A DNA stretch of 64,000 nt, taken from contig NZ_JAPVBL010000001.1 in NCBI RefSeq assembly GCF_026967935.1, forward strand, positions 186,001 through 250,000. Direction: 5' to 3'. Below the pieces are notes generated by a model. The model had not been told where the DNA came from, did not search any database, and saw only the letters and a list, made by a program, of their open reading frames with translations. The translations under genes were made by a program, and so were the position numbers. Position 1 is the first letter of the stretch; every line of letters starts with the position of its first letter. Positions 1 through 64,000 of the stretch are shown here, in pieces. The DNA is from Modestobacter sp. VKM Ac-2982 (GTDB lineage: Bacteria; Actinomycetota; Actinomycetes; Mycobacteriales; Geodermatophilaceae).

Positions 1-324
1 ACGGTCACGCTGGCCGTGGCCGCCGAGGCCTACGCCCCCGAGGCCGAGCAGGACGGCGACGAGGGCGACGCACCGGCGCCGGCGGCACCCACCCCCGACA
101 GCGAGGACGACGAGGACGACGGGCCCACCACCCCGACGACCGCCACGGTCACCGCCACGGTCACCCGGAGCAGCCAGCCGACCACGAGCAACACGAGCAC
201 GTCGGCTGCCCCGACGTCGACGTCCCCGACCTCCTCGGCCGCCCCGACGTCGACGTCCCCGACCTCATCGGCCGCCCAGGAGGACGGCGCGTTGGGGCAG
301 ACCAACACCGCGGACCTCCCATGA
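1..324 (+). CDS. C-terminal fragment of an upstream protein with acidic, Ser/Thr/Pro-rich tail
   Basis: The frame is open from the first base of the window to a TGA, so only the C-terminus of a larger protein is visible. It starts with a short hydrophobic/alanine stretch, then an Asp/Glu/Pro/Ala-rich segment, then a Ser/Thr/Pro tail built from an 11-residue tandem repeat. No catalytic motif is present in the visible part. In actinobacteria the gene directly upstream of pknB is normally pknA or pbpA, so one of these is the positional candidate, but the visible residues cannot confirm it. The low-complexity tail would suit an extracellular linker. Confidence 0.55.
   Translation, partial: TVTLAVAAEAYAPEAEQDGDEGDAPAPAAPTPDSEDDEDDGPTTPTTATVTATVTRSSQPTTSNTSTSAAPTSTSPTSSAAPTSTSPTSSAAQEDGALGQTNTADLP
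208..273 (+). repeat. Two tandem 33-bp units encoding a Ser/Thr/Pro repeat
   Basis: Two adjacent 33-bp copies differ at one base (ctcctcg versus ctcatcg). Each encodes an 11-residue Ala-Pro-Thr-Ser type unit in the tail of the first gene. The near identity suggests recent duplication by slippage or recombination. Confidence 0.85.
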
Positions 325-460
325 CACACGCGTCCCCCGGCGCTCGCGTCGCGCCTGCCGCGACGCAGCCAGCGATTAGGCTCCGCGACGGCGCACCGCT
401 CCCCGGTCCTGCCGTCCCGGAGCCGCGACCGCCGCACCGCACCACCCGAGAGGACCACCG

Positions 461-2245
461 ATGACCACCCCCCAGGTGCTCGGCGAGCGCTACGAGATCG
501 GCGGGGTGCTCGGCCGCGGCGGCATGGCGGAGGTGCACCGGGGGCGGGACCTCCGGCTGGGGCGCGAGGTCGCGGTCAAGGTGCTGCGTCAGGACCTCGC
601 CCGGGACCCGTCGTCCCAGGTCCGGTTCCGCCGCGAGGCCCAGGCCAGTGCGTCGCTGAACCACCCGGCGATCGTCGCGGTCTACGACACCGGGGAGGAC
701 CGCACTGCGACCGGGGCGACCCCCTACATCGTCATGGAGTACGTCGAGGGCGACACCCTGCGCGACGTGCTGCGGCGTGAGCGGCGGCTGTCCCCCGAGC
801 GGGCCATGTCCCTGACCGCCGACATCTGCGCGGCCCTGGACTTCAGCCATCGCAACGGCATCGTGCACCGGGACGTGAAGCCCGGCAACGTCATGATCAC
901 GCCGCAGGGCACCGTCAAGGTGATGGACTTCGGCATCGCCCGCGCGGTCTCCGACTCCGCCGCGACGATGACCTCCACGGCCGCCGTGATCGGCACCGCC
1001 CAGTACCTGTCCCCCGAGCAGGCCCGGGGTGAGGGCGTCGACGCCCGCTCCGACGTCTACTCCGCCGGGTGCCTGCTCTACGAGCTGGTCACCGGCAGCC
1101 CGCCCTTCACCGGCGACTCCCCCGTCGCCGTCGCGTACCAGCACGTGCGGGAGGACCCGCGGACTCCGTCGTCGATCAACCCGGAGATCAGCCCGGAGCT
1201 GGACGCGATCCTGCTCAAGGCGATGAGCAAGAACCCGGCCAACCGCTACCAGTCGGCCGCCGACATGCGGGCGGACCTGCTGCGCGCCGTGGCCGGCCAG
1301 CGGGTCGAGGCCACGCCGGTGATGAGCGACGCCGAGAAGACCACGATCATCGGGGTGACCCCCGGCGGGTACGGCAACGACGAGTGGGACGACGGGCAGA
1401 CCGACGACAAGCGCCGGCGCAACCGGATCATCGCCCTGGTCATCGCCGTGGTGCTGGTCGTCGCTGGGGCCGTCGGCCTGGCGCTGGCCCTCAACGGTGC
1501 TTCGGACGAGCCCGACACCCCGGTCGTCGAGCAGGTGGCGGTCCCCGACCTGGTCGGGGACCCGCAGGCCGACGCGGAGGCCGAGATCCTGGCCCAGGGC
1601 CTCCTGATCGGCCCGATCACCCGCGAGCCCAGCACGGAGGCCCAGGAGGGCACCGTGCTCAGCTCGGACCCGGCAGCAGGGACCGAGGTGGACCCCGAGA
1701 CGCGGGTGGCCCTGGTCGTCGGCGGCGGCCCGAACACCATCGCCGTCCCCAACGTGCTCGGCGACCAGCAGGACGAGGCGATCGAACGGCTGGAGGGGGC
1801 CGGCTTCACCGGGAGCACCAGCACCGACCAGGTCGACAGCCTCGAGCCGGCCGGCACCGTCGTTGCCCTCGACCCCGCACCGGGCAGCCAGGCGGCCCCG
1901 GACGTGTCGTTCCGGCTGAGCGTCTCCACCGGCTCGATCACCCTGCCCGACGTGCGTGGTCTCACCGAGCCCGCTGCCCGGGAGGCCCTCGTGGACGCCG
2001 GGATCGACAACGGGGTCATCGTGCCCAACAACGTCGAGCGGGACGATGCCACGCCGGGCACCGTCGTCGACACCGATCCTGGGCCGCGGGCCTCGGTGTC
2101 GGCCGGCGAGACGGTCACCCTGCTGATCGCCGTCCCGACGCCGGCACAGCCGACCCCCACGCCGACCCCGAGCGCGACGCCGACCCCCTCGACCCCGGTC
2201 CCGCCGGCAGGGGAGACCACGGAGACGGTGCAGCCCGCCGGCTGA
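461..2245 (+). CDS. pknB: Membrane Ser/Thr protein kinase PknB with three PASTA domains
   Basis: Eukaryotic-type Ser/Thr kinase that senses peptidoglycan fragments or lipid II outside the cell and phosphorylates division and wall-synthesis proteins inside. Kinase residues are at positions typical of mycobacterial PknB: ATP-binding Lys40 (VAVKVL), catalytic Asp138 (HRDVKPGN), Mg-binding Asp156 (DFG), and activation-loop Thr171 and Thr173. A basic juxtamembrane stretch and one membrane helix follow at about residues 318-345, then three PASTA repeats (about 355-560) and a Pro/Thr tail. The 594-residue length is normal. GAGAGGA lies 6 nt before the ATG. Likely targets encoded in this window include the CwlM-like protein and the MurJ-linked pseudokinase (inference). 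Confidence 0.97.
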   Translation: MTTPQVLGERYEIGGVLGRGGMAEVHRGRDLRLGREVAVKVLRQDLARDPSSQVRFRREAQASASLNHPAIVAVYDTGEDRTATGATPYIVMEYVEGDTLRDVLRRERRLSPERAMSLTADICAALDFSHRNGIVHRDVKPGNVMITPQGTVKVMDFGIARAVSDSAATMTSTAAVIGTAQYLSPEQARGEGVDARSDVYSAGCLLYELVTGSPPFTGDSPVAVAYQHVREDPRTPSSINPEISPELDAILLKAMSKNPANRYQSAADMRADLLRAVAGQRVEATPVMSDAEKTTIIGVTPGGYGNDEWDDGQTDDKRRRNRIIALVIAVVLVVAGAVGLALALNGASDEPDTPVVEQVAVPDLVGDPQADAEAEILAQGLLIGPITREPSTEAQEGTVLSSDPAAGTEVDPETRVALVVGGGPNTIAVPNVLGDQQDEAIERLEGAGFTGSTSTDQVDSLEPAGTVVALDPAPGSQAAPDVSFRLSVSTGSITLPDVRGLTEPAAREALVDAGIDNGVIVPNNVERDDATPGTVVDTDPGPRASVSAGETVTLLIAVPTPAQPTPTPTPSATPTPSTPVPPAGETTETVQPAG

Positions 2246-2250
2246 GCCCG

Positions 2251-2270
2251 GGCCACCTCTGAGGGTGGCC
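2251..2270. terminator. Weak bidirectional hairpin between convergent pknB and pabA
   Basis: ggccacc and ggtggcc form a 7-bp stem with a 6-nt loop in the 28-nt gap between the two convergent stops. There is no T-tract. It is a modest candidate only. Confidence 0.4.
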
Positions 2271-2273
2271 GGT

Positions 2274-2936
2274 TCAGACGGTGACGGTGGTGAGCCGGCG
2301 GGCGCTGGCCGCCGCAGCTTCGACCCGGGCGGGATCCGGCGCCAGCCCACAGCCGGACAGCCAGTTCGCCAGCAGCTGGTGCCCGCCCTCGGTGAGCACC
2401 GACTCGGGGTGGAACTGCACGCCCTCGATCGGCAGCTCCCGGTGCCGCAGCGCCATCACGATGCCCGAGGGCGTGCGGCCGGTGACCTCCAGCTCGGCCG
2501 GGACGCTGTCGGACTCGACCGCCAGCGAGTGGTACCGAGTGGCGGTGAACGGGCTGCCCAGCCCGGCAAGCACGCCCACACCGTCGTGCACCACCTGGCT
2601 GGTCTTGCCGTGCAGCAGCTCGGGCGCCCGGCCCACGACGCCACCGAAGGCCTCGGCGATCGCCTGGTGGCCCAGGCAGACCCCGAGCACCGGCAGCCCG
2701 GCGTCGGCGGCGGCCCGCACCATCGGCACGGTCACCCCGGCGTCGACCGGCGTGCCGGGGCCCGGGGAGAGCAGCACGCCGGCGACGTCGAGGTCGGCGA
2801 GCTCCTCGACGGTGACCGCGTCGTTGCGCCGCACCAGGCTCGGCACGCCTAGCTGGCCCAGGTACTGGACCAGGTTGTAGACGAAGCTGTCGAAGTTGTC
2901 GACGACGAGCACCGGCCGGACGGGGGGCAGGCTCAT
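2274..2936 (-). CDS. pabA: Glutamine amidotransferase subunit of aminodeoxychorismate/anthranilate synthase
   Basis: Class I glutamine amidotransferase that hydrolyses glutamine and channels ammonia to a PabB- or TrpE-type partner for folate or tryptophan synthesis. The triad is visible: Cys87 in GVCLGHQ, His176 and Glu178 in FHPES. The oxyanion-loop motif LLSPGPGTP and the N-terminal VVDNFDSFVYNL are also typical. The 220-residue length matches stand-alone PabA/TrpG proteins. The gene sits where trpG/pabA lies beside pknB in mycobacteria, converging on pknB. No partner gene is present here, so PabA versus TrpG cannot be decided from the window. No strong ribosome binding site is seen before the ATG. 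Confidence 0.93.
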   Translation of the reverse strand: MSLPPVRPVLVVDNFDSFVYNLVQYLGQLGVPSLVRRNDAVTVEELADLDVAGVLLSPGPGTPVDAGVTVPMVRAAADAGLPVLGVCLGHQAIAEAFGGVVGRAPELLHGKTSQVVHDGVGVLAGLGSPFTATRYHSLAVESDSVPAELEVTGRTPSGIVMALRHRELPIEGVQFHPESVLTEGGHQLLANWLSGCGLAPDPARVEAAAASARRLTTVTV

Positions 2937-3019
2937 CGCTCGACACTCACGTCGGTGCAGGACACGGGGCTCGATCTCCAGGGCGTTGAGGGGGCGGGAC
3001 GGCCGGGCCGGGAACGGGC

Positions 3020-3766
3020 TCAGCCGACGCTGGCGTACTGCATGTCCAGCGCGCCGTCGTAGGGCGCCAGGGTCAGCTGGTTCTGCTCCTCGAGGTCGAA
3101 GGTCAACCCGTAGTCCTCGACCGCGTCCTGGAAGACCTGCACCTCCGGGGAGGCCGCCAGCTCCTCTCGCATCTCGTCGGCGTCGCCGACGGCGGTGACC
3201 ACGTAGGGCGGGGAGTACGCGCGGCCGTGCAGCAACAGGGTCGGGCCGACACAGATGACCGCGCTGGTGGCGATCAGCCGCTGCCCCATGATGGCCACCC
3301 CGTCGGCACCAGCGGCCCAGAGGGCGTTCACCACACCCTGGACGTCGGACTGGTGGATGACCAGGTTGTCCGGGTTGCCCTCGGTCGGGGTCGTGCCGGT
3401 GGGCTGGCGCGGTGCGTCGTCCAGCACGATCGACATCCCCGGCCCGGTCACCTCGGCGAGCCCGGCGGAGCCGACCCCGGGAGCGACCCGCCGCTGAGCG
3501 GCGGCGACCTCACCGTTCCGGGAGGCCGCCAGGTCGGTGAGCGCCTGCACCTGCTCCTGCAGGGCGGCCAGCTCGCTCTGCTGGCGGGCGACGGCGGAGT
3601 CCCGCTGCTCGATCAGCGCGGACAGCTCGGTGATCTCCCCGCCCCGCAGGTCGGTGCCCTGCGCCGTCCTGCTGGAGGTGGCGAAGAGCAGGCCGGCAGC
3701 CAGGGCGACGACGGGCACGAGCCCGACCCACGGGTCGAACCGGCGGGAGCGCCCGGTGCGGGCCAT
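3020..3766 (-). CDS. DUF881 membrane-anchored protein
   Basis: Member of the DUF881 (YlxW/YlxX-like) family, found next to division genes in actinobacteria and firmicutes; its molecular function is not established. Visible are a basic N-terminus, one membrane helix at about residues 14-31, a likely coiled coil at about 43-85, and the DUF881 domain beyond (motifs such as VTGPGMSIVLDD and NDLW-like VVNALWAAGADG). The protein is probably anchored with the domain outside the cell. AGGAGG lies 5 nt before the ATG. It is transcribed divergently from crgA, as in mycobacteria. The class E sortase gene often found between this family and trpG is absent. Confidence 0.9.
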   Translation of the reverse strand: MARTGRSRRFDPWVGLVPVVALAAGLLFATSSRTAQGTDLRGGEITELSALIEQRDSAVARQQSELAALQEQVQALTDLAASRNGEVAAAQRRVAPGVGSAGLAEVTGPGMSIVLDDAPRQPTGTTPTEGNPDNLVIHQSDVQGVVNALWAAGADGVAIMGQRLIATSAVICVGPTLLLHGRAYSPPYVVTAVGDADEMREELAASPEVQVFQDAVEDYGLTFDLEEQNQLTLAPYDGALDMQYASVG

Positions 3767-3855
3767 GCACGCCTCCTGGTGTCAGCGTCCACCCCGGGAG
3801 GGCGGACAGGGGTGACGTCGCCGCGTGACGGGGCGGGACTGCTGGCCTCTCAGCT

Positions 3856-3861
3856 TAGGCT
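3856..3861 (+). promoter_or_regulatory. Candidate -10 element (TAGGCT) for crgA
   Basis: TAGGCT fits the actinobacterial TAnnnT -10 consensus and lies 54 nt before the crgA GTG, giving a short 5' leader. No convincing -35 hexamer is seen. Confidence 0.4.
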
Positions 3862-3915
3862 GGTGACCGTTCACGCCGGGGCGTCAGGCCACCGGCCCGG
3901 GAGGGAGTCCGCCAG

Positions 3916-4188
3916 GTGCCGAAGTCGAAGGTGCGCAAGAAGTCGGTCTACACGCCGCCGGAGGGCGTGCTGCCCTCGAGCGCGGCCCGGGCACAGGCCG
4001 CGAAGCCCAGCCCGCGGTGGTACGCCCCGGTGATGATCGGGCTGATGCTGCTCGGCCTGCTGTGGATCGTCGTCTACTACGTGGCAGGCGACCGGATCCC
4101 GCTCATGGTGACGTTGGGCCCGTGGAACTTCGCCATCGGGTTCGGCGCCATGGTCGCCGGTCTGGTCATGTCGATGCGCTGGCGCTGA
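3916..4188 (+). CDS. crgA: Cell division protein CrgA
   Basis: Small actinobacterial membrane protein that recruits penicillin-binding proteins to the FtsZ ring and coordinates growth and septation. The 90-residue protein opens with a basic cytoplasmic MPKSKVRKKS segment and has two membrane helices (about residues 37-57 and 68-86) joined by the conserved loop with GPWNFAIGFG. The GTG start is preceded by GAGGGAG 8 nt upstream. A strong hairpin directly follows the stop. It keeps its mycobacterial neighbours on the DUF881 side, but a thiolase gene has been placed between it and the PH-domain gene. Confidence 0.97.
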   Translation: MPKSKVRKKSVYTPPEGVLPSSAARAQAAKPSPRWYAPVMIGLMLLGLLWIVVYYVAGDRIPLMVTLGPWNFAIGFGAMVAGLVMSMRWR

Positions 4189-4210
4189 CACCCGCGCACG
4201 CCCGGCCGAC

Positions 4211-4241
4211 AGGCCCTCGTCCCCACCGGGGACGGGGGCCT
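4211..4241 (+). terminator. Rho-independent-type hairpin after crgA
   Basis: A 14-bp stem (one G-U pair) with loop ACC: aggccctcgtcccc pairs with ggggacgggggcct. It begins 22 nt after the crgA stop and is followed by a weakly T-containing stretch, as is common at high G+C. Confidence 0.8.
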
Positions 4242-4768
4242 TCGTCGTCCCTGGGACGTCGGTACTCCGAACGGTCACCGATGCACAGCGGTCAGTGACC
4301 GGCTCGCAGGGTCGACAAACGGTCAACCCGCAGGTCAGCGGCCCGCCGAGAGATCGTCTGTGCACAGCGCCGGACGTCGTCCACAGGCGGCAGGTCCGGC
4401 CGTCCACGGGTTTGTCCACGATCTGTGGGTTGCCGAAGGGGCGGCATCCCAGGTTGACCTGCGGATATGCCGGCGATGTGACTGCTGGGACGGAAACGGC
4501 ACAGGGGTAACTACACCCGTGGAACTCCGTCCCCAGCTGTGTACACAGCTGTGGGAAACCCTCCGGCGCACGATGACCGACAGGCCCGGTGCAGGTCCCT
4601 ACTACCCGTCGCCGGTATCCGCAAACCGCCAGCGTGACGGGCCGTTCCCGCGCGTGTCCGGGCGAGTTGTCGACTTCCCCACCCCGGTCGAGGGTCGCCG
4701 GGAACGGCACAGCCCCCGGCCGTGGGGACGGGGGCTGTGGACGGAGTGCGGCGGACCGGTCGGTGGCC
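4242..4768. other. Non-coding region with DnaA-box-like 9-mers
   Basis: About 530 bases with no credible gene lie between the crgA terminator and the end of the thiolase gene. They contain 9-mers close to the actinobacterial DnaA box TTGTCCACA: ctgtgcaca (4358-4366), tcgtccaca (4377-4385), ttgtccacg (4412-4420) and, on the minus strand, ccgtccaca (4736-4744). There is also an 18-bp perfect palindrome. The text CCCCAG-CTGTGTACA near 4531 recurs with one inserted base in oriC near 22150. Function is unknown; DnaA titration or an origin remnant are possibilities. Confidence 0.5.
4534..4551. promoter_or_regulatory. 18-bp perfect palindrome, possible regulator-binding site
   Basis: cagctgtgtacacagctg is its own reverse complement. 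Its length fits a dimeric regulator operator. It is not near a start codon: the flanking genes are oriented so that it lies downstream of both. Confidence 0.45.
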
Positions 4769-5929
4769 TCAGTGGTCGAGGAGCTCCAGGATCGTGGCGT
4801 TGGCCATGCCGCCGCCCTCGCACATCGTCTGCAGCCCGTACCGGGTCCCGCTGGCCTGCATGTGGTGCACGAGCGTGGTCATGATCCGTGCCCCCGAGGC
4901 GCCCAGTGGGTGCCCGAGCGCGATCGCACCGCCCAGGGGGTTGACCACGTCGGCTCCGACGCCGATCTCCCGGCACCAGGCGAGCGGCACCGGGGCGAAC
5001 GCCTCGTTCACCTCGAAGACGCCGATGTCGGCCGGCGCGAGCCCGGAGCGGTCCAGCACCTTGCGGGTGGCCGGGATCGGTGCGGTCAGCATGATCACCG
5101 GGTCGTCGCCGGCCACGACCGTCGTGTGCACCCGGACCAGCGGGGTCAGCCCGAGCTCGCGTGCCCGTTCGGAGGTGGTCACCAGCAGCGCCGCCGACCC
5201 GTCGGAGATCTGGCTGGCGTTCCCCGCGCTGATCACGCCGTCGGCCTGGAAGGGGGTCCTGAGCGCCCCCAGCGCCTCGAGGGTGCCGCCGGTACGGATC
5301 CCCTCGTCGGCGGACACGACGGTGCCCTCGGGGGTGGTGACCGGGACGAGCTGTGCGTCGAAGGCCCCGTCGGCCCGTGCCTTGGCGGACCGCTCGTGCG
5401 ACCGCAGCGCGAACTCGTCGAGCTCGGCCCGCGACAGGCCCCAGCGCGCCGCGATCATCTCGGCGCCGACCCCCTGGTTGGGCGCGACACCGCCGTAGCG
5501 GGCCAGGTACTGCGGCCCCAGCGGTCGGCCGGCCGACCCGTCACCGGCCGAGGAGCCCATCGGCACCCGGCTCATCGACTCGACCCCACCAGCGACCACG
5601 ACGTCCGCCTGGCCGCTGACGACCGTCGCGGCGGCGAAGGCGACCGCCTGCTGGGAGGAGCCGCACTGCCGGTCGATGGTCGTGCCGGGCACCGACTCCG
5701 GCCAGCCGGCCGCCAGCGCGGCCACCCGCCCGATGTTGCTGGTCTGCTCGCCGACCTGGCTCACGCAGCCCCAGAACACGTCGTCGACGACGGCGGGGTC
5801 CAGGCCGGTGCGCTCCACCAGGGCCCGCAGGACGGCGGCGGAGAGGTCGGCGGCGTGCACGCCGGACAGCCCGCCACCCCGCTTCCCGACCGGCGTGCGG
5901 ACGGCGGCACAGATGACGGCATCGCGCAT
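4769..5929 (-). CDS. Thiolase family acetyl-CoA acyltransferase
   Basis: Thiolases join or cleave acyl-CoA units, in acetoacetyl-CoA formation or fatty acid beta-oxidation. The nucleophile is Cys89 in DRQCGSSQQA; the later motifs FEVNEAFA, GGAIALGHPLGASGAR and the C-terminal CEGGGMANA supply the catalytic His and second Cys. The 386-residue length is typical of a full enzyme. GAGGAG lies close before the ATG. The substrate cannot be read from sequence, so acetyl-CoA C-acetyltransferase (AtoB/FadA type) is the general call. The gene interrupts the usual crgA / PH-domain / ppiA order and has no pathway partners nearby. Confidence 0.93.
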   Translation of the reverse strand: MRDAVICAAVRTPVGKRGGGLSGVHAADLSAAVLRALVERTGLDPAVVDDVFWGCVSQVGEQTSNIGRVAALAAGWPESVPGTTIDRQCGSSQQAVAFAAATVVSGQADVVVAGGVESMSRVPMGSSAGDGSAGRPLGPQYLARYGGVAPNQGVGAEMIAARWGLSRAELDEFALRSHERSAKARADGAFDAQLVPVTTPEGTVVSADEGIRTGGTLEALGALRTPFQADGVISAGNASQISDGSAALLVTTSERARELGLTPLVRVHTTVVAGDDPVIMLTAPIPATRKVLDRSGLAPADIGVFEVNEAFAPVPLAWCREIGVGADVVNPLGGAIALGHPLGASGARIMTTLVHHMQASGTRYGLQTMCEGGGMANATILELLDH

Positions 5930-6026
5930 GGACCACTCCTCACCACAGGTGACGTCTCAGACGTCCGGTAAAGGAGATGCTAGGTGGCAAGTACAGGTCC
6001 GCGGCCGGTGCTGACAAGCTGGCCCC

Positions 6027-6431
6027 GTGCACTGGTCGCCCCGGATCGGCGAGGCGGTGGCGATGGCGGTCACCGGCGTGGCCCTCGCGCTGGCCACCCT
6101 GCTGGTCGACCCGGTGGGTCGGGTCCTCGTCGGTGGCGGCGCCGTGCTGCTGCTCGGCCTGGCCACCCGCGACCTCCTGCTCCGCCCCCGGCTGCGGGCC
6201 GATGCCCGGGGTGTGACGGTGCGGGCGCTCAGCGGGGGCACGACGATCGCCTGGCCGGCGCTGCGGGCCCGGGTGCGCACCGCACGACGGTGGGGGTTGC
6301 GGACGCAGACGCTGGAGCTCGAGGACCGCACGGACGACGCCGTCCTGGTCGTGCTGGGCCGCCGGGACCTCGGCGAGGACCCGGCCACGGTCGCCCGGGC
6401 ACTGCACGAGGCCGGCGCGGGAGCCGGCTAG
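6027..6431 (+). CDS. Small membrane protein with bacterial PH-like domain
   Basis: Two hydrophobic segments at about residues 9-27 and 31-48 are followed by a compact beta-rich region (about 55-132, with ADARGVTVRAL and TIAWPALRARV). This is the layout of the actinobacterial bPH/Cfp6-type family encoded beside crgA and ppiA in mycobacteria. Function is unknown. The start is GTG. The 3' end overlaps the convergent rhomboid gene by 4 nt, so transcripts of the two genes overlap tail to tail. Confidence 0.8.
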   Translation: MHWSPRIGEAVAMAVTGVALALATLLVDPVGRVLVGGGAVLLLGLATRDLLLRPRLRADARGVTVRALSGGTTIAWPALRARVRTARRWGLRTQTLELEDRTDDAVLVVLGRRDLGEDPATVARALHEAGAGAG

Positions 6432-7306
6432 CGCCAGCCGCCGAGGACCAGGACCAGCAGCAGCACCACGAGAGAGGCGATCCCGCCGACCGCGACGGGC
6501 CGGCGGCCGCGGGCCAGGACGAGGACCCCGGCCGTGAGCACGCCCACCACCAGACCGCCGAGGTGCCCGAGCAGGGAGACCCCCGGCAGGAAGCTGATCG
6601 CCAGGTTGATCACCAGCAGGGTGAGGAGGCCGCGGAGGTCCTGCTTCTGCTTCAGCAGGACGACGCCGAGGGCCCCGAGCAGGCCGTAGATCGCCGCCGA
6701 TGCCCCGACCACCGCACCGAGGTACGCGCCGAACAGCTGCAGGGCGGCCACGCCGCCCAGCGCGGAGACCAGGTACACGGTCAGGAAGCGGCCCCGGCCC
6801 AGCATCCGTTCGAGCTCGGAGCCGAACAGCAGCAGGGCGAGCATGTTCAGCGCCAGGTGCACCGGCCCGACGTGGGTGAAGGCACTCGTGACCACCCGCC
6901 ACCACTCACCGACGTCGACCAGGTACGGGACGATCGCGAAGTCGTCCTGCAACGGTGACCGGAAGCTGCGCAGCGGGTTGACGCCGACGCTGATCGCCGA
7001 GGCGGCGGTCGCCAGGGCGACCAGCAGGTTCAGCGTGATGAGGGAGAGGGTGACCGGCCCCCAACGCCGGGCGGCGCTGCGCAGCCCGGTGGTGCGCTTG
7101 GGACGGCGGACGGTGGCGTTGCCGGCCCGCACGTCGTCCGGGCACTGGAAGCCGACCGCGGCCGGGTTCATGCACTCCGGGCAGATCGGCCGGCCGCAGC
7201 GGGTGCAGCGGACCCCGGTCGGCCGGTCCGGGTGCCGGTAGCAGGTGGCTGGGGGCGCCGGCTGCGGATCCGCGCCGGCGCCCCCGTTGCCCTCAGGCGT
7301 GCTCAG
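6428..7306 (-). CDS. Rhomboid intramembrane serine protease with N-terminal zinc finger, apparent CTG start
   Basis: Rhomboid proteases cut transmembrane substrates within the membrane. The dyad is visible as Ser203 (GASAAIYG) and His248 (LLGHLGG), with HLALNM in an early helix; there are six or seven helices. A Cys/His-rich finger precedes them ([25 protein letters not shown]), as in many actinobacterial rhomboids. The first ATG in frame (7171) would cut through this finger. The frame is open upstream to a stop near 7355 but has no ATG, GTG or TTG. A CTG overlapping the ppiA stop (CTGA), 8 nt after GAGGTG, fits best. The product would be 292 residues and coupled to ppiA. Confidence 0.85.
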
Positions 7307-7839
7307 CTGCGCTGCACCTCGACGGAGTTGATCACGACGTCCTCGACCGGGCGGTCACCGCGGGCGGTCGGGGTGGCGGCGATCGCGTCGACGACCTGGC
7401 GGCTGGCGTCGTCGGCCACCTCACCGAAGATCGTGTGCTTGTTGTTCAGGTGCGGCGTGCTGGTGACGGTGATGAAGAACTGGGAGCCGTTCGTGCCCGG
7501 GCCCGCGTTGGCCATGGCCAGAAGGTAGGGGCGGTTGAACGACAGGTCGGGGTGGAACTCGTCACCGAAGCGGTAGCCGGGGCCACCGGTGCCCTGACCG
7601 AGCGGGTCGCCGCCCTGGATCATGAAGCCCGGGATGACCCGGTGGAACACCGTGCCGTCGTAGAGCTTGTCGGTGGTCTTCTCGCGCGTGCGCGGGTCGA
7701 TCCACTCGCGGCTGCCCTCGGCGAGCTCGGTGAAGTTCGCGACCGTCTTCGGGGCGTGGTCGGGGAACAGGTCGACGGTGATGTCGCCGTGGTTGGTGTG
7801 CAGGACGGCGCGCCGTGCGGCGGAGGTCTGTTCAGTCAC
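7303..7839 (-). CDS. ppiA: Cyclophilin-type peptidyl-prolyl cis-trans isomerase
   Basis: Cytoplasmic cyclophilin that speeds proline isomerisation during folding. Core motifs are present: [20 protein letters not shown], the FGDEFH segment, [16 protein letters not shown] and the HTIFGEV loop, with the catalytic Arg in FHRV. There is no signal peptide. Of several clustered GTG codons, the one at 7839 is chosen because GGGAGAG lies 8 nt before it; the more upstream GTGs are too close to that site. The stop overlaps the CTG start proposed for the rhomboid gene. The position matches ppiA of mycobacteria. Confidence 0.95.
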
Positions 7840-7935
7840 GACCACCACTCTCCCACTGCGGCCCGTGCGGCCGCTGGGCGACCGGTGGGACCGGGCTGTG
7901 GCCGGGCGCCCGGCGACGTCCCGTGCGGATCGGAG

Positions 7936-8008
7936 TGGAGACGAGGGGAATCGAACCCCTAACCCCCGCCTTGCAAAGGCGGTGCTCTGCCAATTGAGCT
8001 ACGTCCCC
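7936..8008 (-). tRNA. tRNA-Ala (anticodon TGC)
   Basis: The minus strand reads GGGGACGTAGCTCAATTGG, then an anticodon arm CCGCC-TTTGCAA-GGCGG with anticodon TGC, and a T arm containing GGTTCGATTCC. The acceptor stem GGGGACG pairs with CGTCTCC (one G-U), with discriminator A. CCA is not encoded. tRNA-Ala and tRNA-Ile at this place near gyrA are typical of actinobacteria. Confidence 0.97.
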
Positions 8009-8069
8009 GAAGGGAAAGACAATCACGTCCCCGGGGAGGCTGCGGTCGACGGACCCCGCAGCCGCGGGT

Positions 8070-8213
8070 TCAGGAGGCGCGCGGCGTGCTGACCGAGCCC
8101 GGACCGCGGGTGGCCTCGGCCCACAGGTCGGCCTCGCCCTTGCCGCTGCTGCGCTTGCGCACGGCCGCCAGGGCAGTGGCCGCGACCGCCGCCATCGCCA
8201 GCTTCTTCAGCAC
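8070..8213 (-). CDS. DLW-39 family small protein
   Basis: A 47-residue protein: GTG start, GAGGAGG 6 nt upstream, hydrophobic N-terminus MLKKLAMAAVAATALAAV followed by basic residues, then the signature E-A-D-L-W-A-E-A-T with Asp-Leu-Trp at residues 29-31. DLW-39 proteins are tiny actinobacterial proteins of about 39 residues encoded between gyrA and ppiA, with no known function; the N-terminus may sit in the membrane. It lies between the two tRNA genes, as expected for the family. It is short enough to be missed by routine gene calling. Confidence 0.88.
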   Translation of the reverse strand: MLKKLAMAAVAATALAAVRKRSSGKGEADLWAEATRGPGSVSTPRAS

Positions 8214-8329
8214 GCGGGACCTCCTCGAACGGTGTCGACCACCGCGGTGCGGGTGACCGCTGCCGGGACCCAGCGGCGGGCGACCGTGATCCCCGTGGAG
8301 ATCTCCGTCGCCCGCCGTCGGTGCACGGG

Positions 8330-8403
8330 TGGGCCTGGGAGGACTTGAACCTCCGGCCTCATCCTTATCAGGGATGCGCTCTAACCGTCTGAGCTACAGG
8401 CCC
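8330..8403 (-). tRNA. tRNA-Ile (anticodon GAT)
   Basis: The minus strand begins GGGCCTGTAGCTCAGACGG and has an anticodon loop CTGATAA (anticodon GAT). The T arm contains GGTTCAAGTCC. The acceptor GGGCCTG pairs perfectly with CAGGCCC; discriminator A; CCA not encoded. It forms the usual Ile-Ala pair downstream of gyrA-DUF3566. Confidence 0.97.
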
Positions 8404-8432
8404 GTGGACCGGTGAACAGCTTACCTGCCCCC

Positions 8433-8461
8433 CCGAGGCCCCCCGACGCGGGGGGCCTCGG
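8433..8461 (-). terminator. Hairpin terminator after the DUF3566 gene
   Basis: ccgaggcccccc and ggggggcctcgg form a perfect 12-bp stem with a 5-nt loop. It starts 14 nt downstream of the DUF3566 stop and separates the gyrase-DUF3566 unit from tRNA-Ile. Confidence 0.85.
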
Positions 8462-8475
8462 CGAGGGCGGCCGAC

Positions 8476-9504
8476 TCAGTCCCGCTCGGCGAGGGTGACC
8501 TCGAGGCCACCGACCAGGTCGGAACAGAGGTTGTAGACGAAGGTGCCGACGGTGCACAGCGCGGTCAGCAGCACGATGTTGATCGCGCCGATCACCGCCG
8601 CACCGCCGAAGACGACGCCGGCGGTGATCACCTCACCGCCACCGTCGGTGGCCTCGGTGGTGGTGGCGAGCTGCCCGATCAGGTCGTTGACCGTGTCGAA
8701 GACGCCCAGGCCGCCCAGCACCCCGTAGAGGATGCCGACGGCGACCATCCACACGAAGAACAGTGCGATGGAGAGCACGAGCGAGATCTTCAGCGCCGAC
8801 CACGTGTCGATGTGGCGCAGCTGGAGCCGGGCCCGGCGAGGGCCACGGTTGGTGGTGCTGCGCGCCTTCCCGGACGAGGGGCGACCGGCACCCTGACCGG
8901 CCGGCCGGGCCGCAGCGCGCGCCGGGTCGGGCCGGGCGGCGGGGTCGATCGGCCGTGCAGCGGCCGGAGGCAGGCCGACCGCCTGGGTCGAGTCGACCGG
9001 GGCCGAGCCGGCCGCCGGCACCCCACTCCGAGGGGCGTTCGCCCGCGTGGTGCTCGTCGGCCGGTTCCCCGTCGAGGCCGGCGTGCCGGTCGCCGGCGCA
9101 CCGTCCCGTCCGGAGGCGTGGTCCCGGTTCGCAGGCTGGGTCCCGGCCGCCGCGGCCCTGCCCGCCGTGGACGTGCCGGCTGCGCGGGCCGGGGACGCAC
9201 CGGCACCCTCAGCCGGACCACCGCCCGCGCCCTTCGCAGGGGCGGCCTTGGCGGGAGCGGCCGTGGCCGGACCTGCCTGTGCCGGAGTGGCCTTCGCCGG
9301 AGCAGCCGGGGTGGGACCGGCAGGTGCAGGACCGGCCGGCGAGCCGGACGACGACCGGCCGCCGTCCTTCGCCGAAGGCGCGGTGCCCGAACCGGCCGGC
9401 CCGGACCGGTCGCCGACCGGGGTGGCGCCGTCCGGTGCCGCGTCGGCGGCGCCGTCCCCCTCACGGGAGTCGGTACGCACCGAACTGCGTGCCCCGTCGC
9501 TCAT
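8476..9504 (-). CDS. DUF3566 membrane protein with long Ala/Pro-rich N-terminus
   Basis: The C-terminal ~115 residues form the DUF3566 domain: a conserved RARLQLRHIDTWSALKISLV start, two membrane helices, and a closing segment with VGTFVYNLCSDLVGGLEVTL. The domain is almost always encoded just downstream of gyrA in actinobacteria; its function is unknown. The first ~225 residues are low-complexity Ala/Pro/Gly/Thr/Ser with stretches such as AKAAPAKGA, probably disordered and cytoplasmic. The ATG is preceded by a weak GGAGA. It is likely expressed with gyrA, although a 156-nt gap containing a hairpin lies between them. Confidence 0.88.
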   Translation of the reverse strand: MSDGARSSVRTDSREGDGAADAAPDGATPVGDRSGPAGSGTAPSAKDGGRSSSGSPAGPAPAGPTPAAPAKATPAQAGPATAAPAKAAPAKGAGGGPAEGAGASPARAAGTSTAGRAAAAGTQPANRDHASGRDGAPATGTPASTGNRPTSTTRANAPRSGVPAAGSAPVDSTQAVGLPPAAARPIDPAARPDPARAAARPAGQGAGRPSSGKARSTTNRGPRRARLQLRHIDTWSALKISLVLSIALFFVWMVAVGILYGVLGGLGVFDTVNDLIGQLATTTEATDGGGEVITAGVVFGGAAVIGAINIVLLTALCTVGTFVYNLCSDLVGGLEVTLAERD

Positions 9505-9613
9505 CCCAGTCTCCTGTCGCCCTGCGGCCCGTGCCGCGTCGGTGCACCCACCGGTCCCGCCATGGTGCAGAGGGCGGTGGGCCGGTCACTGCGGTGGTCG
9601 TCGCCGGCCCGGA

Positions 9614-9635
9614 TCGCGGACGTCGTCGTCCGCGA
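9614..9635 (-). terminator. Hairpin downstream of gyrA
   Basis: tcgcggacg and cgtccgcga form a 9-bp stem with a TCGT loop, 26 nt after the gyrA stop and before the DUF3566 start. It could be a terminator or partial attenuator. Confidence 0.5.
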
Positions 9636-9660
9636 CACCGGTTCGGCATCCGCGCCCACC

Positions 9661-12129
<2,469 letters not shown>

Positions 12130-12205
12130 GTCTGGTTCTCCACAAGTCGATACACAGCGGTGGATGAATGCGCGCTACACGCGCCCTCAGGGTCTTCGCC
12201 CCCGG

Positions 12206-12257
12206 CCCCCTCGCAGGGGCCCACGCCGAGCGGAGCGAGGCGTGGGGGGCGAGGGGG
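12206..12257 (-). terminator. Nested hairpin between gyrB and gyrA
   Basis: A 9-bp outer stem (ccccctcgc with gcgaggggg) encloses an 8-bp inner stem (cccacgcc with ggcgtggg). It begins 6 nt after the gyrB stop, so it could terminate or attenuate gyrB transcripts before gyrA. Confidence 0.6.
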
Positions 12258-12262
12258 TCCTT

Positions 12263-14647
<2,385 letters not shown>

Positions 14648-16435
14648 TCAGACCAGGAGCTGGGCGGTGGCGAGCTCGCGGTAGAGCGGGCTGGTGTCGA
14701 CCAGCTCGGCGTGCGTGCCGACGGCGACCACCCGCCCGGCGTCCAGGACCACGATCTGGTCGCTGTCCACCACCGTGGACAGCCGGTGGGCCACCACCAG
14801 CAGGGCCCGGTCGGCCGCCGCGGCGGCCAGGGTCTCCCGGAGCAGGCCCTCGTTGCGGGCGTCGAGGCTGGCGGTCGGCTCGTCGAGCAGCAGCAGCGCC
14901 GGCCGGGCCAGCAGCGACCGGGCGATCGCCAGCCGCTGGCGCTCCCCGCCGGACAGCAGCACCCCGTCGTCCCCGACGGCGACGTCCAGCCCGCGCGCGG
15001 AGCGCTGCACGACACCGGTGAGGCCGACGTCGGCGAGCGCCTGCCACAGCTGCTCCTCCCCGGCGTGGGGCGCGGCCAGCAGCAGGTTCTCCCGGACCGT
15101 GCCGGCCAGCACCGGCGCCTCCTGCTCGACGTAGCCCATCCGAGCCCGGAGCGTGGCGCGCGGCAGCTCGCGCACGTCGGTGCCGCCCCACCGGACCGTG
15201 CCGGACGAGAGCGGGTAGAAGCCCTCCACCAGGGCCAGCACGGTGGACTTGCCGGCGCCCGACGGCCCGACCAGCGCGACCCGGGTGCCGGCCGGCACGG
15301 TGAAGGAGACGCCGTGCAGCACCGCCGTCCCGTCCGGGTAGCCGAAGCCGACGTCCTCCAGTTCGAGCAGCGGGACGGGGTCCCCGCCCGCGGGGGTGCG
15401 GAGCACCGCCGGCGACCGGCCGGCTGCCGGCCGCTCCGGCCGCTCGTCGTGCTCGGGCTCCAGGGCCAAGATCTCCTGCACCCGGGCCAGCGCCCCGAGG
15501 CCGGCCTGCAACTGGGTGTAGGAACCGATCAACTGTCCCAGCGGCATGACCAGCAGGAACAGGTAGAGGATGAAGGCGACCAGGTCGGCCACGGCGATCG
15601 AGCCGGTCGCCACCCGGTAGCCGCCCAGCCCCAGCACGGCCAGGAACGCCCCCTGGACGGCGATCGACCCGGCCGGTGAGACCAGCGCCTCCAGCCGGGC
15701 GACCTGCACGCCGGCGGTGAACGCCCGCTCGGCGCTGGTGCCCACGGTGTCCACCTCTCGGGCGGTGGCACCGCTGGCCCGGATCGTGCGGACCGCCGAC
15801 AGCGCCCGCTCCACCGCCGCGCTCATCGCACCGACCTGCTCCTGCGCCTGCCGGGACAGCACCCGGACGCGGCGGGAGGCCAGCACCGCGGTGGTCACCC
15901 CGACGCTCACCGCGAGCACGGTGACCAGCAGCAGCCAGACATCGACCAGAGCCATCGCGATCAGGGCCCCGACGCCGACCACCACCGACCCGACCAGCTC
16001 CACCACCCCGCTGGTGACGGCGGCCCGCAGCAGGGTGGTGTCCGAGCCGACGCGCGACATCAGGTCCCCGGTGCGCCGCTGGTCGTACTCGGCGATCGGC
16101 AGCCGCAGCAGTCGGTCGACCAGCAGTCGCCGGGTGCTGAGGACGACGCCCTCGGCGGTGCGCTGCAGCAGGTACTGCTGCCCGGCACCGAGCACCGCGG
16201 CCACCACCAGGACGACGACCAGCGCGATCACCCCGGGCAGCACCGCACCGCCCGAGCCCACCGCGCTGATCACCTGCCCGACCAGGGCGGGCTGGGCCAG
16301 CGCAGCCGCGGCCGACACGAGCGAGAGCACCGCAGCCGCGCCCAGCGCCCGGCGGTGCGGGCGGAGCAGGGGCAGCAGCTCGCGCAGCCCGGCGGTCGGT
16401 GTCGGCTCCTCCGTCGTCGACCCGGCCGACGTCAT
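14648..16435 (-). CDS. ABC transporter, fused membrane and ATPase domains (exporter type)
   Basis: A half-transporter of 595 residues: N-terminal membrane domain with about six helices (residues 25-320) and a C-terminal ATPase (about 355-590). ATPase motifs: Walker A GPSGAGKST, Q-loop YVEQEAP, signature LSGGERQRLA, Walker B ALLLLDEPTASLD, H-loop VVAHRLST. It resembles lipid/drug exporters (MsbA/LmrA-like) and would work as a homodimer. The substrate is unknown. It starts 13 nt after the preceding hypothetical gene on the same strand, so the two are probably co-transcribed with dciA-recF upstream. Confidence 0.93.
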   Translation of the reverse strand: MTSAGSTTEEPTPTAGLRELLPLLRPHRRALGAAAVLSLVSAAAALAQPALVGQVISAVGSGGAVLPGVIALVVVLVVAAVLGAGQQYLLQRTAEGVVLSTRRLLVDRLLRLPIAEYDQRRTGDLMSRVGSDTTLLRAAVTSGVVELVGSVVVGVGALIAMALVDVWLLLVTVLAVSVGVTTAVLASRRVRVLSRQAQEQVGAMSAAVERALSAVRTIRASGATAREVDTVGTSAERAFTAGVQVARLEALVSPAGSIAVQGAFLAVLGLGGYRVATGSIAVADLVAFILYLFLLVMPLGQLIGSYTQLQAGLGALARVQEILALEPEHDERPERPAAGRSPAVLRTPAGGDPVPLLELEDVGFGYPDGTAVLHGVSFTVPAGTRVALVGPSGAGKSTVLALVEGFYPLSSGTVRWGGTDVRELPRATLRARMGYVEQEAPVLAGTVRENLLLAAPHAGEEQLWQALADVGLTGVVQRSARGLDVAVGDDGVLLSGGERQRLAIARSLLARPALLLLDEPTASLDARNEGLLRETLAAAAADRALLVVAHRLSTVVDSDQIVVLDAGRVVAVGTHAELVDTSPLYRELATAQLLV

Positions 16436-16448
16436 CGTGGGGCGCCGG

Positions 16449-17498
16449 TCAGGACGCGGCGGCGAGTGCGCCGACCACGGCAGCCAGCAGCCGGGCGTGG
16501 TGCTCGATCAGCTGCGGCCGGTTGGCGTCCGGCCGGATGGCGGCTACGAAGCCGGCCGCGGACCAGATCTCGTCGCCGTCGTCACTGCCCAGCAACGACT
16601 GCCGGACGAGGGGGTCCTCGGCGATCCGGCGGACCTGCGGGCCGTCCTCGGCAGCGAGCAGCACCCAGCGGCGGTCGAACTCGGGGTCCGGGCTGGGGAT
16701 CTGCAGCATGCCGCCGGTGCCGTGCCGCCACATCCGGGCCGGGGAGAGCCGGAACGCGGGCACCGCGCCCAGCACCGGCGCGGCGGTGACCCCGTGGGTG
16801 CTGACGAAGCCGCGGCCGACCGGGGAGACGATGTCGAAGGCGACCAGGTCCAGGCCGTTGCCCCGGCCGCGCACCACCCGGCTCGCCTGGTCCTCCTTGC
16901 CGGGGCGGACCGGCGCCGACCGCACCAGCGCGCCCAGCGGCTCGTCCTCCGGTGCGGTCCCGTCGGAGAGCACCCAGCCGAACTGCTGGGCCCACAGCTG
17001 CGTGCCGTAGGGGTCCTCCGCGGCAGCCGGGTCGGGCTGCGCGTCCCGGTTCCCGGCGCCGGCGTCGTCCGACGGCCGGGACCGGCCGCCGCCGAACAGC
17101 CCACCCAGCCCCCGCCGGGGGCGTTCGGCCTGCTCGCGCGGGGGTGCGTCGGACTGCCACTGGTCGGCCTCGGGCGGCCGCCAGGCGGACTCGTCCCGTG
17201 GCGCGGGCGGCGGTGTCTGTGCCGGTGGGGTGGGCTGCGGTGGGCTGGACGGCGGTGGGCTGGACGCAGCCGGGCGATCGGGCTGCACCGCCGGCAGGTC
17301 CCAGCCCGGGGGCTGCCAGGCCCGGGACCCGGAACGGTCGTCCGCGGGTTCGTCGGGGCGGTCGCGGTCCGGGCGGGGAGCGGCCGGGCCGGGGTCACCG
17401 CCGCTGGGCGTGTCCTCACCGAGGTGCGCGGGCTCCTGCCACTGGCCGCCGGCGCCGTCGTCGAAACCGTCCCGGTCGCGGTCGCGCGGGCTGCTCAT
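16449..17498 (-). CDS. Uncharacterised protein with disordered Pro-rich N-terminus
   Basis: 349 residues, family not recognised. The first ~150 residues are rich in Asp, Arg, Pro and Gln with runs such as PPPSSPPQPTPP, followed by PRRGLGGLFGGGRSR, and are probably disordered. The last ~190 residues look folded (GTQLWAQQFGWVLSDG, RMWRHGTGGMLQIPSP, FDRRWVLLAAEDG, EIWSAAGFVAAIRPD), ending in an amphipathic alanine-rich helix. No membrane helix or signal peptide is seen. The ATG at 17498 is chosen because GAGGAG lies 6 nt upstream and it clears the dciA stop by 52 nt. It lies between dciA and an ABC exporter. Confidence 0.75.
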   Translation of the reverse strand: MSSPRDRDRDGFDDGAGGQWQEPAHLGEDTPSGGDPGPAAPRPDRDRPDEPADDRSGSRAWQPPGWDLPAVQPDRPAASSPPPSSPPQPTPPAQTPPPAPRDESAWRPPEADQWQSDAPPREQAERPRRGLGGLFGGGRSRPSDDAGAGNRDAQPDPAAAEDPYGTQLWAQQFGWVLSDGTAPEDEPLGALVRSAPVRPGKEDQASRVVRGRGNGLDLVAFDIVSPVGRGFVSTHGVTAAPVLGAVPAFRLSPARMWRHGTGGMLQIPSPDPEFDRRWVLLAAEDGPQVRRIAEDPLVRQSLLGSDDGDEIWSAAGFVAAIRPDANRPQLIEHHARLLAAVVGALAAAS

Positions 17499-17550
17499 CG
17501 CTGACTCCTCGTCGTCTCGTCGCTCATCCGGTGTGGTCGCTCGTCCGGGC

Positions 17551-18051
17551 TCATCCGTAGGTGTCGCGCGGCCCACGGCCACGGACGGTGCGCGGGCCCT
17601 TCTTCCAGCTCGGCGCCGTCGGACCGACAACGCGCAGCTTGGTCACGACGTCCCCGCCCACCCCGGCGCGCAGCTTGCCCAGGATGCTCGGCGCCAGCAG
17701 GCGCAGCTGGGTGGCCCAGGCCGTGGACTCCGCGACCACCAGCAGCTCGCCCTCGTTCAGCGACTGCGGCCGGCAGTGCGCGGCGATCTCCGGTCCGACC
17801 AGGGTGTCCCAGCGCCCGAAGACCGCGCCGACCTTGGTGCGGGCGGTCCAGTCCTGCTGGGTGACCAGCGAGTCGACCAGGGAGCCGAGCGGCTGGGGGT
17901 CGTCGGCGCCGGGGCCGGGACCGGTCCATCGTCGCCGCGGGCCGGCCACCCGGCGACGGGTGGGCTGCGGGCGGGACGCCGAGGCGGCCCGGGCGGCCTC
18001 GAGCGCCGCACGGGCGATGTCGGAGGGTCGTGCCGGACGTTCCTCAGCCAC
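17551..18051 (-). CDS. dciA: DciA (DUF721) replicative helicase-associated protein
   Basis: DciA, formerly DUF721, helps load or operate the DnaB helicase in bacteria lacking DnaC/DnaI. The C-terminal half shows the DUF721 pattern: a tryptophan in [15 protein letters not shown], then [23 protein letters not shown] and [18 protein letters not shown]. The N-terminal half is Arg/Ala/Pro-rich. The GTG at 18051 overlaps the recF stop by 8 nt (GTGGCTGA), implying translational coupling; a longer reading to 18096 would start inside recF. The product is 166 residues. The order dnaA-dnaN-gnd-recF-dciA matches mycobacteria. Its expected partner, DnaB, is encoded about 38 kb away. Confidence 0.92.
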
Positions 18052-19240
18052 GGTCCACCCCTGTCTCCTCCACCGCGCTGTCCTCAGCCGGCTCACCGGG
18101 CAGGATCCGCGCCTCCCCGTCGGCGACCTGCACCCGGGTCCCCAGCAGGACCGCGGGGACGTCCTCGGCGACGGCCGCGGTGATCAGGGTCTGCTCGGCG
18201 CTGCGGGCGACCTCGGCCAGCGCGGCGCGGCGACCGGAGTCCAGCTCGGCGAAGACGTCGTCCAGCACCAGGATCGGGTCGTCGCCCTCGGCGCGGAGCA
18301 GCGCGAAGCAGGCCAGCTTCACCGCGAGGGCGAACGACCAGGACTCACCGTGGCTGGCGTAGCCCTTGGCCGGCGCCGGCCCCAGGTGCAGCACCAGGTC
18401 GTCGCGGTGCGGCCCGACCAGGGTCACCCCGCGGTCGACCTCGTCCTTGCGCCGCTCGGCGACCCGCTCGCGGAGCGCCGTGGCCAGCTCCTCGGCACCG
18501 GGCAGCGCCCGCGCCGGGTCGATCGGCGCACCGTCACCGGCCAGCGGCACCGAGCTGCTGTAGCCCAGCGCCGCCCGGTCGGCGCCGGGGCCGGCCACCC
18601 CGGCGTAGGACTCAGCCACGTAGGGGGCGAGGTCGGCGATGAGCGCCAGCCGGGCCGCCAGCAGCTGGCCGCCGAGCTCGGTCAGGTGGCCGTCCCAGAC
18701 GTCCAGGGTGGCCAGCGCGTTGCCGCGGGCGAGCCTCGCCGTCTTCAGCAGGGCGTTGCGCTGCTTGAGCACCCGGTCGTAGTCACTGCGCACCCCGGCC
18801 AGCCGCGGTGTGCGGCTGACCAGCAGGTCGTCGAGGAAGCGCCGGCGCTCGGCCGGGTCCCCGCGGACCAGGGCGAGGTCCTCGGGGGCGAACAGGACGG
18901 TCCGGACGAGCCCGAGCAGCTCCCGCGGCCGGGGCAGGGGCGCCCGGTTGACCCGCACCCGGTTGGCCCGGCCGGGGTTGATCTCCACCTCGACCAGCAG
19001 CTCGCGCTCGTCCCGGCGCAGCGCTGCCCGCACCACCGCCTGGGTCGCGCCGTGCTGCACCAGCGGTGCGTCGGAGGAGACCCGGTGGCTGCCCAGCGTG
19101 GCCAGGTAGCCGACCGCCTCGACCAGGTTGGTCTTCCCCTGGCCGTTGCGGCCGACCAGCACGGTCGGGCCCGGCGTCAGCGCCAGGTCCGCGGACTCCC
19201 AGCTGCGGAAGTGCCCGACCTGCAGGTGCCGGAGGTACAT
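18044..19240 (-). CDS. recF: DNA repair and replication protein RecF
   Basis: SMC-like ATPase that loads RecA at single-strand gaps together with RecO and RecR. It opens with [14 protein letters not shown]; Walker A is [14 protein letters not shown] (residues about 29-42), the signature region is near LVGPHRDDL, and Walker B is [12 protein letters not shown]. The length of 398 residues is normal. It overlaps dciA by 8 nt. Upstream lies a 42-bp palindrome rather than an obvious strong promoter, so recF may be read from gnd or dnaN, or the palindrome may isolate it. Confidence 0.97.
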
Positions 19241-19250
19241 CTCAGGTCAG

Positions 19251-19292
19251 CGCCCCGTGGGGCCAAAGTCGCGACTTTGGCCCCACGGGGCG
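19251..19292. repeat. Perfect 42-bp palindrome between gnd and recF
   Basis: The left arm gccccgtggggccaaagtcg (19252-19271) is followed directly, with no spacer, by its exact reverse complement, and one more C-G pair extends it. The central 14 bp are AAAGTCGCGACTTT. It starts 10 nt before the recF start and ends 19 nt after the gnd stop, on the gnd-recF transcript. It could form a strong terminator, mask the recF ribosome binding site, or be a dispersed REP-like element. No second copy occurs in this window. Confidence 0.85.
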
Positions 19293-19311
19293 GCCGAGCG
19301 AGGGGAACTGC

Positions 19312-20253
19312 TCATGCGGGGTCCTCGGCCTCCGCCGGCTCGGCTGCCTCGACGGCCTGGACGGCGTGCCCGCCGAACTGGTTGCGCAGCGCGGCCACCG
19401 CCTTCATCGTCGGGGAGTCGCTCTGCCGGGAGGCGAAGCGGGCGAACAGCGACGCCGAGATCGCCGGCATCGGGACGGCGTGCTCGATCGCCTGCTCGAC
19501 GGTCCAGCGACCCTCGCCGGAGTCCTCGGCGTAGCCGGAGATCTTCTCCAGAGCCGGGTCGTCCTGCAGCGCGCGGACCAGCAGGTCCAGCAGCCAGGAG
19601 CGGATGACGGTGCCCTGGGTCCAGGAGGCGACGACGCCGGGGACGTCCTCGATCAGGTCGACCGCGGCCAGCAGCTCGTAGCCCTCGCCGTAGGCCTGCA
19701 TCATCGCGTACTCGATGCCGTTGTGGACCATCTTGGCGAAGTGGCCGGCGCCGCACGGGCCGGCGTGCACGAACCCGGCGCCGTGGATCGGCTGCCCGGC
19801 CTCGTCCTTGGGGGCCGGCGGCTTGAGCGCGTCGAAGATCGGCTGCGCCTTGGCGACGTCCTCCACCGAGCCACCGACCATGAGCGCGTAGCCGTTCTCC
19901 AGGCCCCAGACCCCGCCGGAGACCCCGGCGTCGATGTAGCCCAGGCCCTTGGCGCCCAGCTCCTCGCCGTGCACCTTGTCGTCGGTGAACTTGGAGTTGC
20001 CGCCGTCGATGACCACGTCACCGGGGCTCAGCAGCTCGCTCAGCTCACGCACCGTCGAGCGGGTGGGCTCGCCGCTGGGCACCATCACCCAGACGATGCG
20101 CGGCCCCTCGAGCGCCTGGACCAGCGCCTCGAGGCTCTCGACGTCCCGCTTCTCGGAGAACGCGTCGTACCCGACCACGTCGTGACCTGCGCGGCGGAGC
20201 CGCTCGGCCATGTTGCCGCCCATCTTGCCCAGTCCGACCATCCCCAGCTGCAC
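19312..20253 (-). CDS. gnd: 6-phosphogluconate dehydrogenase, decarboxylating (short form)
   Basis: Oxidises and decarboxylates 6-phosphogluconate to ribulose 5-phosphate in the pentose phosphate pathway. The coenzyme-binding motif GLGKMGGNMAERL is at the N-terminus; the substrate/catalytic region has DAGVSGGVWGLENGYALM and the catalytic Lys/His segment AGHFAKMVHNGIEYAMM. At 313 residues it is the short, YqeC/GndA-like form. The GTG at 20253 is used, with GAGGAG 6 nt upstream; the frame extends to 20406 but that part has no homologous look. The dnaN-gnd-recF order is conserved in actinobacteria. Confidence 0.95.
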   Translation of the reverse strand: MQLGMVGLGKMGGNMAERLRRAGHDVVGYDAFSEKRDVESLEALVQALEGPRIVWVMVPSGEPTRSTVRELSELLSPGDVVIDGGNSKFTDDKVHGEELGAKGLGYIDAGVSGGVWGLENGYALMVGGSVEDVAKAQPIFDALKPPAPKDEAGQPIHGAGFVHAGPCGAGHFAKMVHNGIEYAMMQAYGEGYELLAAVDLIEDVPGVVASWTQGTVIRSWLLDLLVRALQDDPALEKISGYAEDSGEGRWTVEQAIEHAVPMPAISASLFARFASRQSDSPTMKAVAALRNQFGGHAVQAVEAAEPAEAEDPA

Positions 20254-20396
20254 GTCCCGCTCCTCAGTCCTCGATGTCGCTCGTGGGCCGCGGTCCTCCC
20301 GCGGCAGGTCTCGGTGGGCAGCCGCACCGTTGCAGCGCACCCGGTGCACCCGGGCAGGGCCCAGGGCGCATGCCGACGTCCATCGTGCTCGCCCTC

Positions 20397-20416
20397 CCCG
20401 GCGCACGCGCGCCGGG
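20397..20416 (-). terminator. Hairpin after dnaN
   Basis: cccggcgc and gcgccggg form an 8-bp stem with loop ACGC, 8 nt downstream of the dnaN stop and in the 170-nt gap before gnd. Confidence 0.6.
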
Positions 20417-20423
20417 CCCGCTG

Positions 20424-21584
20424 TCAGCCGGGCAGCCGCACCGGCATGATCAGGTAGCGGTACGACCCGGCCCGCTCGGCCGGCTTGCCGTTGCCCTCGT
20501 CGTCGGCGGAGGGCTCGTCGACACCGGACAGCACGGCCGGCTTCAGCGCCGTCGTGAAGTCCATCCGGGCGCGGTCGGTGTGCACCGCCGCCAGGCCGTC
20601 GAGCAGGAACGTCGGGTTGAAGCCGATCGTCAGCGGCTCACCGTCGAACTCGACGTCGCAGCGCTCCTCGGCCTGCCCCTCGTCGTCGGTTCCACCGGCC
20701 CGCAGCGTGACCTGCCCGGGCGTGAACTCGCAGCGCAGCGGGGTGCCGCGCTCGGCGACCAGGGCCACGCGCTTGGCGGCGTCGGTGAACAGCCCGACCG
20801 GCAGCGTGGCGAAGGACGAGGACTCGCTGGGCATGATCGCGCGGTACTTCACGAACTCCGCGTCCAGCAGGCGGGTCGTGGTGCGGCGGTCCTTGCCCGA
20901 CATGCCGAGGATGCCCTCCCCGGAGCCGCCCGAGGCCAGCGAGAGCACCACCTCGGGGCCGCTGGTCAGCGTCTTCGCCGCATCGGCCAGCGTGCGGGCG
21001 GGCACCAGGACGGCGGCGGACAGGCCCGGGGTCTCCGGACGCCAGGCGAACTCCCGGACGGCGAGCCGGTACCGGTCGGTGGCGGCGAGGGTGACCAGGT
21101 CGTCCTCGATCTCCAGCCGGACGCCGGTCAGCATCGGCAGGGTGTCGTCCCGGCCGGCGGCGACGGCGACCTGGCCGACGGCCTCGGCGAAGGCGTCGCT
21201 GTCCACGACCCCCGCGGTGGACGGCATCGAGGGCAGGGACGGGTAGTCCTCGACCGGGAGCGTGGGCAGGCTGAACTTCGCGTTGCCACAGCTGATGGCC
21301 AGCCGGGCCCCCTCGGCGACCACGTCGACCGGGTGCGGCGGCAGGGCTCGGGTGATCTCGGCGAGCAGCCGGCCGGGGACGAGCGCGCGGCCGGCCTCGG
21401 TGGACTGCACGTCGACCTCCGACCGCGCCGAGACCTCGTAGTCGAAGCCCGAGACCGCGAGCTGGCCGCCCTCCACCTCCAGCAGGATCCCGGCGAGCAC
21501 CGGCACCGACGGCCGCGGCGGCAGGCTGCGCGCCGTCCATGCCACGGCCTCGGCGAGCACCTCACGTGCCACCCGGAACTTCAT
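20424..21584 (-). CDS. dnaN: DNA polymerase III sliding clamp (beta subunit)
   Basis: Ring-shaped processivity clamp that tethers the replicase and repair polymerases to DNA. The protein begins MKFRVAREVLAEAVAWTARS and has the three clamp domains over 386 residues, including SVPVLAGILLEVEGGQLAVS in the first and the C-terminal YRYLIMPVRLPG that closes the family. The ATG at 21584 is used, with GGGGTGG 9 nt upstream; the frame runs further to 21686 but that extension belongs to the origin region. It directly flanks oriC. Confidence 0.97.
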   Translation of the reverse strand: MKFRVAREVLAEAVAWTARSLPPRPSVPVLAGILLEVEGGQLAVSGFDYEVSARSEVDVQSTEAGRALVPGRLLAEITRALPPHPVDVVAEGARLAISCGNAKFSLPTLPVEDYPSLPSMPSTAGVVDSDAFAEAVGQVAVAAGRDDTLPMLTGVRLEIEDDLVTLAATDRYRLAVREFAWRPETPGLSAAVLVPARTLADAAKTLTSGPEVVLSLASGGSGEGILGMSGKDRRTTTRLLDAEFVKYRAIMPSESSSFATLPVGLFTDAAKRVALVAERGTPLRCEFTPGQVTLRAGGTDDEGQAEERCDVEFDGEPLTIGFNPTFLLDGLAAVHTDRARMDFTTALKPAVLSGVDEPSADDEGNGKPAERAGSYRYLIMPVRLPG

Positions 21585-22326
21585 CTCGTCATCCACCCCA
21601 CGTTCGTCTGCGCCGGCTGCTGCCGGGCGGTGTGCGGCGCCCATCCTCTCCTGCCGGCCCCCCTGCGTGACCAGTCCCCTGGTCACAGCTGCACTTCAGC
21701 GCCAGGAACCGGCTTCCTGGTCGCCCGCCGGTCGGGGTGGCGCAGCCCCCCGATCCGGCCCGTCCCCACCGAGAGTGTGGTTCGAGAACACCTGGGAGAT
21801 ATAGCTCATCCTCGTCATCACAGGTGTGGATCCTGGGGACGGGACCTCTTCCTGCAGGTCATCCCCCGAATGGGCCTGTTGGCCCGCTGTGGGCCGGTGG
21901 GCGTCCTCCTGTGTCGACACGTGGACAACTCGACCGCCGTGCACCGTCGCCGTGCGCTCTCCACCCTGCGTCCCCCCTCCACCCGCAGGTCCGTCCCCAT
22001 CCGGTGTGGGCGCAGGGTGCTGTCCACCGGCCCCGGTGGGCGACTTGTGGACACCTGGGGGACGGCGACGCCCGGGCGCACCTGCTCGACCTGCACAGAT
22101 GCGGCTGGCTGCGGGATCCGCCCGGCCGTGGTCCGTGCACTCCCGCTCTCCCCAGGCTGTGTACAGATCTGGGGACAAGGAGACACGGGACGCATCCGGC
22201 CGGCTGTCAGGGCACCCTCGCAACAGCCGTCGAGGCACGCGGGAGGGCCACCGGACCGGTGACCGGTCGGTGGCAGGCCGTGCGGCGGCCGTGCTCAGCC
22301 CGGAGGGGGCCGAGCACGGCCGGTCG
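21585..22326. other. Chromosomal replication origin oriC (dnaN-dnaA intergenic)
   Basis: 742 non-coding bases between dnaN and dnaA, the standard actinobacterial oriC position. DnaA-box-like 9-mers near TTGTCCACA (given as the box strand): ttgtccacg (21920-21928, minus), gtgtccaca (22046-22054, minus), ttgtcccca (22170-22178, minus), plus a weaker ctgtccacc (22020-22028). The most AT-rich part, containing gggagatatagctcatcc (about 21780-21826), is a candidate unwinding element. A dyad ccccag-13 nt-ctgggg (22150-22174) surrounds ctgtgtacag. Position is firm; box assignment is less so. Confidence 0.8.
22286..22322 (-). terminator. Hairpin terminator after dnaA
   Basis: cggccgtgctc and gagcacggccg form a perfect 11-bp stem with a 15-nt loop, starting 5 nt after the dnaA stop and keeping dnaA transcripts out of oriC. 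Confidence 0.8.
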
Positions 22327-24099
22327 TCAGGAGCGGGCGCGGCTCTTGATCCGGGCGGTGAGCTCGGTGACCTGGGTGTAGGTCGCGCGGCGCTCGCTCA
22401 TCAGGCCGGTGATCTTCTTGACCGCGTGCATGACCGTGGTGTGGTCCTTGCCGCCGAACGAGGCCCCGATCCGGGGCAGCGACAGCTCGGTCAGCTCCCG
22501 GCACAGGTACATCGCGATCTGCCGGGCGTTGACCAGGGTTCGGCTGCGGTTGGCCCCCTGCAGCTCCTCCATGGTCACCGAGAAGTACTCGGCCGTCGCG
22601 GCCATGATGATCGCCGCGGTGATCTGCGGGCCCTGCTCGTCGCTGATCAGGTCCTTGAGGACCATCTCGGCCAGCGCGAGGTCGACCGGCTGCTTGTTCA
22701 GGCTGGCGAAGGCGGTCACCCGGATCAGCGCGCCCTCGAGCTCGCGGATGTTGGTCTGCACCTTGCTGGCGATGAACTCCAGCACCGCGTCCGGCGCCTG
22801 CAGCCGCTCGCCGTAGGCCTTCTTGCGCAGGATCGCGATGCGGGTCTCCAGGTCGGGTGCCTGGACGTCGGTGATCAGGCCCCACTCGAAGCGGGTGCGG
22901 AGCCGGTCCTCCAGCGTCGTCAGCTTCTTCGGCGCGCGGTCGGAGGTGATGACGATCTGCTTGCTGGCGTTGTGCAGCGTGTTGAAGGTGTGGAAGAACT
23001 CCTCCTGGGTCCGCTCGGCGCGCTCCAAGAACTGGATGTCATCGATCAGCAGGAAGTCGATGTCCCGGTAGCGACGCCGGAAGTCCTCGGCCCGGCCGGA
23101 GTGCACCAGGTTGATGAACTCGTTGGTGAACTCCTCGGTGCTGACGTACCGCACCCGCACGTTGGGGAACATCCGCGCCGCGTAGTGCCCGATCGCGTGC
23201 AGCAGGTGGGTCTTGCCCAGCCCGGAGTCGCCGTAGATGAACAGCGGGTTGTAGGCCCGCGCCGGCGCCTCGGCGACGGCCACGGCGGCCGCGTGCGCGA
23301 ACCGGTTGCTGTTGCCGATGACGAAGCTGTCGAAGACGTACTTGGCGTTGAGGCCCGGGTCCAGGCCGGCGGGGCGGCGGTCGGCGAACAGCGGGACGGC
23401 GCCACCGCCGCGCCCGGCGCGGTCGGCCGGACGGCGGTCGTCCTCCGGTGCCTGGTCGCGGCCGGCGGCGTCCCCGGGGTCGCGGTCCCAGGGGGCCAGC
23501 CGGCGAGGTGCGCCATCGGACTGGTCGTCGCCGGCCGACCCGCGGGACCAGTCGCGGCCGTCCCCGGACTCGGGCAGCCACGCCTCGGCGCGGGCGGCGT
23601 CGGCGCGCACCCCGAAGGCACTGCGCCCGTCGTCGACCCGGTCCCGGTCGGCACGGTCCTCGGCGGCCCGGTCGTGCGCGGCGCGCTCGCGGGCGGCCAG
23701 CTCCTCCGAGGCCCGGTCGTGCGCCAGCCGGTCCTGGGTGAGGCGGTCCTGGTCCAGCCGGTCCTGCTCGGCGTTGGGCCAGCGACGGACCTCTGGCTCG
23801 GCGCTCAGCCGAGGCGCCTCGGGGGTCGTGGGCGGCAGCGGCATGTCCTCCAGCTGCACCGCCACCCGGATGTCCCGGCCGATCTCGGCGGACAGCGCCT
23901 CGGCCAGCACCATGCGCATGCGGGACTCGAGCACCGTCTGGGTGAACTCGTTGGGCGCGGCCAGCACGGCGGTGTCCTCGAACAGGCCGAGCGGCCGGGT
24001 GAGGTTGAGCACCGCCTTCTGCTGCGGGGTCAGGCTGCTGGCGAGCCGCTCGCGGGCCTGGTCCCAGACCGTCGCCAGGTCGACCGGATCGTCGGCCAT
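22327..24099 (-). CDS. dnaA: Chromosomal replication initiator DnaA
   Basis: AAA+ protein that binds DnaA boxes and opens oriC. Domain I is residues 1 to about 85; domain II (about 86-255) is long, very charged and built in part from QDRL-type 5-residue repeats; domain III has Walker [11 protein letters not shown] (about 290-299) and Walker B LLIDDIQF (about 347-354); domain IV ends with the box-recognition signature [14 protein letters not shown]. The 590-residue length reflects the long domain II. Start: ATG, with GAAGGGA 8 nt upstream. Autoregulation through the DnaA-box-like cluster upstream is likely (inference). Confidence 0.98.
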
Positions 24100-24818
24100 C
24101 GACTGTGTCCCTTCCCGTGCCTTCGGTGCTCTGTCTACAGTGCGCTGCGTCCGGTGTGGCCCCGGAGCCTCGGTGCGGCCCCGCAGCCGTCGTCCACAGG
24201 TGGGACGGATGTCGGTGGATCGCTGGATCCCCCGCCGGGTCCCCAGCTGTGGACGTCCAGGGCTGCTGTGTCCACACGAGTGTCCACAGTCTGTGCACGC
24301 TCGGCGACACCTGGTCCGGGGGACCGGCGTGCGCGCTGCCGGTCACGACGTCGTGGCTGGTGAGCGCCCGGACAGCGGGCGATCGGAGAGGGGTCCGGAG
24401 AGCGGTCGGCCGACGGGGTCGGCAGGAGAACCGGCGCCCGGTCGTCCGACCCGGAGCGACGGCGACGCTAACAGCCCCGTCCACAGGCGGGCAACGACGA
24501 CGGCAGCGGCGCGCTGGCCGGTCGCGGCGTGTCCTTCGCCGGAGGGCTCCGACTGCGGTGCACCATGACGGGTCCGGCCAGCAGACCAGGACCCGCCAGG
24601 TCTCGGCTATGCTGGTCGGAGTCTGTGCACGGGAGTCGGTGCACGTCCCAGCTCGTGGGGCGTGAACGTCGGGCCCGTTGCGCAGCAGACCAGCCTCGGG
24701 AGCCCGGGACGGTCGCAGGGCCCGGGAGCAACCGGGGCCGACGACCTGCCCGGCCCCGCGCGTGCGCTGCCCGACCGGGTCCGCGCCGCACCGACGTCGT
24801 CAGCAGTGGGAGTCTCTC
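24100..24818. promoter_or_regulatory. dnaA-rpmH intergenic region with DnaA-box cluster
   Basis: 719 bases between the divergent dnaA and rpmH starts. DnaA-box-like 9-mers: ctgtctaca (24131-24139), tcgtccaca (24190-24198), acgtccaca (24248-24256, minus), gtgtccaca (24268-24276), gtgtccaca again exactly 12 nt on (24280-24288), ctgtgcacg (24291-24299) and ccgtccaca (24477-24485). This is denser than in the dnaN-dnaA gap. It should hold the dnaA promoter and may be a DnaA autoregulatory site or a second origin half. The right half carries the rpmH promoter and leader; nothing else coding is seen. Confidence 0.65.
24608..24613 (+). promoter_or_regulatory. Candidate -10 element (TATGCT) for rpmH
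   Basis: TATGCT is close to the TATAAT/TAnnnT consensus and is the best -10 in the rpmH upstream region. It would give a leader of about 200 nt. No good -35 is visible 17 nt upstream. Confidence 0.4.
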
Positions 24819-24956
24819 GTGAGCAAGCGCACGTTCCAGCCGAACACCCGTCGCCGGGCCAAGACCCACGGCTTCCGGCTGCGGATGCGCACCCGGGCCG
24901 GGCGGGCGATCCTCGCCGCCCGCCGCGGCAAGGGTCGCAACAAGCTCTCCGCCTGA
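24819..24956 (+). CDS. rpmH: 50S ribosomal protein L34
   Basis: A 45-residue, strongly basic ribosomal protein of the large subunit: starts [19 protein letters not shown] and continues [20 protein letters not shown], the family hallmark. The GTG start has GGGAG 6 nt upstream and replaces the common KRTYQPN with KRTFQPN. rnpA starts 1 nt after its stop, the conserved rpmH-rnpA pair. Confidence 0.98.
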
Positions 24957-24957
24957 G

Positions 24958-25350
24958 GTGCTGCCTGCGCAGGCACGCCTGCGCCGGCGGCCGGAGTTCA
25001 CCGCGGTCGTGCGGTCCGGCCGGCGTGCCGGGCGGCCGACCCTGGTGGTGCACTACCTCTCCGAACGGCCCGTCGCCCGGGTCGGGGGTCCCTCGGACCC
25101 TGCGACCGGGCCGCGGGCCGGTTTCGTGGTCGGCAAGGCCGTCGGCAACTCCGTCTGCCGGCACCGGGTCACCCGCCAGCTCCGACACCTGGTCGGCGAC
25201 CGGCTGGACCGGCTCCCGCCGAGCGCGGACCTCGTCATCCGGGCCCGCCCGGAGGCGGCCGACGCCGGTTCGGCCGTGCTGAGCCGCGACCTGGACGCCG
25301 GTCTCGACCGGGTCCTCGGCGACCGCGGCTCCCGGAGTCGGCGGCCGTGA
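24958..25350 (+). CDS. rnpA: Ribonuclease P protein component
   Basis: Protein subunit that assists the RNase P RNA in cutting tRNA 5' leaders. The RNPR-type motif appears as [16 protein letters not shown] (about residues 62-77), with an upstream FVVGKAVG strand; the usual RNR is RHR here. The 130-residue length is normal for actinobacteria. The GTG start lies 1 nt after rpmH, and its stop overlaps the yidD start by 4 nt (GTGA). Confidence 0.95.
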
Positions 25351-25775
25351 CCGGTTCGCCGGCCCGCGGGCTGCTGGCCGCCGTCCGCTTCTACCAGCGC
25401 GCGATCAGCCCGGCGTTCCCGCCGCGGTGTCGCTTCGAGCCCAGCTGCAGTGCATACGCGGCCGAGGCGATCGAGGTGCACGGCGCCGGACGGGGCAGTT
25501 GGCTCGCCGTGTGCCGGCTGGCGAAGTGCGCACCCTGGCACCGGGGCGGCGTCGACCTGGTCCCACCCCGGCGCGGGGACGCTGCGCCCCCCGGCGACGC
25601 AGGTCACGAACCGGGCTCAGGAACCGCTGAGCCCACCCACTCGTCGTGCACAGCGGCGCAACCGCCGGCACCGTCCGCGGCGACCGCGCCGACGGCTGAC
25701 GGCACTCGTCGTCCCGACCGTGCCACCCCGCCGGCTCCGCGCCGGTCTGCGCAGCAGGAGGCTGGCGTTGCTTGA
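25347..25775 (+). CDS. yidD: Membrane protein insertion efficiency factor YidD
   Basis: Small protein that aids YidC-dependent membrane insertion. The conserved core fills residues 8-72: [28 protein letters not shown] with three Cys, and [17 protein letters not shown] Pro/Thr/Ala-rich tail of about 65 residues follows, longer than in most YidD proteins. It overlaps rnpA by 4 nt and yidC by 8 nt, so translation is probably coupled through rnpA-yidD-yidC. Confidence 0.95.
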
Positions 25776-26871
25776 CTGGCTGTACACCGCGATCGCGTGG
25801 GTGATGAAGCAGTGGCATGCACTGTTCTCCACGTTCCTCGACCCGGCGAGCGGCATCACCTGGGCGCTGTCGATCGTCTTCCTGGTCGTCACCATCCGCG
25901 TGCTGCTGTTCCGCCTGTTCGTCAAGCAGGTGAAGAGCCAGCGGGCGATGCAGGAGATCCAGCCGGAGATCCAGAAGCTCCGCAAGCAGTACGGCAGCGA
26001 CAAGCAGGGCTTCAGCCAGGCGATGATGGCGCTGAACAAGGAGCGCGGGGTCAACCCGCTCGCCGGCTGCCTGCCGATCCTGCCGCAGATCCCGATCTTC
26101 CTGTCGCTCTTCCACGTGCTGCGCCGGATCGCCCCCGGCAAGGACGGCCTCTACAGCTGGGACGACACCCTCACCGACCAGGCTGCCTCGGCCCAGCTGT
26201 TCGGCGCACCGATCTCCTCCTCGTTCAACATGACCGGGGAGAAGGAGCAGCTGATCCTCGCGCTGCCGGGGGTCGGCTACACCAACATCCGGATCGTCGC
26301 GTTCCTGCTGATCGTGATCATGTGCTTCACGACCTTCTTCACGCAGAAGCAGATCATGCGGCGCTCCGGCCCGGTCGAGGGTCAGGCCGCGATGGTGCAG
26401 AAGCTGCTGCTCTACGGCATGCCGCTGAGCCTCTTCGTCTCCGGCTTCTTCTTCCCGATCGGCGTCCTCCTCTACTGGTTCACCAACAACCTGTGGACCC
26501 TGGGCCAGCAGTTCTACATCCTGAAGAAGCTGCCCCCGCCCGGCTCGCCGGCCGCGCTGGCCAAGGCGGCCGCCGACAAGCCGCAGGTCGACCCCAAGAC
26601 CCTCGCCCCCAAGCCGGGTGCGAAGCCGGTCCGCCCCAAGTCAGGCACCCGTCCCGCGTCCGCGCCCCCGGCGTCGACCGTGGACGGCGAGGGTGGCGCG
26701 GCCGAGGTCCCGCCGGCGGGTGCGACCCCCGCCACGGGCGACGGGCACGGGTCGGGCGGCTCGGCCAACGGCCGGCCCCCCGGTGGCGGCGGTGCCCGCC
26801 CACGGACGGGGTCCTCGGGCAGCCGGTCCTCGGCCGGCCCCGCCAACCGAGGCAAACGCAAGCGCCGCTGA
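25768..26871 (+). CDS. yidC: Membrane protein insertase YidC
   Basis: Oxa1/YidC/Alb3 insertase that places and folds inner-membrane proteins with or without SecYEG. The TTG at 25768 is chosen: AGGAGG lies 6 nt upstream, it overlaps the yidD stop by 8 nt, and it begins just before the first helix ([16 protein letters not shown]). The groove arginine is Arg44 in [10 protein letters not shown]; five helices follow, with [15 protein letters not shown]-like and [13 protein letters not shown] segments. A basic Pro/Gly/Ser C-terminal tail of about 110 residues ends in GKRKRR. The product is 367 residues and lacks the large periplasmic domain of E. coli YidC, as usual in Gram-positives. Confidence 0.96.
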
Positions 26872-26961
26872 CCGGCTGCGGCACCCGGGCGTGAGCCTGC
26901 GGCGTGCCCGCCCCCTGACCACCGGGCTCGCCCGGCCGCCTGCACGACCCTGGAGGACTCC

Positions 26962-27603
26962 GTGAGTGCATCCGACAACGACACCGTGGCCACGTCCGAG
27001 GCGATCTCGGACGCCCTGCTGACGCCGGCCGGCGGGAGCGGTGACCCCGCGCTGCCCGACGCCGACCCGGCGTCCTCGGACGCCGTCGTCGAGCCGATCG
27101 ACGTCGAGGACGGGACCGACGAGGACGCCGACGAGGGCGGGGACGGCCTGCTCGTCCGCGAGGGCGACGTCGCCGGTGACTACCTGGAGCGACTGCTCGA
27201 CATCCTCGACGTCGACGGCGACATCGACCTGGACGTCGAGGGCGACCGTGCCTCGGTCGCCGTCGTCGGCGGCCAGCTGAAGACCCTCATCGGGCCGGAC
27301 GGCGCGACGCTCGAGGCGCTGCAGGAGCTGACCCGGCTGGCGGTGGCCCAGGCGACCGGCGTCCGCAGCCGCCTGATGCTCGACATCGGCGGCTTCCGGG
27401 CCAAGCGGCGGGCCGACCTTACCAGCCTCGCCTCCGAGGCGGCGGAGCGGGTCGCCGAGAGCGGGGCCCCCGAGCGCCTCGCGCCGATGAACCCGTTCGA
27501 GCGGAAGGTCGTGCACGACGTCATCGCCGCCGCTACCGGCGTGCGCAGTGAGTCGGAGGGCGAGGAGCCGAACCGGCGCGTCGTGGTCCTGCCGGACCGG
27601 TGA
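26962..27603 (+). CDS. jag: Jag/KhpB-type RNA-binding protein (KH and R3H domains)
   Basis: Single-strand nucleic-acid-binding protein of the SpoIIIJ-associated family; in other bacteria KhpB works with KhpA in RNA regulation of division. An acidic N-terminus (about residues 1-66) is followed by a KH domain with LIGPDGATLEALQELTRLAV and an R3H domain with LAPMNPFERKVVHDVI. The GTG start follows GGAGGA. It lies 90 nt after yidC and overlaps rsmG by 4 nt, the conserved yidC-jag-rsmG order. Confidence 0.95.
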   Translation: MSASDNDTVATSEAISDALLTPAGGSGDPALPDADPASSDAVVEPIDVEDGTDEDADEGGDGLLVREGDVAGDYLERLLDILDVDGDIDLDVEGDRASVAVVGGQLKTLIGPDGATLEALQELTRLAVAQATGVRSRLMLDIGGFRAKRRADLTSLASEAAERVAESGAPERLAPMNPFERKVVHDVIAAATGVRSESEGEEPNRRVVVLPDR

Positions 27604-28316
27604 TCGACGGGGACGGCCCGGCCGAGGAGACAGCCTCGACCGGGGATCAGGACGTTGCTGTTCCGGAAGCACCGGCCGTGGCCGCCTCGCTGTTCGGTCC
27701 TGCGGTGGACCAGGTGGGGCGCTATGTGGCCATGCTGGCGGGTGACGGTGTGGTCCGTGGGTTGATCGGGCCCCGTGAGGTGCCCCGGCTGTGGGACCGC
27801 CACGTGCTGAACAGCGCCGCACTGGCCGAGGTGGTGCCGCAGGGCAGCCGGGTGGTCGACGTGGGCAGCGGCGCCGGGCTCCCCGGGGTGCCGCTGGCGC
27901 TCGCCCGCCCGGACCTCACGCTGACACTGGTGGAGCCGATGGCCCGCCGGGTGGAGTTCCTCCAGGACGTCGTGACGGAGCTGGGCGCTCCCTGGCGGGT
28001 GGTCCGCGGGCGCGCCGAGGAACGATCGGTCGTCCGGGCGGTCGGGCCGGTGGACGTGGTCACCGCACGGGCGGTGGCGCCGCTGCCCCGACTGGTGGGC
28101 TGGTGTCGCGGGCTGCTGGCCCCGGGGACGCAGCTGATCGCCCTCGTCGGTGCGCGGGCAGCGGCAGAGGTGCCCGCGCTGGTGCCCGAGTTGGAGGCGG
28201 CCGGGATGCGGGACGTGCACACGCGGGCAGTCGGTGTCGAGCTCGGGGCTGCAGCCACTACCGTGGTGCTCATGACGCGCGCTGGCAGCTCCCGGTCCGG
28301 GCGCTCGGCAGGGTGA
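27600..28316 (+). CDS. rsmG: 16S rRNA (guanine-527-N7)-methyltransferase
   Basis: Methylates N7 of G527 in 16S rRNA using S-adenosylmethionine. The Rossmann motif VVDVGSGAGLPGVPLALARP and the segments VEPMARRVEFLQDV and VVTARAVAPLPRLVGWC are typical of GidB/RsmG. 238 residues. The GTG start overlaps the jag stop (GTGA). In streptomycetes and mycobacteria loss of this enzyme gives low-level streptomycin resistance. Two parS-like sites follow directly, in the leader of parA. Confidence 0.96.
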   Translation: MIDGDGPAEETASTGDQDVAVPEAPAVAASLFGPAVDQVGRYVAMLAGDGVVRGLIGPREVPRLWDRHVLNSAALAEVVPQGSRVVDVGSGAGLPGVPLALARPDLTLTLVEPMARRVEFLQDVVTELGAPWRVVRGRAEERSVVRAVGPVDVVTARAVAPLPRLVGWCRGLLAPGTQLIALVGARAAAEVPALVPELEAAGMRDVHTRAVGVELGAAATTVVLMTRAGSSRSGRSAG

Positions 28317-28320
28317 GCCC

Positions 28321-28334
28321 GTTTCACGTGGAAC
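28321..28334. promoter_or_regulatory. Imperfect parS site upstream of parA
   Basis: gtttcacgtggaac is a hybrid of the two parS half-site forms (GTTTC and GGAAC) with one asymmetric base. It is 20 nt before a perfect parS. Confidence 0.65.
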
Positions 28335-28354
28335 TCGCCGTGGCGACCGCACCC

Positions 28355-28370
28355 TGTTCCACGTGGAACA
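28355..28370. promoter_or_regulatory. Perfect parS site upstream of parA
   Basis: tgttccacgtggaaca is a perfect 16-bp palindrome matching the parS form TGTTYCACGTGRAACA. It ends 22 nt before the parA ATG and just before its ribosome binding site, so ParB binding may also autoregulate parAB. Confidence 0.9.
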
Positions 28371-28392
28371 CGGTGGTGAGGAGGACGCACCG

Positions 28393-29508
28393 ATGACGGA
28401 CCCTGGCGAGCGGCTGCGCAACAGTCTCGCTGCCGATCTGCCGGTCGGTCCCGACTTCGACAGCCCGATCGCCATGGAGGCGATGCGGGCCACCCGGGTG
28501 CTGCACGCCGCCGACCAGGAGCCGTTCCCGGCACCCGGCCGGATCCGGGTGGTCACGATCGCGAACCAGAAGGGTGGGGTCGGGAAGACGACCTCGACGG
28601 TGAACCTCGGCGTCGCGCTGGCCATGTACGGGCTCCGCACGCTGGTCATCGACCTCGACCCCCAGGGAAACGCCAGCACCGCTCTCGGCGTGGAGCACAC
28701 CGTGGGCACTCCGTCGATCTACGACGCACTCGTCGGGGACAACACCCTCGCCGAGGTCACCCACCCGACGACGGCGAGCCCGAACCTCTTCTGCGTCCCC
28801 GCGACGATCGACCTGGCCGGCGCCGAGATCGAGCTGGTCTCCGTGGTGGCGCGGGAGCACCGGCTGCGGCGCTCGATCGAGAGCTACCTGCACGAGCTCC
28901 CCGCCGAGGAACGCCCGCACTACGTCCTCATCGACTGCCCGCCGTCCCTGGGGCTGCTCACGCTGAACGCGTTGGTGGCCGGGGACGAGGTGCTCATCCC
29001 CATCCAGTGCGAGTACTACGCCCTGGAAGGGCTCGGACAGCTGCTCTCGAACATCGACCTGGTGCGCGCCCACCTGAACCCGGGCATCTCGGTGAGCACG
29101 ATCCTGCTCACCATGTACGACGGCCGGACGAAGCTCGCCGACCAGGTGGCCGACGAGGTCCGCAACCACTTCGGTGAGCTGGTGCTCACCGCGGTGATCC
29201 CGCGCAACGTCCGGGTGAGCGAGGCGCCGGGCTACGGGCAGTCGGTGCTCACCTACGACCCGGGGTCCCGCGGATCGACCAGTTACGTGGAGGCAGCCCG
29301 CGAGCTCGCCCGCCGGGGGGCGGCCCTGCCCGCCTCGACGGCGCAGCCGATCACCCAGCCTCCTCCCCCGCCACCGGTCCCCACGCCGGTCTACCCGCCG
29401 CCGGTGGGTGGGCCGCCGCCGCCGGCGGGCGGGCCGCCGTCGGTGGCGGCGCTGGTGCTCGGTGAGCGTGCGACGGCCCCCGCCCCGCGCGGACGGCACG
29501 CGACGTGA
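28393..29508 (+). CDS. parA: Chromosome partitioning ATPase ParA
   Basis: Deviant Walker ATPase that moves ParB-parS complexes to segregate origins. The N-terminal 50 residues precede the Walker A motif [12 protein letters not shown] (Lys60 and Lys65), then [13 protein letters not shown] and the [16 protein letters not shown] switch region. A Pro-rich tail of about 60 residues ([15 protein letters not shown]) follows the ATPase domain and could bind a polar partner. The ATG at 28393 is used, with GAGGAGGA 7 nt upstream; a GTG at 28363 lies inside the parS site. parB follows after 67 nt. Confidence 0.96.
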
Positions 29509-29575
29509 CCCCGGTGCGCCCCATTCCCACTCCCGAGCCGCGTCTGCGGACACCGGGCATCAGCGAGGAGGACCA

Positions 29576-30619
29576 GTGACCAAGCGCGGCGGTCTGGGGC
29601 GGGGCCTGGCGGCTCTGATCCCCACCAGTGCACCGGCTCCCACGGCGACCCCGGCGGCTCGCGCCGCGGAGGCCGCAGAAGCAGCCGAGGTCGCCGCCAC
29701 CGCGGTCGGCCAGGCCGGGGCCACCCCCGCCGGGCTGCCCGCCCGGACGGCGTCGGTGCACGAGCTCCCGGGCCGCGCCCTCGAGGAGGTCGCCGGTGTG
29801 CCCGGCGCGCAGCTGCGCGAGCTCCCGGTCGACGACATCGTCCCGAACCCGAAGCAGCCGCGGCAGGTCTTCGACGACGAGGCGCTGGAGGAGCTCACCC
29901 ACTCGATCCGAGAGTTCGGGCTCCTGCAGCCGATCGTGGTCCGGGAGGCCAGCGACGGCCGCTACGAGCTCATCATGGGCGAGCGGCGGCTGCGCGCCTC
30001 GCGGGCGGCGGGTCTGGCGACCGTGCCCGCGATCATCCGGGACACCACCGACGACGCGATGCTGCGTGACGCCCTCCTGGAGAACATCCACCGGGTCCAG
30101 CTGAACCCGCTGGAGGAGGCGGCCGCCTACCAGCAGCTGCTCGAGGAGTTCGGCGCCACCCACGAGGAGCTGGCCAGCAAGATCGGGCGCAGCCGCTCCC
30201 AGGTCACCAACACCATCCGGCTGATGAAGCTGCCGGTGAAGGTGCAGACCCGCGTCGCCGCCGGCGTCATCTCGGCCGGTCACGCCCGCGCGCTGCTCGG
30301 TCTCCCCGAGGCCGAGGCGCAGGACGCACTGGCCACCCGGATCGTCGCCGAGGGCATGTCGGTCCGCGCGACCGAGGAGGCCGTCGCGATGGCGGTCGCC
30401 GACTCCCCCACCGCAGCGCGCCGTTCCGCGCGGAAGATCAGCGCCCCGGGGGTCGAGGACCTCGCCGGGCGGCTGTCGGACGTCTTCGAGACCAAGGTGA
30501 AGGTGCAGATCGGTCGCGCCAAGGGCCGGATCGTCGTGGAGTTCGGTTCGGTCGACGATCTGCAGCGGATCGTCGGGATGATGGCCCCGGACATCACCGG
30601 CCGCAGCCAGCAGGACTGA
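29576..30619 (+). CDS. parB: Chromosome partitioning protein ParB
   Basis: CTP-dependent clamp that loads at parS and spreads. It begins [16 protein letters not shown]; after an Ala-rich linker of about 60 residues come the N-terminal CTPase motifs ([41 protein letters not shown]), the helix-turn-helix [19 protein letters not shown] and [12 protein letters not shown], and a C-terminal dimerisation domain. 347 residues. The GTG is preceded by GAGGAGG with a 4-nt spacing. Its sites occur upstream of parA, upstream of gyrB and inside cca. Confidence 0.97.
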
Positions 30620-30620
30620 C

Positions 30621-30653
30621 GGTGCCGGTTACGTCACAGACGTAACCAGCACC
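30621..30653. terminator. Bidirectional hairpin between parB and the ligase gene
   Basis: ggtgc-c-ggttacgt pairs with acgtaacc-a-gcacc: 8 plus 5 bp separated by one mismatch, loop CACAG. It occupies almost the entire gap between the two convergent stops. Confidence 0.8.
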
Positions 30654-30656
30654 TCG

Positions 30657-31661
30657 TCATCCCGTGATCGGCCCCTCGGCGGCCGCTCGGGCGAGCAGTC
30701 GACCGAGCACGTCGCCGAGGGTGTAGCCGGCCGCCTCGACGGCCATCGGGAACATCGACGTCTCGGTCAACCCCGGGGAGACGTTCACCTCCAGGAACTG
30801 CACCTCGCCGTCCGGGGTGACGATCGCGTCGGTGCGGGACAGACCCGCCAGCCCCAGCACCTCGTGCACCCGCAGGGCCACCTCCGCGGCGCGGGCGGCG
30901 ACCTCGTCGGAGACCCGCGCCGGGGAGTGGTACTCGGTCATCCCGGGCGTGTACCGGGAGGTGTAGTCGAAGACGCCGGACTCCGGGGCGATCTCGACCG
31001 CTGGCAGCGCCTCAGGGCCGTCCCCGAGATCGATCACCGACAGGGCCAGCTCGACCCCGTCGACGAACCGCTCCACCATCACCGTGTCGCCGTAGGCGAA
31101 GCAGCTGACCATCGCGGCCGGGAGGTCCTCGACCCGGCTGACCTTCTGCACGCCGAGCGAGGAGCCACCGGAGGCGGGCTTCACCATCAGCGGGAGTCCG
31201 AGCCGGGCCACGATGAGGTCCAGGACGGCGCCGGCACCCAGTTCCCGGAAGGTGCTGTGCGGGAGCGCGACCCAGTCCGGCGTGGAGATGCCGGCGGTGC
31301 GCACGACCGACTTTGCGGCGGGCTTGTCCCAGGCCAGTCGGCAGGCCGCGGCCGGGGAGCCGACGTACGGCACGCCGGCCAGGTCGAGCACGGCCCGCAG
31401 CGCGCCGTCCTCGCCGGTGGCGCCGTGCAGGGCGATGAAGACCGCGTCGGCCGGTGCGGCGGCCAGGCCGGGCAGCAGCTCGGCGTCGGCATCCCGCATC
31501 TCGGCCTCCACCCCCGCCCGGGTCAGCGCCTCGACCACCTGCCCACCGGAGTTGATGCTGACCTCCCGCTCGAAGGTGAGCCCGCCGGCGAGCACCAGGG
31601 CCCGCAGCGGGGTCGTCCGAGCACCGGGTGCCGCCACCGGTGCGGCCGCCTGGTCGGTCAT
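30657..31661 (-). CDS. ddl: D-alanine--D-alanine ligase family ATP-grasp protein
   Basis: ATP-grasp ligase resembling Ddl, which joins two D-alanines for peptidoglycan. Visible: N-terminal ALVLAGGLTFEREVSINSG, IALHGATGEDG, the ATP-grasp segment LPLMVKPASGGSSLGVQKV and the metal-binding end QFLEVNVSPGLTETSMFP. 334 residues. The ATG at 31661 overlaps the aminotransferase stop (ATGA); the frame continues upstream only as antiparallel shadow. Pairing with an aminotransferase beside parB is unusual for the housekeeping ddl, so the substrate may differ or this may be a second copy. Confidence 0.85.
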   Translation of the reverse strand: MTDQAAAPVAAPGARTTPLRALVLAGGLTFEREVSINSGGQVVEALTRAGVEAEMRDADAELLPGLAAAPADAVFIALHGATGEDGALRAVLDLAGVPYVGSPAAACRLAWDKPAAKSVVRTAGISTPDWVALPHSTFRELGAGAVLDLIVARLGLPLMVKPASGGSSLGVQKVSRVEDLPAAMVSCFAYGDTVMVERFVDGVELALSVIDLGDGPEALPAVEIAPESGVFDYTSRYTPGMTEYHSPARVSDEVAARAAEVALRVHEVLGLAGLSRTDAIVTPDGEVQFLEVNVSPGLTETSMFPMAVEAAGYTLGDVLGRLLARAAAEGPITG

Positions 31662-33100
31662 GGCTGACGGTCCTCGCTCTGGTCGCTGTTCGCCGGCCCG
31701 ATCACCGGTGGCGGGGTCGGTCGGCCGCTGGCCGGCCGGGTCGTGGCCGGGCCGACCGCCCGGAACGTCCCGGTGTCGACGGCGTCGAAGGTGGAGTGCA
31801 GGTCCAGCTCGGCCTCGATGACCCGGGCCAGTCGGCGGACGCCCTCCCGGATCCGGTCCGGCTCGGGATAGCAGTAGGACAGCCGCATGTGCTCCCGGCC
31901 GCCACCGTCGGCGTAGAAGCCGATCCCGGGCACGTAGGCGACGTGCGCAGCGACCGCGCGGGGCTGCATCAACTTGGCGTCCAGGCCGTGCGGCAGCTTC
32001 AGCCAGACGTAGAACCCGCCATCCGGCTTCGTCCAGCTGGTGCCCGGCGGCATGAGGGCGGTGAGCGACTCCAGCGTGGCGTCGCGCCGCTCGCGGTACA
32101 GCTCGGTGAAGACCTTGATCTGCTCGCGCCAGGGCTGGGTGTCCAGGTAGCGGGCCACGGCGTACTGGGTGAGCGACGGCGGGCAGAGCACCTGGGCCTC
32201 GGTCGCGAGCACCAGCTTCTCCCGCACCGCCAGCGGGGCGAGCACCCAGCCCACGCGCAGGCCCGGGGAGAAGGTCTTGGAGAACGAGCCCAGGTAGATG
32301 ATCCGGTGCTCGTTGCGGGCGCGCAGGGCGCGCATCGGCTCCTGGTCGAAGCCGAGCAGCCCGTACGGGTTGTCCTCGATGACCAGCAGGTCGTACTGCT
32401 CGGCGATCGCGACGATCGCCTCGCGGCGCGGCTCGCTCAGCGTGACGCCGGCGGGGTTGTGGAAGTTGGGCACCGTGTAGAGGAACTTCACCCGGTCGCC
32501 GCGGGCCCGGCACTCCAGCAGGGCCTCCTCCAGCGCCTCGGGGATCAGCCCGTCGTCGTCCATCGCGACGTGCCGGACCTGGGCCTGGGCCGCCTGGAAG
32601 ACCCCGAGCGCCCCGACGTAGGACGGCGCCTCGGCGAGGATGACGTCACCCGGGTCGACGAACACGCGGGTGACCAGGTCGAGCGCCTGCTGGGAGCCGA
32701 CGGTGACGACCACCTCGCTGGGCGAGGCGTCGGTGATGCCCTCCAGCGCCATGACGTCGCAGATCCGCTCCCGCAGCCGGGGGTCGCCCTGGCCGGAGCC
32801 GTACTGCAGCGTCTGGGCGCCCATCCCCGACACCAGCTCGCCGATCATCGACCCGACGGCGTCGAGGGGCAGGGCGGTGACGGCGGGCATGCCGCCGGCG
32901 AGCGAGACGACCTCGGGGCGGCTCACCACGGAGAACAGCGCCCGGATCTCCGAGCTCTTCATGCCGTGGGTGCGTGCTGCGTACCGGTCTGCCAGCGGGT
33001 CCAGCCGCGGGTGCCGCGGGGAGACGTGCGGGGACGCACCGCTGGAGTGCGCCCCGGCCTGACCGGTTCCGACCGAGGGGCCGGGCACAGGAGGGGTCAC
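31658..33100 (-). CDS. PLP-dependent aminotransferase, class I/II (2-aminoadipate/MocR-like)
   Basis: Fold-type I aminotransferase of 480 residues. The PLP lysine is Lys275 in LGSFSKTFSPGLRVGW; other marks are VTVGSQQALDLVTRVFVDPGD, VPNFHNPAGVTLSEPRR, EDNPYGLLGF and the C-terminal arginine region HMRLSYCYPEPDRI. This pattern is closest to LysN/aromatic/2-aminoadipate aminotransferases; the amino donor is not readable. No DNA-binding domain is present. Its GTG lies 7 nt after TAGACT, suggesting a leaderless transcript. The downstream ligase overlaps by 4 nt, so the two likely act together. Confidence 0.9.
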   Translation of the reverse strand: MTPPVPGPSVGTGQAGAHSSGASPHVSPRHPRLDPLADRYAARTHGMKSSEIRALFSVVSRPEVVSLAGGMPAVTALPLDAVGSMIGELVSGMGAQTLQYGSGQGDPRLRERICDVMALEGITDASPSEVVVTVGSQQALDLVTRVFVDPGDVILAEAPSYVGALGVFQAAQAQVRHVAMDDDGLIPEALEEALLECRARGDRVKFLYTVPNFHNPAGVTLSEPRREAIVAIAEQYDLLVIEDNPYGLLGFDQEPMRALRARNEHRIIYLGSFSKTFSPGLRVGWVLAPLAVREKLVLATEAQVLCPPSLTQYAVARYLDTQPWREQIKVFTELYRERRDATLESLTALMPPGTSWTKPDGGFYVWLKLPHGLDAKLMQPRAVAAHVAYVPGIGFYADGGGREHMRLSYCYPEPDRIREGVRRLARVIEAELDLHSTFDAVDTGTFRAVGPATTRPASGRPTPPPVIGPANSDQSEDRQP

Positions 33101-33107
33101 CCCTGGA

Positions 33108-33113
33108 AGTCTA
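33108..33113 (-). promoter_or_regulatory. Leaderless-type promoter of the aminotransferase gene
   Basis: TAGACT (minus strand) is followed by 7 nt and then the GTG start, the spacing expected if transcription begins at the start codon. Confidence 0.6.
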
Positions 33114-33136
33114 TGCCCCGACCCCGGACCGGCCGT

Positions 33137-34267
33137 TCAGCCGCGGGCGGGCAGCAGGAAGGTGCCGGTGGGCGGGTCGGCGTCGGCGGGCAGGAACAGC
33201 CGCTGGACGGCGGCCACGACCGCCTGTGCGACGGTGCTGCGCAACCGGGCGTCCAGCAGCAGCAGCCGGTCGACCGGGTGGGAGAGGTAGCCGCAGTCGA
33301 CCCGGACCGCGGGCATCCTGGTCATCCGCAGGATGTCCCAGGTCTTGGGGTGCGAGCCACAGTCGAGCATCCCGGTGCGGGCGATGACCTCGCGGCGCAC
33401 CAGGTTGGCGAACTCCTCGCCGACCGTGGAGCTCGCGCCGGATCCGGTGCCGTAGTAGTAGCTGGCGACACCGCGGGCGTGCGCCGACCCGTGGGCCTCC
33501 ATGTGCAGGGAGAGGAAGAGGTCGGCGCGGGCCTGGTTCGCGAAGGCGGTGCGGTCCTCGGCGGTCGGGTCGACGGTGCGGCCGCGGGTGAGGTAGACCG
33601 TGGCGCCGGCGGCGGCCAGGCGGCCCTCGATCCGGGAGGCGAGGTCGAACACCAGGTCGGACTCGGTGGTCTCCCCGGCCGTGTACCCGCTGTCGTCGCC
33701 CCCGTGGCCGGGGTCGATGACGATGACCCGCCCGATCAGGTGCGGCCCGGAGTCGACGAGGTAGGCGCTCTGCCGGAGCAACTGCGGCCGACCGCCGGTG
33801 ACCCGGCGGCCCAGCTGCTTGAGCGCCCGGAGGGTGGCCGGACCGCACGTGCCGTCGGCGGTCAGCCCGTAGTCGCGCTGGAAGGCCCGCAGCCCCAGCT
33901 CGGTGTCGGCGCCCAGCATGCCGTCGGCCCGGCCGGCGTCGTAGCCGAGCTCCAGCAGCAGCTCCTGCAGCCGGCGGACGTCGTCGCCGCGGGTGGGCCG
34001 CTCGGGGTCGAACCGCAGCAGCCGGTCGCCCAGCGACCAGCGGGCCTCGTGCAGGGCGCGGTAGGTCTCGTCACCGACCCGGCCGTCGACGGAGAGCCCA
34101 CGCACCTGCTGGAAGTGCCGGACGGCGAGCTCGGTCGCTGCGTCGTAGGCCGACTCCTCGGGCCGTTCCGGTCGCGCCGGCTCGTCGGCCAGCAGGCCGA
34201 GGGAACGGAGCATGGCCTGCACCTCCGCCACGGCGGGGCCGGTGCTGCCAGGTCGCAGGACGTCCAT
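33137..34267 (-). CDS. cwlM: CwlM-like amidase-fold protein with peptidoglycan-binding domains
   Basis: Two peptidoglycan-binding-1 repeats (about residues 5-75 and 92-152) precede an Amidase_3 domain (181-360). There is no signal peptide, as in mycobacterial CwlM, a cytoplasmic PknB substrate that activates MurA when phosphorylated. Zinc-ligand positions are His188 (DPGHGG), Glu202 and His255 (SLHME). The usual catalytic Glu near the end (normally V-x-V-E-x-G) is Asp324 in VRVDCGYLSH. The ATG at 34267 gives 376 residues; a longer reading has no family features. Gene order with trxA-trxB-murJ matches mycobacteria. Confidence 0.88.
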   Translation of the reverse strand: MDVLRPGSTGPAVAEVQAMLRSLGLLADEPARPERPEESAYDAATELAVRHFQQVRGLSVDGRVGDETYRALHEARWSLGDRLLRFDPERPTRGDDVRRLQELLLELGYDAGRADGMLGADTELGLRAFQRDYGLTADGTCGPATLRALKQLGRRVTGGRPQLLRQSAYLVDSGPHLIGRVIVIDPGHGGDDSGYTAGETTESDLVFDLASRIEGRLAAAGATVYLTRGRTVDPTAEDRTAFANQARADLFLSLHMEAHGSAHARGVASYYYGTGSGASSTVGEEFANLVRREVIARTGMLDCGSHPKTWDILRMTRMPAVRVDCGYLSHPVDRLLLLDARLRSTVAQAVVAAVQRLFLPADADPPTGTFLLPARG

Positions 34268-34405
34268 GCGGAGGTCGTCGCTCCTCGCTCGGGTCGGGGT
34301 GGCCGGTGGGTGACGCTGGAGACGATTGTGGCGGGTGTGCACGATCGAGCAGTGCACCGGGTTGTCCGCTGCCCCCCTCCGGGTGAGCGGCAAGCCGGAA
34401 CGGAC

Positions 34406-34439
34406 GAGGCCCGCCCGTCCGGGGGGACGGGCGGGCCTC
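34406..34439 (-). terminator. Strong hairpin terminator after trxA
   Basis: A perfect 15-bp stem with a GGGG loop: gaggcccgcccgtcc pairs with ggacgggcgggcctc. It begins 64 nt after the trxA stop and ends the trxB-trxA unit before cwlM. Confidence 0.85.
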
Positions 34440-34502
34440 ACCGTGGTTCGGACGCCGTGGCGGGGCACGGCCTCCCGTCGGCCGGTACCCGGCCCGACGG
34501 GA

Positions 34503-34832
34503 TCAGAGGTAGTCGGACAGGTCCGAGAGGATGGCGCCCTTGGGCTTGGCGCCGATGATGCTCTTGACCGGCTTGCCACCCTGGAAGACCGTCATGGTCG
34601 GGATCGACATGACCTGGTAGTCGCGGGCGATCTGCGGGTTCTCGTCGATGTTGAGCTTCGCGATCGTCAACTTGTCGGCGTGCTCGGCCGCGATCTCCTC
34701 CAGCACGGGGGCGACCATCTTGCACGGCCCGCACCACTCGGCCCAGAAGTCGACCAGAACGGGCTTGTCGCTGCCCAGGACGTCACTGGCGAAGCTCGCG
34801 TCGGTGACGGTCACGGTGTTCTTGCCTGCCAT
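34503..34832 (-). CDS. trxA: Thioredoxin
   Basis: Small cytoplasmic disulfide reductase of 109 residues with the active site WCGPC (Cys34, Cys37), the cis-proline region SIPTMTVF and a typical C-terminus. It is reduced by the thioredoxin reductase encoded 58 nt upstream on the same strand. A ribosome binding site AAGGAG lies before the ATG. Position next to cwlM and trxB matches the mycobacterial trxB2-trxC-cwlM set. Confidence 0.98.
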   Translation of the reverse strand: MAGKNTVTVTDASFASDVLGSDKPVLVDFWAEWCGPCKMVAPVLEEIAAEHADKLTIAKLNIDENPQIARDYQVMSIPTMTVFQGGKPVKSIIGAKPKGAILSDLSDYL

Positions 34833-34890
34833 GGTGCTGCTCCTTGTTCAGAGGGGACGGTGCAGTCTGTGGTTCTGCGCAGTCGCTGGT

Positions 34891-35907
34891 TCAGCGCTCG
34901 TCGAAGGTCTCGGCGAGCCAGCGCTCGGCGTCGATCGCCGCGGCGGCACCGGTGCCGGCCGAGGTGATCGCCTGCCGGTAGATGTGGTCGACGACGTCGC
35001 CGCAGGCGAACACGCCATCGATGGTGGTGCGGGTCGTCGGGTGGTCGACCACCACGTACCCCTCGTCGTCCAGCTTCAACTGCCCGACGAAGAGCTCGGT
35101 GCGGGGGTCGTGGCCGATCGCGACGAACAGGCCGCTGACCGGCATCTTCTCGGTCGTGCCGGTGGCGATGTCGGTCAGTTCGACGGCCTCGACCGTGGTG
35201 TCGCCGTGCACGTCCGTGACCTGCTTGCCCAGCGCCCAGCGGATCTTCGCGTTGTCCTGTGCGCGCTTCTGCATGATCTTCGAGGCGCGGAGCTCCTCGC
35301 GGCGGTGCACCACGGTGACGGACTTGGCGAAGCGGGTGAGGAAGGTGGCCTCCTCCATCGCCGAGTCGCCACCGCCCACGACCACGATGTCCTGGTCGCG
35401 GAAGAAGAAGCCGTCACAGGTGGCACAGGCGGAGACGCCGCGGCCGAGCAGGCGCTGCTCGTTGTCCAGTCCGAGGTAGCGGTACTTGGAGCCGGTCGCC
35501 ACGATCACCGCGTGCGCGCGGTGCACCTCGTCGCCCACCTTGACCACCTTGGGGTCGACGGTGAGGTCGACCTCGGTGACGTCCCGGGCGACCAACTCCG
35601 CGCCGAAGCGCTCGGCCTGGGTGCGCATGTCGTCCATGAGCTGGGGGCCCTGGATGCCCTCCGGGAAGCCGGGGAAGTTCTCGACCTCGGTGGTCGTCAT
35701 CAGGGCGCCGCCGAACTGGGAGCCCTCGAACACCAGCGGGTGCAGGTTCGCGCGGGCGGCGTACGTGGCAGCGGTGTACCCGGCGGGACCGGACCCGATG
35801 ATGATCAGGTCGCGGATCCCGTCGTGCTCCGCCGGGGGGATGGCGGGCGGCCCGTCGGTCGAGACCGCGGGACCGGGCGTCGGCTGGTTCGTCGTCACGG
35901 GGCGCAC
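34891..35907 (-). CDS. trxB: Thioredoxin reductase (NADPH)
   Basis: FAD enzyme passing electrons from NADPH to thioredoxin. FAD motif [13 protein letters not shown] (about residues 35-47), redox pair Cys161/Cys164 in [13 protein letters not shown] motif [13 protein letters not shown], and the second FAD motif DGVFACGDV. The first 30 residues are a Pro-rich extension. The GTG start sits 7 nt after TAGGCT, consistent with a leaderless mRNA. trxA follows on the same strand. 338 residues. Confidence 0.97.
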
Positions 35908-35914
35908 AACGGCC

Positions 35915-35920
35915 AGCCTA
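35915..35920 (-). promoter_or_regulatory. Leaderless-type promoter of trxB
   Basis: TAGGCT on the minus strand, 7 nt, then GTG. No separate ribosome binding site is seen. Confidence 0.6.
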
Positions 35921-35958
35921 GGACGCGCATTCCCGGCCTGACCCCTCCCGGGGGGCGG

Positions 35959-37503
35959 TCAGCCGGCTGCGGTGACGGTGACCTCGGCCAGGTCGGCGCT
36001 GAAGCCGTCGTCGACGGGCACCAGGCCGGTCACCCAGACCAGCACGTAGCGGGTGGTGGCCGGCTCGCCGAAGGCCAGCACGTCGTCGCCGGTGAGCTCT
36101 CCCGAGGCGGCGACCGGGAAGGACTCCAGTGCGGCGTCCGGTGAGCCGCCGGTGCGCACCTCGACCGTCGCCCCGGGCTGGGTGGTCCGGAGCGCGACCC
36201 CACCGACCGTCTGCTCGCTGCCCAGGTCGTACAGGACGCCGACACCTGGCTTGAGGTTCCCGAAGTCGGCCGAGCCCCGGTAGTTCAGCGTCGACCACGC
36301 GGTGCTCACGTCACCGTCGTAGGACAGCGGGACGTCGTCGTCGTTCTCCGGCTCCCCGTCGCCGAACGGGTCGAACACCGTGGCGCCGGTGATGGGCACC
36401 GGGGCCCCGACGGCCGGGGGGGCCGCAGCCGGCTCCTCGGCCGGGTCGGCCCCTGCGGTGACGCTCGGCTGCGGCGTCGACCCGGTCGGACCGCCCTCGA
36501 CGCTGCCGGCCACGGAGAGCACGTTGGTGCCGAACCACCAGCCGATGGCGACGACCAGCGCCAGCGCCAGCAGGGGCAACCCGATCACGGCCAGCCGCCG
36601 CCGGGCGGACGGCGCCGGCTCGGTGTCCGCCGGGTCGCCGTCCGCCGCGGCGAAGGTCTCGTCGAGGACGAGGTCGTCCTCGTCCTCGGCCCGGTGGCTG
36701 CCCGGTCCGGCGGAGAGCGGGCGCGGCAGGGCCGCCCCGGGCACCGGCGGGAGGCGGTGCCGGCCCATCCGGACCGGCTCCTCCTCGTCGACCTCGCGCC
36801 GAGCGGCCTCCTGCGGGCCGGTGCGCGGGCGGTCGGCGAGCAGCGACACCATCGTGCTGACGCTCGACAGGCCGGTGGCCGGGTCGGTGGAGCGGGCCCG
36901 GCGCACCAGGGCGGCGAGGTCGGTCGAGGCGATCTCGTCGGGGCGGCCGCCGGTCAGACACAGCTCCAGCAGCGCCCCGAGCGCGGTGATGTCGCCCTTC
37001 TCGGTGCCGACGGCGGCCGGCACCGACAGCAGGCCCACCAGGCCGCCGGGGCGCAGGACGACGTGCTCGGGGGTGAGGCCGCCGACGGCCAGACCCACCC
37101 GGTGGGCCTCGGCGACCCCCTCGGCCAGCCGGCGGACCACCGCACGGGCCTCCCGCTCGGACAGCGGGCCGTCGGTGGCGAGCCGGTCGGAGAGCCGGAT
37201 GCCCTCGATCCACTCGTTGACGACGTAGGCGGCGCCGCCGGGCTCGCTGCGGCCGGTGCCCTCGGCGGCGTCGTAGACCATCGCCAGTGCGGGGGTGGCC
37301 AGCCCACCGGCGGTCAGCGCCCGGTTGATCCACTCGCGCGCGGCCGGGCCGCCCGGGGTGTGCACCCGCAGGGCCACGTCGCGGTTGAGCACCCGGTCAC
37401 GGGCGCGCCAGGACCGGATGACCCCGGTGGGCGTCTCCTCGTCGGGCGCCACCTGGTCCAGCGGGCGGTAGCGATCGGGCAGGCCGGTTGTCGTCGACGT
37501 CAC
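35959..37503 (-). CDS. Membrane pseudokinase with extracellular discoidin-like domain (MviN partner)
   Basis: The N-terminal ~270 residues have a kinase-like fold but lack catalysis: the ATP lysine is Arg (VALRVH), the HRD loop reads VGLAVGGLTPEHVVL without Asp, and DFG is missing. One membrane helix at about residues 320-342 (RRLAVIGLPLLALALVVAIG) is followed by an extracellular beta-rich domain with STAWSTLNYRG, like F5/8 C-type sugar-binding modules. In mycobacteria the same pseudokinase is fused to MviN/MurJ and recruits the FHA protein FhaA when phosphorylated by PknB. Here it is a separate gene 70 nt after murJ. The start at GTG 37503 is the least certain point. Confidence 0.85.
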   Translation of the reverse strand: MTSTTTGLPDRYRPLDQVAPDEETPTGVIRSWRARDRVLNRDVALRVHTPGGPAAREWINRALTAGGLATPALAMVYDAAEGTGRSEPGGAAYVVNEWIEGIRLSDRLATDGPLSEREARAVVRRLAEGVAEAHRVGLAVGGLTPEHVVLRPGGLVGLLSVPAAVGTEKGDITALGALLELCLTGGRPDEIASTDLAALVRRARSTDPATGLSSVSTMVSLLADRPRTGPQEAARREVDEEEPVRMGRHRLPPVPGAALPRPLSAGPGSHRAEDEDDLVLDETFAAADGDPADTEPAPSARRRLAVIGLPLLALALVVAIGWWFGTNVLSVAGSVEGGPTGSTPQPSVTAGADPAEEPAAAPPAVGAPVPITGATVFDPFGDGEPENDDDVPLSYDGDVSTAWSTLNYRGSADFGNLKPGVGVLYDLGSEQTVGGVALRTTQPGATVEVRTGGSPDAALESFPVAASGELTGDDVLAFGEPATTRYVLVWVTGLVPVDDGFSADLAEVTVTAAG

Positions 37504-37573
37504 GGACGCTGCCGACCCCCTGGTCACTCTCGGCCGGGAACGGCGTCCCCGGTTCCGGCCGCGAGGCCGTCGG

Positions 37574-39610
37574 TCACCGTGAGCGCCCGAGTCGAGCCCG
37601 GACCCCGGCCAGGACGCCCCGGAGCTCCGGGACACCGGCCATCACGGCACCCGCGACGACCGCGCTGCCGATGACCACGGTACCGAGGACGACCGTCCCG
37701 AGCGAGCCCGGTACCGAGGTGCCCAGTGACCTGCCCGCGAGCGAGACGGCGGCCCAGCCGAGGGCCCCGGCGACGGCCGAGACGGCGCCCATCCGGAGCA
37801 CGGTGGTGCCGGCCTCGGCGCTGGCCCGCACCCCGAGCTTGCGGTCCAGGGCGATGGCGCCCACGACCCAGCCGGCGACGTAGGTGGCACTCGTGGCGAT
37901 CATCAGACCGGCCACGACGCGCTCCGGGTCGACCAGCACGGGCACGAGCAGCAGCAGCGGCACCCGGACGGCGACCATCGCCACCTGGATGAGCGTCGGC
38001 GTCCGGGCGTCCTTCATGGCGTAGAACACCCGCAGCTGCAGCAGCGTCACCGCCATCGGCAGCAGGCCGAACGCACCGACCGCGAGGGCGACGCCGACCT
38101 GCCGGGCGTCGGTGACGTCGGCGTTGCCGCGGGCGAAGGCCACGATGCCCACGGCTGGGCCGAGGACCACCAGCAGGGCGGTCACCGGCAGCAGCCCGGT
38201 CGCCGACAGGCGGGTGCCGAGCGAGAGGTCGGCGACGACGCCGTCCATGTCGTGCCGGGCGGCTGCCCGGCTCATCCGGGGCAGGAGGGCGGTGAGCAGC
38301 GCGACGCCGATGATCCCGTAGGGCATCTGGAACAGCAGGCTGGCGTTGGCGAACGCCATCGGCCCGAGGCCGCCGGCGTCGGCGGCCTCGTTGGCCACGA
38401 TGCTCGCGACGACGACGCCGACCTGGCTCACCAGCACGTAGCCGATCACCCAGAGCCCGAGCGTGCCGGCCTCGGCCAGGCCGGTGCCCCGCAGCCCCCA
38501 GCGGGGCCGCAGCGGCACACCGTTGCGGCCCAGCAGCGGCAGCAGCACGAACGCCTGCACGGCGATGCCCAGGGTGGTGCCGATGCCGAGCAGCCAGACC
38601 TGGAAGGCGGTGATGGTGACCGGCGTCAGGTCGCCCGGCCCGGCCGCCAGGAGGAACACCGCGCCGGTGGCGATGACCACGACGTTGTTGAGCACCGGTG
38701 CCCAGGCGGGCGGCCCGAACACCTGCCGGGAGTTGAGCACCGCCGTCGCCAGCGCACCGATCCCGTAGAAGACGATCTCCACCAGCAGGATCCGGGCCAG
38801 CCAGTTGGCCAGCTCGACCTGTCCCGGGTCCTCCCGGATGCCCATCAGCCAGGTCAGCGCCGGTGCCGCGAGCACGGCGACGACGGTGAGCACGGCCAGC
38901 CCCACGGTGGCCAGGGTGAGCAGCCGCTGGGTGTACCGCACGCCGCCATCGGCGTCCCGCTCCTGGGCGGTGACCAGCAGGGGGACGACGACCGACGTCA
39001 GCACCCCGCCGAGCAGCAGCTCGTAGACGATGTTGGGCAGCGTGTTGGCCACCGTGTAGGCGTTGCCGACCAGGCCGAAGCCCAGGGCGGCGGTGAGCAC
39101 CACGGTGCGCAGGAAGCCGGTGAGCCGGGAGACCAGGCTGGCGACGGCCATCGTCCCGGCCGCGCGCAGGATGCCGCTGCTGCCCCCCGAGCGGCCCTGG
39201 CGGACGTCGGTGTCCTCCGGCTCGTCCTCGAGGTAGCGGGGCACCGCCGGGATGACCGGGATGAGCTGGGTGTCGTCCGGACCCGGCACGAACCGCCGGG
39301 GCCGGGCCGGCGGCGGGACCGGGGGCAGCGCGGCCCGCCGGCGGGCGCCGTCACCGGACGCAGGGTCACCCACCGGGCGCGCTGCCGGGTAGCCGGCGGG
39401 CGGTGGTGGCAGCGGTCGTGGCGGGACCGGCGGGGCCAGGGCCTCGGGTCGGTTGCCGACCACCGGGGCCGGGACGGGGGCGGGCGGGTTGGCCGCCGAG
39501 CCGGGCTGTGCTCCCCGGTACGGCGGCGGGGGCAGTGGCGCCGGTCTCCGGGGTCGCCCGCCGGGTGTCCCGGCGCGCTGGTCCTCCGAGCCGGCCGGTG
39601 GGCCGCTCAC
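37574..39610 (-). CDS. murJ: Lipid II flippase MurJ (MviN)
   Basis: Multi-drug/oligosaccharide-lipid flippase superfamily member that carries lipid II across the membrane. A Pro-rich cytoplasmic N-terminus of about 150 residues (PPRPLPPPPAGYPAARP) precedes 14 or so helices; family motifs include GTMAVASLVSRLTGFLRTVV, ALGFGLVGNAYTVANTLPN and PYGIIGVALLTALLPRMS. The GTG overlaps the stop of the DUF6049 gene (GTGA). 678 residues; the C-terminal pseudokinase found fused in mycobacteria is encoded separately. Confidence 0.95.
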   Translation of the reverse strand: MSGPPAGSEDQRAGTPGGRPRRPAPLPPPPYRGAQPGSAANPPAPVPAPVVGNRPEALAPPVPPRPLPPPPAGYPAARPVGDPASGDGARRRAALPPVPPPARPRRFVPGPDDTQLIPVIPAVPRYLEDEPEDTDVRQGRSGGSSGILRAAGTMAVASLVSRLTGFLRTVVLTAALGFGLVGNAYTVANTLPNIVYELLLGGVLTSVVVPLLVTAQERDADGGVRYTQRLLTLATVGLAVLTVVAVLAAPALTWLMGIREDPGQVELANWLARILLVEIVFYGIGALATAVLNSRQVFGPPAWAPVLNNVVVIATGAVFLLAAGPGDLTPVTITAFQVWLLGIGTTLGIAVQAFVLLPLLGRNGVPLRPRWGLRGTGLAEAGTLGLWVIGYVLVSQVGVVVASIVANEAADAGGLGPMAFANASLLFQMPYGIIGVALLTALLPRMSRAAARHDMDGVVADLSLGTRLSATGLLPVTALLVVLGPAVGIVAFARGNADVTDARQVGVALAVGAFGLLPMAVTLLQLRVFYAMKDARTPTLIQVAMVAVRVPLLLLVPVLVDPERVVAGLMIATSATYVAGWVVGAIALDRKLGVRASAEAGTTVLRMGAVSAVAGALGWAAVSLAGRSLGTSVPGSLGTVVLGTVVIGSAVVAGAVMAGVPELRGVLAGVRARLGRSR

Positions 39611-41958
39611 ACCGGGCTCCGGGCCGGCGGCGGACCGGCTGCCGGGTCCGGGGTCGGTGCCGGCTCGCCCCGCCGGCGGCGCAGCACGAAGCGCACCGCC
39701 CGGCGGAGGAAGAGCAGGGCCAGCAGCGCGGCGGCGCCGAGGGTGATCGCCAGGGTCACCGGCCCGTAGGCGGTGCTCCGCACCTGGAGCTGCACCGGCT
39801 CGCCCAGCGGGCCACCAGCCGGCGTGGTCAGCCGTGCGGTGACCGCGAACCCGCCGGACTGCTGGACGTCGGCCGGCACCTCCAGCGTGGTGAGCGACTC
39901 CGGCTCGAGCGTCTGCACGCCGATGTCCTCGGTGACCAGCCCGACGTTGCGCCGGCTCTGCAGGTCCAGCCGGACGTCGACGGCGAAGGGCAGGTCGTTG
40001 CGCACGGTGAGCACGAGCGGGGCGTCGGTGGAGGCGAGGGTGTAGGTCCCGTCCGCCGGGGAGACGAGGCTGACCTGCTCGCGGAGCCGGGCGACCGTGC
40101 CCTGCAGGTCGGTGACCGCGGCCTGGAGCGCCTCCGGGTCGCCCCGCCGCTGTGCGGACGCCGCCCGGGCGATCGCCGCGTCGTAGCCGGCCAGCGCCTC
40201 GTCGGCGTCGCCGACCACGGCGGCGGCGAAGTCGTCCCGCACCCCCGAGGTCTCCACGATCCCGGCCATCGTCGCGGTCGGCAGCCGGACGTCCGGGTCG
40301 GTGCCGGTGAGCTCCCCGACCTCCGCGGCCGGGCGGTCGGCCAGGGCCGCGACCGACACCGGGGCGAGCCACGGCTGGGTGGCGGTGTCGGTCATCATCG
40401 CGGCCACGGTGCCCGGGTCGGGGTCGACCCAGCGGGGCGGGGCGACGAGCACGGTGGAGGTGGCGCCGTCCGCCTGCTGGGCGTGCAGCGCGGCGAGCTC
40501 GGCCAGGTAACGCTGCTCCACGAGCCGGCCGGCCTCCGGTCGCAGGGTGGCGGCCTCGACGGCCTCGGCCAGTTCCCCGTCGGCGACGAGCGCGGTGACC
40601 GGCCCACCGGTGGTCTCCAGCACGCCGCGGGCAGCCGCCGGGTCGCCGTCGTCCCCCACCGCCTGGCTGCCGTCGGTCAGCCCGTCCTCGGCCAGCACCA
40701 CGGTGCCGACGCCGCCGGTGCCCAGGGTGGTCAGGGTGCCCTCGTCGACGGTGCCGCCGGCCGGCCAGGCCAGGTCGGTGCGGGGCTGGACCCCGAGCAC
40801 CTCCTCGACGACCGCGGCTCCGGCCCCGGTGGGGGTGGCGCCCGCCGCCGGCGTCGGGACGAGAGCCCCGTCGGCGGTGCTGGGCTGCCGGACGGTGCCC
40901 GCGCCGGGCAGGGCCCGCAGGAGCGCCTCGGGCTCACCGGCCGCCACCAGCGCGTCGGCGTCGACGTCGGCGTACGGCAGGGCCACCACGTCGTGGTCGG
41001 CGGCGACCCGGCGCAGTCGCTCGAGCAGCCCGGCCGCGTCCGCGGTGCCGGTGCCCTCCTCGCCGCCCGCCAGGTAGGGGCCGGCGGCCATGGCCGCCAG
41101 CTCTTCCAGCAGCGCCGGGTCGACGGCGAGGGTGACCGGCACGGCGGGCACCGTCTCGGCCGCGGTCGCACCGGTGGTGCGCGGGAGCTGCTCGATGGTC
41201 TCCAGGATGCGGTCCAGCCGGCCGCCGTCGTCCACCTGGGCCGCCAACGCGTCGTCGGTGAAGGCCCCGGTGGCGTCCCGGTGCGGACGGTCGGTGACCG
41301 GCCAGAGCCAGGCGACCTCGGTCCGGGCCTGCGGAGCCGTCTCCGAGACCGCCGGCTGCACCACGAGGTGCGTGGCCAGCTCGGCCGCCCGCTCGGTGAC
41401 CCCGTCCGCGCGGGTGCCGTTGACGTTGAACAGGAGCGGGTACACGCCGTCGGCCGTGAGCTGCAGGGCCTCGGCCGGGGTCGAGTAGCTGAACGTGACG
41501 GCCTCTCCGGGCTCGAGCTCGTCGGCACCGGGCACCTCGACGAAGGGCGTGGTCGCCGCGGTGTGCTCGCCCGGCCGGCTGAGGTCGGCGGCCAGCCCGG
41601 AGCGGGTGGTCAGCACCTCGCCCCGCTGCAGCCGCACCTCCAGGTCGTCGTAGGTCTCGGTGCTGTCGTTGCGGAGGGTGGCGGTCACCTCGACGGCGGC
41701 ACCGGGGGTGACGGTGCGCGGTTCCAGCCGGCTCACGGTCAGCTCCAGTGGCCGGTCGGCCGAGGAGCCGGTGGAGCTGTCGGGGTCGCCCGGCGCGGCG
41801 TGCGCGGTGCCCGGGACGCCCAGCAGGCCGGTGACGACGGTCGCGAGGGCGCCGAGCACCAGTCGACGACCGCCCTCCCGGCCGCCACCGGTCGGCGTCG
41901 TCCTCGGTGCGGAGGTGTTGGGGCGGCCGTCGGCGCGGCCGGCGACCCGCCGGGTCAC
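39607..41958 (-). CDS. DUF6049 family secreted/membrane protein
   Basis: A 783-residue protein encoded between Nudix and murJ, the place of Rv3909 in mycobacteria; function unknown. A signal peptide ([15 protein letters not shown], cleavage after AHA) is followed by a large extracellular part: an N-terminal beta domain ([21 protein letters not shown]), a central alpha/beta region ([15 protein letters not shown]), a C-terminal beta domain, and one membrane helix near the end with a basic cytoplasmic tail. Starts by GTGA overlap with the Nudix stop and overlaps murJ the same way, so Nudix-DUF6049-murJ look translationally coupled. A role in envelope biogenesis is inferred from context. Confidence 0.85.
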
Positions 41959-42431
41959 GCGCTGTCGGCCAGCAGGCCGGGCGCGCGCTCGACCAGCGCG
42001 CGCTCGTCGGCGTAGGCCAGTCGTCCGCCCAGTTCGGTCAGTGGCACCCAGGCGACCTCGGTGACCTCGACGTCGGCGTCGGACAGCGCGCCGCCGATGG
42101 CCCGGAGGAGGAAGTGGTGGACCGTCTTGTGCACGCGGCGGCCGTCCGCGACGAACCAGAAGTCGATGATGCCCAGGGGGGCGACGACCTGGCCGATGAT
42201 GCCGGTCTCCTCGGCGACCTCGCGGACGGCGGTGTCCTCCGGCGTCTCGCCCTGCTCGATGTGCCCCTTGGGCAGGGACCAGAGCAGGCGGCCACGGCGG
42301 TCGGTGCGGCCGATCAGGGCGGCTCTCGGCCCGGTGACCTCGTCGTCTGCGACCACCAGCCCTCCGGCGGAGGTCTCGTCGACCCGACGCAGCCGGCGGC
42401 CGGGGCGCTGCCGCCCGCCCGTTCCAGCCAT
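41955..42431 (-). CDS. Nudix hydrolase (MutT4-like)
   Basis: Nudix-box protein of 158 residues: [22 protein letters not shown] with Gly56, Glu62, Arg70, Glu71, Glu74, Glu75 and Gly77 all matching GX5EX7REUXEEXGU. Nudix enzymes cleave nucleoside diphosphate-linked compounds; the substrate here is unknown, with a MutT-like or diadenosine polyphosphate role possible. The neighbour order cca / Nudix / DUF6049 / murJ is that of Rv3907c-Rv3910. TACCCT lies 6 nt before its ATG and the cca start is divergent. Confidence 0.94.
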
Positions 42432-42437
42432 GCCAGC

Positions 42438-42443
42438 AGGGTA
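42438..42443 (-). promoter_or_regulatory. Leaderless-type promoter of the Nudix gene
   Basis: TACCCT on the minus strand ends 6 nt before the Nudix ATG. It is back to back with the cca promoter. Confidence 0.55.
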
Positions 42444-42459
42444 GCGCGCGGCACGGCAC

Positions 42460-42465
42460 TACCCT
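42460..42465 (+). promoter_or_regulatory. Leaderless-type promoter of cca
   Basis: TACCCT, 8 nt, then the GTG start of cca. Only 42 nt separate the divergent cca and Nudix start codons. Confidence 0.55.
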
Positions 42466-42473
42466 CGACCGTC

Positions 42474-43985
42474 GTGTCAACCGACCCGTCGCGTCGCGCC
42501 CCCTCCGGCCCGACCCCACCGCCCGAGCCCGTCCCCGCGGCGGTGCAGCAGACGGTGCGGGAGCTCGTCGAGGTCTCCCCCGTGCTGGTCGCCCTGGGCG
42601 AGCGGTTCACCGCCGCAGGTCACGAGGTGCACCTCGTGGGCGGTTCGGTGCGCGACGCCCTCCTGGCGGCCGGGACGGGACAACTGCTGCCCACCGGTGA
42701 CCTGGACCTGACCACCGACGCTCGGCCCGAGCAGACCCTGGAGGTGCTGCGGGGCTGGGCCAGTTCCACGTGGAACACCGGCATCGCCTTCGGCACCGTC
42801 GGGGCCGAGGTGCGCGGCGAGCGGGTGGAGATCACCACGTTCCGGGCCGACCGTTACGACCGGGAGTCCCGCAACCCGGAGGTCGCCTGGGGCACCTCGC
42901 TCACCGACGACCTGGCCCGCCGCGACTTCACCGTCAACGCGATGGCGGTCTCGCTCGGGCCGGACCGCACGGTCACCGACCCCTTCGGCGGGCTGGGCGA
43001 CCTGCTGGCCCGGCGGCTGCGCACCCCGGGCCGGGCGGTCGACTCCTTCGCCGACGACCCGCTGCGGATGCTGCGCGCGGTCCGCTTCGTCGCCCAGCTG
43101 GGGGTCACCCCGGACGACGAGGTGGTCGAGGCGATGACCGCCCTCGCCCCCGAGCTCGGCCGGATCACCGCCGAGCGGGTCCAGCACGAGTTCTCCCGCA
43201 CGCTGCTGAACGACGCTCCCGGCCCGGCGCTGGACCTGTTCGTCTCCACCGGGCTGGCCGACGTCGTCCTGCCCGAGCTCGCCGCGCTGCGGATGGAGAT
43301 CGACGAGCACCACCAGCACAAGGACGTCTACGTCCACTCGCTGACCGTGCTGGACCAGGCGATCGCCCTGGAGAAGGCGGACCCGGAGGCCGAGTCCCCC
43401 GACCTGGTCCTGCGGCTCGCGGCGCTGCTGCACGACGTCGGCAAGCCGGCCACCCGCCGGCACGAGTCCCGCGGCCGGGTCTCCTTCCACCACCATGAGG
43501 TGGTCGGCGCCAAGCTGGTGCGCAAGCGGCTGCTGGCGCTGAAGTACCCCAAGGACGTCGTCGAGGCGGTGTCCCGGCTGACCTTCCTGCACCTGCGCTT
43601 CCACGGGTACGGCCGCGGCGAGTGGACCGACTCCGCCGTCCGCCGGTACGTCACCGACGCCGGTGACCTGCTGCCGCGGCTGCACAAGCTGGTCCGTTCC
43701 GACTGCACCACCCGCAACCGGAAGCGGGCGGCGGCGCTGTCGGCGACGTACGACTCGCTGGAGCAGCGGATCACCGAGCTGTCGGAGCTGGAGGACCTGG
43801 CCCGGGTGCGGCCGGACCTGGACGGCAACCGGATCATGGAGCTGCTGGACATCCCGCCGGGCCGCGAGGTCGGCGAGGCGTGGCGCTTCCTCAAGGACCT
43901 GCGGCTGGAGCGCGGGCCGCTGGAGCCGGAGGAGGCCGAGGCCGAACTGCTCGCCTGGTGGCGGGCCCGCGGCCCGGTCAGCTGA
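42474..43985 (+). CDS. cca: CCA tRNA nucleotidyltransferase
   Basis: Adds or repairs the CCA end of tRNAs. Class II motifs: HLVGGSVRDALL, catalytic Asp76 and Asp78 in GDLDLTT, DDLARRDFTVNAMA, and DDPLRMLRAVRFVAQLG. An HD domain follows (His320, Asp321 in LLHDVGKPATRR), suggesting phosphohydrolase activity. 503 residues. Neither tRNA in this window encodes its own CCA, so the enzyme is needed. A perfect parS core (GTTCCACGTGGAAC) lies inside the gene where it encodes A-S-S-T-W-N-T. The stop abuts the convergent MFS gene with no gap. Confidence 0.96.
   Translation: MSTDPSRRAPSGPTPPPEPVPAAVQQTVRELVEVSPVLVALGERFTAAGHEVHLVGGSVRDALLAAGTGQLLPTGDLDLTTDARPEQTLEVLRGWASSTWNTGIAFGTVGAEVRGERVEITTFRADRYDRESRNPEVAWGTSLTDDLARRDFTVNAMAVSLGPDRTVTDPFGGLGDLLARRLRTPGRAVDSFADDPLRMLRAVRFVAQLGVTPDDEVVEAMTALAPELGRITAERVQHEFSRTLLNDAPGPALDLFVSTGLADVVLPELAALRMEIDEHHQHKDVYVHSLTVLDQAIALEKADPEAESPDLVLRLAALLHDVGKPATRRHESRGRVSFHHHEVVGAKLVRKRLLALKYPKDVVEAVSRLTFLHLRFHGYGRGEWTDSAVRRYVTDAGDLLPRLHKLVRSDCTTRNRKRAAALSATYDSLEQRITELSELEDLARVRPDLDGNRIMELLDIPPGREVGEAWRFLKDLRLERGPLEPEEAEAELLAWWRARGPVS
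42762..42777. promoter_or_regulatory. parS site inside the cca coding sequence
   Basis: agttccacgtggaaca holds the perfect 14-bp palindrome GTTCCACGTGGAAC, identical in core to the site before parA. It is intragenic, about 20 kb right of oriC; parS sites inside genes are known in other bacteria. Confidence 0.8.
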
Positions 43986-45311
43986 CTACGGGGTAAGCGA
44001 CACCCGCAGGGCCAGCGGGGCGTCGTCGGTGCGGCGGGCCTCGGCCCGTGCCCAGCGGCTGAACGCCACGGCCGTGAGCAGGTAGCCGGCGGCGATCCCG
44101 ATCAGCAGCGCCCAACTCACCCCCGAGGCCGGCATCAGGAACGCCCCGGCCAGCAGGGCCACCACGAAGGTGACGTTGAAGAGGGTGTCGTAGACGGAGA
44201 AGACCCGGCCGCGGAAGTCGTCGTCCACCGCCTCCTGCAGCGTGGTGTCGACACAGATCTTGATGCCCTGCGCGACGAACCCCAGGGTGAGGACGGCGGC
44301 CACGATCGCCGCCGGCCGGAACACCCCGCCCAGCACCAGCTGGCCGGTGCCGCCGAGCACCAGCAGGCCGACCACCCAGGCCGCCTTGCCCCACCGGCGC
44401 ACCGCCCACGGGGTCACCGCGGCGGCCAGCAGGGTGCCCGCCGCGCCGGCCGCCAGGACCTGGCCCAGGCCGGCCAGCCCACCCGGGAAGAGCCCGGTGT
44501 CCTCGGCGAAGGAGTTCCGGTACAGCAGCAACGTCATGAGGGTCAGCAGCCCGTACATCAGCCGGTGCACCGCCATCACCGACAGGATCGCCGTCGCCGG
44601 GGGGTGCGCCAGCATGTGCCGGGCACCGGCCACCATCCCGTGCAGCACGTCCCGGGCGCTGACCGTGGCGGCCAGGGTCAGGTGGTCGGGCCCCAGGTGG
44701 CCGCGGGTGAAGCGGGAGACGATGGCGGAGGCCACCAGGTAGGGCACCGCCGAGGCCAGGGCCAGGCCGGCGTAACCGCCGCTCCCGGACCCGGTCAGCG
44801 CCGTCGCGCCGATGGCGACCCCGCCGCCGAGCACGGCCGCCACCGCGCCGGCCGTCGTGGACAGCGCATTGGCCGAGACCAGCGAGGGCGCATCGGTGGT
44901 GTGCGGCAGCCCGGCGGAGAGCGCGGACAGGACGAAGCGGTTGACCGAGAACACCAGCAGGCCGGCGACGTAGAACCCGGGGCCCTGGACCCCCAGCAGG
45001 ATCAGCGCGGCGACCACGACCACGAGGACGGCGCGCACCACGTTGGCGACCAGCAGCACCTGCCGGCGGCTCCAGCGGTCCAGCCACACCCCGGCGAACG
45101 GACCGACCAGCGAGTACGGCAACAGCAGGACGGCGAACCCGGCGGCCACGTCGATCGGGTCGGTGGCCTGCTGGGGGTTGAAGAGCACCGTGCCGGCCAG
45201 GGCGGCCTGGAAGACGCCGTCACCGAACTGGGAGGACAGCCGGGTGGCCAGCAGCCGACGGAAGTCACCACGCAGCAGGAGGTGACGCACGGTCGTGGGC
45301 GCCTGCTGCAT
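43986..45311 (-). CDS. MFS transporter
   Basis: Major facilitator membrane protein with about 12 helices over 441 residues. The loop after helix 2 reads GVWLDRWSRRQVLL, the MFS motif A equivalent, repeated in weaker form after helix 8. The class resembles DHA-type efflux proteins (EntS/MefA-like); the substrate is unknown. The ATG at 45311 (MQQAPTTVRHLL) is used because TAGTGT lies exactly 7 nt upstream, a leaderless layout; the frame is open to 45347. Its stop directly abuts that of cca. Confidence 0.88.
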   Translation of the reverse strand: MQQAPTTVRHLLLRGDFRRLLATRLSSQFGDGVFQAALAGTVLFNPQQATDPIDVAAGFAVLLLPYSLVGPFAGVWLDRWSRRQVLLVANVVRAVLVVVVAALILLGVQGPGFYVAGLLVFSVNRFVLSALSAGLPHTTDAPSLVSANALSTTAGAVAAVLGGGVAIGATALTGSGSGGYAGLALASAVPYLVASAIVSRFTRGHLGPDHLTLAATVSARDVLHGMVAGARHMLAHPPATAILSVMAVHRLMYGLLTLMTLLLYRNSFAEDTGLFPGGLAGLGQVLAAGAAGTLLAAAVTPWAVRRWGKAAWVVGLLVLGGTGQLVLGGVFRPAAIVAAVLTLGFVAQGIKICVDTTLQEAVDDDFRGRVFSVYDTLFNVTFVVALLAGAFLMPASGVSWALLIGIAAGYLLTAVAFSRWARAEARRTDDAPLALRVSLTP

Positions 45312-45318
45312 CCCAGCC

Positions 45319-45324
45319 ACACTA
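45319..45324 (-). promoter_or_regulatory. Leaderless-type promoter of the MFS gene
   Basis: TAGTGT on the minus strand, 7 nt, then ATG. The same hexamer and spacing occur before the lipoprotein gene at 46974. Confidence 0.6.
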
Positions 45325-45418
45325 CGTCGCCCGCGGTCGGCGGGCACCCGACGTCCGGTGGTCAGGAGGCGGACGGATCAGCCCCCCTCCGGCCGGTCCC
45401 TGATGCACACTGGAGGCG

Positions 45419-46090
45419 ATGAACCCGGTGCCCTCGTCACCCGACCCCGAGCGTCGCCCCACAGCCGGCAAGGCTGCGGGGCGGAGCAGGCGTACCGGCG
45501 TACCGGCACTGTCGGTCGGCTCGCTGGACGACGTCCGGCCGGGCTGCCTGCTGGTCGCGCTGCCGACGCTGACCGACCCGACCTTCGCCGGTGCGGTCGT
45601 CTACGTCCTGGACCACTCCGACACCGGCACCATCGGCGTCGTGCTCGGGCGGCCGAGCGAGGTCCGGATCGGTGACGTGCTGCCGGGGTGGTCGGAGCTG
45701 GCCGTCGAGCCGGGCGTCTTCCACGTGGGCGGGCCCTGCGAGGCCGACACCGCCCTGTGCCTGGCCACCCGCCGGGGCAGCGAGCCACTGCCGGCCGACA
45801 GCGGTCTCCGGGTGGTCGCCGGGGCGGTCCACCTGGTCGACCTGGACAGCGACCCGGCCGAGCTGGACGGCGAGATCGGCGGCCTGCGGGTGTTCGCCGG
45901 CTACGCCGGGTGGTCGGCCGGGCAGCTGGCCGGCGAGCTCGCCGAGGGCGCCTGGGCCTGCGTCACCGGGATCCCGGCCGACGTGCTGACCGGCGCCTCC
46001 GGGCCCGAGCTGTGGCGGTCGGTGCTGCGCCGCCAGTCCGGCCGGCTGGCCGTGCTCTCCACCGCCACGGCGGACCCCTCCGCCAACTGA
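45419..46090 (+). CDS. YqgE/AlgH family protein (UPF0301)
   Basis: Member of the YqgE/AlgH family, whose biochemical role is not established. After a basic N-terminal ~30 residues the domain starts LSVGSLDDVRPGCLLVALPTL, with TFAGAVVYVLDHSDTGTIGVVLGRP, FHVGGPCEADTALCL and VFAGYAGWSAGQLAGELAEGAW all typical. 223 residues. GGAGG lies 3-4 nt before the ATG. It is followed by a strong bidirectional hairpin. Confidence 0.94.
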   Translation: MNPVPSSPDPERRPTAGKAAGRSRRTGVPALSVGSLDDVRPGCLLVALPTLTDPTFAGAVVYVLDHSDTGTIGVVLGRPSEVRIGDVLPGWSELAVEPGVFHVGGPCEADTALCLATRRGSEPLPADSGLRVVAGAVHLVDLDSDPAELDGEIGGLRVFAGYAGWSAGQLAGELAEGAWACVTGIPADVLTGASGPELWRSVLRRQSGRLAVLSTATADPSAN

Positions 46091-46160
46091 CGCGGCCGCC
46101 TGACCGACATGCCCGCGTGTCGACTCCCGGTGGCGGCCAGGACCTGGTAGGAATGAGCCC

Positions 46161-46201
46161 GCAGGAGGGGGCGACCTGGGGAAGAGGCCGCCCCCTCCTG
46201 C
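46161..46201. terminator. Bidirectional hairpin between YqgE and lipoprotein genes
   Basis: gcaggagggggcg pairs perfectly with cgccccctcctgc (13 bp, 15-nt loop). It lies between the two convergent stops. Confidence 0.85.
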
Positions 46202-46209
46202 TCTGTCGT

Positions 46210-46974
46210 TCACAGGCCCAGGGCCGCCGCGATCTCCGGGTGCTCCGTGAGGCTCACCGTGTCGCCCTCGGCCGGGAGCGTGATCTCCCGCTCGCCGTGG
46301 TCGGCCAGGGTGATGGTGACGGGCACGTCCTGCAGCGTGGTGGCGTACTGCACCAGCAGCTCGCTGTCGGCGGCCACGGCGATCGTCGTCCCGGTGGGGT
46401 TCTGGAACACCGAGGCGAGCTCCCCGTTGATCGACCGGCTGCCCGCCCAGGTGTAACCGGCGAAGGACTGCGGCTCGTCCGCCGTCGTGGACGCGAGCCT
46501 GGGCACCATCTGGACCAGCACGTCCAGCAGCGAGGCCGTGCCGCCGGCCTGCGTGGTGGCGATCGGCCGGCGCACGTACGTGGCGGGTGGGAGGCCGGCC
46601 TCCTCGAGGGCCTCGGCCAGCCCCGGGACGTCGCCCTGCCAGAGGTCCTCGCCGGTGAAGAAGAGGGTGCGGGTGTCCTCGGGGCGCCCGTCGGCGTAGC
46701 TGGTCACGGCCTGGGCCCGGCCCGTCCCCTCGGTGAAGTCGATCTCGCCGGTGAGCGTCAGGACGGCGCCCTCGGCGTAGGGGGCGGTCACCTCGAAGTC
46801 GGCGCCGCCCTCCTCGCGGTCGGCGTAGAGCACCTGACCGAGGACCTCGGCCTCCGCAGAGCTCACCGGGTCGCCCGGGACCCGCTCGGCGGTCTCGTCG
46901 TCCCCGCACCCGGCGAGCAGGGCCAGCACCACCAGCAGGGAGGGCACGAGCAGTGGCGGGCGACGCAGCGGCAT
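46210..46974 (-). CDS. LppX/LprAFG-type lipoprotein
   Basis: Secreted lipoprotein of 254 residues: signal peptide MPLRRPPLLVPSLLVVLALL then lipobox L-A-G-C with lipidated Cys23. The mature part resembles the LppX/LprG family, half-barrel proteins that carry lipids or lipoglycans across the cell wall in mycobacteria (LYADREEGGADFEVTAPYAEGAVLTL..., LFFTGEDLWQGDVPGLAEA). The start is supported by TAGTGT exactly 7 nt upstream, a leaderless arrangement. The cargo is unknown. Confidence 0.85.
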   Translation of the reverse strand: MPLRRPPLLVPSLLVVLALLAGCGDDETAERVPGDPVSSAEAEVLGQVLYADREEGGADFEVTAPYAEGAVLTLTGEIDFTEGTGRAQAVTSYADGRPEDTRTLFFTGEDLWQGDVPGLAEALEEAGLPPATYVRRPIATTQAGGTASLLDVLVQMVPRLASTTADEPQSFAGYTWAGSRSINGELASVFQNPTGTTIAVAADSELLVQYATTLQDVPVTITLADHGEREITLPAEGDTVSLTEHPEIAAALGL

Positions 46975-46981
46975 GCCGTCA

Positions 46982-46987
46982 ACACTA
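46982..46987 (-). promoter_or_regulatory. Leaderless-type promoter of the lipoprotein gene
   Basis: TAGTGT on the minus strand, then TGACGGC (7 nt), then ATG. Confidence 0.6.
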
Positions 46988-47014
46988 GGAGCCGGTGCTG
47001 GCCCCGGACGCAGA

Positions 47015-47046
47015 ACGGCCCGCACCCGGTGAGGGGCGCGGGCCGT
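47015..47046 (-). terminator. Hairpin terminator after ino1
   Basis: acggcccgc and gcgggccgt form a perfect 9-bp stem with a 14-nt loop, starting 20 nt after the ino1 stop. Confidence 0.75.
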
Positions 47047-47066
47047 CCGGCACGGTGGTCCGTGGA

Positions 47067-48146
47067 TCAGCGCTCGACGTCCCCGCGGATGAAGGCCTCG
47101 ACGGCGTCCCGGGCCTCGCTGTCGCTGTACTGCACGGGCGGGCTCTTCATGAAGTACGACGACGCGGACAGGATCGGTCCACCGATGCCGCGGTCCTTGG
47201 CGATCTTCGCGGCCCGGACGGCGTCGATGATGATGCCGGCCGAGTTCGGGGAGTCCCAGACCTCGAGCTTGTACTCCAGGTTCAGCGGGACGTCGCCGAA
47301 CGCGCGGCCCTCCAGGCGGACGTAGGCCCACTTGCGGTCCGACAGCCACGGCACGTGGTCCGACGGGCCGATGTGCACGTTGCCCTTGCCCATGTCCCGG
47401 TCGACCTGGCTGGTGACCGACTGGGTCTTGGAGATCTTCTTGGACTCCAGGCGCTCGCGCTCGAGCATGTTCTTGAAGTCCATGTTGCCGCCGACGTTGA
47501 GCTGCATGGTGCGGTCCAGCTGCACGCCGCGGTCCTCGAACAGCTTCGCCAGCACCCGGTGGGTGATGGTGGCGCCGACCTGGCTCTTGATGTCGTCACC
47601 GACGATCGGCACCCCGGCGGCGGTGAACTTGTCCGCCCACTCCTTGGTGCCGGCCAGGAAGACCGGCAGCGCGTTGACGAAGGCGACGCCGGCGTCGATC
47701 GCGGCCTGGGCGTAGTGCTCCGCGGCCTGCTGGGAGCCGACCGGGAGGTAGCAGACGACGACGTCGGCGCCGGACTCCCGGAGCGCGGCGGCCATGTCGA
47801 CCGGCTGTTCGTCGGACTCCTCGACGATCTCGCGGTAGTACTTGCCCAGCCCGTCGAGGGTGGTGCCGCGCTGCACGGTGACGCCCAGGGGCGGCACGTC
47901 GGCGATCTTGATGGTGTTGTTCTCGCTGGCGACGATCGCCTCGGAGAGGTCGCGGCCGACCTTCTTGGCGTCGACGTCGAACGCGGCGACGAACTCGATG
48001 TCGGAGACGTGGTAGTCGCCGAACCGGACGTGCATGAGGCCGGGGACCGACGCGGTCTCGTCGGCGTCCCGGTAGTACTCGACGCCCTGGACGAGCGATG
48101 CGGCGCAGTTGCCGACGCCGACGATGGCGACCTTGACCGATGCCAT
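47067..48146 (-). CDS. ino1: Inositol-3-phosphate synthase
   Basis: NAD-dependent conversion of glucose 6-phosphate to inositol 3-phosphate, the first step toward phosphatidylinositol and mycothiol in actinobacteria. NAD motif [20 protein letters not shown] at the N-terminus; further hallmarks are [48 protein letters not shown] and [19 protein letters not shown]. 359 residues, normal for the short actinobacterial form. A PadR regulator gene lies 80 nt upstream on the same strand, as with Rv0047c-Rv0046c, and may control it. Confidence 0.97.
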
Positions 48147-48226
48147 GAGCTGACTCCCTCCGACGGACCCGAGCCGGGTCCGGACTGTGTGCGATGGGTG
48201 CGGTGCAGTGGTTCAGGTGGTGCAGC

Positions 48227-48826
48227 TCAGGTGGTGCCGTCGTTCGGCGGGGTGGGCGTCTGCTCCGCCCGGGCGGCGTCGTCGCGCTCGCTGTCGATGA
48301 GCTCGGTGAGCCAGCGGACCTCGCGGTCGACCGAGTCCAGGCCGTGTCGCTGCAGCTCGAGGGTGTAGCGGTCGAGCTTCTCCTGGGTGCGGCGCAGCGA
48401 GTCCATGAGCCGGTCGCGCTGGCGCTCGACGGTGCGCCGGCGGCCCTCCAGGATGCGCAGCCGCACGTCGGCGGCGGTGTGCCGGAAGAAGGCGAGGTGG
48501 ACGCCGAACCGGCCCTCGTCGTCGTAGGCCTCGGGCCCGGTCTGGCTGACCAGGTCGGCGAAGCGCTCCTTGCCCTCGGCGGTGATCGCGTAGACGACCT
48601 TCCCGCGCCGGCCGGTGAGCGCCGGGGCGTCGGCCGGCAGCAGGGACCGCGGGGTCGGGTCGTCGCTGGCGATGAGGCCGGCGGCCTGCAGTCGCTTGAG
48701 CGCGGGGTAGAGCGACCCGTAGGAGATCGAACGGAGCCCACCGAGGACGGCGGCCAGTTCCTTGCGGAGCTCGTAGCCGTGCATGGGCGACTGCTGCAGC
48801 AGACCGAGGATGGCGAACTCGAGCAC
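48227..48826 (-). CDS. PadR family transcriptional regulator (ino1-linked)
   Basis: Winged-helix PadR regulator of 199 residues. The N-terminal domain has LEFAILGLLQQSPMHGYELR, LGGLRSISYGSLYPALKRLQ and GKVVYAITAEGKERF; the C-terminal region is a long amphipathic helical dimerisation part (LEGRRRTVERQRDRLMDSLR). GTG start with AGGAGG 7 nt upstream; the longer frame to 49129 is not used. A perfect 9-bp inverted repeat lies 37 nt before the start, a likely autoregulatory operator. ino1 follows on the same strand. Confidence 0.94.
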   Translation of the reverse strand: MLEFAILGLLQQSPMHGYELRKELAAVLGGLRSISYGSLYPALKRLQAAGLIASDDPTPRSLLPADAPALTGRRGKVVYAITAEGKERFADLVSQTGPEAYDDEGRFGVHLAFFRHTAADVRLRILEGRRRTVERQRDRLMDSLRRTQEKLDRYTLELQRHGLDSVDREVRWLTELIDSERDDAARAEQTPTPPNDGTT

Positions 48827-49199
48827 GACGCCACCTCCTGGTCTGCCGGCGTTCACCGGATCGATGTATCGGCACGATACATCCGGTCGCTGCACCGCGC
48901 GCAAGTCGGACAGCCAGTGCACGGGTGTCCCACCCGTCCCATGTCGATCTCCGGCGGAGGTCGTGAACCGCTGGTCAGTGCGTACATTGGCGGCCGTGCC
49001 CGGACGTCGGCCGGTGCTGGACGACGCGCAGGGTCGCCGCGACGCGGACCACGCGAGGACCGCCGCTGGGCGGCGTCCCGCCGGGCAGCGCAGACGCGCT
49101 CCCAGTCGACACACAGCTGAAGACGTCACCCTGGACGCTCAGGACCGCCTGCACCCCGGCGGCTGAGCACCCCACGACCTGCAGGAAGGGGCCCACCGC
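48827..49199. promoter_or_regulatory. Divergent control region between padR-ino1 and ponA
   Basis: 373 non-coding bases. The left part has the PadR operator; TACATT at 48983-48988 is a reasonable -10 for ponA, leaving a leader of about 205 nt. No other gene or strong structure is seen. Confidence 0.5.
48863..48883. promoter_or_regulatory. PadR operator: perfect inverted repeat
   Basis: gatgtatcg-gca-cgatacatc has two perfect 9-bp arms. ATGTAT...ATACAT is the general form of PadR-family operators. It sits 37 nt before the padR start and would control padR-ino1. Confidence 0.75.
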
Positions 49200-51668
49200 G
49201 TGCCTCCCCACGACGAGACCGCCCGCGTCACCCCCGGTGCCGGCTCGGTCCGCCGTCCCCCGCCGGCCCGGGCCCGCGCCGGCTCTGGCGGCAGCGGTGC
49301 TGCCGGTGCGCGCCGCCCGCCCGCTGCCCGGGCCCGGACGACGGCGTCCCGTGACGGTGGTGCGCGTCCGGCGGCCCGTTCCGGTGGGGGCAGTGGCGGT
49401 GGTCGTCCCCCGGTGAAGCCCCCGACGGGTGGGCGGCGTCCCGGAGGCAGCAGCCGGCCGCCCGGTGGTGGCGGGAAGAAGGGTGCCAAGCCGAAGCGCC
49501 GGCGCTGGCTGAAGGTGCTCGCCGGGGCGTTCCTGAGCATGCTGGTGCTGCTGGGCGTCTTCGTGGGCGTGGTGTACGCCACGACCGAGGTGCCCACGCC
49601 GGAGTCGGTGCAGACCGACCAGACGACCGTCGTGTACTACGCCGACGGCGTCACCGAGATGGCCCGGCTGGGCAACGAGAACCGGACGAACGTCTCCCTC
49701 GGGCAGATCTCCCAACCAGCCCAGAACGCCGTGCTGGCCGCGGAGAACCGGGCGTTCTACACCGACCCGGGCATCTCCTTCACCGGCATCGTGCGGGCGG
49801 CGTGGAACAACCTGACCGGCGGCTCCACCCAGGGTGGCTCCACCATCACCCAGCAGTACGTGAAGAACGCCTTCCTGACCTCCGACCAGACGTTCAGCCG
49901 CAAGTTCAAAGAGCTCTTCCTCGCGGTCAAGCTGGACAACGAGTACTCGAAGGAGCAGATCCTCGAGAACTACCTGAACACCATCTACTTCGGGCGCGGG
50001 GCCTACGGCATCGAGGCGGCGGCCAACACGTACTTCGGGGTCTCCGCCGCGGAGCTCACCCCCGAGCAGGGCGCGGTGCTCGCCGTGCTCATCCGGAACC
50101 CCAGCGCGAACGACCCGGAGACCAACCCGGAGGGTGCGCAGAACCGCTGGGGCCCGGTGCTGGACGCGATGGTGGAGCAGGGCTGGCTGGACGCCGCGGC
50201 GCGGGAGGCCGCCGTCTACCCGGCGGTGCTGCCGAACACCGGCAGCAGCTCCGGCATCCCGACCGGCCCGGAGGGGCTGATCGTGCGCCAGGTCCTCGCC
50301 GAGTTGGAGCGGCAGCCGTTCAGCTACACGCGGGACGACATCTACTCCGCCGGTCTGCGCATCACCACGACGGTGGACAAGGCCAAGCAGGACGCCGCGG
50401 TCGCCGCGGTGAACGACGTGATGGCCGGCGAGCCGGAGAACCTCCGGGAGGCGCTGGTCGCGGTGGACCCGAAGACCGGCGGCGTGCTGGCCTACTACGG
50501 CAACGACCTGAGCAGCAGCGAGGACGCGGCGGTCGACACCACCGACTACGCCCAGGCGCTCAAGCAGCCGGGCTCGTCCTTCAAGCCTTACACCCTGGCC
50601 GCTGCGCTGGAGAACGGCTACAGCGTCGGCACCCGCCGCGACGGCAGCTCTCCGCAGGAGTTCCCCGACCGCCCCGGGCTGCCGGTGGTCAACTCCGGCA
50701 ACGCGCAGTGCGGCAACTGCACGCTGAGGGAGGCGATGACCAGGTCGCTGAACACCACGTTCTACGGCCTGGCCTACGAGGTCGGCCCCGAGGTGGTCGC
50801 CGAGACGGCCCGGAAGGTCGCCGGGCTGCCGGCGACCTGGGACCCGAACCAGAACGACCCCACGGTGCCCGCAGAGCTGACCGGCTACGAGACGCTCAGC
50901 ATCCCGGAGACCGACGTCACCGGCGGCTCGATCGGCATCGGCGAGTACCCGGTCCGGCCGATCCAGCAGGCCGCCGGCTTCGCCACCTTCGCCGCCGGCG
51001 GGGTGCAGCACGCGACGCACTTCGTCGCCTCGGTCGCCGACAGCGCCGGCACGGTGCTGGGCACGGGGACGACCGCCTCCACGCAGGCGGTGTCGGCGGA
51101 GGTGGCCAACGACGTCACCTTCGCCCTGACCGACGTCGCCGAGAGCTCCGACCTGCCGCTGGACGGCGACCGGCCGGTGGCGGCGAAGACCGGCACCCAG
51201 GGCGCGAACCGGACCGACAACTCCGACGCCTGGATGGTCGGGTACACGCCGTCGATCTCCACCGCGGTGTGGATCGGGACCAAGGGCATCGAGCCCATCG
51301 TCAACTCGCGGCAGAACATCATCTACGGCTCCGGGTTGCCGGGGGAGATCTGGCAGCAGTTCATGGACACCGTGCTCGCCGGCACCCCCGAGGAGCCGCT
51401 CCCGTCCAAGGCGCTGATCAAGGGCGACCCGGACAAGGGCATCCCCGAGCCGACGACGCAGGCCCCGGCCCCCACCACGAGGGAGGCTCCGGAACCGGCA
51501 CCGGTCACCAACCAGGCCCCGGCGCCGAGCCGGACGCCGACCAGCAGTTCGGCTCCGGTTCCCAGTCAGTCGCCCGAGGTGGAGGAACCGGTCGGGTCGA
51601 CGCCGCCGGTCCCCCCGTCCTCGGCACCGACGACGACGGCACCGCCCGCCCCAACGCTGAACGGCTGA
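49200..51668 (+). CDS. ponA: Bifunctional penicillin-binding protein (PonA, class A)
   Basis: Polymerises and cross-links peptidoglycan. A disordered cytoplasmic N-terminus rich in Gly/Pro/Arg (residues 1-102) precedes one membrane helix (about 104-126). The GT51 domain has catalytic Glu182 in AAENRAFY and GGSTITQQ (212-219). The transpeptidase has Ser459-x-x-Lys462 (SSFK), SLN near residue 515 and KTGT at Lys663. A Pro/Thr/Ser tail of about 80 residues ends the 822-residue protein. GTG start with GGAAGGGG upstream. Order ino1 / padR / ponA / GT87 matches Rv0046c-Rv0051. Confidence 0.96.
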   Translation: MPPHDETARVTPGAGSVRRPPPARARAGSGGSGAAGARRPPAARARTTASRDGGARPAARSGGGSGGGRPPVKPPTGGRRPGGSSRPPGGGGKKGAKPKRRRWLKVLAGAFLSMLVLLGVFVGVVYATTEVPTPESVQTDQTTVVYYADGVTEMARLGNENRTNVSLGQISQPAQNAVLAAENRAFYTDPGISFTGIVRAAWNNLTGGSTQGGSTITQQYVKNAFLTSDQTFSRKFKELFLAVKLDNEYSKEQILENYLNTIYFGRGAYGIEAAANTYFGVSAAELTPEQGAVLAVLIRNPSANDPETNPEGAQNRWGPVLDAMVEQGWLDAAAREAAVYPAVLPNTGSSSGIPTGPEGLIVRQVLAELERQPFSYTRDDIYSAGLRITTTVDKAKQDAAVAAVNDVMAGEPENLREALVAVDPKTGGVLAYYGNDLSSSEDAAVDTTDYAQALKQPGSSFKPYTLAAALENGYSVGTRRDGSSPQEFPDRPGLPVVNSGNAQCGNCTLREAMTRSLNTTFYGLAYEVGPEVVAETARKVAGLPATWDPNQNDPTVPAELTGYETLSIPETDVTGGSIGIGEYPVRPIQQAAGFATFAAGGVQHATHFVASVADSAGTVLGTGTTASTQAVSAEVANDVTFALTDVAESSDLPLDGDRPVAAKTGTQGANRTDNSDAWMVGYTPSISTAVWIGTKGIEPIVNSRQNIIYGSGLPGEIWQQFMDTVLAGTPEEPLPSKALIKGDPDKGIPEPTTQAPAPTTREAPEPAPVTNQAPAPSRTPTSSSAPVPSQSPEVEEPVGSTPPVPPSSAPTTTAPPAPTLNG

Positions 51669-51693
51669 CCGGGGCAGCAGGCAGACTGACCGC

Positions 51694-53220
51694 GTGAGTG
51701 CGACACCGGCGGGCCCGTCCGTTCCAGCCGACCGGCTGGGGGGCGGGCCCGAGGTGTCTGCGCCGCCGGAGCCGGACCGGATCGTGCCGACCTGGACCGA
51801 CCCGGTGGCGACCCAGGCCAGCGAGGCGGTGGGCGGCCCCTGGGGTCGGCACGCCGTCACCGGCCGCGCCCGGTTCTGGACGCCGCTGCGGGTGTGCCTG
51901 CTGTTCACCGTCGTCGTGCTCGGCCTGGCCTGGGTCAAGCAGGCGCCCTGCGCCGGCGGCGACTGGTCGGGCAGCAAGCAGTACACCCACTTCTGCTACA
52001 GCGATCCCATCCCGCTGTTCTTCACCCACGGGGTGGGCGACGGGCAGGTGCCGTACCTGGACTCCGCCGTCGAGTACCCGGTGCTCATCGGCGCGATGAT
52101 CCAGGGCGCCGCGACGATCGCCCGGGGCTGGGACGGTCTCGCGGGGGGCATCTCCGCCGCGCCGGTGGCGACCTTCTACCTCGTCACCTGTCTGTTGCTG
52201 TCGGCGCTGGCGCTGCTGGTCACCCGCGGCGTCCTGGGCCTGGCCGGGCGACGGCCCTGGGACGCCGCGATGGTGGCGCTGTCACCGGTGCTGCTGGTGC
52301 ACGCCTTCACCAACTGGGACCTGCTGGCGATCGCGCTGACCACCCTCGGGATGTGGGCGTGGGCGCGCCGGCACCCGGTGCTGGCCGGCGTGCTGATCGG
52401 GCTGGGGGTGTCGGCGAAGCTCTACCCGGTGATCGTCCTGGGCGTGCTGTTCGTGCTGTGCCTGCGCGCCGGCCGGCTGCGGGCCTGGCTGTCGGCGACC
52501 GTGGCCGCCGGGCTGGCCTGGCTGGCGGTGAACCTGCCGGTGGCCCTCGTCGCGCGGGAGAACTGGGCGCGGTTCTTCACCTTCAGCGACGTCCGGCCGG
52601 CGAACCCGGAGAGCATCTGGGCGATGGCCCTGGACCTGACCGGCGACCGGATCCTGGACGGCCCCCTCGCCGAGGGGCAGACGCCGTCGGTGCTGAACGC
52701 CACCGTCGCGGTGGTGCTGCTGCTGTCGGCCGCCGCGGTCGCCTGGCTGGCCCTGGCCGCTCCGCTGCGTCCGCGGCTCCCCCAGCTGGCGTTCCTGCTG
52801 GTCGCAGCCTTCCTGCTGCTCAACAAGGTGTGGAGCCCGCAGTTCTCGCTGTGGCTGCTGCCGCTCGCGGTGCTGGCCCGGCCGCGCTGGCGCTCGCTGC
52901 TGCTCTGGCAGGCCACCGAGGTGCTGGTCTGGGTGATGACCATGCTCTATTACCTCGGTGCCGACGACAACGGCGTGGGCGTGGAGTGGTTCTACCTCGC
53001 GGTGATCGTGCGGGACGTCGCCGTCCTCGTGCTGATGGCCCTGGTCGTGCGGGAGGTCTGGTCGCCGGACCGGGACCTGGTGCGCCGCAGCTGGCCGGGC
53101 ACCGACGACCCCGCCGGCGGCCCCCTCGACGGCGCCCCCGACCGGTGGGTGCTCCCCAGGCCCGTGGGCCGGGCTCAGCCCGCGAGGGCCTCGCGCAGCA
53201 GGGTGATCTCCTCGGCGTGA
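51694..53220 (+). CDS. GT87 family polyprenol-linked mannosyltransferase-like membrane protein
   Basis: Membrane protein of 508 residues with about 10-11 helices and a loop rich in aromatic residues after helix 1 (KQYTHFCYSDPIPLFF, SAVEYPVLIGAMIQ), as in the DUF2029/GT87 (PimE-like) glycosyltransferases that use polyprenyl-phosphate sugars outside the membrane. The homologue in mycobacteria, Rv0051, lies at the same place after ponA1; its acceptor is not known. The gene begins 25 nt after ponA. Its last 46 nt overlap the end of the convergent endonuclease gene. Confidence 0.87.
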   Translation: MSATPAGPSVPADRLGGGPEVSAPPEPDRIVPTWTDPVATQASEAVGGPWGRHAVTGRARFWTPLRVCLLFTVVVLGLAWVKQAPCAGGDWSGSKQYTHFCYSDPIPLFFTHGVGDGQVPYLDSAVEYPVLIGAMIQGAATIARGWDGLAGGISAAPVATFYLVTCLLLSALALLVTRGVLGLAGRRPWDAAMVALSPVLLVHAFTNWDLLAIALTTLGMWAWARRHPVLAGVLIGLGVSAKLYPVIVLGVLFVLCLRAGRLRAWLSATVAAGLAWLAVNLPVALVARENWARFFTFSDVRPANPESIWAMALDLTGDRILDGPLAEGQTPSVLNATVAVVLLLSAAAVAWLALAAPLRPRLPQLAFLLVAAFLLLNKVWSPQFSLWLLPLAVLARPRWRSLLLWQATEVLVWVMTMLYYLGADDNGVGVEWFYLAVIVRDVAVLVLMALVVREVWSPDRDLVRRSWPGTDDPAGGPLDGAPDRWVLPRPVGRAQPARASRSRVISSA

Positions 53221-53990
53221 CCGGCGGCGTCGCCCGGGGTCTCCAGGACGACGGGGGCGCCGGCGGCGCGGGCCACGCCGAGCAGCAGCTCCAGCGGGAT
53301 CTCCCCGGCGGTCAGCGGCGCGTGCCGGTCGCGACCGGAACCGGCGGCGTCCCGGCTGTTGTTCAGGTGCACCAGGTCGATCCGGCCGGTGATCGCCCGG
53401 ACGTCGTCCACCACCCGGGCCAGGTCCCAGCCCGCCGTCCAGGCGTGGCAGGTGTCCAGCACGAACCCCGCGCCGAACTCCCCCACCGCCTCCCACAGCC
53501 GGGCCACGGCGTCCAGGTCGCGGGCCATCGCGTTGTCCCCGCCCGCGGTGTTCTCGATCAGCACCGGGACGCCGAAGCCGCCCTCGTCGGCCTGCCGGGC
53601 GAACGTCTTGCGCCAGTTGTCGACCCCGGCCGCCGGGTCGTCCTTCGCCAGCACGTGACCGCCGTGCACGACCATGCCGCGGGCGCCGACGGCGGCCGAC
53701 GCCTGGGCGTGCTGGCCGAGCAGCTTGCGGCTGGGGATGCGGATCCGGTTGTTCGTCGAGGCGACGTTGAGCACGTAGGGGGCGTGCACGAAGACGGCGA
53801 CGTCGGAGCCGAGCAGCGCCTCGGCGTCCGGCCTCGGCTTCGGCGCCTTCCAGCCCTGCGGGTCGGCGAGGAACACCTGCACCGCGTCGGCGTCCAGCTC
53901 GGCCGCACGGGCCAGCGGGCCGCCGTCGGACAGCTCGTTCTCCTCGGTCAGACCCGGTCCGACGTGCACGCCGATCAGCTGCTCAGCCAC
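53175..53990 (-). CDS. Endonuclease IV-like TIM-barrel protein
   Basis: Xylose-isomerase-like TIM barrel resembling apurinic endonuclease Nfo: metal-ligand stretches include [76 protein letters not shown] and PVVLETPG. 271 residues, in the normal range. It would cut DNA at abasic sites in base excision repair if it is a true Nfo. The GTG start lies 7 nt after TACTCT (leaderless layout). The 3' end overlaps the GT87 gene by 46 nt on the opposite strand. Confidence 0.87.
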
Positions 53991-53997
53991 CCGCAGC

Positions 53998-54003
53998 AGA
54001 GTA
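53998..54003 (-). promoter_or_regulatory. Leaderless-type promoter of the endonuclease IV-like gene
   Basis: TACTCT on the minus strand, 7 nt, then GTG. Confidence 0.6.
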
Positions 54004-54044
54004 GGCGCACCCGCCGCGCGGACACGGTGGGTGGAGTGCACTGG

Positions 54045-54162
54045 TAGCCTGGCCGGTGCGCGTCCTCTCCTGCATCCTGCAGGGCCGGGCGCGCGACGCA
54101 TGTACGACCCTCCTGCTGCAGACACCCTGCGGCCGCTGAGACCAGAGGAGGTGGGGTTCTCC
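54045..54162 (+). promoter_or_regulatory. rpsF promoter (TAGCCT) and 5' leader
   Basis: TAGCCT at 54045-54050 is a good -10. The leader of about 105 nt contains a small hairpin (cctgca/tgcagg, 54069-54083) flanked by gcgtc/gacgc. Ribosomal operons led by rpsF often carry an S6:S18-binding leader; whether this one matches that motif cannot be shown by eye. Confidence 0.45.
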
Positions 54163-54450
54163 GTGCGTAACTACGAACTGATGATCATCCTCGACCCCGA
54201 GCTCGAGGAGCGGACCATCGCTCCCAGCCTGGATCGTTTCCTGACCGTCGTCACCAACTCCGGTGGCACCGTCAAGACGGAGATCTGGGGCCGCCGTCGG
54301 CTGGCCTACGAGATCGACAAGAACGCCGAGGGCATCTACGCGATCGTCGACATCCAGGCCGAGCCGGCCGCCGTCGCCGAGCTGGACCGTCAGCTGAACC
54401 TCAACGAGTCCATCCTGCGCACCAAGCTGATGCGCCCCGAGGCTCACTGA
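54163..54450 (+). CDS. rpsF: 30S ribosomal protein S6
   Basis: Small-subunit protein that pairs with S18. [19 protein letters not shown], the [18 protein letters not shown] strand and the acidic-basic C-terminus [18 protein letters not shown] are typical. 95 residues. The GTG start is preceded by GAGGAGG about 11 nt upstream. First gene of the rpsF-ssb-rpsR-rplI operon, with ssb 2 nt after its stop. Confidence 0.98.
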
Positions 54451-54452
54451 CC

Positions 54453-54965
54453 ATGGCCGGCGAGACCGTCATCACCGTCATCGGGAACCTGACGGCCGAC
54501 CCGGAGCTGCGGTTCACCCCGTCCGGCGCCGCCGTCGCCAACTTCACCGTGGCCTCGACCCCCCGCACCTTCGACCGTCAGTCGCAGGAGTGGAAGGACG
54601 GCGAGGCGCTGTTCCTCCGGTGCAACGTCTGGCGTCAGGCGGCGGAGAACGTCGCCGAGTCGCTCACCCGCGGTTCGCGGGTCATCGTGTCGGGCCGGCT
54701 GAAGCAGCGGTCCTTCGACACGAAGGAAGGCGAGAAGCGCACCGTCATCGAGCTGGAGGTCGACGAGATCGGCCCCTCTCTGCGGTACGCCACCGCCAAG
54801 GTCACCCGCGCTGCGCGCAGCGAGGGTGGCGGCGGCGGGTTCGGCGGCGGCGGCGGCAACAGCGGTGGCAGCGGTGGCGGTGGTGGTGGTGGTGGCTTCT
54901 CCGGTGGCGGAGCGAGCGACCCCTGGTCCACCCCGCCGGCGTCCTCCGACGAACCGCCTTTCTGA
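54453..54965 (+). CDS. ssb: Single-stranded DNA-binding protein
   Basis: Coats single-stranded DNA in replication and repair and recruits partners through its tail. OB fold in residues 1-110 ([48 protein letters not shown]), then a Gly-rich linker and the acidic tip SSDEPPF, a variant of the usual DDDIPF. 170 residues. The gene stands 2 nt after rpsF and 34 nt before rpsR. Confidence 0.98.
54868..54899 (+). repeat. GGT/GGC triplet tract in the ssb linker
   Basis: A run of ggt triplets with one ggc (ggtggcggtggtggtggtgg) encodes a polyglycine stretch in the SSB linker. Such tracts can vary in length by slippage. Confidence 0.8.
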
Positions 54966-54999
54966 TCCCCCCTCTCTGTACTGATCTCTGGAGAACCCA

Positions 55000-55236
55000 G
55001 TGCCCAAGCCTCCCCCCCGCAAGATCAAGAAGAAGGTCTGCCAGTTCTGCAAGGACAAGGCGACCTACATCGACTACAAGGACACGACCCTGCTGCGGAA
55101 GTTCATCTCCGACCGCGGCAAGATCCGTGCCCGCCGCGTCAGCGGCAACTGCAGCCAGCACCAGCGTGACGTCGCCGTGGCCGTGAAGAACAGCCGCGAG
55201 ATGGCACTGCTGCCCTACACCTCCACGGCGCGCTGA
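55000..55236 (+). CDS. rpsR: 30S ribosomal protein S18
   Basis: Small-subunit protein that binds S6. Basic [20 protein letters not shown] with a CxxC pair (Cys14, Cys17) and a later Cys in [10 protein letters not shown] marks the zinc-binding (C+) type; [19 protein letters not shown] is the conserved core. 78 residues. The GTG has TGGAGA 6 nt upstream. A zinc-dependent S18 implies that a zinc-free paralogue may exist elsewhere in the genome (inference). Confidence 0.97.
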
Positions 55237-55238
55237 TC

Positions 55239-55694
55239 ATGAGCACCATGAAGCTGATCCTGACGCAGGAGGTCACCGGTCTCGGTTCCTCCGGCGACAC
55301 CGTCGAGGTCAAGGGCGGGTACGCCCGCAACTACCTCCTGCCCCGCGGGCTGGCCATGCTGGCCACCCGTGGTGCCGAGAAGCAGGTCAACAGCCTGCGC
55401 CGGGCGCGGGCTGCCCGCGACGTGCGTTCGCTCGAGGAGGCCCAGACGGTCGCCGGTCAGCTCTCGCAGCTGACCGTCACGCTGCCGGCCCGCTCGGGTG
55501 ACGGCGGCCGCCTGTTCGGTCGCATCACCACCGCCGACGTCGCCGCTGCAGTCACCGCTGCCGGCGGCCCGGAGCTCGACCGTCGCCGGATCGAGCTGCC
55601 CAGCAGCATCAAGAGCCTCGGCACCCACACCGTCACGGTGCGGGTCCACCCGGAGGTCTCCGTCCCGGTCACCCTGGACGTCGTCGCCGGCTGA
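55239..55694 (+). CDS. rplI: 50S ribosomal protein L9
   Basis: Elongated large-subunit protein. N-terminal domain MKLILTQEVTGLGSSGDTVEVKGGYARNYLLP (the last 13 residues are the family signature), a long connecting helix (NSLRRARAARDVRSLEEA), and the C-terminal domain with GRLFGRITTADVAAAV. 151 residues; the ATG three codons further on (MKLILTQ) is an alternative start. It begins 2 nt after rpsR and is followed by a strong terminator. Confidence 0.97.
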   Translation: MSTMKLILTQEVTGLGSSGDTVEVKGGYARNYLLPRGLAMLATRGAEKQVNSLRRARAARDVRSLEEAQTVAGQLSQLTVTLPARSGDGGRLFGRITTADVAAAVTAAGGPELDRRRIELPSSIKSLGTHTVTVRVHPEVSVPVTLDVVAG

Positions 55695-55719
55695 TCGAGG
55701 CCGCTTTCCACAGCACCGC

Positions 55720-55759
55720 CCACGAGGGGCGTCGGACTCCGGTCCGGCGCCCCTCGTGG
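55720..55759 (+). terminator. Strong hairpin terminator after rplI
   Basis: A 12-bp outer stem (ccacgaggggcg with cgcccctcgtgg) continues into an inner 6-bp stem (one G-U) with loop TCCG. It begins 25 nt after the rplI stop and ends the ribosomal operon before dnaB. Confidence 0.85.
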
Positions 55760-56084
55760 CGTTCCCGGGGCCCGCTCGGCGCCCTCCGTGTCGACACGGG
55801 AGCGGACCCGACCGTGGACGGCAGGTGAACGTCACCGCCGGCCGGCCGGGTGTCCTCGGCGACCGTCTGCGTCGTGGGTCACCGAGCCGGGTCGCCGACC
55901 GTTACGCGTGTGACCTGCGGGGATCCGCCGACACGCCCGAACCGCGAGTTCTGGGGGAAGTTGCCGGATTTCTTCCGTCCACACCCCGGGACAGGCCCCC
56001 GTGCAGGTGACGAGGGGGTGACGGGGACACGACGTCCGCGGTTCCACCACGGTCTCCACACGGTGACCGCCTCCATCCACCGAC

Positions 56085-56093
56085 TTGTCCACA
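56085..56093 (+). promoter_or_regulatory. Perfect DnaA box upstream of dnaB
   Basis: ttgtccaca matches the actinobacterial consensus exactly, the only exact match noted in this window. It is embedded in acttgt-cc-acaagt, a 6-bp inverted repeat. It lies about 30 nt before the candidate -35 of dnaB. Confidence 0.75.
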
Positions 56094-56159
56094 AGTTGTG
56101 CAGATCGGCGTGCACAGCGGTGTTGGACGCGCCCCCTCCCCGGTTCCTAACGTCACCCC

Positions 56160-56200
56160 AGCTACCGCCGGGCGCGAACTGTCGGCGCCCGGTGGTAGCT
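56160..56200 (+). promoter_or_regulatory. 16-bp hairpin in the dnaB leader
   Basis: agctaccgccgggcgc pairs with gcgcccggtggtagct (one G-U pair) around a 9-nt loop. It would begin a few bases after the transcription start and 96 nt before the dnaB GTG. It could attenuate or stabilise the transcript. Confidence 0.6.
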
Positions 56201-56295
56201 GTTGTGCGAACAGCAGTTCGAACGGCAGCGAGAGCAGGGCGCGCCGCACGCAGGCCTCCAGGCCTGGGTGGGCGCGGGACGAGGAGGACATCAGC

Positions 56296-57666
56296 GTGGC
56301 GGTCGTCGAGGACATCAGCAGGCCGAGGGTCACGGCTCCGGAGTACGACCGGCAGCCCCCTCAGGACGTCGCTGCCGAACAGTCGGTGCTCGGCGGCATG
56401 CTGATGAGCAAGGACGCGATCGCCGACGTGGTGGAGGTCCTGGCCGGTCCCGACTTCTACCGCCCGGCGCACCAGGTCGTCTTCGACGTCGTCCTCGACC
56501 TGTACGGCCGGGGCGAGCCCGCCGACGCGATCACCGTCGCCGCGGAGCTCAACCGCACCGACCAGCTGTCGAAGATGGGCGGTGCGGTCTACCTGCACAC
56601 GCTCATCGCCTCCACCCCGACCGCGGCGAACGCCGGGTACTACGCGGCGATCGTCGCCGAGCAGGCGGTGCTGCGGCGGCTGGTGGAGGCCGGTACGCGG
56701 GTCGTGCAGCTCGGCTACGGCGCCGCCGGTGGCAAGGGCGACGTCGACGACATCGTCGACCGCGCCCAGCAGGAGATCTACGACGTCACCGAGAAGCGGA
56801 TGAGCGAGGACTACTCCCGCCTCGCCGACGTCCTGCAGCCGACGATGGACGAGCTCGACGCGATCGCCTCCCGGGGTGGCACGGCCCGCGGTGTCCCCAC
56901 CGGGATCCGCGACCTCGACGAGCTCACCAACGGCCTGCAGGCCGGCCAGATGGTCGTCATCGCCGCCCGACCCGGTGTCGGCAAGAGCACGCTGGGGCTG
57001 GACATCGCGCGGTCGGCCACGGTGAAGCACCACATGCCCGCGGCGATCTTCTCCCTCGAGATGAGCAAGCACGAGATCACCATGCGTCTGCTGTCGGCGG
57101 AGGCGAAGGTCCCGCTGCACCACATGCGCGCCGGCACGCTGTCGGACGAGGACTGGTCGAAGCTGGCCCGCCGGATGGGCGAGATCGCCGACGCCCCGCT
57201 CTACATCGACGACTCACCGAACATGACGATGATGGAGATCCGGGCGAAGGCGCGGCGGCTCAAGCAGCGCAACGACCTCAAGCTCATCGTCATCGACTAC
57301 CTGCAGCTGATGACCTCGGGCAAGAAGGTAGAGAGCCGCCAGCAGGAGGTCTCGGAGTTCTCCCGTGCACTGAAGCTGCTGGCCAAGGAGCTGGAGCTCC
57401 CGGTGATCGCGATGAGCCAGCTGAACCGTGGCTCGGAGCAGCGTCAGGACAAGAAGCCGATGCTGTCGGACCTCCGTGAGTCCGGCTCGATCGAGCAGGA
57501 CGCCGACATGGTCATGATGATCCACCGCGAGGACATGTACGAGAAGGAGTCCCCGCGGGCCGGCGAGGCCGACATCATGCTGGTCAAGCACCGCAACGGA
57601 CCCACCGCGAACGTCACCGTCGCCTTCCAGGGCCACTACAGCCGCTTCGTCGACATGGCGAACTGA
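56296..57666 (+). CDS. dnaB: Replicative DNA helicase DnaB
   Basis: Hexameric helicase of the fork. N-terminal domain (about 15-120) with QPPQDVAAEQSVLGGMLMS; RecA-like ATPase with Walker A RPGVGKSTLGLDIA (about 225-238), EMSKHEITMRLLS, Walker B LKLIVIDYLQLM and the arginine/hexamer region QLNRGSEQRQDKKPMLSDLR. 456 residues and no intein, unlike M. tuberculosis DnaB. GTG start with GAGGAGGA 7 nt upstream. The probable loader DciA is encoded near recF. Confidence 0.97.
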   Translation: MAVVEDISRPRVTAPEYDRQPPQDVAAEQSVLGGMLMSKDAIADVVEVLAGPDFYRPAHQVVFDVVLDLYGRGEPADAITVAAELNRTDQLSKMGGAVYLHTLIASTPTAANAGYYAAIVAEQAVLRRLVEAGTRVVQLGYGAAGGKGDVDDIVDRAQQEIYDVTEKRMSEDYSRLADVLQPTMDELDAIASRGGTARGVPTGIRDLDELTNGLQAGQMVVIAARPGVGKSTLGLDIARSATVKHHMPAAIFSLEMSKHEITMRLLSAEAKVPLHHMRAGTLSDEDWSKLARRMGEIADAPLYIDDSPNMTMMEIRAKARRLKQRNDLKLIVIDYLQLMTSGKKVESRQQEVSEFSRALKLLAKELELPVIAMSQLNRGSEQRQDKKPMLSDLRESGSIEQDADMVMMIHREDMYEKESPRAGEADIMLVKHRNGPTANVTVAFQGHYSRFVDMAN

Positions 57667-57680
57667 CCCGAGTCCCACAG

Positions 57681-57716
57681 CCGGAGTCGAGAGGTGGGGA
57701 CACCTCTCGACTCCGG
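57681..57716 (+). terminator. Strong hairpin terminator after dnaB
   Basis: A perfect 16-bp stem with a GGGA loop: ccggagtcgagaggtg pairs with cacctctcgactccgg. It begins 14 nt after the dnaB stop. Confidence 0.9.
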
Positions 57717-57737
57717 TCCGTGCCTCTATTCACGAAG

Positions 57738-57760
57738 TGTGTACTCATGGTGTAGACACA
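57738..57760. promoter_or_regulatory. Possible PadR operator before the ABC operon
   Basis: tgtgtactc...gtagacaca has 5-bp matching ends and overlaps the probable promoter, ending 4 nt before the ATG. It is a weak dyad compared with the operator at 48863. Confidence 0.35.
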
Positions 57761-57764
57761 GGGC

Positions 57765-58313
57765 ATGTCGTTGACCGAGCTGCACCTGGCCCTGCTCGCG
57801 GGCGCCCCGCGGCACGGGTACGACATCAAGCAGGAGCACGACTCCTGGTTCCCGGACACCCGTCCGCTCCCCTACGGCCAGGTGTACGCGACGTTGGCGC
57901 GGTTGCAGCGCGACGGACTGGCCGAGGTGGTGGAGACCCGCGTGGACGGGGGCCCCGAGCGGACGGTGTACGCGCTGACCGCTGACGGGGCGGCGCGGTT
58001 GCGCGCTTGGCTGGCCGAGCCTGCTGCCCCGACCGGTGCCGGCGCCGAGGAGATCGTCCGCAAGACCGTGTCGGTCCTGCACACCGGCATCGACGTCGGC
58101 GGGTTCGTCGCCCGCCAGCGGGCTGCTCACCTGCGCCGCATCCGTGAGCTGCAGGCAACGCCACCCGGTGCCGGCCCGGCCGAACGGCTGGTCCGTGAGC
58201 ACCTCATCGCGCACCTCGACGCCGATCTGCGCTGGCTGGAACTGGCCACCGAGCTGCTGCCGTCCCCGGATGACCAGCCGACCGTTCGTCCCGACGAGAG
58301 GAAGCCCGCATGA
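57765..58313 (+). CDS. PadR family transcriptional regulator of an ABC operon
   Basis: Winged-helix regulator of 182 residues: MSLTELHLALLAGAPRHGYDI, PLPYGQVYATLARLQRDGL and ERTVYALTADGAARLRAWL form the PadR domain; the rest is a helical dimerisation region. It overlaps the ABC ATPase gene by 4 nt (ATGA), so the three genes form a coupled operon. It probably represses its own operon until a ligand, perhaps a toxic compound exported by the transporter, binds (inference). Confidence 0.93.
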   Translation: MSLTELHLALLAGAPRHGYDIKQEHDSWFPDTRPLPYGQVYATLARLQRDGLAEVVETRVDGGPERTVYALTADGAARLRAWLAEPAAPTGAGAEEIVRKTVSVLHTGIDVGGFVARQRAAHLRRIRELQATPPGAGPAERLVREHLIAHLDADLRWLELATELLPSPDDQPTVRPDERKPA

Positions 58314-58984
58314 GCACGGTGGAACTGTCCGGTGTCAGCCATGCCTACGGCCGCACCCAGGCGCTCAGCGACGTGTCGATGACCGTCGAGCCCGGTGAGG
58401 TCGTCGCGGTCACCGGGCCCAGCGGATGCGGGAAGTCGACCCTGCTCATGCTCGCCGCCGGAGTGCTGCGCGCCCAGTCGGGTCGCATCACGGTCGCCGG
58501 CACCGACCTGGCCGGGGCGGACGACGCCTCCCGCGCCCGGTTCCGGCGCCGCGAGGTGGGCCTCGTCCTGCAGTTCGGGCAGCTGGTCCCCGATCTGTCG
58601 GTGCGCGACAACGTCGCCCTGCCCCTGCTGCTGGGAGGTCACCGGCCGGTCGAGGCCCGGGCCGCCGCCGACGGCTGGCTGGAACGCGTCGGGCTGGACG
58701 TCGAACCGGACACGTTGCCCGCGGACCTGTCCGGCGGACAGGCTCAGCTGGCCGCTGGGGCCCGTGCACTGGTCGCCGGCCCGCGGCTGCTGCTGGCTGA
58801 CGAACCGACCGCGAGCCTGGACGCCACCAGTGGCCGGGCGCTGCTGGACCTGCTGGTGACCACCACGGTGCAGGCCGGCGGTTCGGTGGTCCTCGTCAGC
58901 CACGACAACGCGGTCGCCGCGCGCGCCGACCGGGAGATCCGACTGCGCCGCGGCACCGTCGCCCACCAGGTGGCCCTGTCATGA
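58310..58984 (+). CDS. ABC transporter ATP-binding protein (LolD/MacB-like)
   Basis: Stand-alone ATPase of 224 residues: Walker A GPSGCGKSTLL, Q-loop LVLQFGQLVPDLSV, signature LSGGQAQLAA, Walker B RLLLADEPTASLD, H-loop VLVSHD. The signature has AQ in place of the common QRVAIARA continuation. This class pairs with FtsX/MacB-type permeases in lipoprotein release or peptide export. It starts in the padR stop (ATGA) and its stop overlaps the permease start the same way. Confidence 0.94.
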   Translation: MSTVELSGVSHAYGRTQALSDVSMTVEPGEVVAVTGPSGCGKSTLLMLAAGVLRAQSGRITVAGTDLAGADDASRARFRRREVGLVLQFGQLVPDLSVRDNVALPLLLGGHRPVEARAAADGWLERVGLDVEPDTLPADLSGGQAQLAAGARALVAGPRLLLADEPTASLDATSGRALLDLLVTTTVQAGGSVVLVSHDNAVAARADREIRLRRGTVAHQVALS

Positions 58985-60339
58985 AGCCGGCCACCCTCTG
59001 GCTGCTGGCGGCCCCGCACGTGCAGGCATCCCGGACCCGAGCAGCCCTGGTCGCGGCCGGTACCGCCGCCGCCGGTGGACTCGTCCTGGTCACCGTGGCC
59101 CTGTTCCGGGTGCCGGCTTTCGCGCTCCCACCCCGCGGCAGCACCGAGCGCTACTCGGTCACCTACGACCCCGGGTACGCCAGCATCGTGACCAGCGCCG
59201 AGACCCGGATCGGGGTGGCCACCGCGGTGCTGCTGGTCGCCGCCACCGCGCTGGTGCTCGCCTGGCAGGCCGTCTCCTCCGGCAGTGCCCGCCGCCAGCG
59301 CCGCGACCACGCGCTCAGCACCGCCGGCGCCACGCCCGGCGACCTGCGTCGACTGGGCGCCGTCGAGGCCGCCGTCGCCGGCACGATCGGCGGGCTGCTC
59401 GCCGGACCGGTCTACCTGCTGCTGTGGTTCCTCCTCGGACCCGTCCAGCCGGCCACCAGCCGCCTGCTGCCCTCCCTGGCACCCGCGGACCTCACTGCCT
59501 GGGCCTGCGTGGTGGCCGGCTCCGCGGCACTCGCCGCAGCCGCCGGTGCCCGCGCGGCCACCCGGCGGCACCGACGTCCGCTCAGCGGCTGGTGGTGGCT
59601 GGCGCTGTCGGTCGTCGCGCTCGCCGGCATGGTCGTACTCCCCCAGCTGGGTCAGGGTGACCGGCAGCTGCAGGTCGTCCTCATGTCGGTCGCCGTGTCG
59701 TTGCTGCTGATGGTCGCCCTCGCCGGCGGGGCCTCCTGGGCGCGGGCCAAGGCCAGGAGGATGAGCCGCCGAGGCGGGACGACGGACCTCCTGGCGGCCG
59801 GCGGGCTGCGCGCCCTCGCCGGACCTGCGGGACGCGCGGCGGGAGTGCTGCTGGGGGTCGGCCTGACCGTGGGCGTCGCGACCGTGATGCTGGGGAACAC
59901 CCTGCGCCAGACGACCGACCTCGGCTCGGACGGTCACCTGACCGGCATCGTCCTGGCTGCCGTCGCGGCGGGGCTGGCGGCGCTGGCCGGTCTCGCGACG
60001 ATCGCCCTGGCCGCTCTCGACGACCTGCTCACCAACCGCCGGGGACTGGCCGCCATGGCTGCCGTCGGTGCCGACCTGGCCCTGGTGCAGGCCCTGCAAC
60101 GGCGGCGCCTGAGGGCGGCGACGATCGCGCCCCTGGTCACCGGCCTGCTCGTCGGCGGACTCGGCTTCGGCGCCCTGACGGCCGGTGGCGAACCAGCGTC
60201 CAGAAGCGATGCGTGGCCGTTGGTCGTCGTCGCCCCCGCCGCCGTCGCCCTCCTCCTGCTGGCCAGCGCCGGTATCGTGCGGCTGCTCAGCGGTCGCACC
60301 CGCGAGGCCATCGACCCGGCCAACCTCCGCGTCGCATGA
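58981..60339 (+). CDS. FtsX/MacB-like ABC permease
   Basis: Membrane protein of 452 residues with about 8-10 helices: one near residues 22-42, then an extracellular loop, helices at about 78-96 and 130-155, and a second similar half from about 270. SAGATPGDLRRLGAVEAAVAG and AAVGADLALVQALQRRRLRAA resemble the cytoplasmic coupling segments of FtsX-type permeases, which occur once per half here. Partner of the preceding ATPase. A 64-residue frame overlaps its stop by 4 nt. Confidence 0.88.
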   Translation: MKPATLWLLAAPHVQASRTRAALVAAGTAAAGGLVLVTVALFRVPAFALPPRGSTERYSVTYDPGYASIVTSAETRIGVATAVLLVAATALVLAWQAVSSGSARRQRRDHALSTAGATPGDLRRLGAVEAAVAGTIGGLLAGPVYLLLWFLLGPVQPATSRLLPSLAPADLTAWACVVAGSAALAAAAGARAATRRHRRPLSGWWWLALSVVALAGMVVLPQLGQGDRQLQVVLMSVAVSLLLMVALAGGASWARAKARRMSRRGGTTDLLAAGGLRALAGPAGRAAGVLLGVGLTVGVATVMLGNTLRQTTDLGSDGHLTGIVLAAVAAGLAALAGLATIALAALDDLLTNRRGLAAMAAVGADLALVQALQRRRLRAATIAPLVTGLLVGGLGFGALTAGGEPASRSDAWPLVVVAPAAVALLLLASAGIVRLLSGRTREAIDPANLRVA

Positions 60340-60530
60340 CCGCCGAGGAACCCGCGAGCGTGATCGCTGCCCGGCAACTCGCAGCAGACGCCCGAGCGCG
60401 CCGCCATCGCGCAGACCCGGGCAGGGAGGCCATCGCGTCGTCGGCCCACCGGCGCCGCGCCGAGATCAGGGCGGGGCGAACAGCGACGTGGGGCGCGCCG
60501 GATCCAGGCGCAGCTCCCGCCACTCGGTGA
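60336..60530 (+). CDS. Possible small protein, 64 residues
   Basis: An ATG overlapping the permease stop (ATGA) opens a 64-residue frame rich in Ala, Arg and Glu (MTAEEPASVIAARQLAADAR). The coupling geometry is the same as for the two upstream overlaps, but there is no recognisable family. Its end overlaps the convergent gene remnant. It may be a real fourth cistron or chance. Confidence 0.35.
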   Translation: MTAEEPASVIAARQLAADARARRHRADPGREAIASSAHRRRAEIRAGRTATWGAPDPGAAPATR

Positions 60531-60708
60531 CCTCGGCGAGTCCTCCGTCGACGAACGTGCTCGCCCGCACGACGATCCCGGTGCCGATGTCGACGGCGAG
60601 CCGGCCCAGCAGCCCGTTCACTCGATCAGGGATACGAGACCGAGGCGACTCAACCATCGGTGTCCGGCTGCCGATGCTCCAGGCAACGCGCCACCCACGA
60701 CCTGGAGG
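60466..60708 (-). pseudogene. Possible gene remnant (C-terminal end of a secreted-protein-like gene)
   Basis: The minus-strand frame ends with residues that look like a real C-terminus (VDIGTGIVVRAST, EVTEWRELRLDP, TSLFAPP), similar in style to lipoprotein-sorting or RseB-like endings. Upstream it runs into a stop after about 80 codons with no proper start or N-terminal domain. I read it as a degraded gene fragment; a short real gene starting at 60657 is the alternative. Confidence 0.3.
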
Positions 60709-60714
60709 TCACCT

Positions 60715-61299
60715 GTGTTCTCGCTCCTCTCCGGCCTGCTCGCCAAGGCCGTCTCCGCCTCACTGGCCGCGAAGGTGGCCGCCGGCACGACGGCCCTCGT
60801 CGTGGCCGGCGGGGGCGCTGCCGTGACCACCCAGGTCGTCACCGCCGCCGCCGAGCCGACGGTGACCGAGGTGGTCACCACGGAGCCGACCGACGTCGCC
60901 GAGCCCACCGACGTCGCGACGCCGACGGCCGACCCGATCGCCGAGCCGACCGAGGCTCCCGCGCCGGAGGTCACGGAGCCGACCGACCCGACCGCCGAGC
61001 CGACGCCGGAGCCGACCGAGGTGCCCGTCGAGGAGCCCACGACGCCCGAGGTGCCGGCCCCGGCCAACCACGGCGAGGCCGTCTCGTCCGTCGCCCACTC
61101 CAGCTTCGAGTCGGGCCGGGAGCACGGCCGGGCCGTCTCCTCGGCAGCGCGCAGCAAGGCGGGCAAGGAGCAGCCCGTCACCGAGCCCGCCCCCGAGGCC
61201 GACAGCGTCGAGGTCGTCCAGCCGGCCGAGGTCGCCAGCGCCGGCGACGCAGCCGGCACTGGCCAGGGCAACGGCAACGGCCGGGGTGGCCGGGGCTGA
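60715..61299 (+). CDS. Uncharacterised Pro/Thr/Glu-rich membrane-anchored protein
   Basis: 194 residues. A hydrophobic N-terminus (LAAKVAAGTTALVVAGGGAA) could be a signal anchor. Then come repeats of the EPTDVAEPTDV / EPTEAPAPEV kind over about 75 residues, and a C-terminal part with HGEAVSSVAHSSFESGREHG and a Gly/Asn-rich end. GGAGGT lies 6 nt before the GTG. No family is recognised. It is probably an extracytoplasmic protein with a disordered stalk. A hairpin follows. Confidence 0.75.
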   Translation: MFSLLSGLLAKAVSASLAAKVAAGTTALVVAGGGAAVTTQVVTAAAEPTVTEVVTTEPTDVAEPTDVATPTADPIAEPTEAPAPEVTEPTDPTAEPTPEPTEVPVEEPTTPEVPAPANHGEAVSSVAHSSFESGREHGRAVSSAARSKAGKEQPVTEPAPEADSVEVVQPAEVASAGDAAGTGQGNGNGRGGRG

Positions 61300-61309
61300 T
61301 CCCGCCTCC

Positions 61310-61338
61310 GCGCCGGGCGGCGACACGTCGCCCGGCGC
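61310..61338 (+). terminator. Hairpin after the Pro/Thr/Glu-rich gene
   Basis: gcgccgggcg pairs with cgcccggcgc and continues for 3 more pairs (one G-U) to a 3-nt loop. It begins 11 nt after the stop. Confidence 0.75.
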
Positions 61339-61402
61339 ACCCGGCAGGTCCCCGGATCCGGGTGGCGTTGAACCTACCGTCGGGGCCGGCCGACTCCCGG
61401 GG

Positions 61403-61417
61403 GCTCCACGTGAAACA
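61403..61417. promoter_or_regulatory. Degenerate parS-like sequence
   Basis: gctccacgtgaaaca has a perfect right half (CACGTGAAACA) but one mismatch in the left half. It covers the GTG start of the nuclease gene. Binding by ParB is uncertain. Confidence 0.3.
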
Positions 61418-62240
61418 CCGCATCACCACACTGGCTGCGCTCGCCGTCCTCGGCACCGCCGCCTGCGCCCCGGCCGATGCCCCGGCCACCCCGGCAGCCG
61501 ACGCGGTCTCCGAGGCCGCCCAGCAGTCCGCCTCCGCCGCCGACGTCCTGGCCACCCTCCCGGTCAAGGGCCGCGCGGCGAAGACCGGGTACGACCGTGA
61601 CGAGTTCGGCGCCACCTGGGCCGACGTCGACCGCAACGGCTGCGACACCCGGAACGACGTGCTGGCCCGCGACCTCACCGAGGAGCAGTTCCGGCCCGGC
61701 ACCCAGGACTGCGTGGTGGTCAGCGGCACCCTGGTCGACCCGTACACCGGCCAGACCATCGCCTTCGAGAAGGGCGACGGCAGCAGCGTGGACATCGACC
61801 ACGTCGTCGCGCTCAGCAACGGCTGGCAGACCGGCGCCTTCGCGTGGGACGAGGCCCGGCGCACCGCCTTCGCCAACGACCCGCTCAACCTCCTGGCCGT
61901 CGACTACTCGGCGAACCGGCAGAAGGGCGACGGCGACGCCGCCACCTGGCTGCCGTCCGACCGCGGGTACCGCTGCTCGTACGTCGCCCGGCAGGTCGCG
62001 GTGAAGTCCGGCTACGGGCTGTGGGTCACCCAGGCCGAGCACGACGCCATCGCCCGGGTGCTCGACACCTGCCCGGGCGAGCCGCTCCCGACGTCCTCCG
62101 CGCCGCCGGCCGACCCGGCCACCGCGCCCTTCGCGAACTGCGCCGCGGCCCGGTCGGCCGGCGCCGCACCCCTGCACCGCGGTGACCCGGGATGGTCCGA
62201 CGCGATGGACGGCGACGGGGACGGCACCGCCTGCGAGTGA
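61410..62240 (+). CDS. Secreted HNH (DUF1524) nuclease with Excalibur domain
   Basis: 276 residues. The N-terminus is a signal peptide (ITTLAALAVLGTAAC, possible lipid-modified Cys19 though TAAC is a poor lipobox). The central domain has the DUF1524/HNH pattern: DIDHVVALSNGW with His131, NDPLNLLAV with Asn160, and ANRQKGDGD with Asn169. The C-terminus (about 241-276) is an Excalibur calcium-binding module ending D-G-D-G-D-G-T-A-C-E. It would degrade extracellular DNA, for nutrition or defence. GTG start with GGGGG upstream. It converges on the DUF488 gene with a 1-nt gap. Confidence 0.9.
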   Translation: MKHRITTLAALAVLGTAACAPADAPATPAADAVSEAAQQSASAADVLATLPVKGRAAKTGYDRDEFGATWADVDRNGCDTRNDVLARDLTEEQFRPGTQDCVVVSGTLVDPYTGQTIAFEKGDGSSVDIDHVVALSNGWQTGAFAWDEARRTAFANDPLNLLAVDYSANRQKGDGDAATWLPSDRGYRCSYVARQVAVKSGYGLWVTQAEHDAIARVLDTCPGEPLPTSSAPPADPATAPFANCAAARSAGAAPLHRGDPGWSDAMDGDGDGTACE

Positions 62241-62241
62241 C

Positions 62242-62766
62242 TCAGCCAGGCCAGTGCACCGCTCCGTCGGCACCGAGGACGGCGCCCTCGGCGGGCCGGT
62301 GTGGGGTCCGCCGGCCGTCGGGCATCAGGTGGTGCACCGGCAGCCCGCGGGCCAGGACGACGACGTCGGCGATCAGCCGCCGGTGGCAGCGCCACCACAC
62401 GCTCTCGCTGCACATCACCGCCACCGTGCGGTCGGCCGCGGCGGCCAGCACCTCGTCCAGGGCAGCGGCGAACTCGGTGGTGCGGGTGTGTGCGGCGTAC
62501 GCGGCGAACTGGGCCACCGTCCACCACCCGTCGGCCACCGGCTCCCCCGCGGGCAGTCGTCGCCGGCCGCCCAGCCGCTCCTCCCAACGGTAGGTGACCC
62601 CCGCGGCCGGGAGCCACTCGGTGAGCGCCTCGCGCCGGACGTCGGGGTTCACCCGGCTGCCGGGGAACCGCCGGACGTCGACGACCTCGGCCACGCCGGC
62701 GTCGGCGAAGCGGGTCAGCAGGCGCGCCCGGTCCTCGGGCCCGTGGCCGACGGTCAGCAGGGGCAC
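62242..62766 (-). CDS. DUF488 family protein
   Basis: DUF488 protein of 174 residues: LLTVGHGPEDRARLL, VVDVRRFPGSRVNPD, YRWEERLGGRR and VAVMCSESVWWRCHRRLIAD, with the Cys-x7-Cys and His typical of the family. The function is not known; proposals include nucleic-acid or redox-linked roles. It lies 8 nt after the cupin stop, last in a three-gene minus-strand unit. Confidence 0.92.
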   Translation of the reverse strand: MPLLTVGHGPEDRARLLTRFADAGVAEVVDVRRFPGSRVNPDVRREALTEWLPAAGVTYRWEERLGGRRRLPAGEPVADGWWTVAQFAAYAAHTRTTEFAAALDEVLAAAADRTVAVMCSESVWWRCHRRLIADVVVLARGLPVHHLMPDGRRTPHRPAEGAVLGADGAVHWPG

Positions 62767-62774
62767 CGCACGCC

Positions 62775-63233
62775 TCAGTCGCGCAGGTTGAGCTGGTCGT
62801 GCCGGAGCGCGAACGCGTCGATCTCCTCGGTCGACGGGGTTCGCCCGTCCGCGTGCAGCTCCAGCAGCCCGGTGAAGTACTCCTCCCGCGGGATGCCCGG
62901 GGTGAAGAGGATGAGGAAGCGGGCTCCGACGTCCGGGCCCACGGACCGGAACCCGTGCACCCCGGAGCGCGGCACGTAGACCAGGTCACCGGCGTGCGCC
63001 GTCGTCCACTCGCCGTTCGCCAGCACCGCCAGCGACCCCTCGAGCACGTGGAACGACTCGCTGAACGTGCGGTGCAGGTGCGGCCCGGGGCCGCTGCCGC
63101 CGGGTGCCATGGTCACCTCGAACAGCCCGAAGTCGCCGCGGGTCTGCGCGCCGGTGGCGACGAACCGGGTCCGGCCCGCCGCGCGCTGGTCGTCGCGCCG
63201 GGAGAAGGTCGCCGGGTCCGGCAGCAGCGTCAT
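62775..63233 (-). CDS. Cupin domain protein
   Basis: A single-domain cupin of 152 residues. Motif 1 is G-P-H-L-H-R-T-F-S-E-S-F-H-V-L-E-G, with the metal-binding His/Glu set; motif 2 is near GDLVYVPRSGVHGFRSVG. The substrate or reaction is unknown; small cupins include isomerases, dioxygenases and binding proteins. The ATG overlaps the methyltransferase stop (ATGA), so the two are translationally coupled. Confidence 0.9.
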   Translation of the reverse strand: MTLLPDPATFSRRDDQRAAGRTRFVATGAQTRGDFGLFEVTMAPGGSGPGPHLHRTFSESFHVLEGSLAVLANGEWTTAHAGDLVYVPRSGVHGFRSVGPDVGARFLILFTPGIPREEYFTGLLELHADGRTPSTEEIDAFALRHDQLNLRD

Positions 63234-63877
63234 GCCGGGCGCAGGACGGCGACCAGGAAGTCGGCGTCCGGGGACCAGGGCCGCAGGTCCCAGGTGGACA
63301 GCAGCACGTCCGGGGTGAGCCCGGCGCCCTCGGCGTCGGCCAGGAACTCCTCGAAGGGGTACCCGCGCCCTGCCCCGAAGCCGATCGCCGCCCGGCCCTC
63401 CGCGCGCAGGTGGGTGCGGAACCGGCGGAGCACCTCGCCGCGCGTGCTCGGTGCCAGGAAGGCCATCACGTTCCCGGCGCAGACGATCGCGTCGAACGGG
63501 TCCGGCAGGTCGAGCTCGGCCAGGTCGCCGACGATCCAGCGGGGCCCGGGGTGGTCGGCCTCGGCGGCGGCGATCAGCACCGGGTCGGCGTCCACCCCGA
63601 CCACCTCGTGCCCGGCGTCGAACAGGACGGCGCCGACCCGGCCGGGACCGCAGCCGGCGTCCAGCACCCGGGCGCCCCGGGGCAGCAGTGCGTCGACCAG
63701 CCGCGCCTCCCCGGCCAGGTCCATGCCCTCGGCGGCCAGCCGGCGGAACCGCTCGACGTAGGCGGTGGAGTGCGCCGGGTCCTCCTGGGACATCCGGCTC
63801 CAGCTGCTCTGCTCGACCATGCGGTCCGGACTCCTCTGCTCGCGGTGCGGCCGGTCGTTGACGGCGTCATCGGCCAC
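63230..63877 (-). CDS. SAM-dependent methyltransferase
   Basis: Class I methyltransferase of 215 residues: motif I VLDAGCGPGRVGAVL, motif II acidic residue in VVGVDADPVLI, then WIVGDLAELDLPDPFDAIVCAGNVMAFL. The substrate is unknown. The GTG at 63877 is used because GGGAGGAAG lies about 7 nt upstream; internal ATGs are alternatives. First gene of a coupled unit with cupin and DUF488 genes. Confidence 0.88.
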   Translation of the reverse strand: MADDAVNDRPHREQRSPDRMVEQSSWSRMSQEDPAHSTAYVERFRRLAAEGMDLAGEARLVDALLPRGARVLDAGCGPGRVGAVLFDAGHEVVGVDADPVLIAAAEADHPGPRWIVGDLAELDLPDPFDAIVCAGNVMAFLAPSTRGEVLRRFRTHLRAEGRAAIGFGAGRGYPFEEFLADAEGAGLTPDVLLSTWDLRPWSPDADFLVAVLRPA

Positions 63878-63945
63878 CCGTAGCTTCCTCCCACCCCGGC
63901 TGCCAGGAAACGGCGGACCAGGTCCCCCGGCGACTGGAGTCCCCC

Positions 63946-64000
63946 GTGCCCAAGCGTGTCCTCGCCGGGGCGGTCGTCACCGCCGCCGTCGTCCTCGGGA
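63946..64000 (+). CDS. Start of a probable secreted or membrane protein (cut by window end)
   Basis: A GTG after CTGGAGT opens a frame reading MPKRVLAGAVVTAAVVLG, a typical basic-plus-hydrophobic signal sequence. Only 18 codons are visible. It is divergent from the methyltransferase gene. Confidence 0.45.
   Translation, partial: MPKRVLAGAVVTAAVVLG

Follow-up and report, generated by a model that had tools for sequence, protein, structure and literature searches.

ATGA and TGATG gene pairs translated by termination-reinitiation (PMC6728339) are the closest described counterparts of the ppiA-rhomboid pair analysed here. Like them, this pair has a 4-nt overlap and a Shine-Dalgarno sequence in the upstream gene. 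Unlike in them, the downstream start is proposed to be CTG; CTG and GTGA go unmentioned in the main text of that paper. The record of CUG as a bacterial start is poor and counts against the proposal. Its reported efficiency is about 0.86% of that of AUG and it accounts for 0.024% of bacterial starts (PMC11497404), leadered CTG was not enriched in a mycobacterial selection experiment (PMC4633059), and an upstream CUG in Caulobacter dnaA is toeprinted and unused in vivo (PMC8443254). Among 61,358 ancestral AUG starts, 2 switched to CUG (PMC5622118). The rare CUG starts in these sources share the initiation codon proposed here; as described there, they are rare uses or switches between close relatives (PMC11497404, PMC5622118), whereas the CTG described below is a single one across 98 genomes in 8 genus groups. 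Streptomycete rhomboid family A has the same peptidyl-prolyl isomerase neighbor and an accessory zinc finger, and the term 'start codon' does not occur in the main text of the paper describing it (PMC4467639). Our search of the open-licence PMC literature recognized nothing on a CTG start of a rhomboid gene next to ppiA. The pair is a stop/start-overlap gene pair of a known type, and its family-wide CTG start is the novelty.

The window is a 64,000-nucleotide stretch of contig 1 of the genome of the soil bacterium Modestobacter sp. VKM Ac-2982, and all coordinates refer to it unless stated otherwise. It contains the following features.

7303-7848, minus strand: ppiA, a cyclophilin-type peptidyl-prolyl isomerase of 181 amino acids, an open reading frame scoring 160 bits with PF00160 (cut-off 21.7).
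6428-7306, minus strand: rhomboid intramembrane protease, 292 amino acids if read from the CTG, scoring 111.3 bits with PF01694 (cut-off 22.6).
7315-7320, minus strand: GAGGTG, a Shine-Dalgarno-like sequence within the ppiA codons, predicted to pair with the 16S rRNA of the same genome and nearly invariant across the family.
7304-7306, minus strand: proposed rhomboid CTG start, sharing its TG with the ppiA stop (CTGA); 98 of 106 family genomes have it in frame.
7303-7321, minus strand: candidate 19-nt initiation block CGAGGTGCAGCGCAGCTGA, identical in 91 of the 98 CTGA genomes.
7251-7285, minus strand: GC-rich hairpin GGGGGCGCCGGC...GCCGGCGCCCCC with a 12-bp stem, its first base at +22 from the C of the CTG.
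7172-7243, minus strand: Cys/His finger codons preceding the first ATG (C22, H25, C34, C37, C42 and C45).
7169-7171, minus strand: first in-frame standard start, an ATG at residue 46, giving a 247-amino-acid frame; a gene caller limited to ATG, GTG and TTG would begin here.

The upstream gene ppiA ends in VEVQRS followed by TGA (7305-7303), and the CTG occupies 7306-7304. An earlier note on this DNA had placed the CTG over the ppiA stop as CTGA, and its coordinates are confirmed on the minus strand. The rhomboid is read in the -1 frame with respect to ppiA, and this frame opens after an in-frame stop at 7357-7355. As that note claimed, the finger lies in frame upstream of the first ATG, and no ATG, GTG or TTG is found in this frame between the stop and the ATG at 7171. 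The GTG within GAGGTG is in the ppiA frame. The third codon from the CTG is ACG. Reading the CTG as Met does yield the N-terminus M-S-T-P-E-G. A start at the ATG was said to remove most of the finger; it would in fact drop six of the seven Cys and His residues of the region, more than 'most' suggests, with only C55 lying after it. The 8-nt distance given for GAGGTG (7320-7315) is also correct (7314-7307), and the 16S 3' end of the same genome contains the complementary anti-Shine-Dalgarno CACCTCC. A likeness had been drawn to other ATGA and GTGA overlaps in the window. This is reasonable: a strict, composition-filtered scan found three ATGA, two GTGA and six CTGA overlaps. The rhomboid has the farthest first standard start of the six CTGA cases, at 45 codons; the others lie at 2, 4, 15, 22 and 29. 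CTGA overlaps at window positions 3023, 47070 and 61296 have their first standard starts 29, 15 and 22 codons on, respectively.

The downstream gene encodes a member of the rhomboid family, with the PF01694 match, Ser203 in GASAAIYG and His248, the two residues that we take to be catalytic. Its scores with the NCBIfam equivalogs for GlpG (43.8 against 250 bits) and rhombosortase (54.8 against 84 bits) are below the cut-offs. The finger is B-box-like and putatively metal-binding, and scores 22.7 bits with the B-box zinc finger model PF00643, below the gathering cut-off of 24.1. A tRNA-Ala gene (anticodon TGC, 7935-8008) is located upstream of ppiA on the same strand, and apart from it an Rfam scan of 6400-8100 found nothing above the gathering score. 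The initiator-tRNA stem was examined because it is involved in discrimination against CUG. The pattern of three G-C pairs occurs at two places in the genome, both tRNA-Met(CAT) according to ARAGORN, and no special initiator tRNA was seen with this pattern and program.

We asked how widely the CTG is shared among Geodermatophilaceae, the family being defined by named relatives (112 genomes). Loci were located by BLAST anchoring, and one was examined in each rhomboid-bearing genome; weaker second matches in G102 and G043 and a duplicate in G062 were left out. The rhomboid is present in 106 of the 112 genomes, and six gave no match. ppiA is in view at 105 of the 106 loci (G090 has none on its contig piece). 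In Geodermatophilus africanus (L049, L050) the region lies on two contigs with equal scores, by duplication or as an assembly artefact.

Of the 106 genomes, 98 have a CTGA that shares the frame of the finger, a count in which related genomes are not independent events, and these span 8 genus groups. Presence at this frequency makes the overlap more than chance, and a sequencing error is excluded since 97 further genomes have the same CTG. The spacer between the CTG and the first Cys has 11 lengths, from 36 to 84 nt, and the frame is never lost in the 98 genomes. Codon two is Thr or Ser in all of them. There is no ATG, GTG or TTG between the CTG and the finger in 67 of the 98, and in 52, the window included, no standard start is found anywhere in the open frame before the finger, so that no standard start can give the conserved N-terminus. 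The remaining genomes count against the CTG. A GTG or TTG lies between the CTG and the finger in 31 of the 98, and a GTG upstream of the ppiA stop, opposite ppiA, in 29 (25 at -400 and four at -148). Among the eight other family loci, four (group g8) have an ATG at the same codon, two (g6) have an ATG downstream and one (g6) lacks ppiA. In the last, Goekera (L099, g5), CTGA is out of frame and the gene has its own ATG at +67 inside the linker.

In a tree of 116 rhomboids (106 family and 10 outgroup rows), the 98 CTGA sequences and Goekera form one clade (SH-aLRT 97), within which Goekera sits on a long branch. The g8 and g6 sequences fall outside this 99-row clade, and the fewest changes among three states is three. 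The simplest history is one gain of CTG followed by one replacement with ATG. A smaller tree built with other outgroups does not join g6 and g8 to the remaining family members, which leaves their exact position uncertain. The earlier note proposed a search for homologues with ATG or GTG at this exact codon, and such homologues exist. ATGA is found in L168, L172, L173 and L174, within the family and outside the CTG clade, and GTGA is found at the position in L071, L072, L074 and L092 from other Actinobacteria. An out-of-frame finger in relatives had been named as a reason to abandon the proposal; the CTGA is in frame at 98 of the 105 family loci with ppiA. The exact-codon ATG and GTG starts and the in-frame finger bear out a rhomboid start at the CTG, and the feature is older and more constrained than a single genome could reveal.

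The surroundings of the CTG are unusually conserved in DNA. In an alignment of ppiA from 97 of the 98 CTGA genomes (one was too short), the last six codons are the most conserved six-codon window of the gene, with the modal DNA in 89 of 97; the next best window has 78 and the median 24. The encoded tail VEVQRS is kept in 94 of 97 proteins. The synonymous choice is nearly fixed for AGC (96/97), CGC (96/97) and the GTG of the second Val (95/97), and other conserved Ser, Arg and Val columns of ppiA are more variable. The Glu and Gln codons of the tail are equally fixed elsewhere in ppiA. In all 98 genomes the final Ser codon has C, and never G, in third position. Elsewhere in ppiA and the rhomboid genes G fills the third position in 36% of Ser codons, and such a codon here would be silent in PpiA and create a GTG start. 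Compared in this way, the CTG stands out as a conserved start codon position within an unusually conserved block.

Codon differences upstream of the ATG were counted in 36 non-overlapping genome pairs, chosen to have linkers of the same length that are at least 65% identical. Of the 192 differences within the 24 finger codons that precede the ATG, 146 are at third positions, and 131 codon differences are synonymous against 48 non-synonymous. The value for the rhomboid gene body is 1194 of 1885. The finger codons are coding-like to at least the same degree as the gene body. The linker from the CTG to the finger gives a weaker but significant signal, with 111 of 249 differences at third positions (p=1.5e-4). 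Synonymous differences in the linker are highest in its own frame (78, against 36 and 45 in the other two). Absence of stops cannot single out this frame, since the +1 frame is also stop-free in all 98 genomes; stops interrupt the +2 frame in 19 of 98. The coding signal of the linker is modest, which counts against the CTG start.

Rhomboid loci outside the family were also compared. Order-level matches were found in 368 of 397 genomes, leaving 293 after subtraction of the 75 family genomes listed. From among the best-scoring matches listed, 60 of these 293 non-family loci were read, together with 14 further genomes of group f4. A standard start is present in the open frame before the finger at 59 of the 60; the exception, L234, is from the same genome as L241. 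In f4, 17 genomes were read. L249 has a CTGA overlap whose CTG is the sole NTG codon of the frame ahead of the finger (one ATC is present as well), and in L241 the sole such codon is a CTG without overlap. L240 and L246 also have a CTGA overlap; L240 has in addition a GTG just 21 nt ahead of the finger, and L246 an ATG after the overlap. A Frankiales metagenome-assembled genome (L088) has CTGA and no ATG, GTG or TTG, and its relative L090 has CTGA and GTGs. In the smaller tree these loci do not group with the family of the window. They hint at recurrence of CTG at the rhomboid gene in two other lineages, as single cases without support from conservation.

A hairpin is found behind the CTG. In the window it corresponds to positions 193251-193285 of contig 1. 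The idea of a genome-wide repeat was rejected, as the pattern matches this one place in the genome. In the 89 of 98 genomes with linkers longer than 40 nt, the 100 nt that follow the CTG can form a best stem of 8-17 bp. Compared with 1984 control windows drawn from ppiA and the rhomboid gene as well, 73 of the 89 stems are above the 99th percentile and 57 above the maximum. Despite the varying linkers, the first base of the stem is at +17 to +25 in 81 of 89, and at +21 or +22 in 50. The nine genomes of the spacer-81 class, whose linker looks unrelated, likewise pair from +22. Covariation was assessed in five linker-length classes covering 77 of the 98 genomes, with stem positions chosen on the same sequences. 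In the spacer-60 and spacer-66 classes, 5 and 3 of the 14 pairs, respectively, show double-sided changes, and pairing in both classes exceeds all 500 shuffles. Of the three other classes, one tied the shuffle maximum, one was below the shuffle mean and one hardly varies.

The statistics for the hairpin are mixed in part. Its strength exceeds that of synonymously resampled sequences only moderately (mean z -1.48 across the 98 genomes), indicating that Gly/Pro coding explains part of it. The stretch in the window has a folding z of -2.75 relative to dinucleotide shuffles, and an equally strong stem occurs in 36 of 2556 overlapping hundred-base windows of the 64 kb. Early strong stems are not confined to CTG genomes, since 9 of 62 loci without the overlap have one above the control 99th percentile. 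Among these 62 no link was seen between a stem and a non-ATG start (5 of 24 with GTG or TTG, 4 of 38 with ATG; p=0.29). Nine short-linker genomes lack the hairpin and keep the CTG. This counts against a hairpin-aided start and indicates that the hairpin is not essential.

Taken together, the comparisons argue strongly for rhomboid initiation at the CTG. It is highly probable that the protease is translated from the CTG overlapping the ppiA stop with its whole finger kept, the likely route being termination-reinitiation. The stop/start overlap that such a route calls for is present as CTGA, in frame in 98 of 106 genomes. We hypothesize the following sequence of events. A ribosome finishing ppiA would stop at the TGA, where its 16S tail would pair with GAGGTG in the last ppiA codons. 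It would then restart one nucleotide back, on the CTG. The rhomboid would begin with fMet as M-S-T-P-E-G and retain its N-terminal Cys/His finger. About 21 nt after the start is near the expected leading edge, or footprint, of a ribosome on that codon, and in many family members the hairpin at this distance may hold the ribosome on the CTG. A hairpin downstream of a weak start reportedly enhances initiation in eukaryotes, an effect attributed to Kozak. There, too, a stable stem closely follows a poor start at a fixed spacing; the eukaryotic case involves scanning 40S subunits, and here a bacterial post-termination ribosome is proposed.

Other readings of the locus differ in where and how translation would begin. 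Initiation on the CTG could occur de novo, uncoupled from ppiA termination, and the good Shine-Dalgarno match would suit it. It is nevertheless rather unlikely, as CTG on its own initiates very poorly in the bacteria studied (PMC11497404, PMC4633059), and the overlap is present in all 98 CTG genomes, although it formed part of their definition. The true start could instead be another in-frame codon. Candidates are present in many genomes: ACG lies between the CTG and the finger in 44 of 98, in addition to the GTG and TTG codons and the far-upstream GTGs noted above. None of them is conserved, the open frame of over half of the genomes contains no standard start before the finger, and the conserved block is centered on the CTG, which makes such a start most unlikely. 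The internal ATG at 7171, or its equivalent, is the first standard in-frame start, and its use would leave the finger region untranslated. This is scarcely credible. The third-position and synonymous excess indicates that the 24 preceding codons are under purifying selection, which contradicts initiation at this ATG, and a similar finger sits behind an upstream ATG or GTG in relatives.

The block itself could be kept only by the PpiA C-terminus and codon bias, in which case the CTG would simply result from a Ser-stop ending. A Ser codon with C in third position does produce CTGA before a TGA stop, the VEVQRS tail is kept at the protein level, and ppiA fixes its Glu and Gln codons to the same degree outside the tail. 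However, the frozen synonymous sites at AGC, CGC and GTG and the absence of the silent G-ending Ser codon are not expected from this, and we consider it very unlikely; even if it were true, no other conserved start was found. A programmed -1 frameshift at the end of ppiA, producing a PpiA-rhomboid fusion with the Shine-Dalgarno sequence and hairpin as stimulators, would account for the -1 relation of the two frames. An upstream Shine-Dalgarno-like site and a downstream hairpin are also the general layout of bacterial frameshift signals. Yet the sequence before the stop (G CGC AGC TGA) has no X XXY YYZ slippery run. The 17 nt from the TGA to the hairpin in the window are a longer gap than is usual in such signals. 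Four family members start the rhomboid with ATGA, Goekera with its own ATG, and non-family relatives have separate genes with their own standard starts. A frameshift is highly improbable.

With initiation at the CTG as the preferred reading, the protease would be made at a small fraction of the PpiA level, CTG being a very weak start. A low protease output relative to PpiA is a plausible reason for keeping it, and we infer that low output may be its selected purpose. A fuller version is offered tentatively, with more doubt than confidence: the Shine-Dalgarno sequence behind the CTG and the hairpin ahead of it would form a conserved reinitiation device that fixes a low ratio of protease to PpiA, with GTG avoided, and CTG-only starts would have arisen more than once, in the family, in group g15 of f4 and in the Frankiales genome.

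To our knowledge, common gene callers do not use CTG starts. As they skip this rare codon, the protease of the window is probably truncated or mis-started in many databases. A family-wide CTG, where a silent change could give GTG, provides a natural test of selection for weak starts, and also of whether a stop/start overlap and local RNA structure rescue a poor start codon. The analysis suggests that these bacteria couple synthesis of a rhomboid protease to that of PpiA through a conserved CTG at the end of ppiA, and that this synthesis is possibly deliberately weak.
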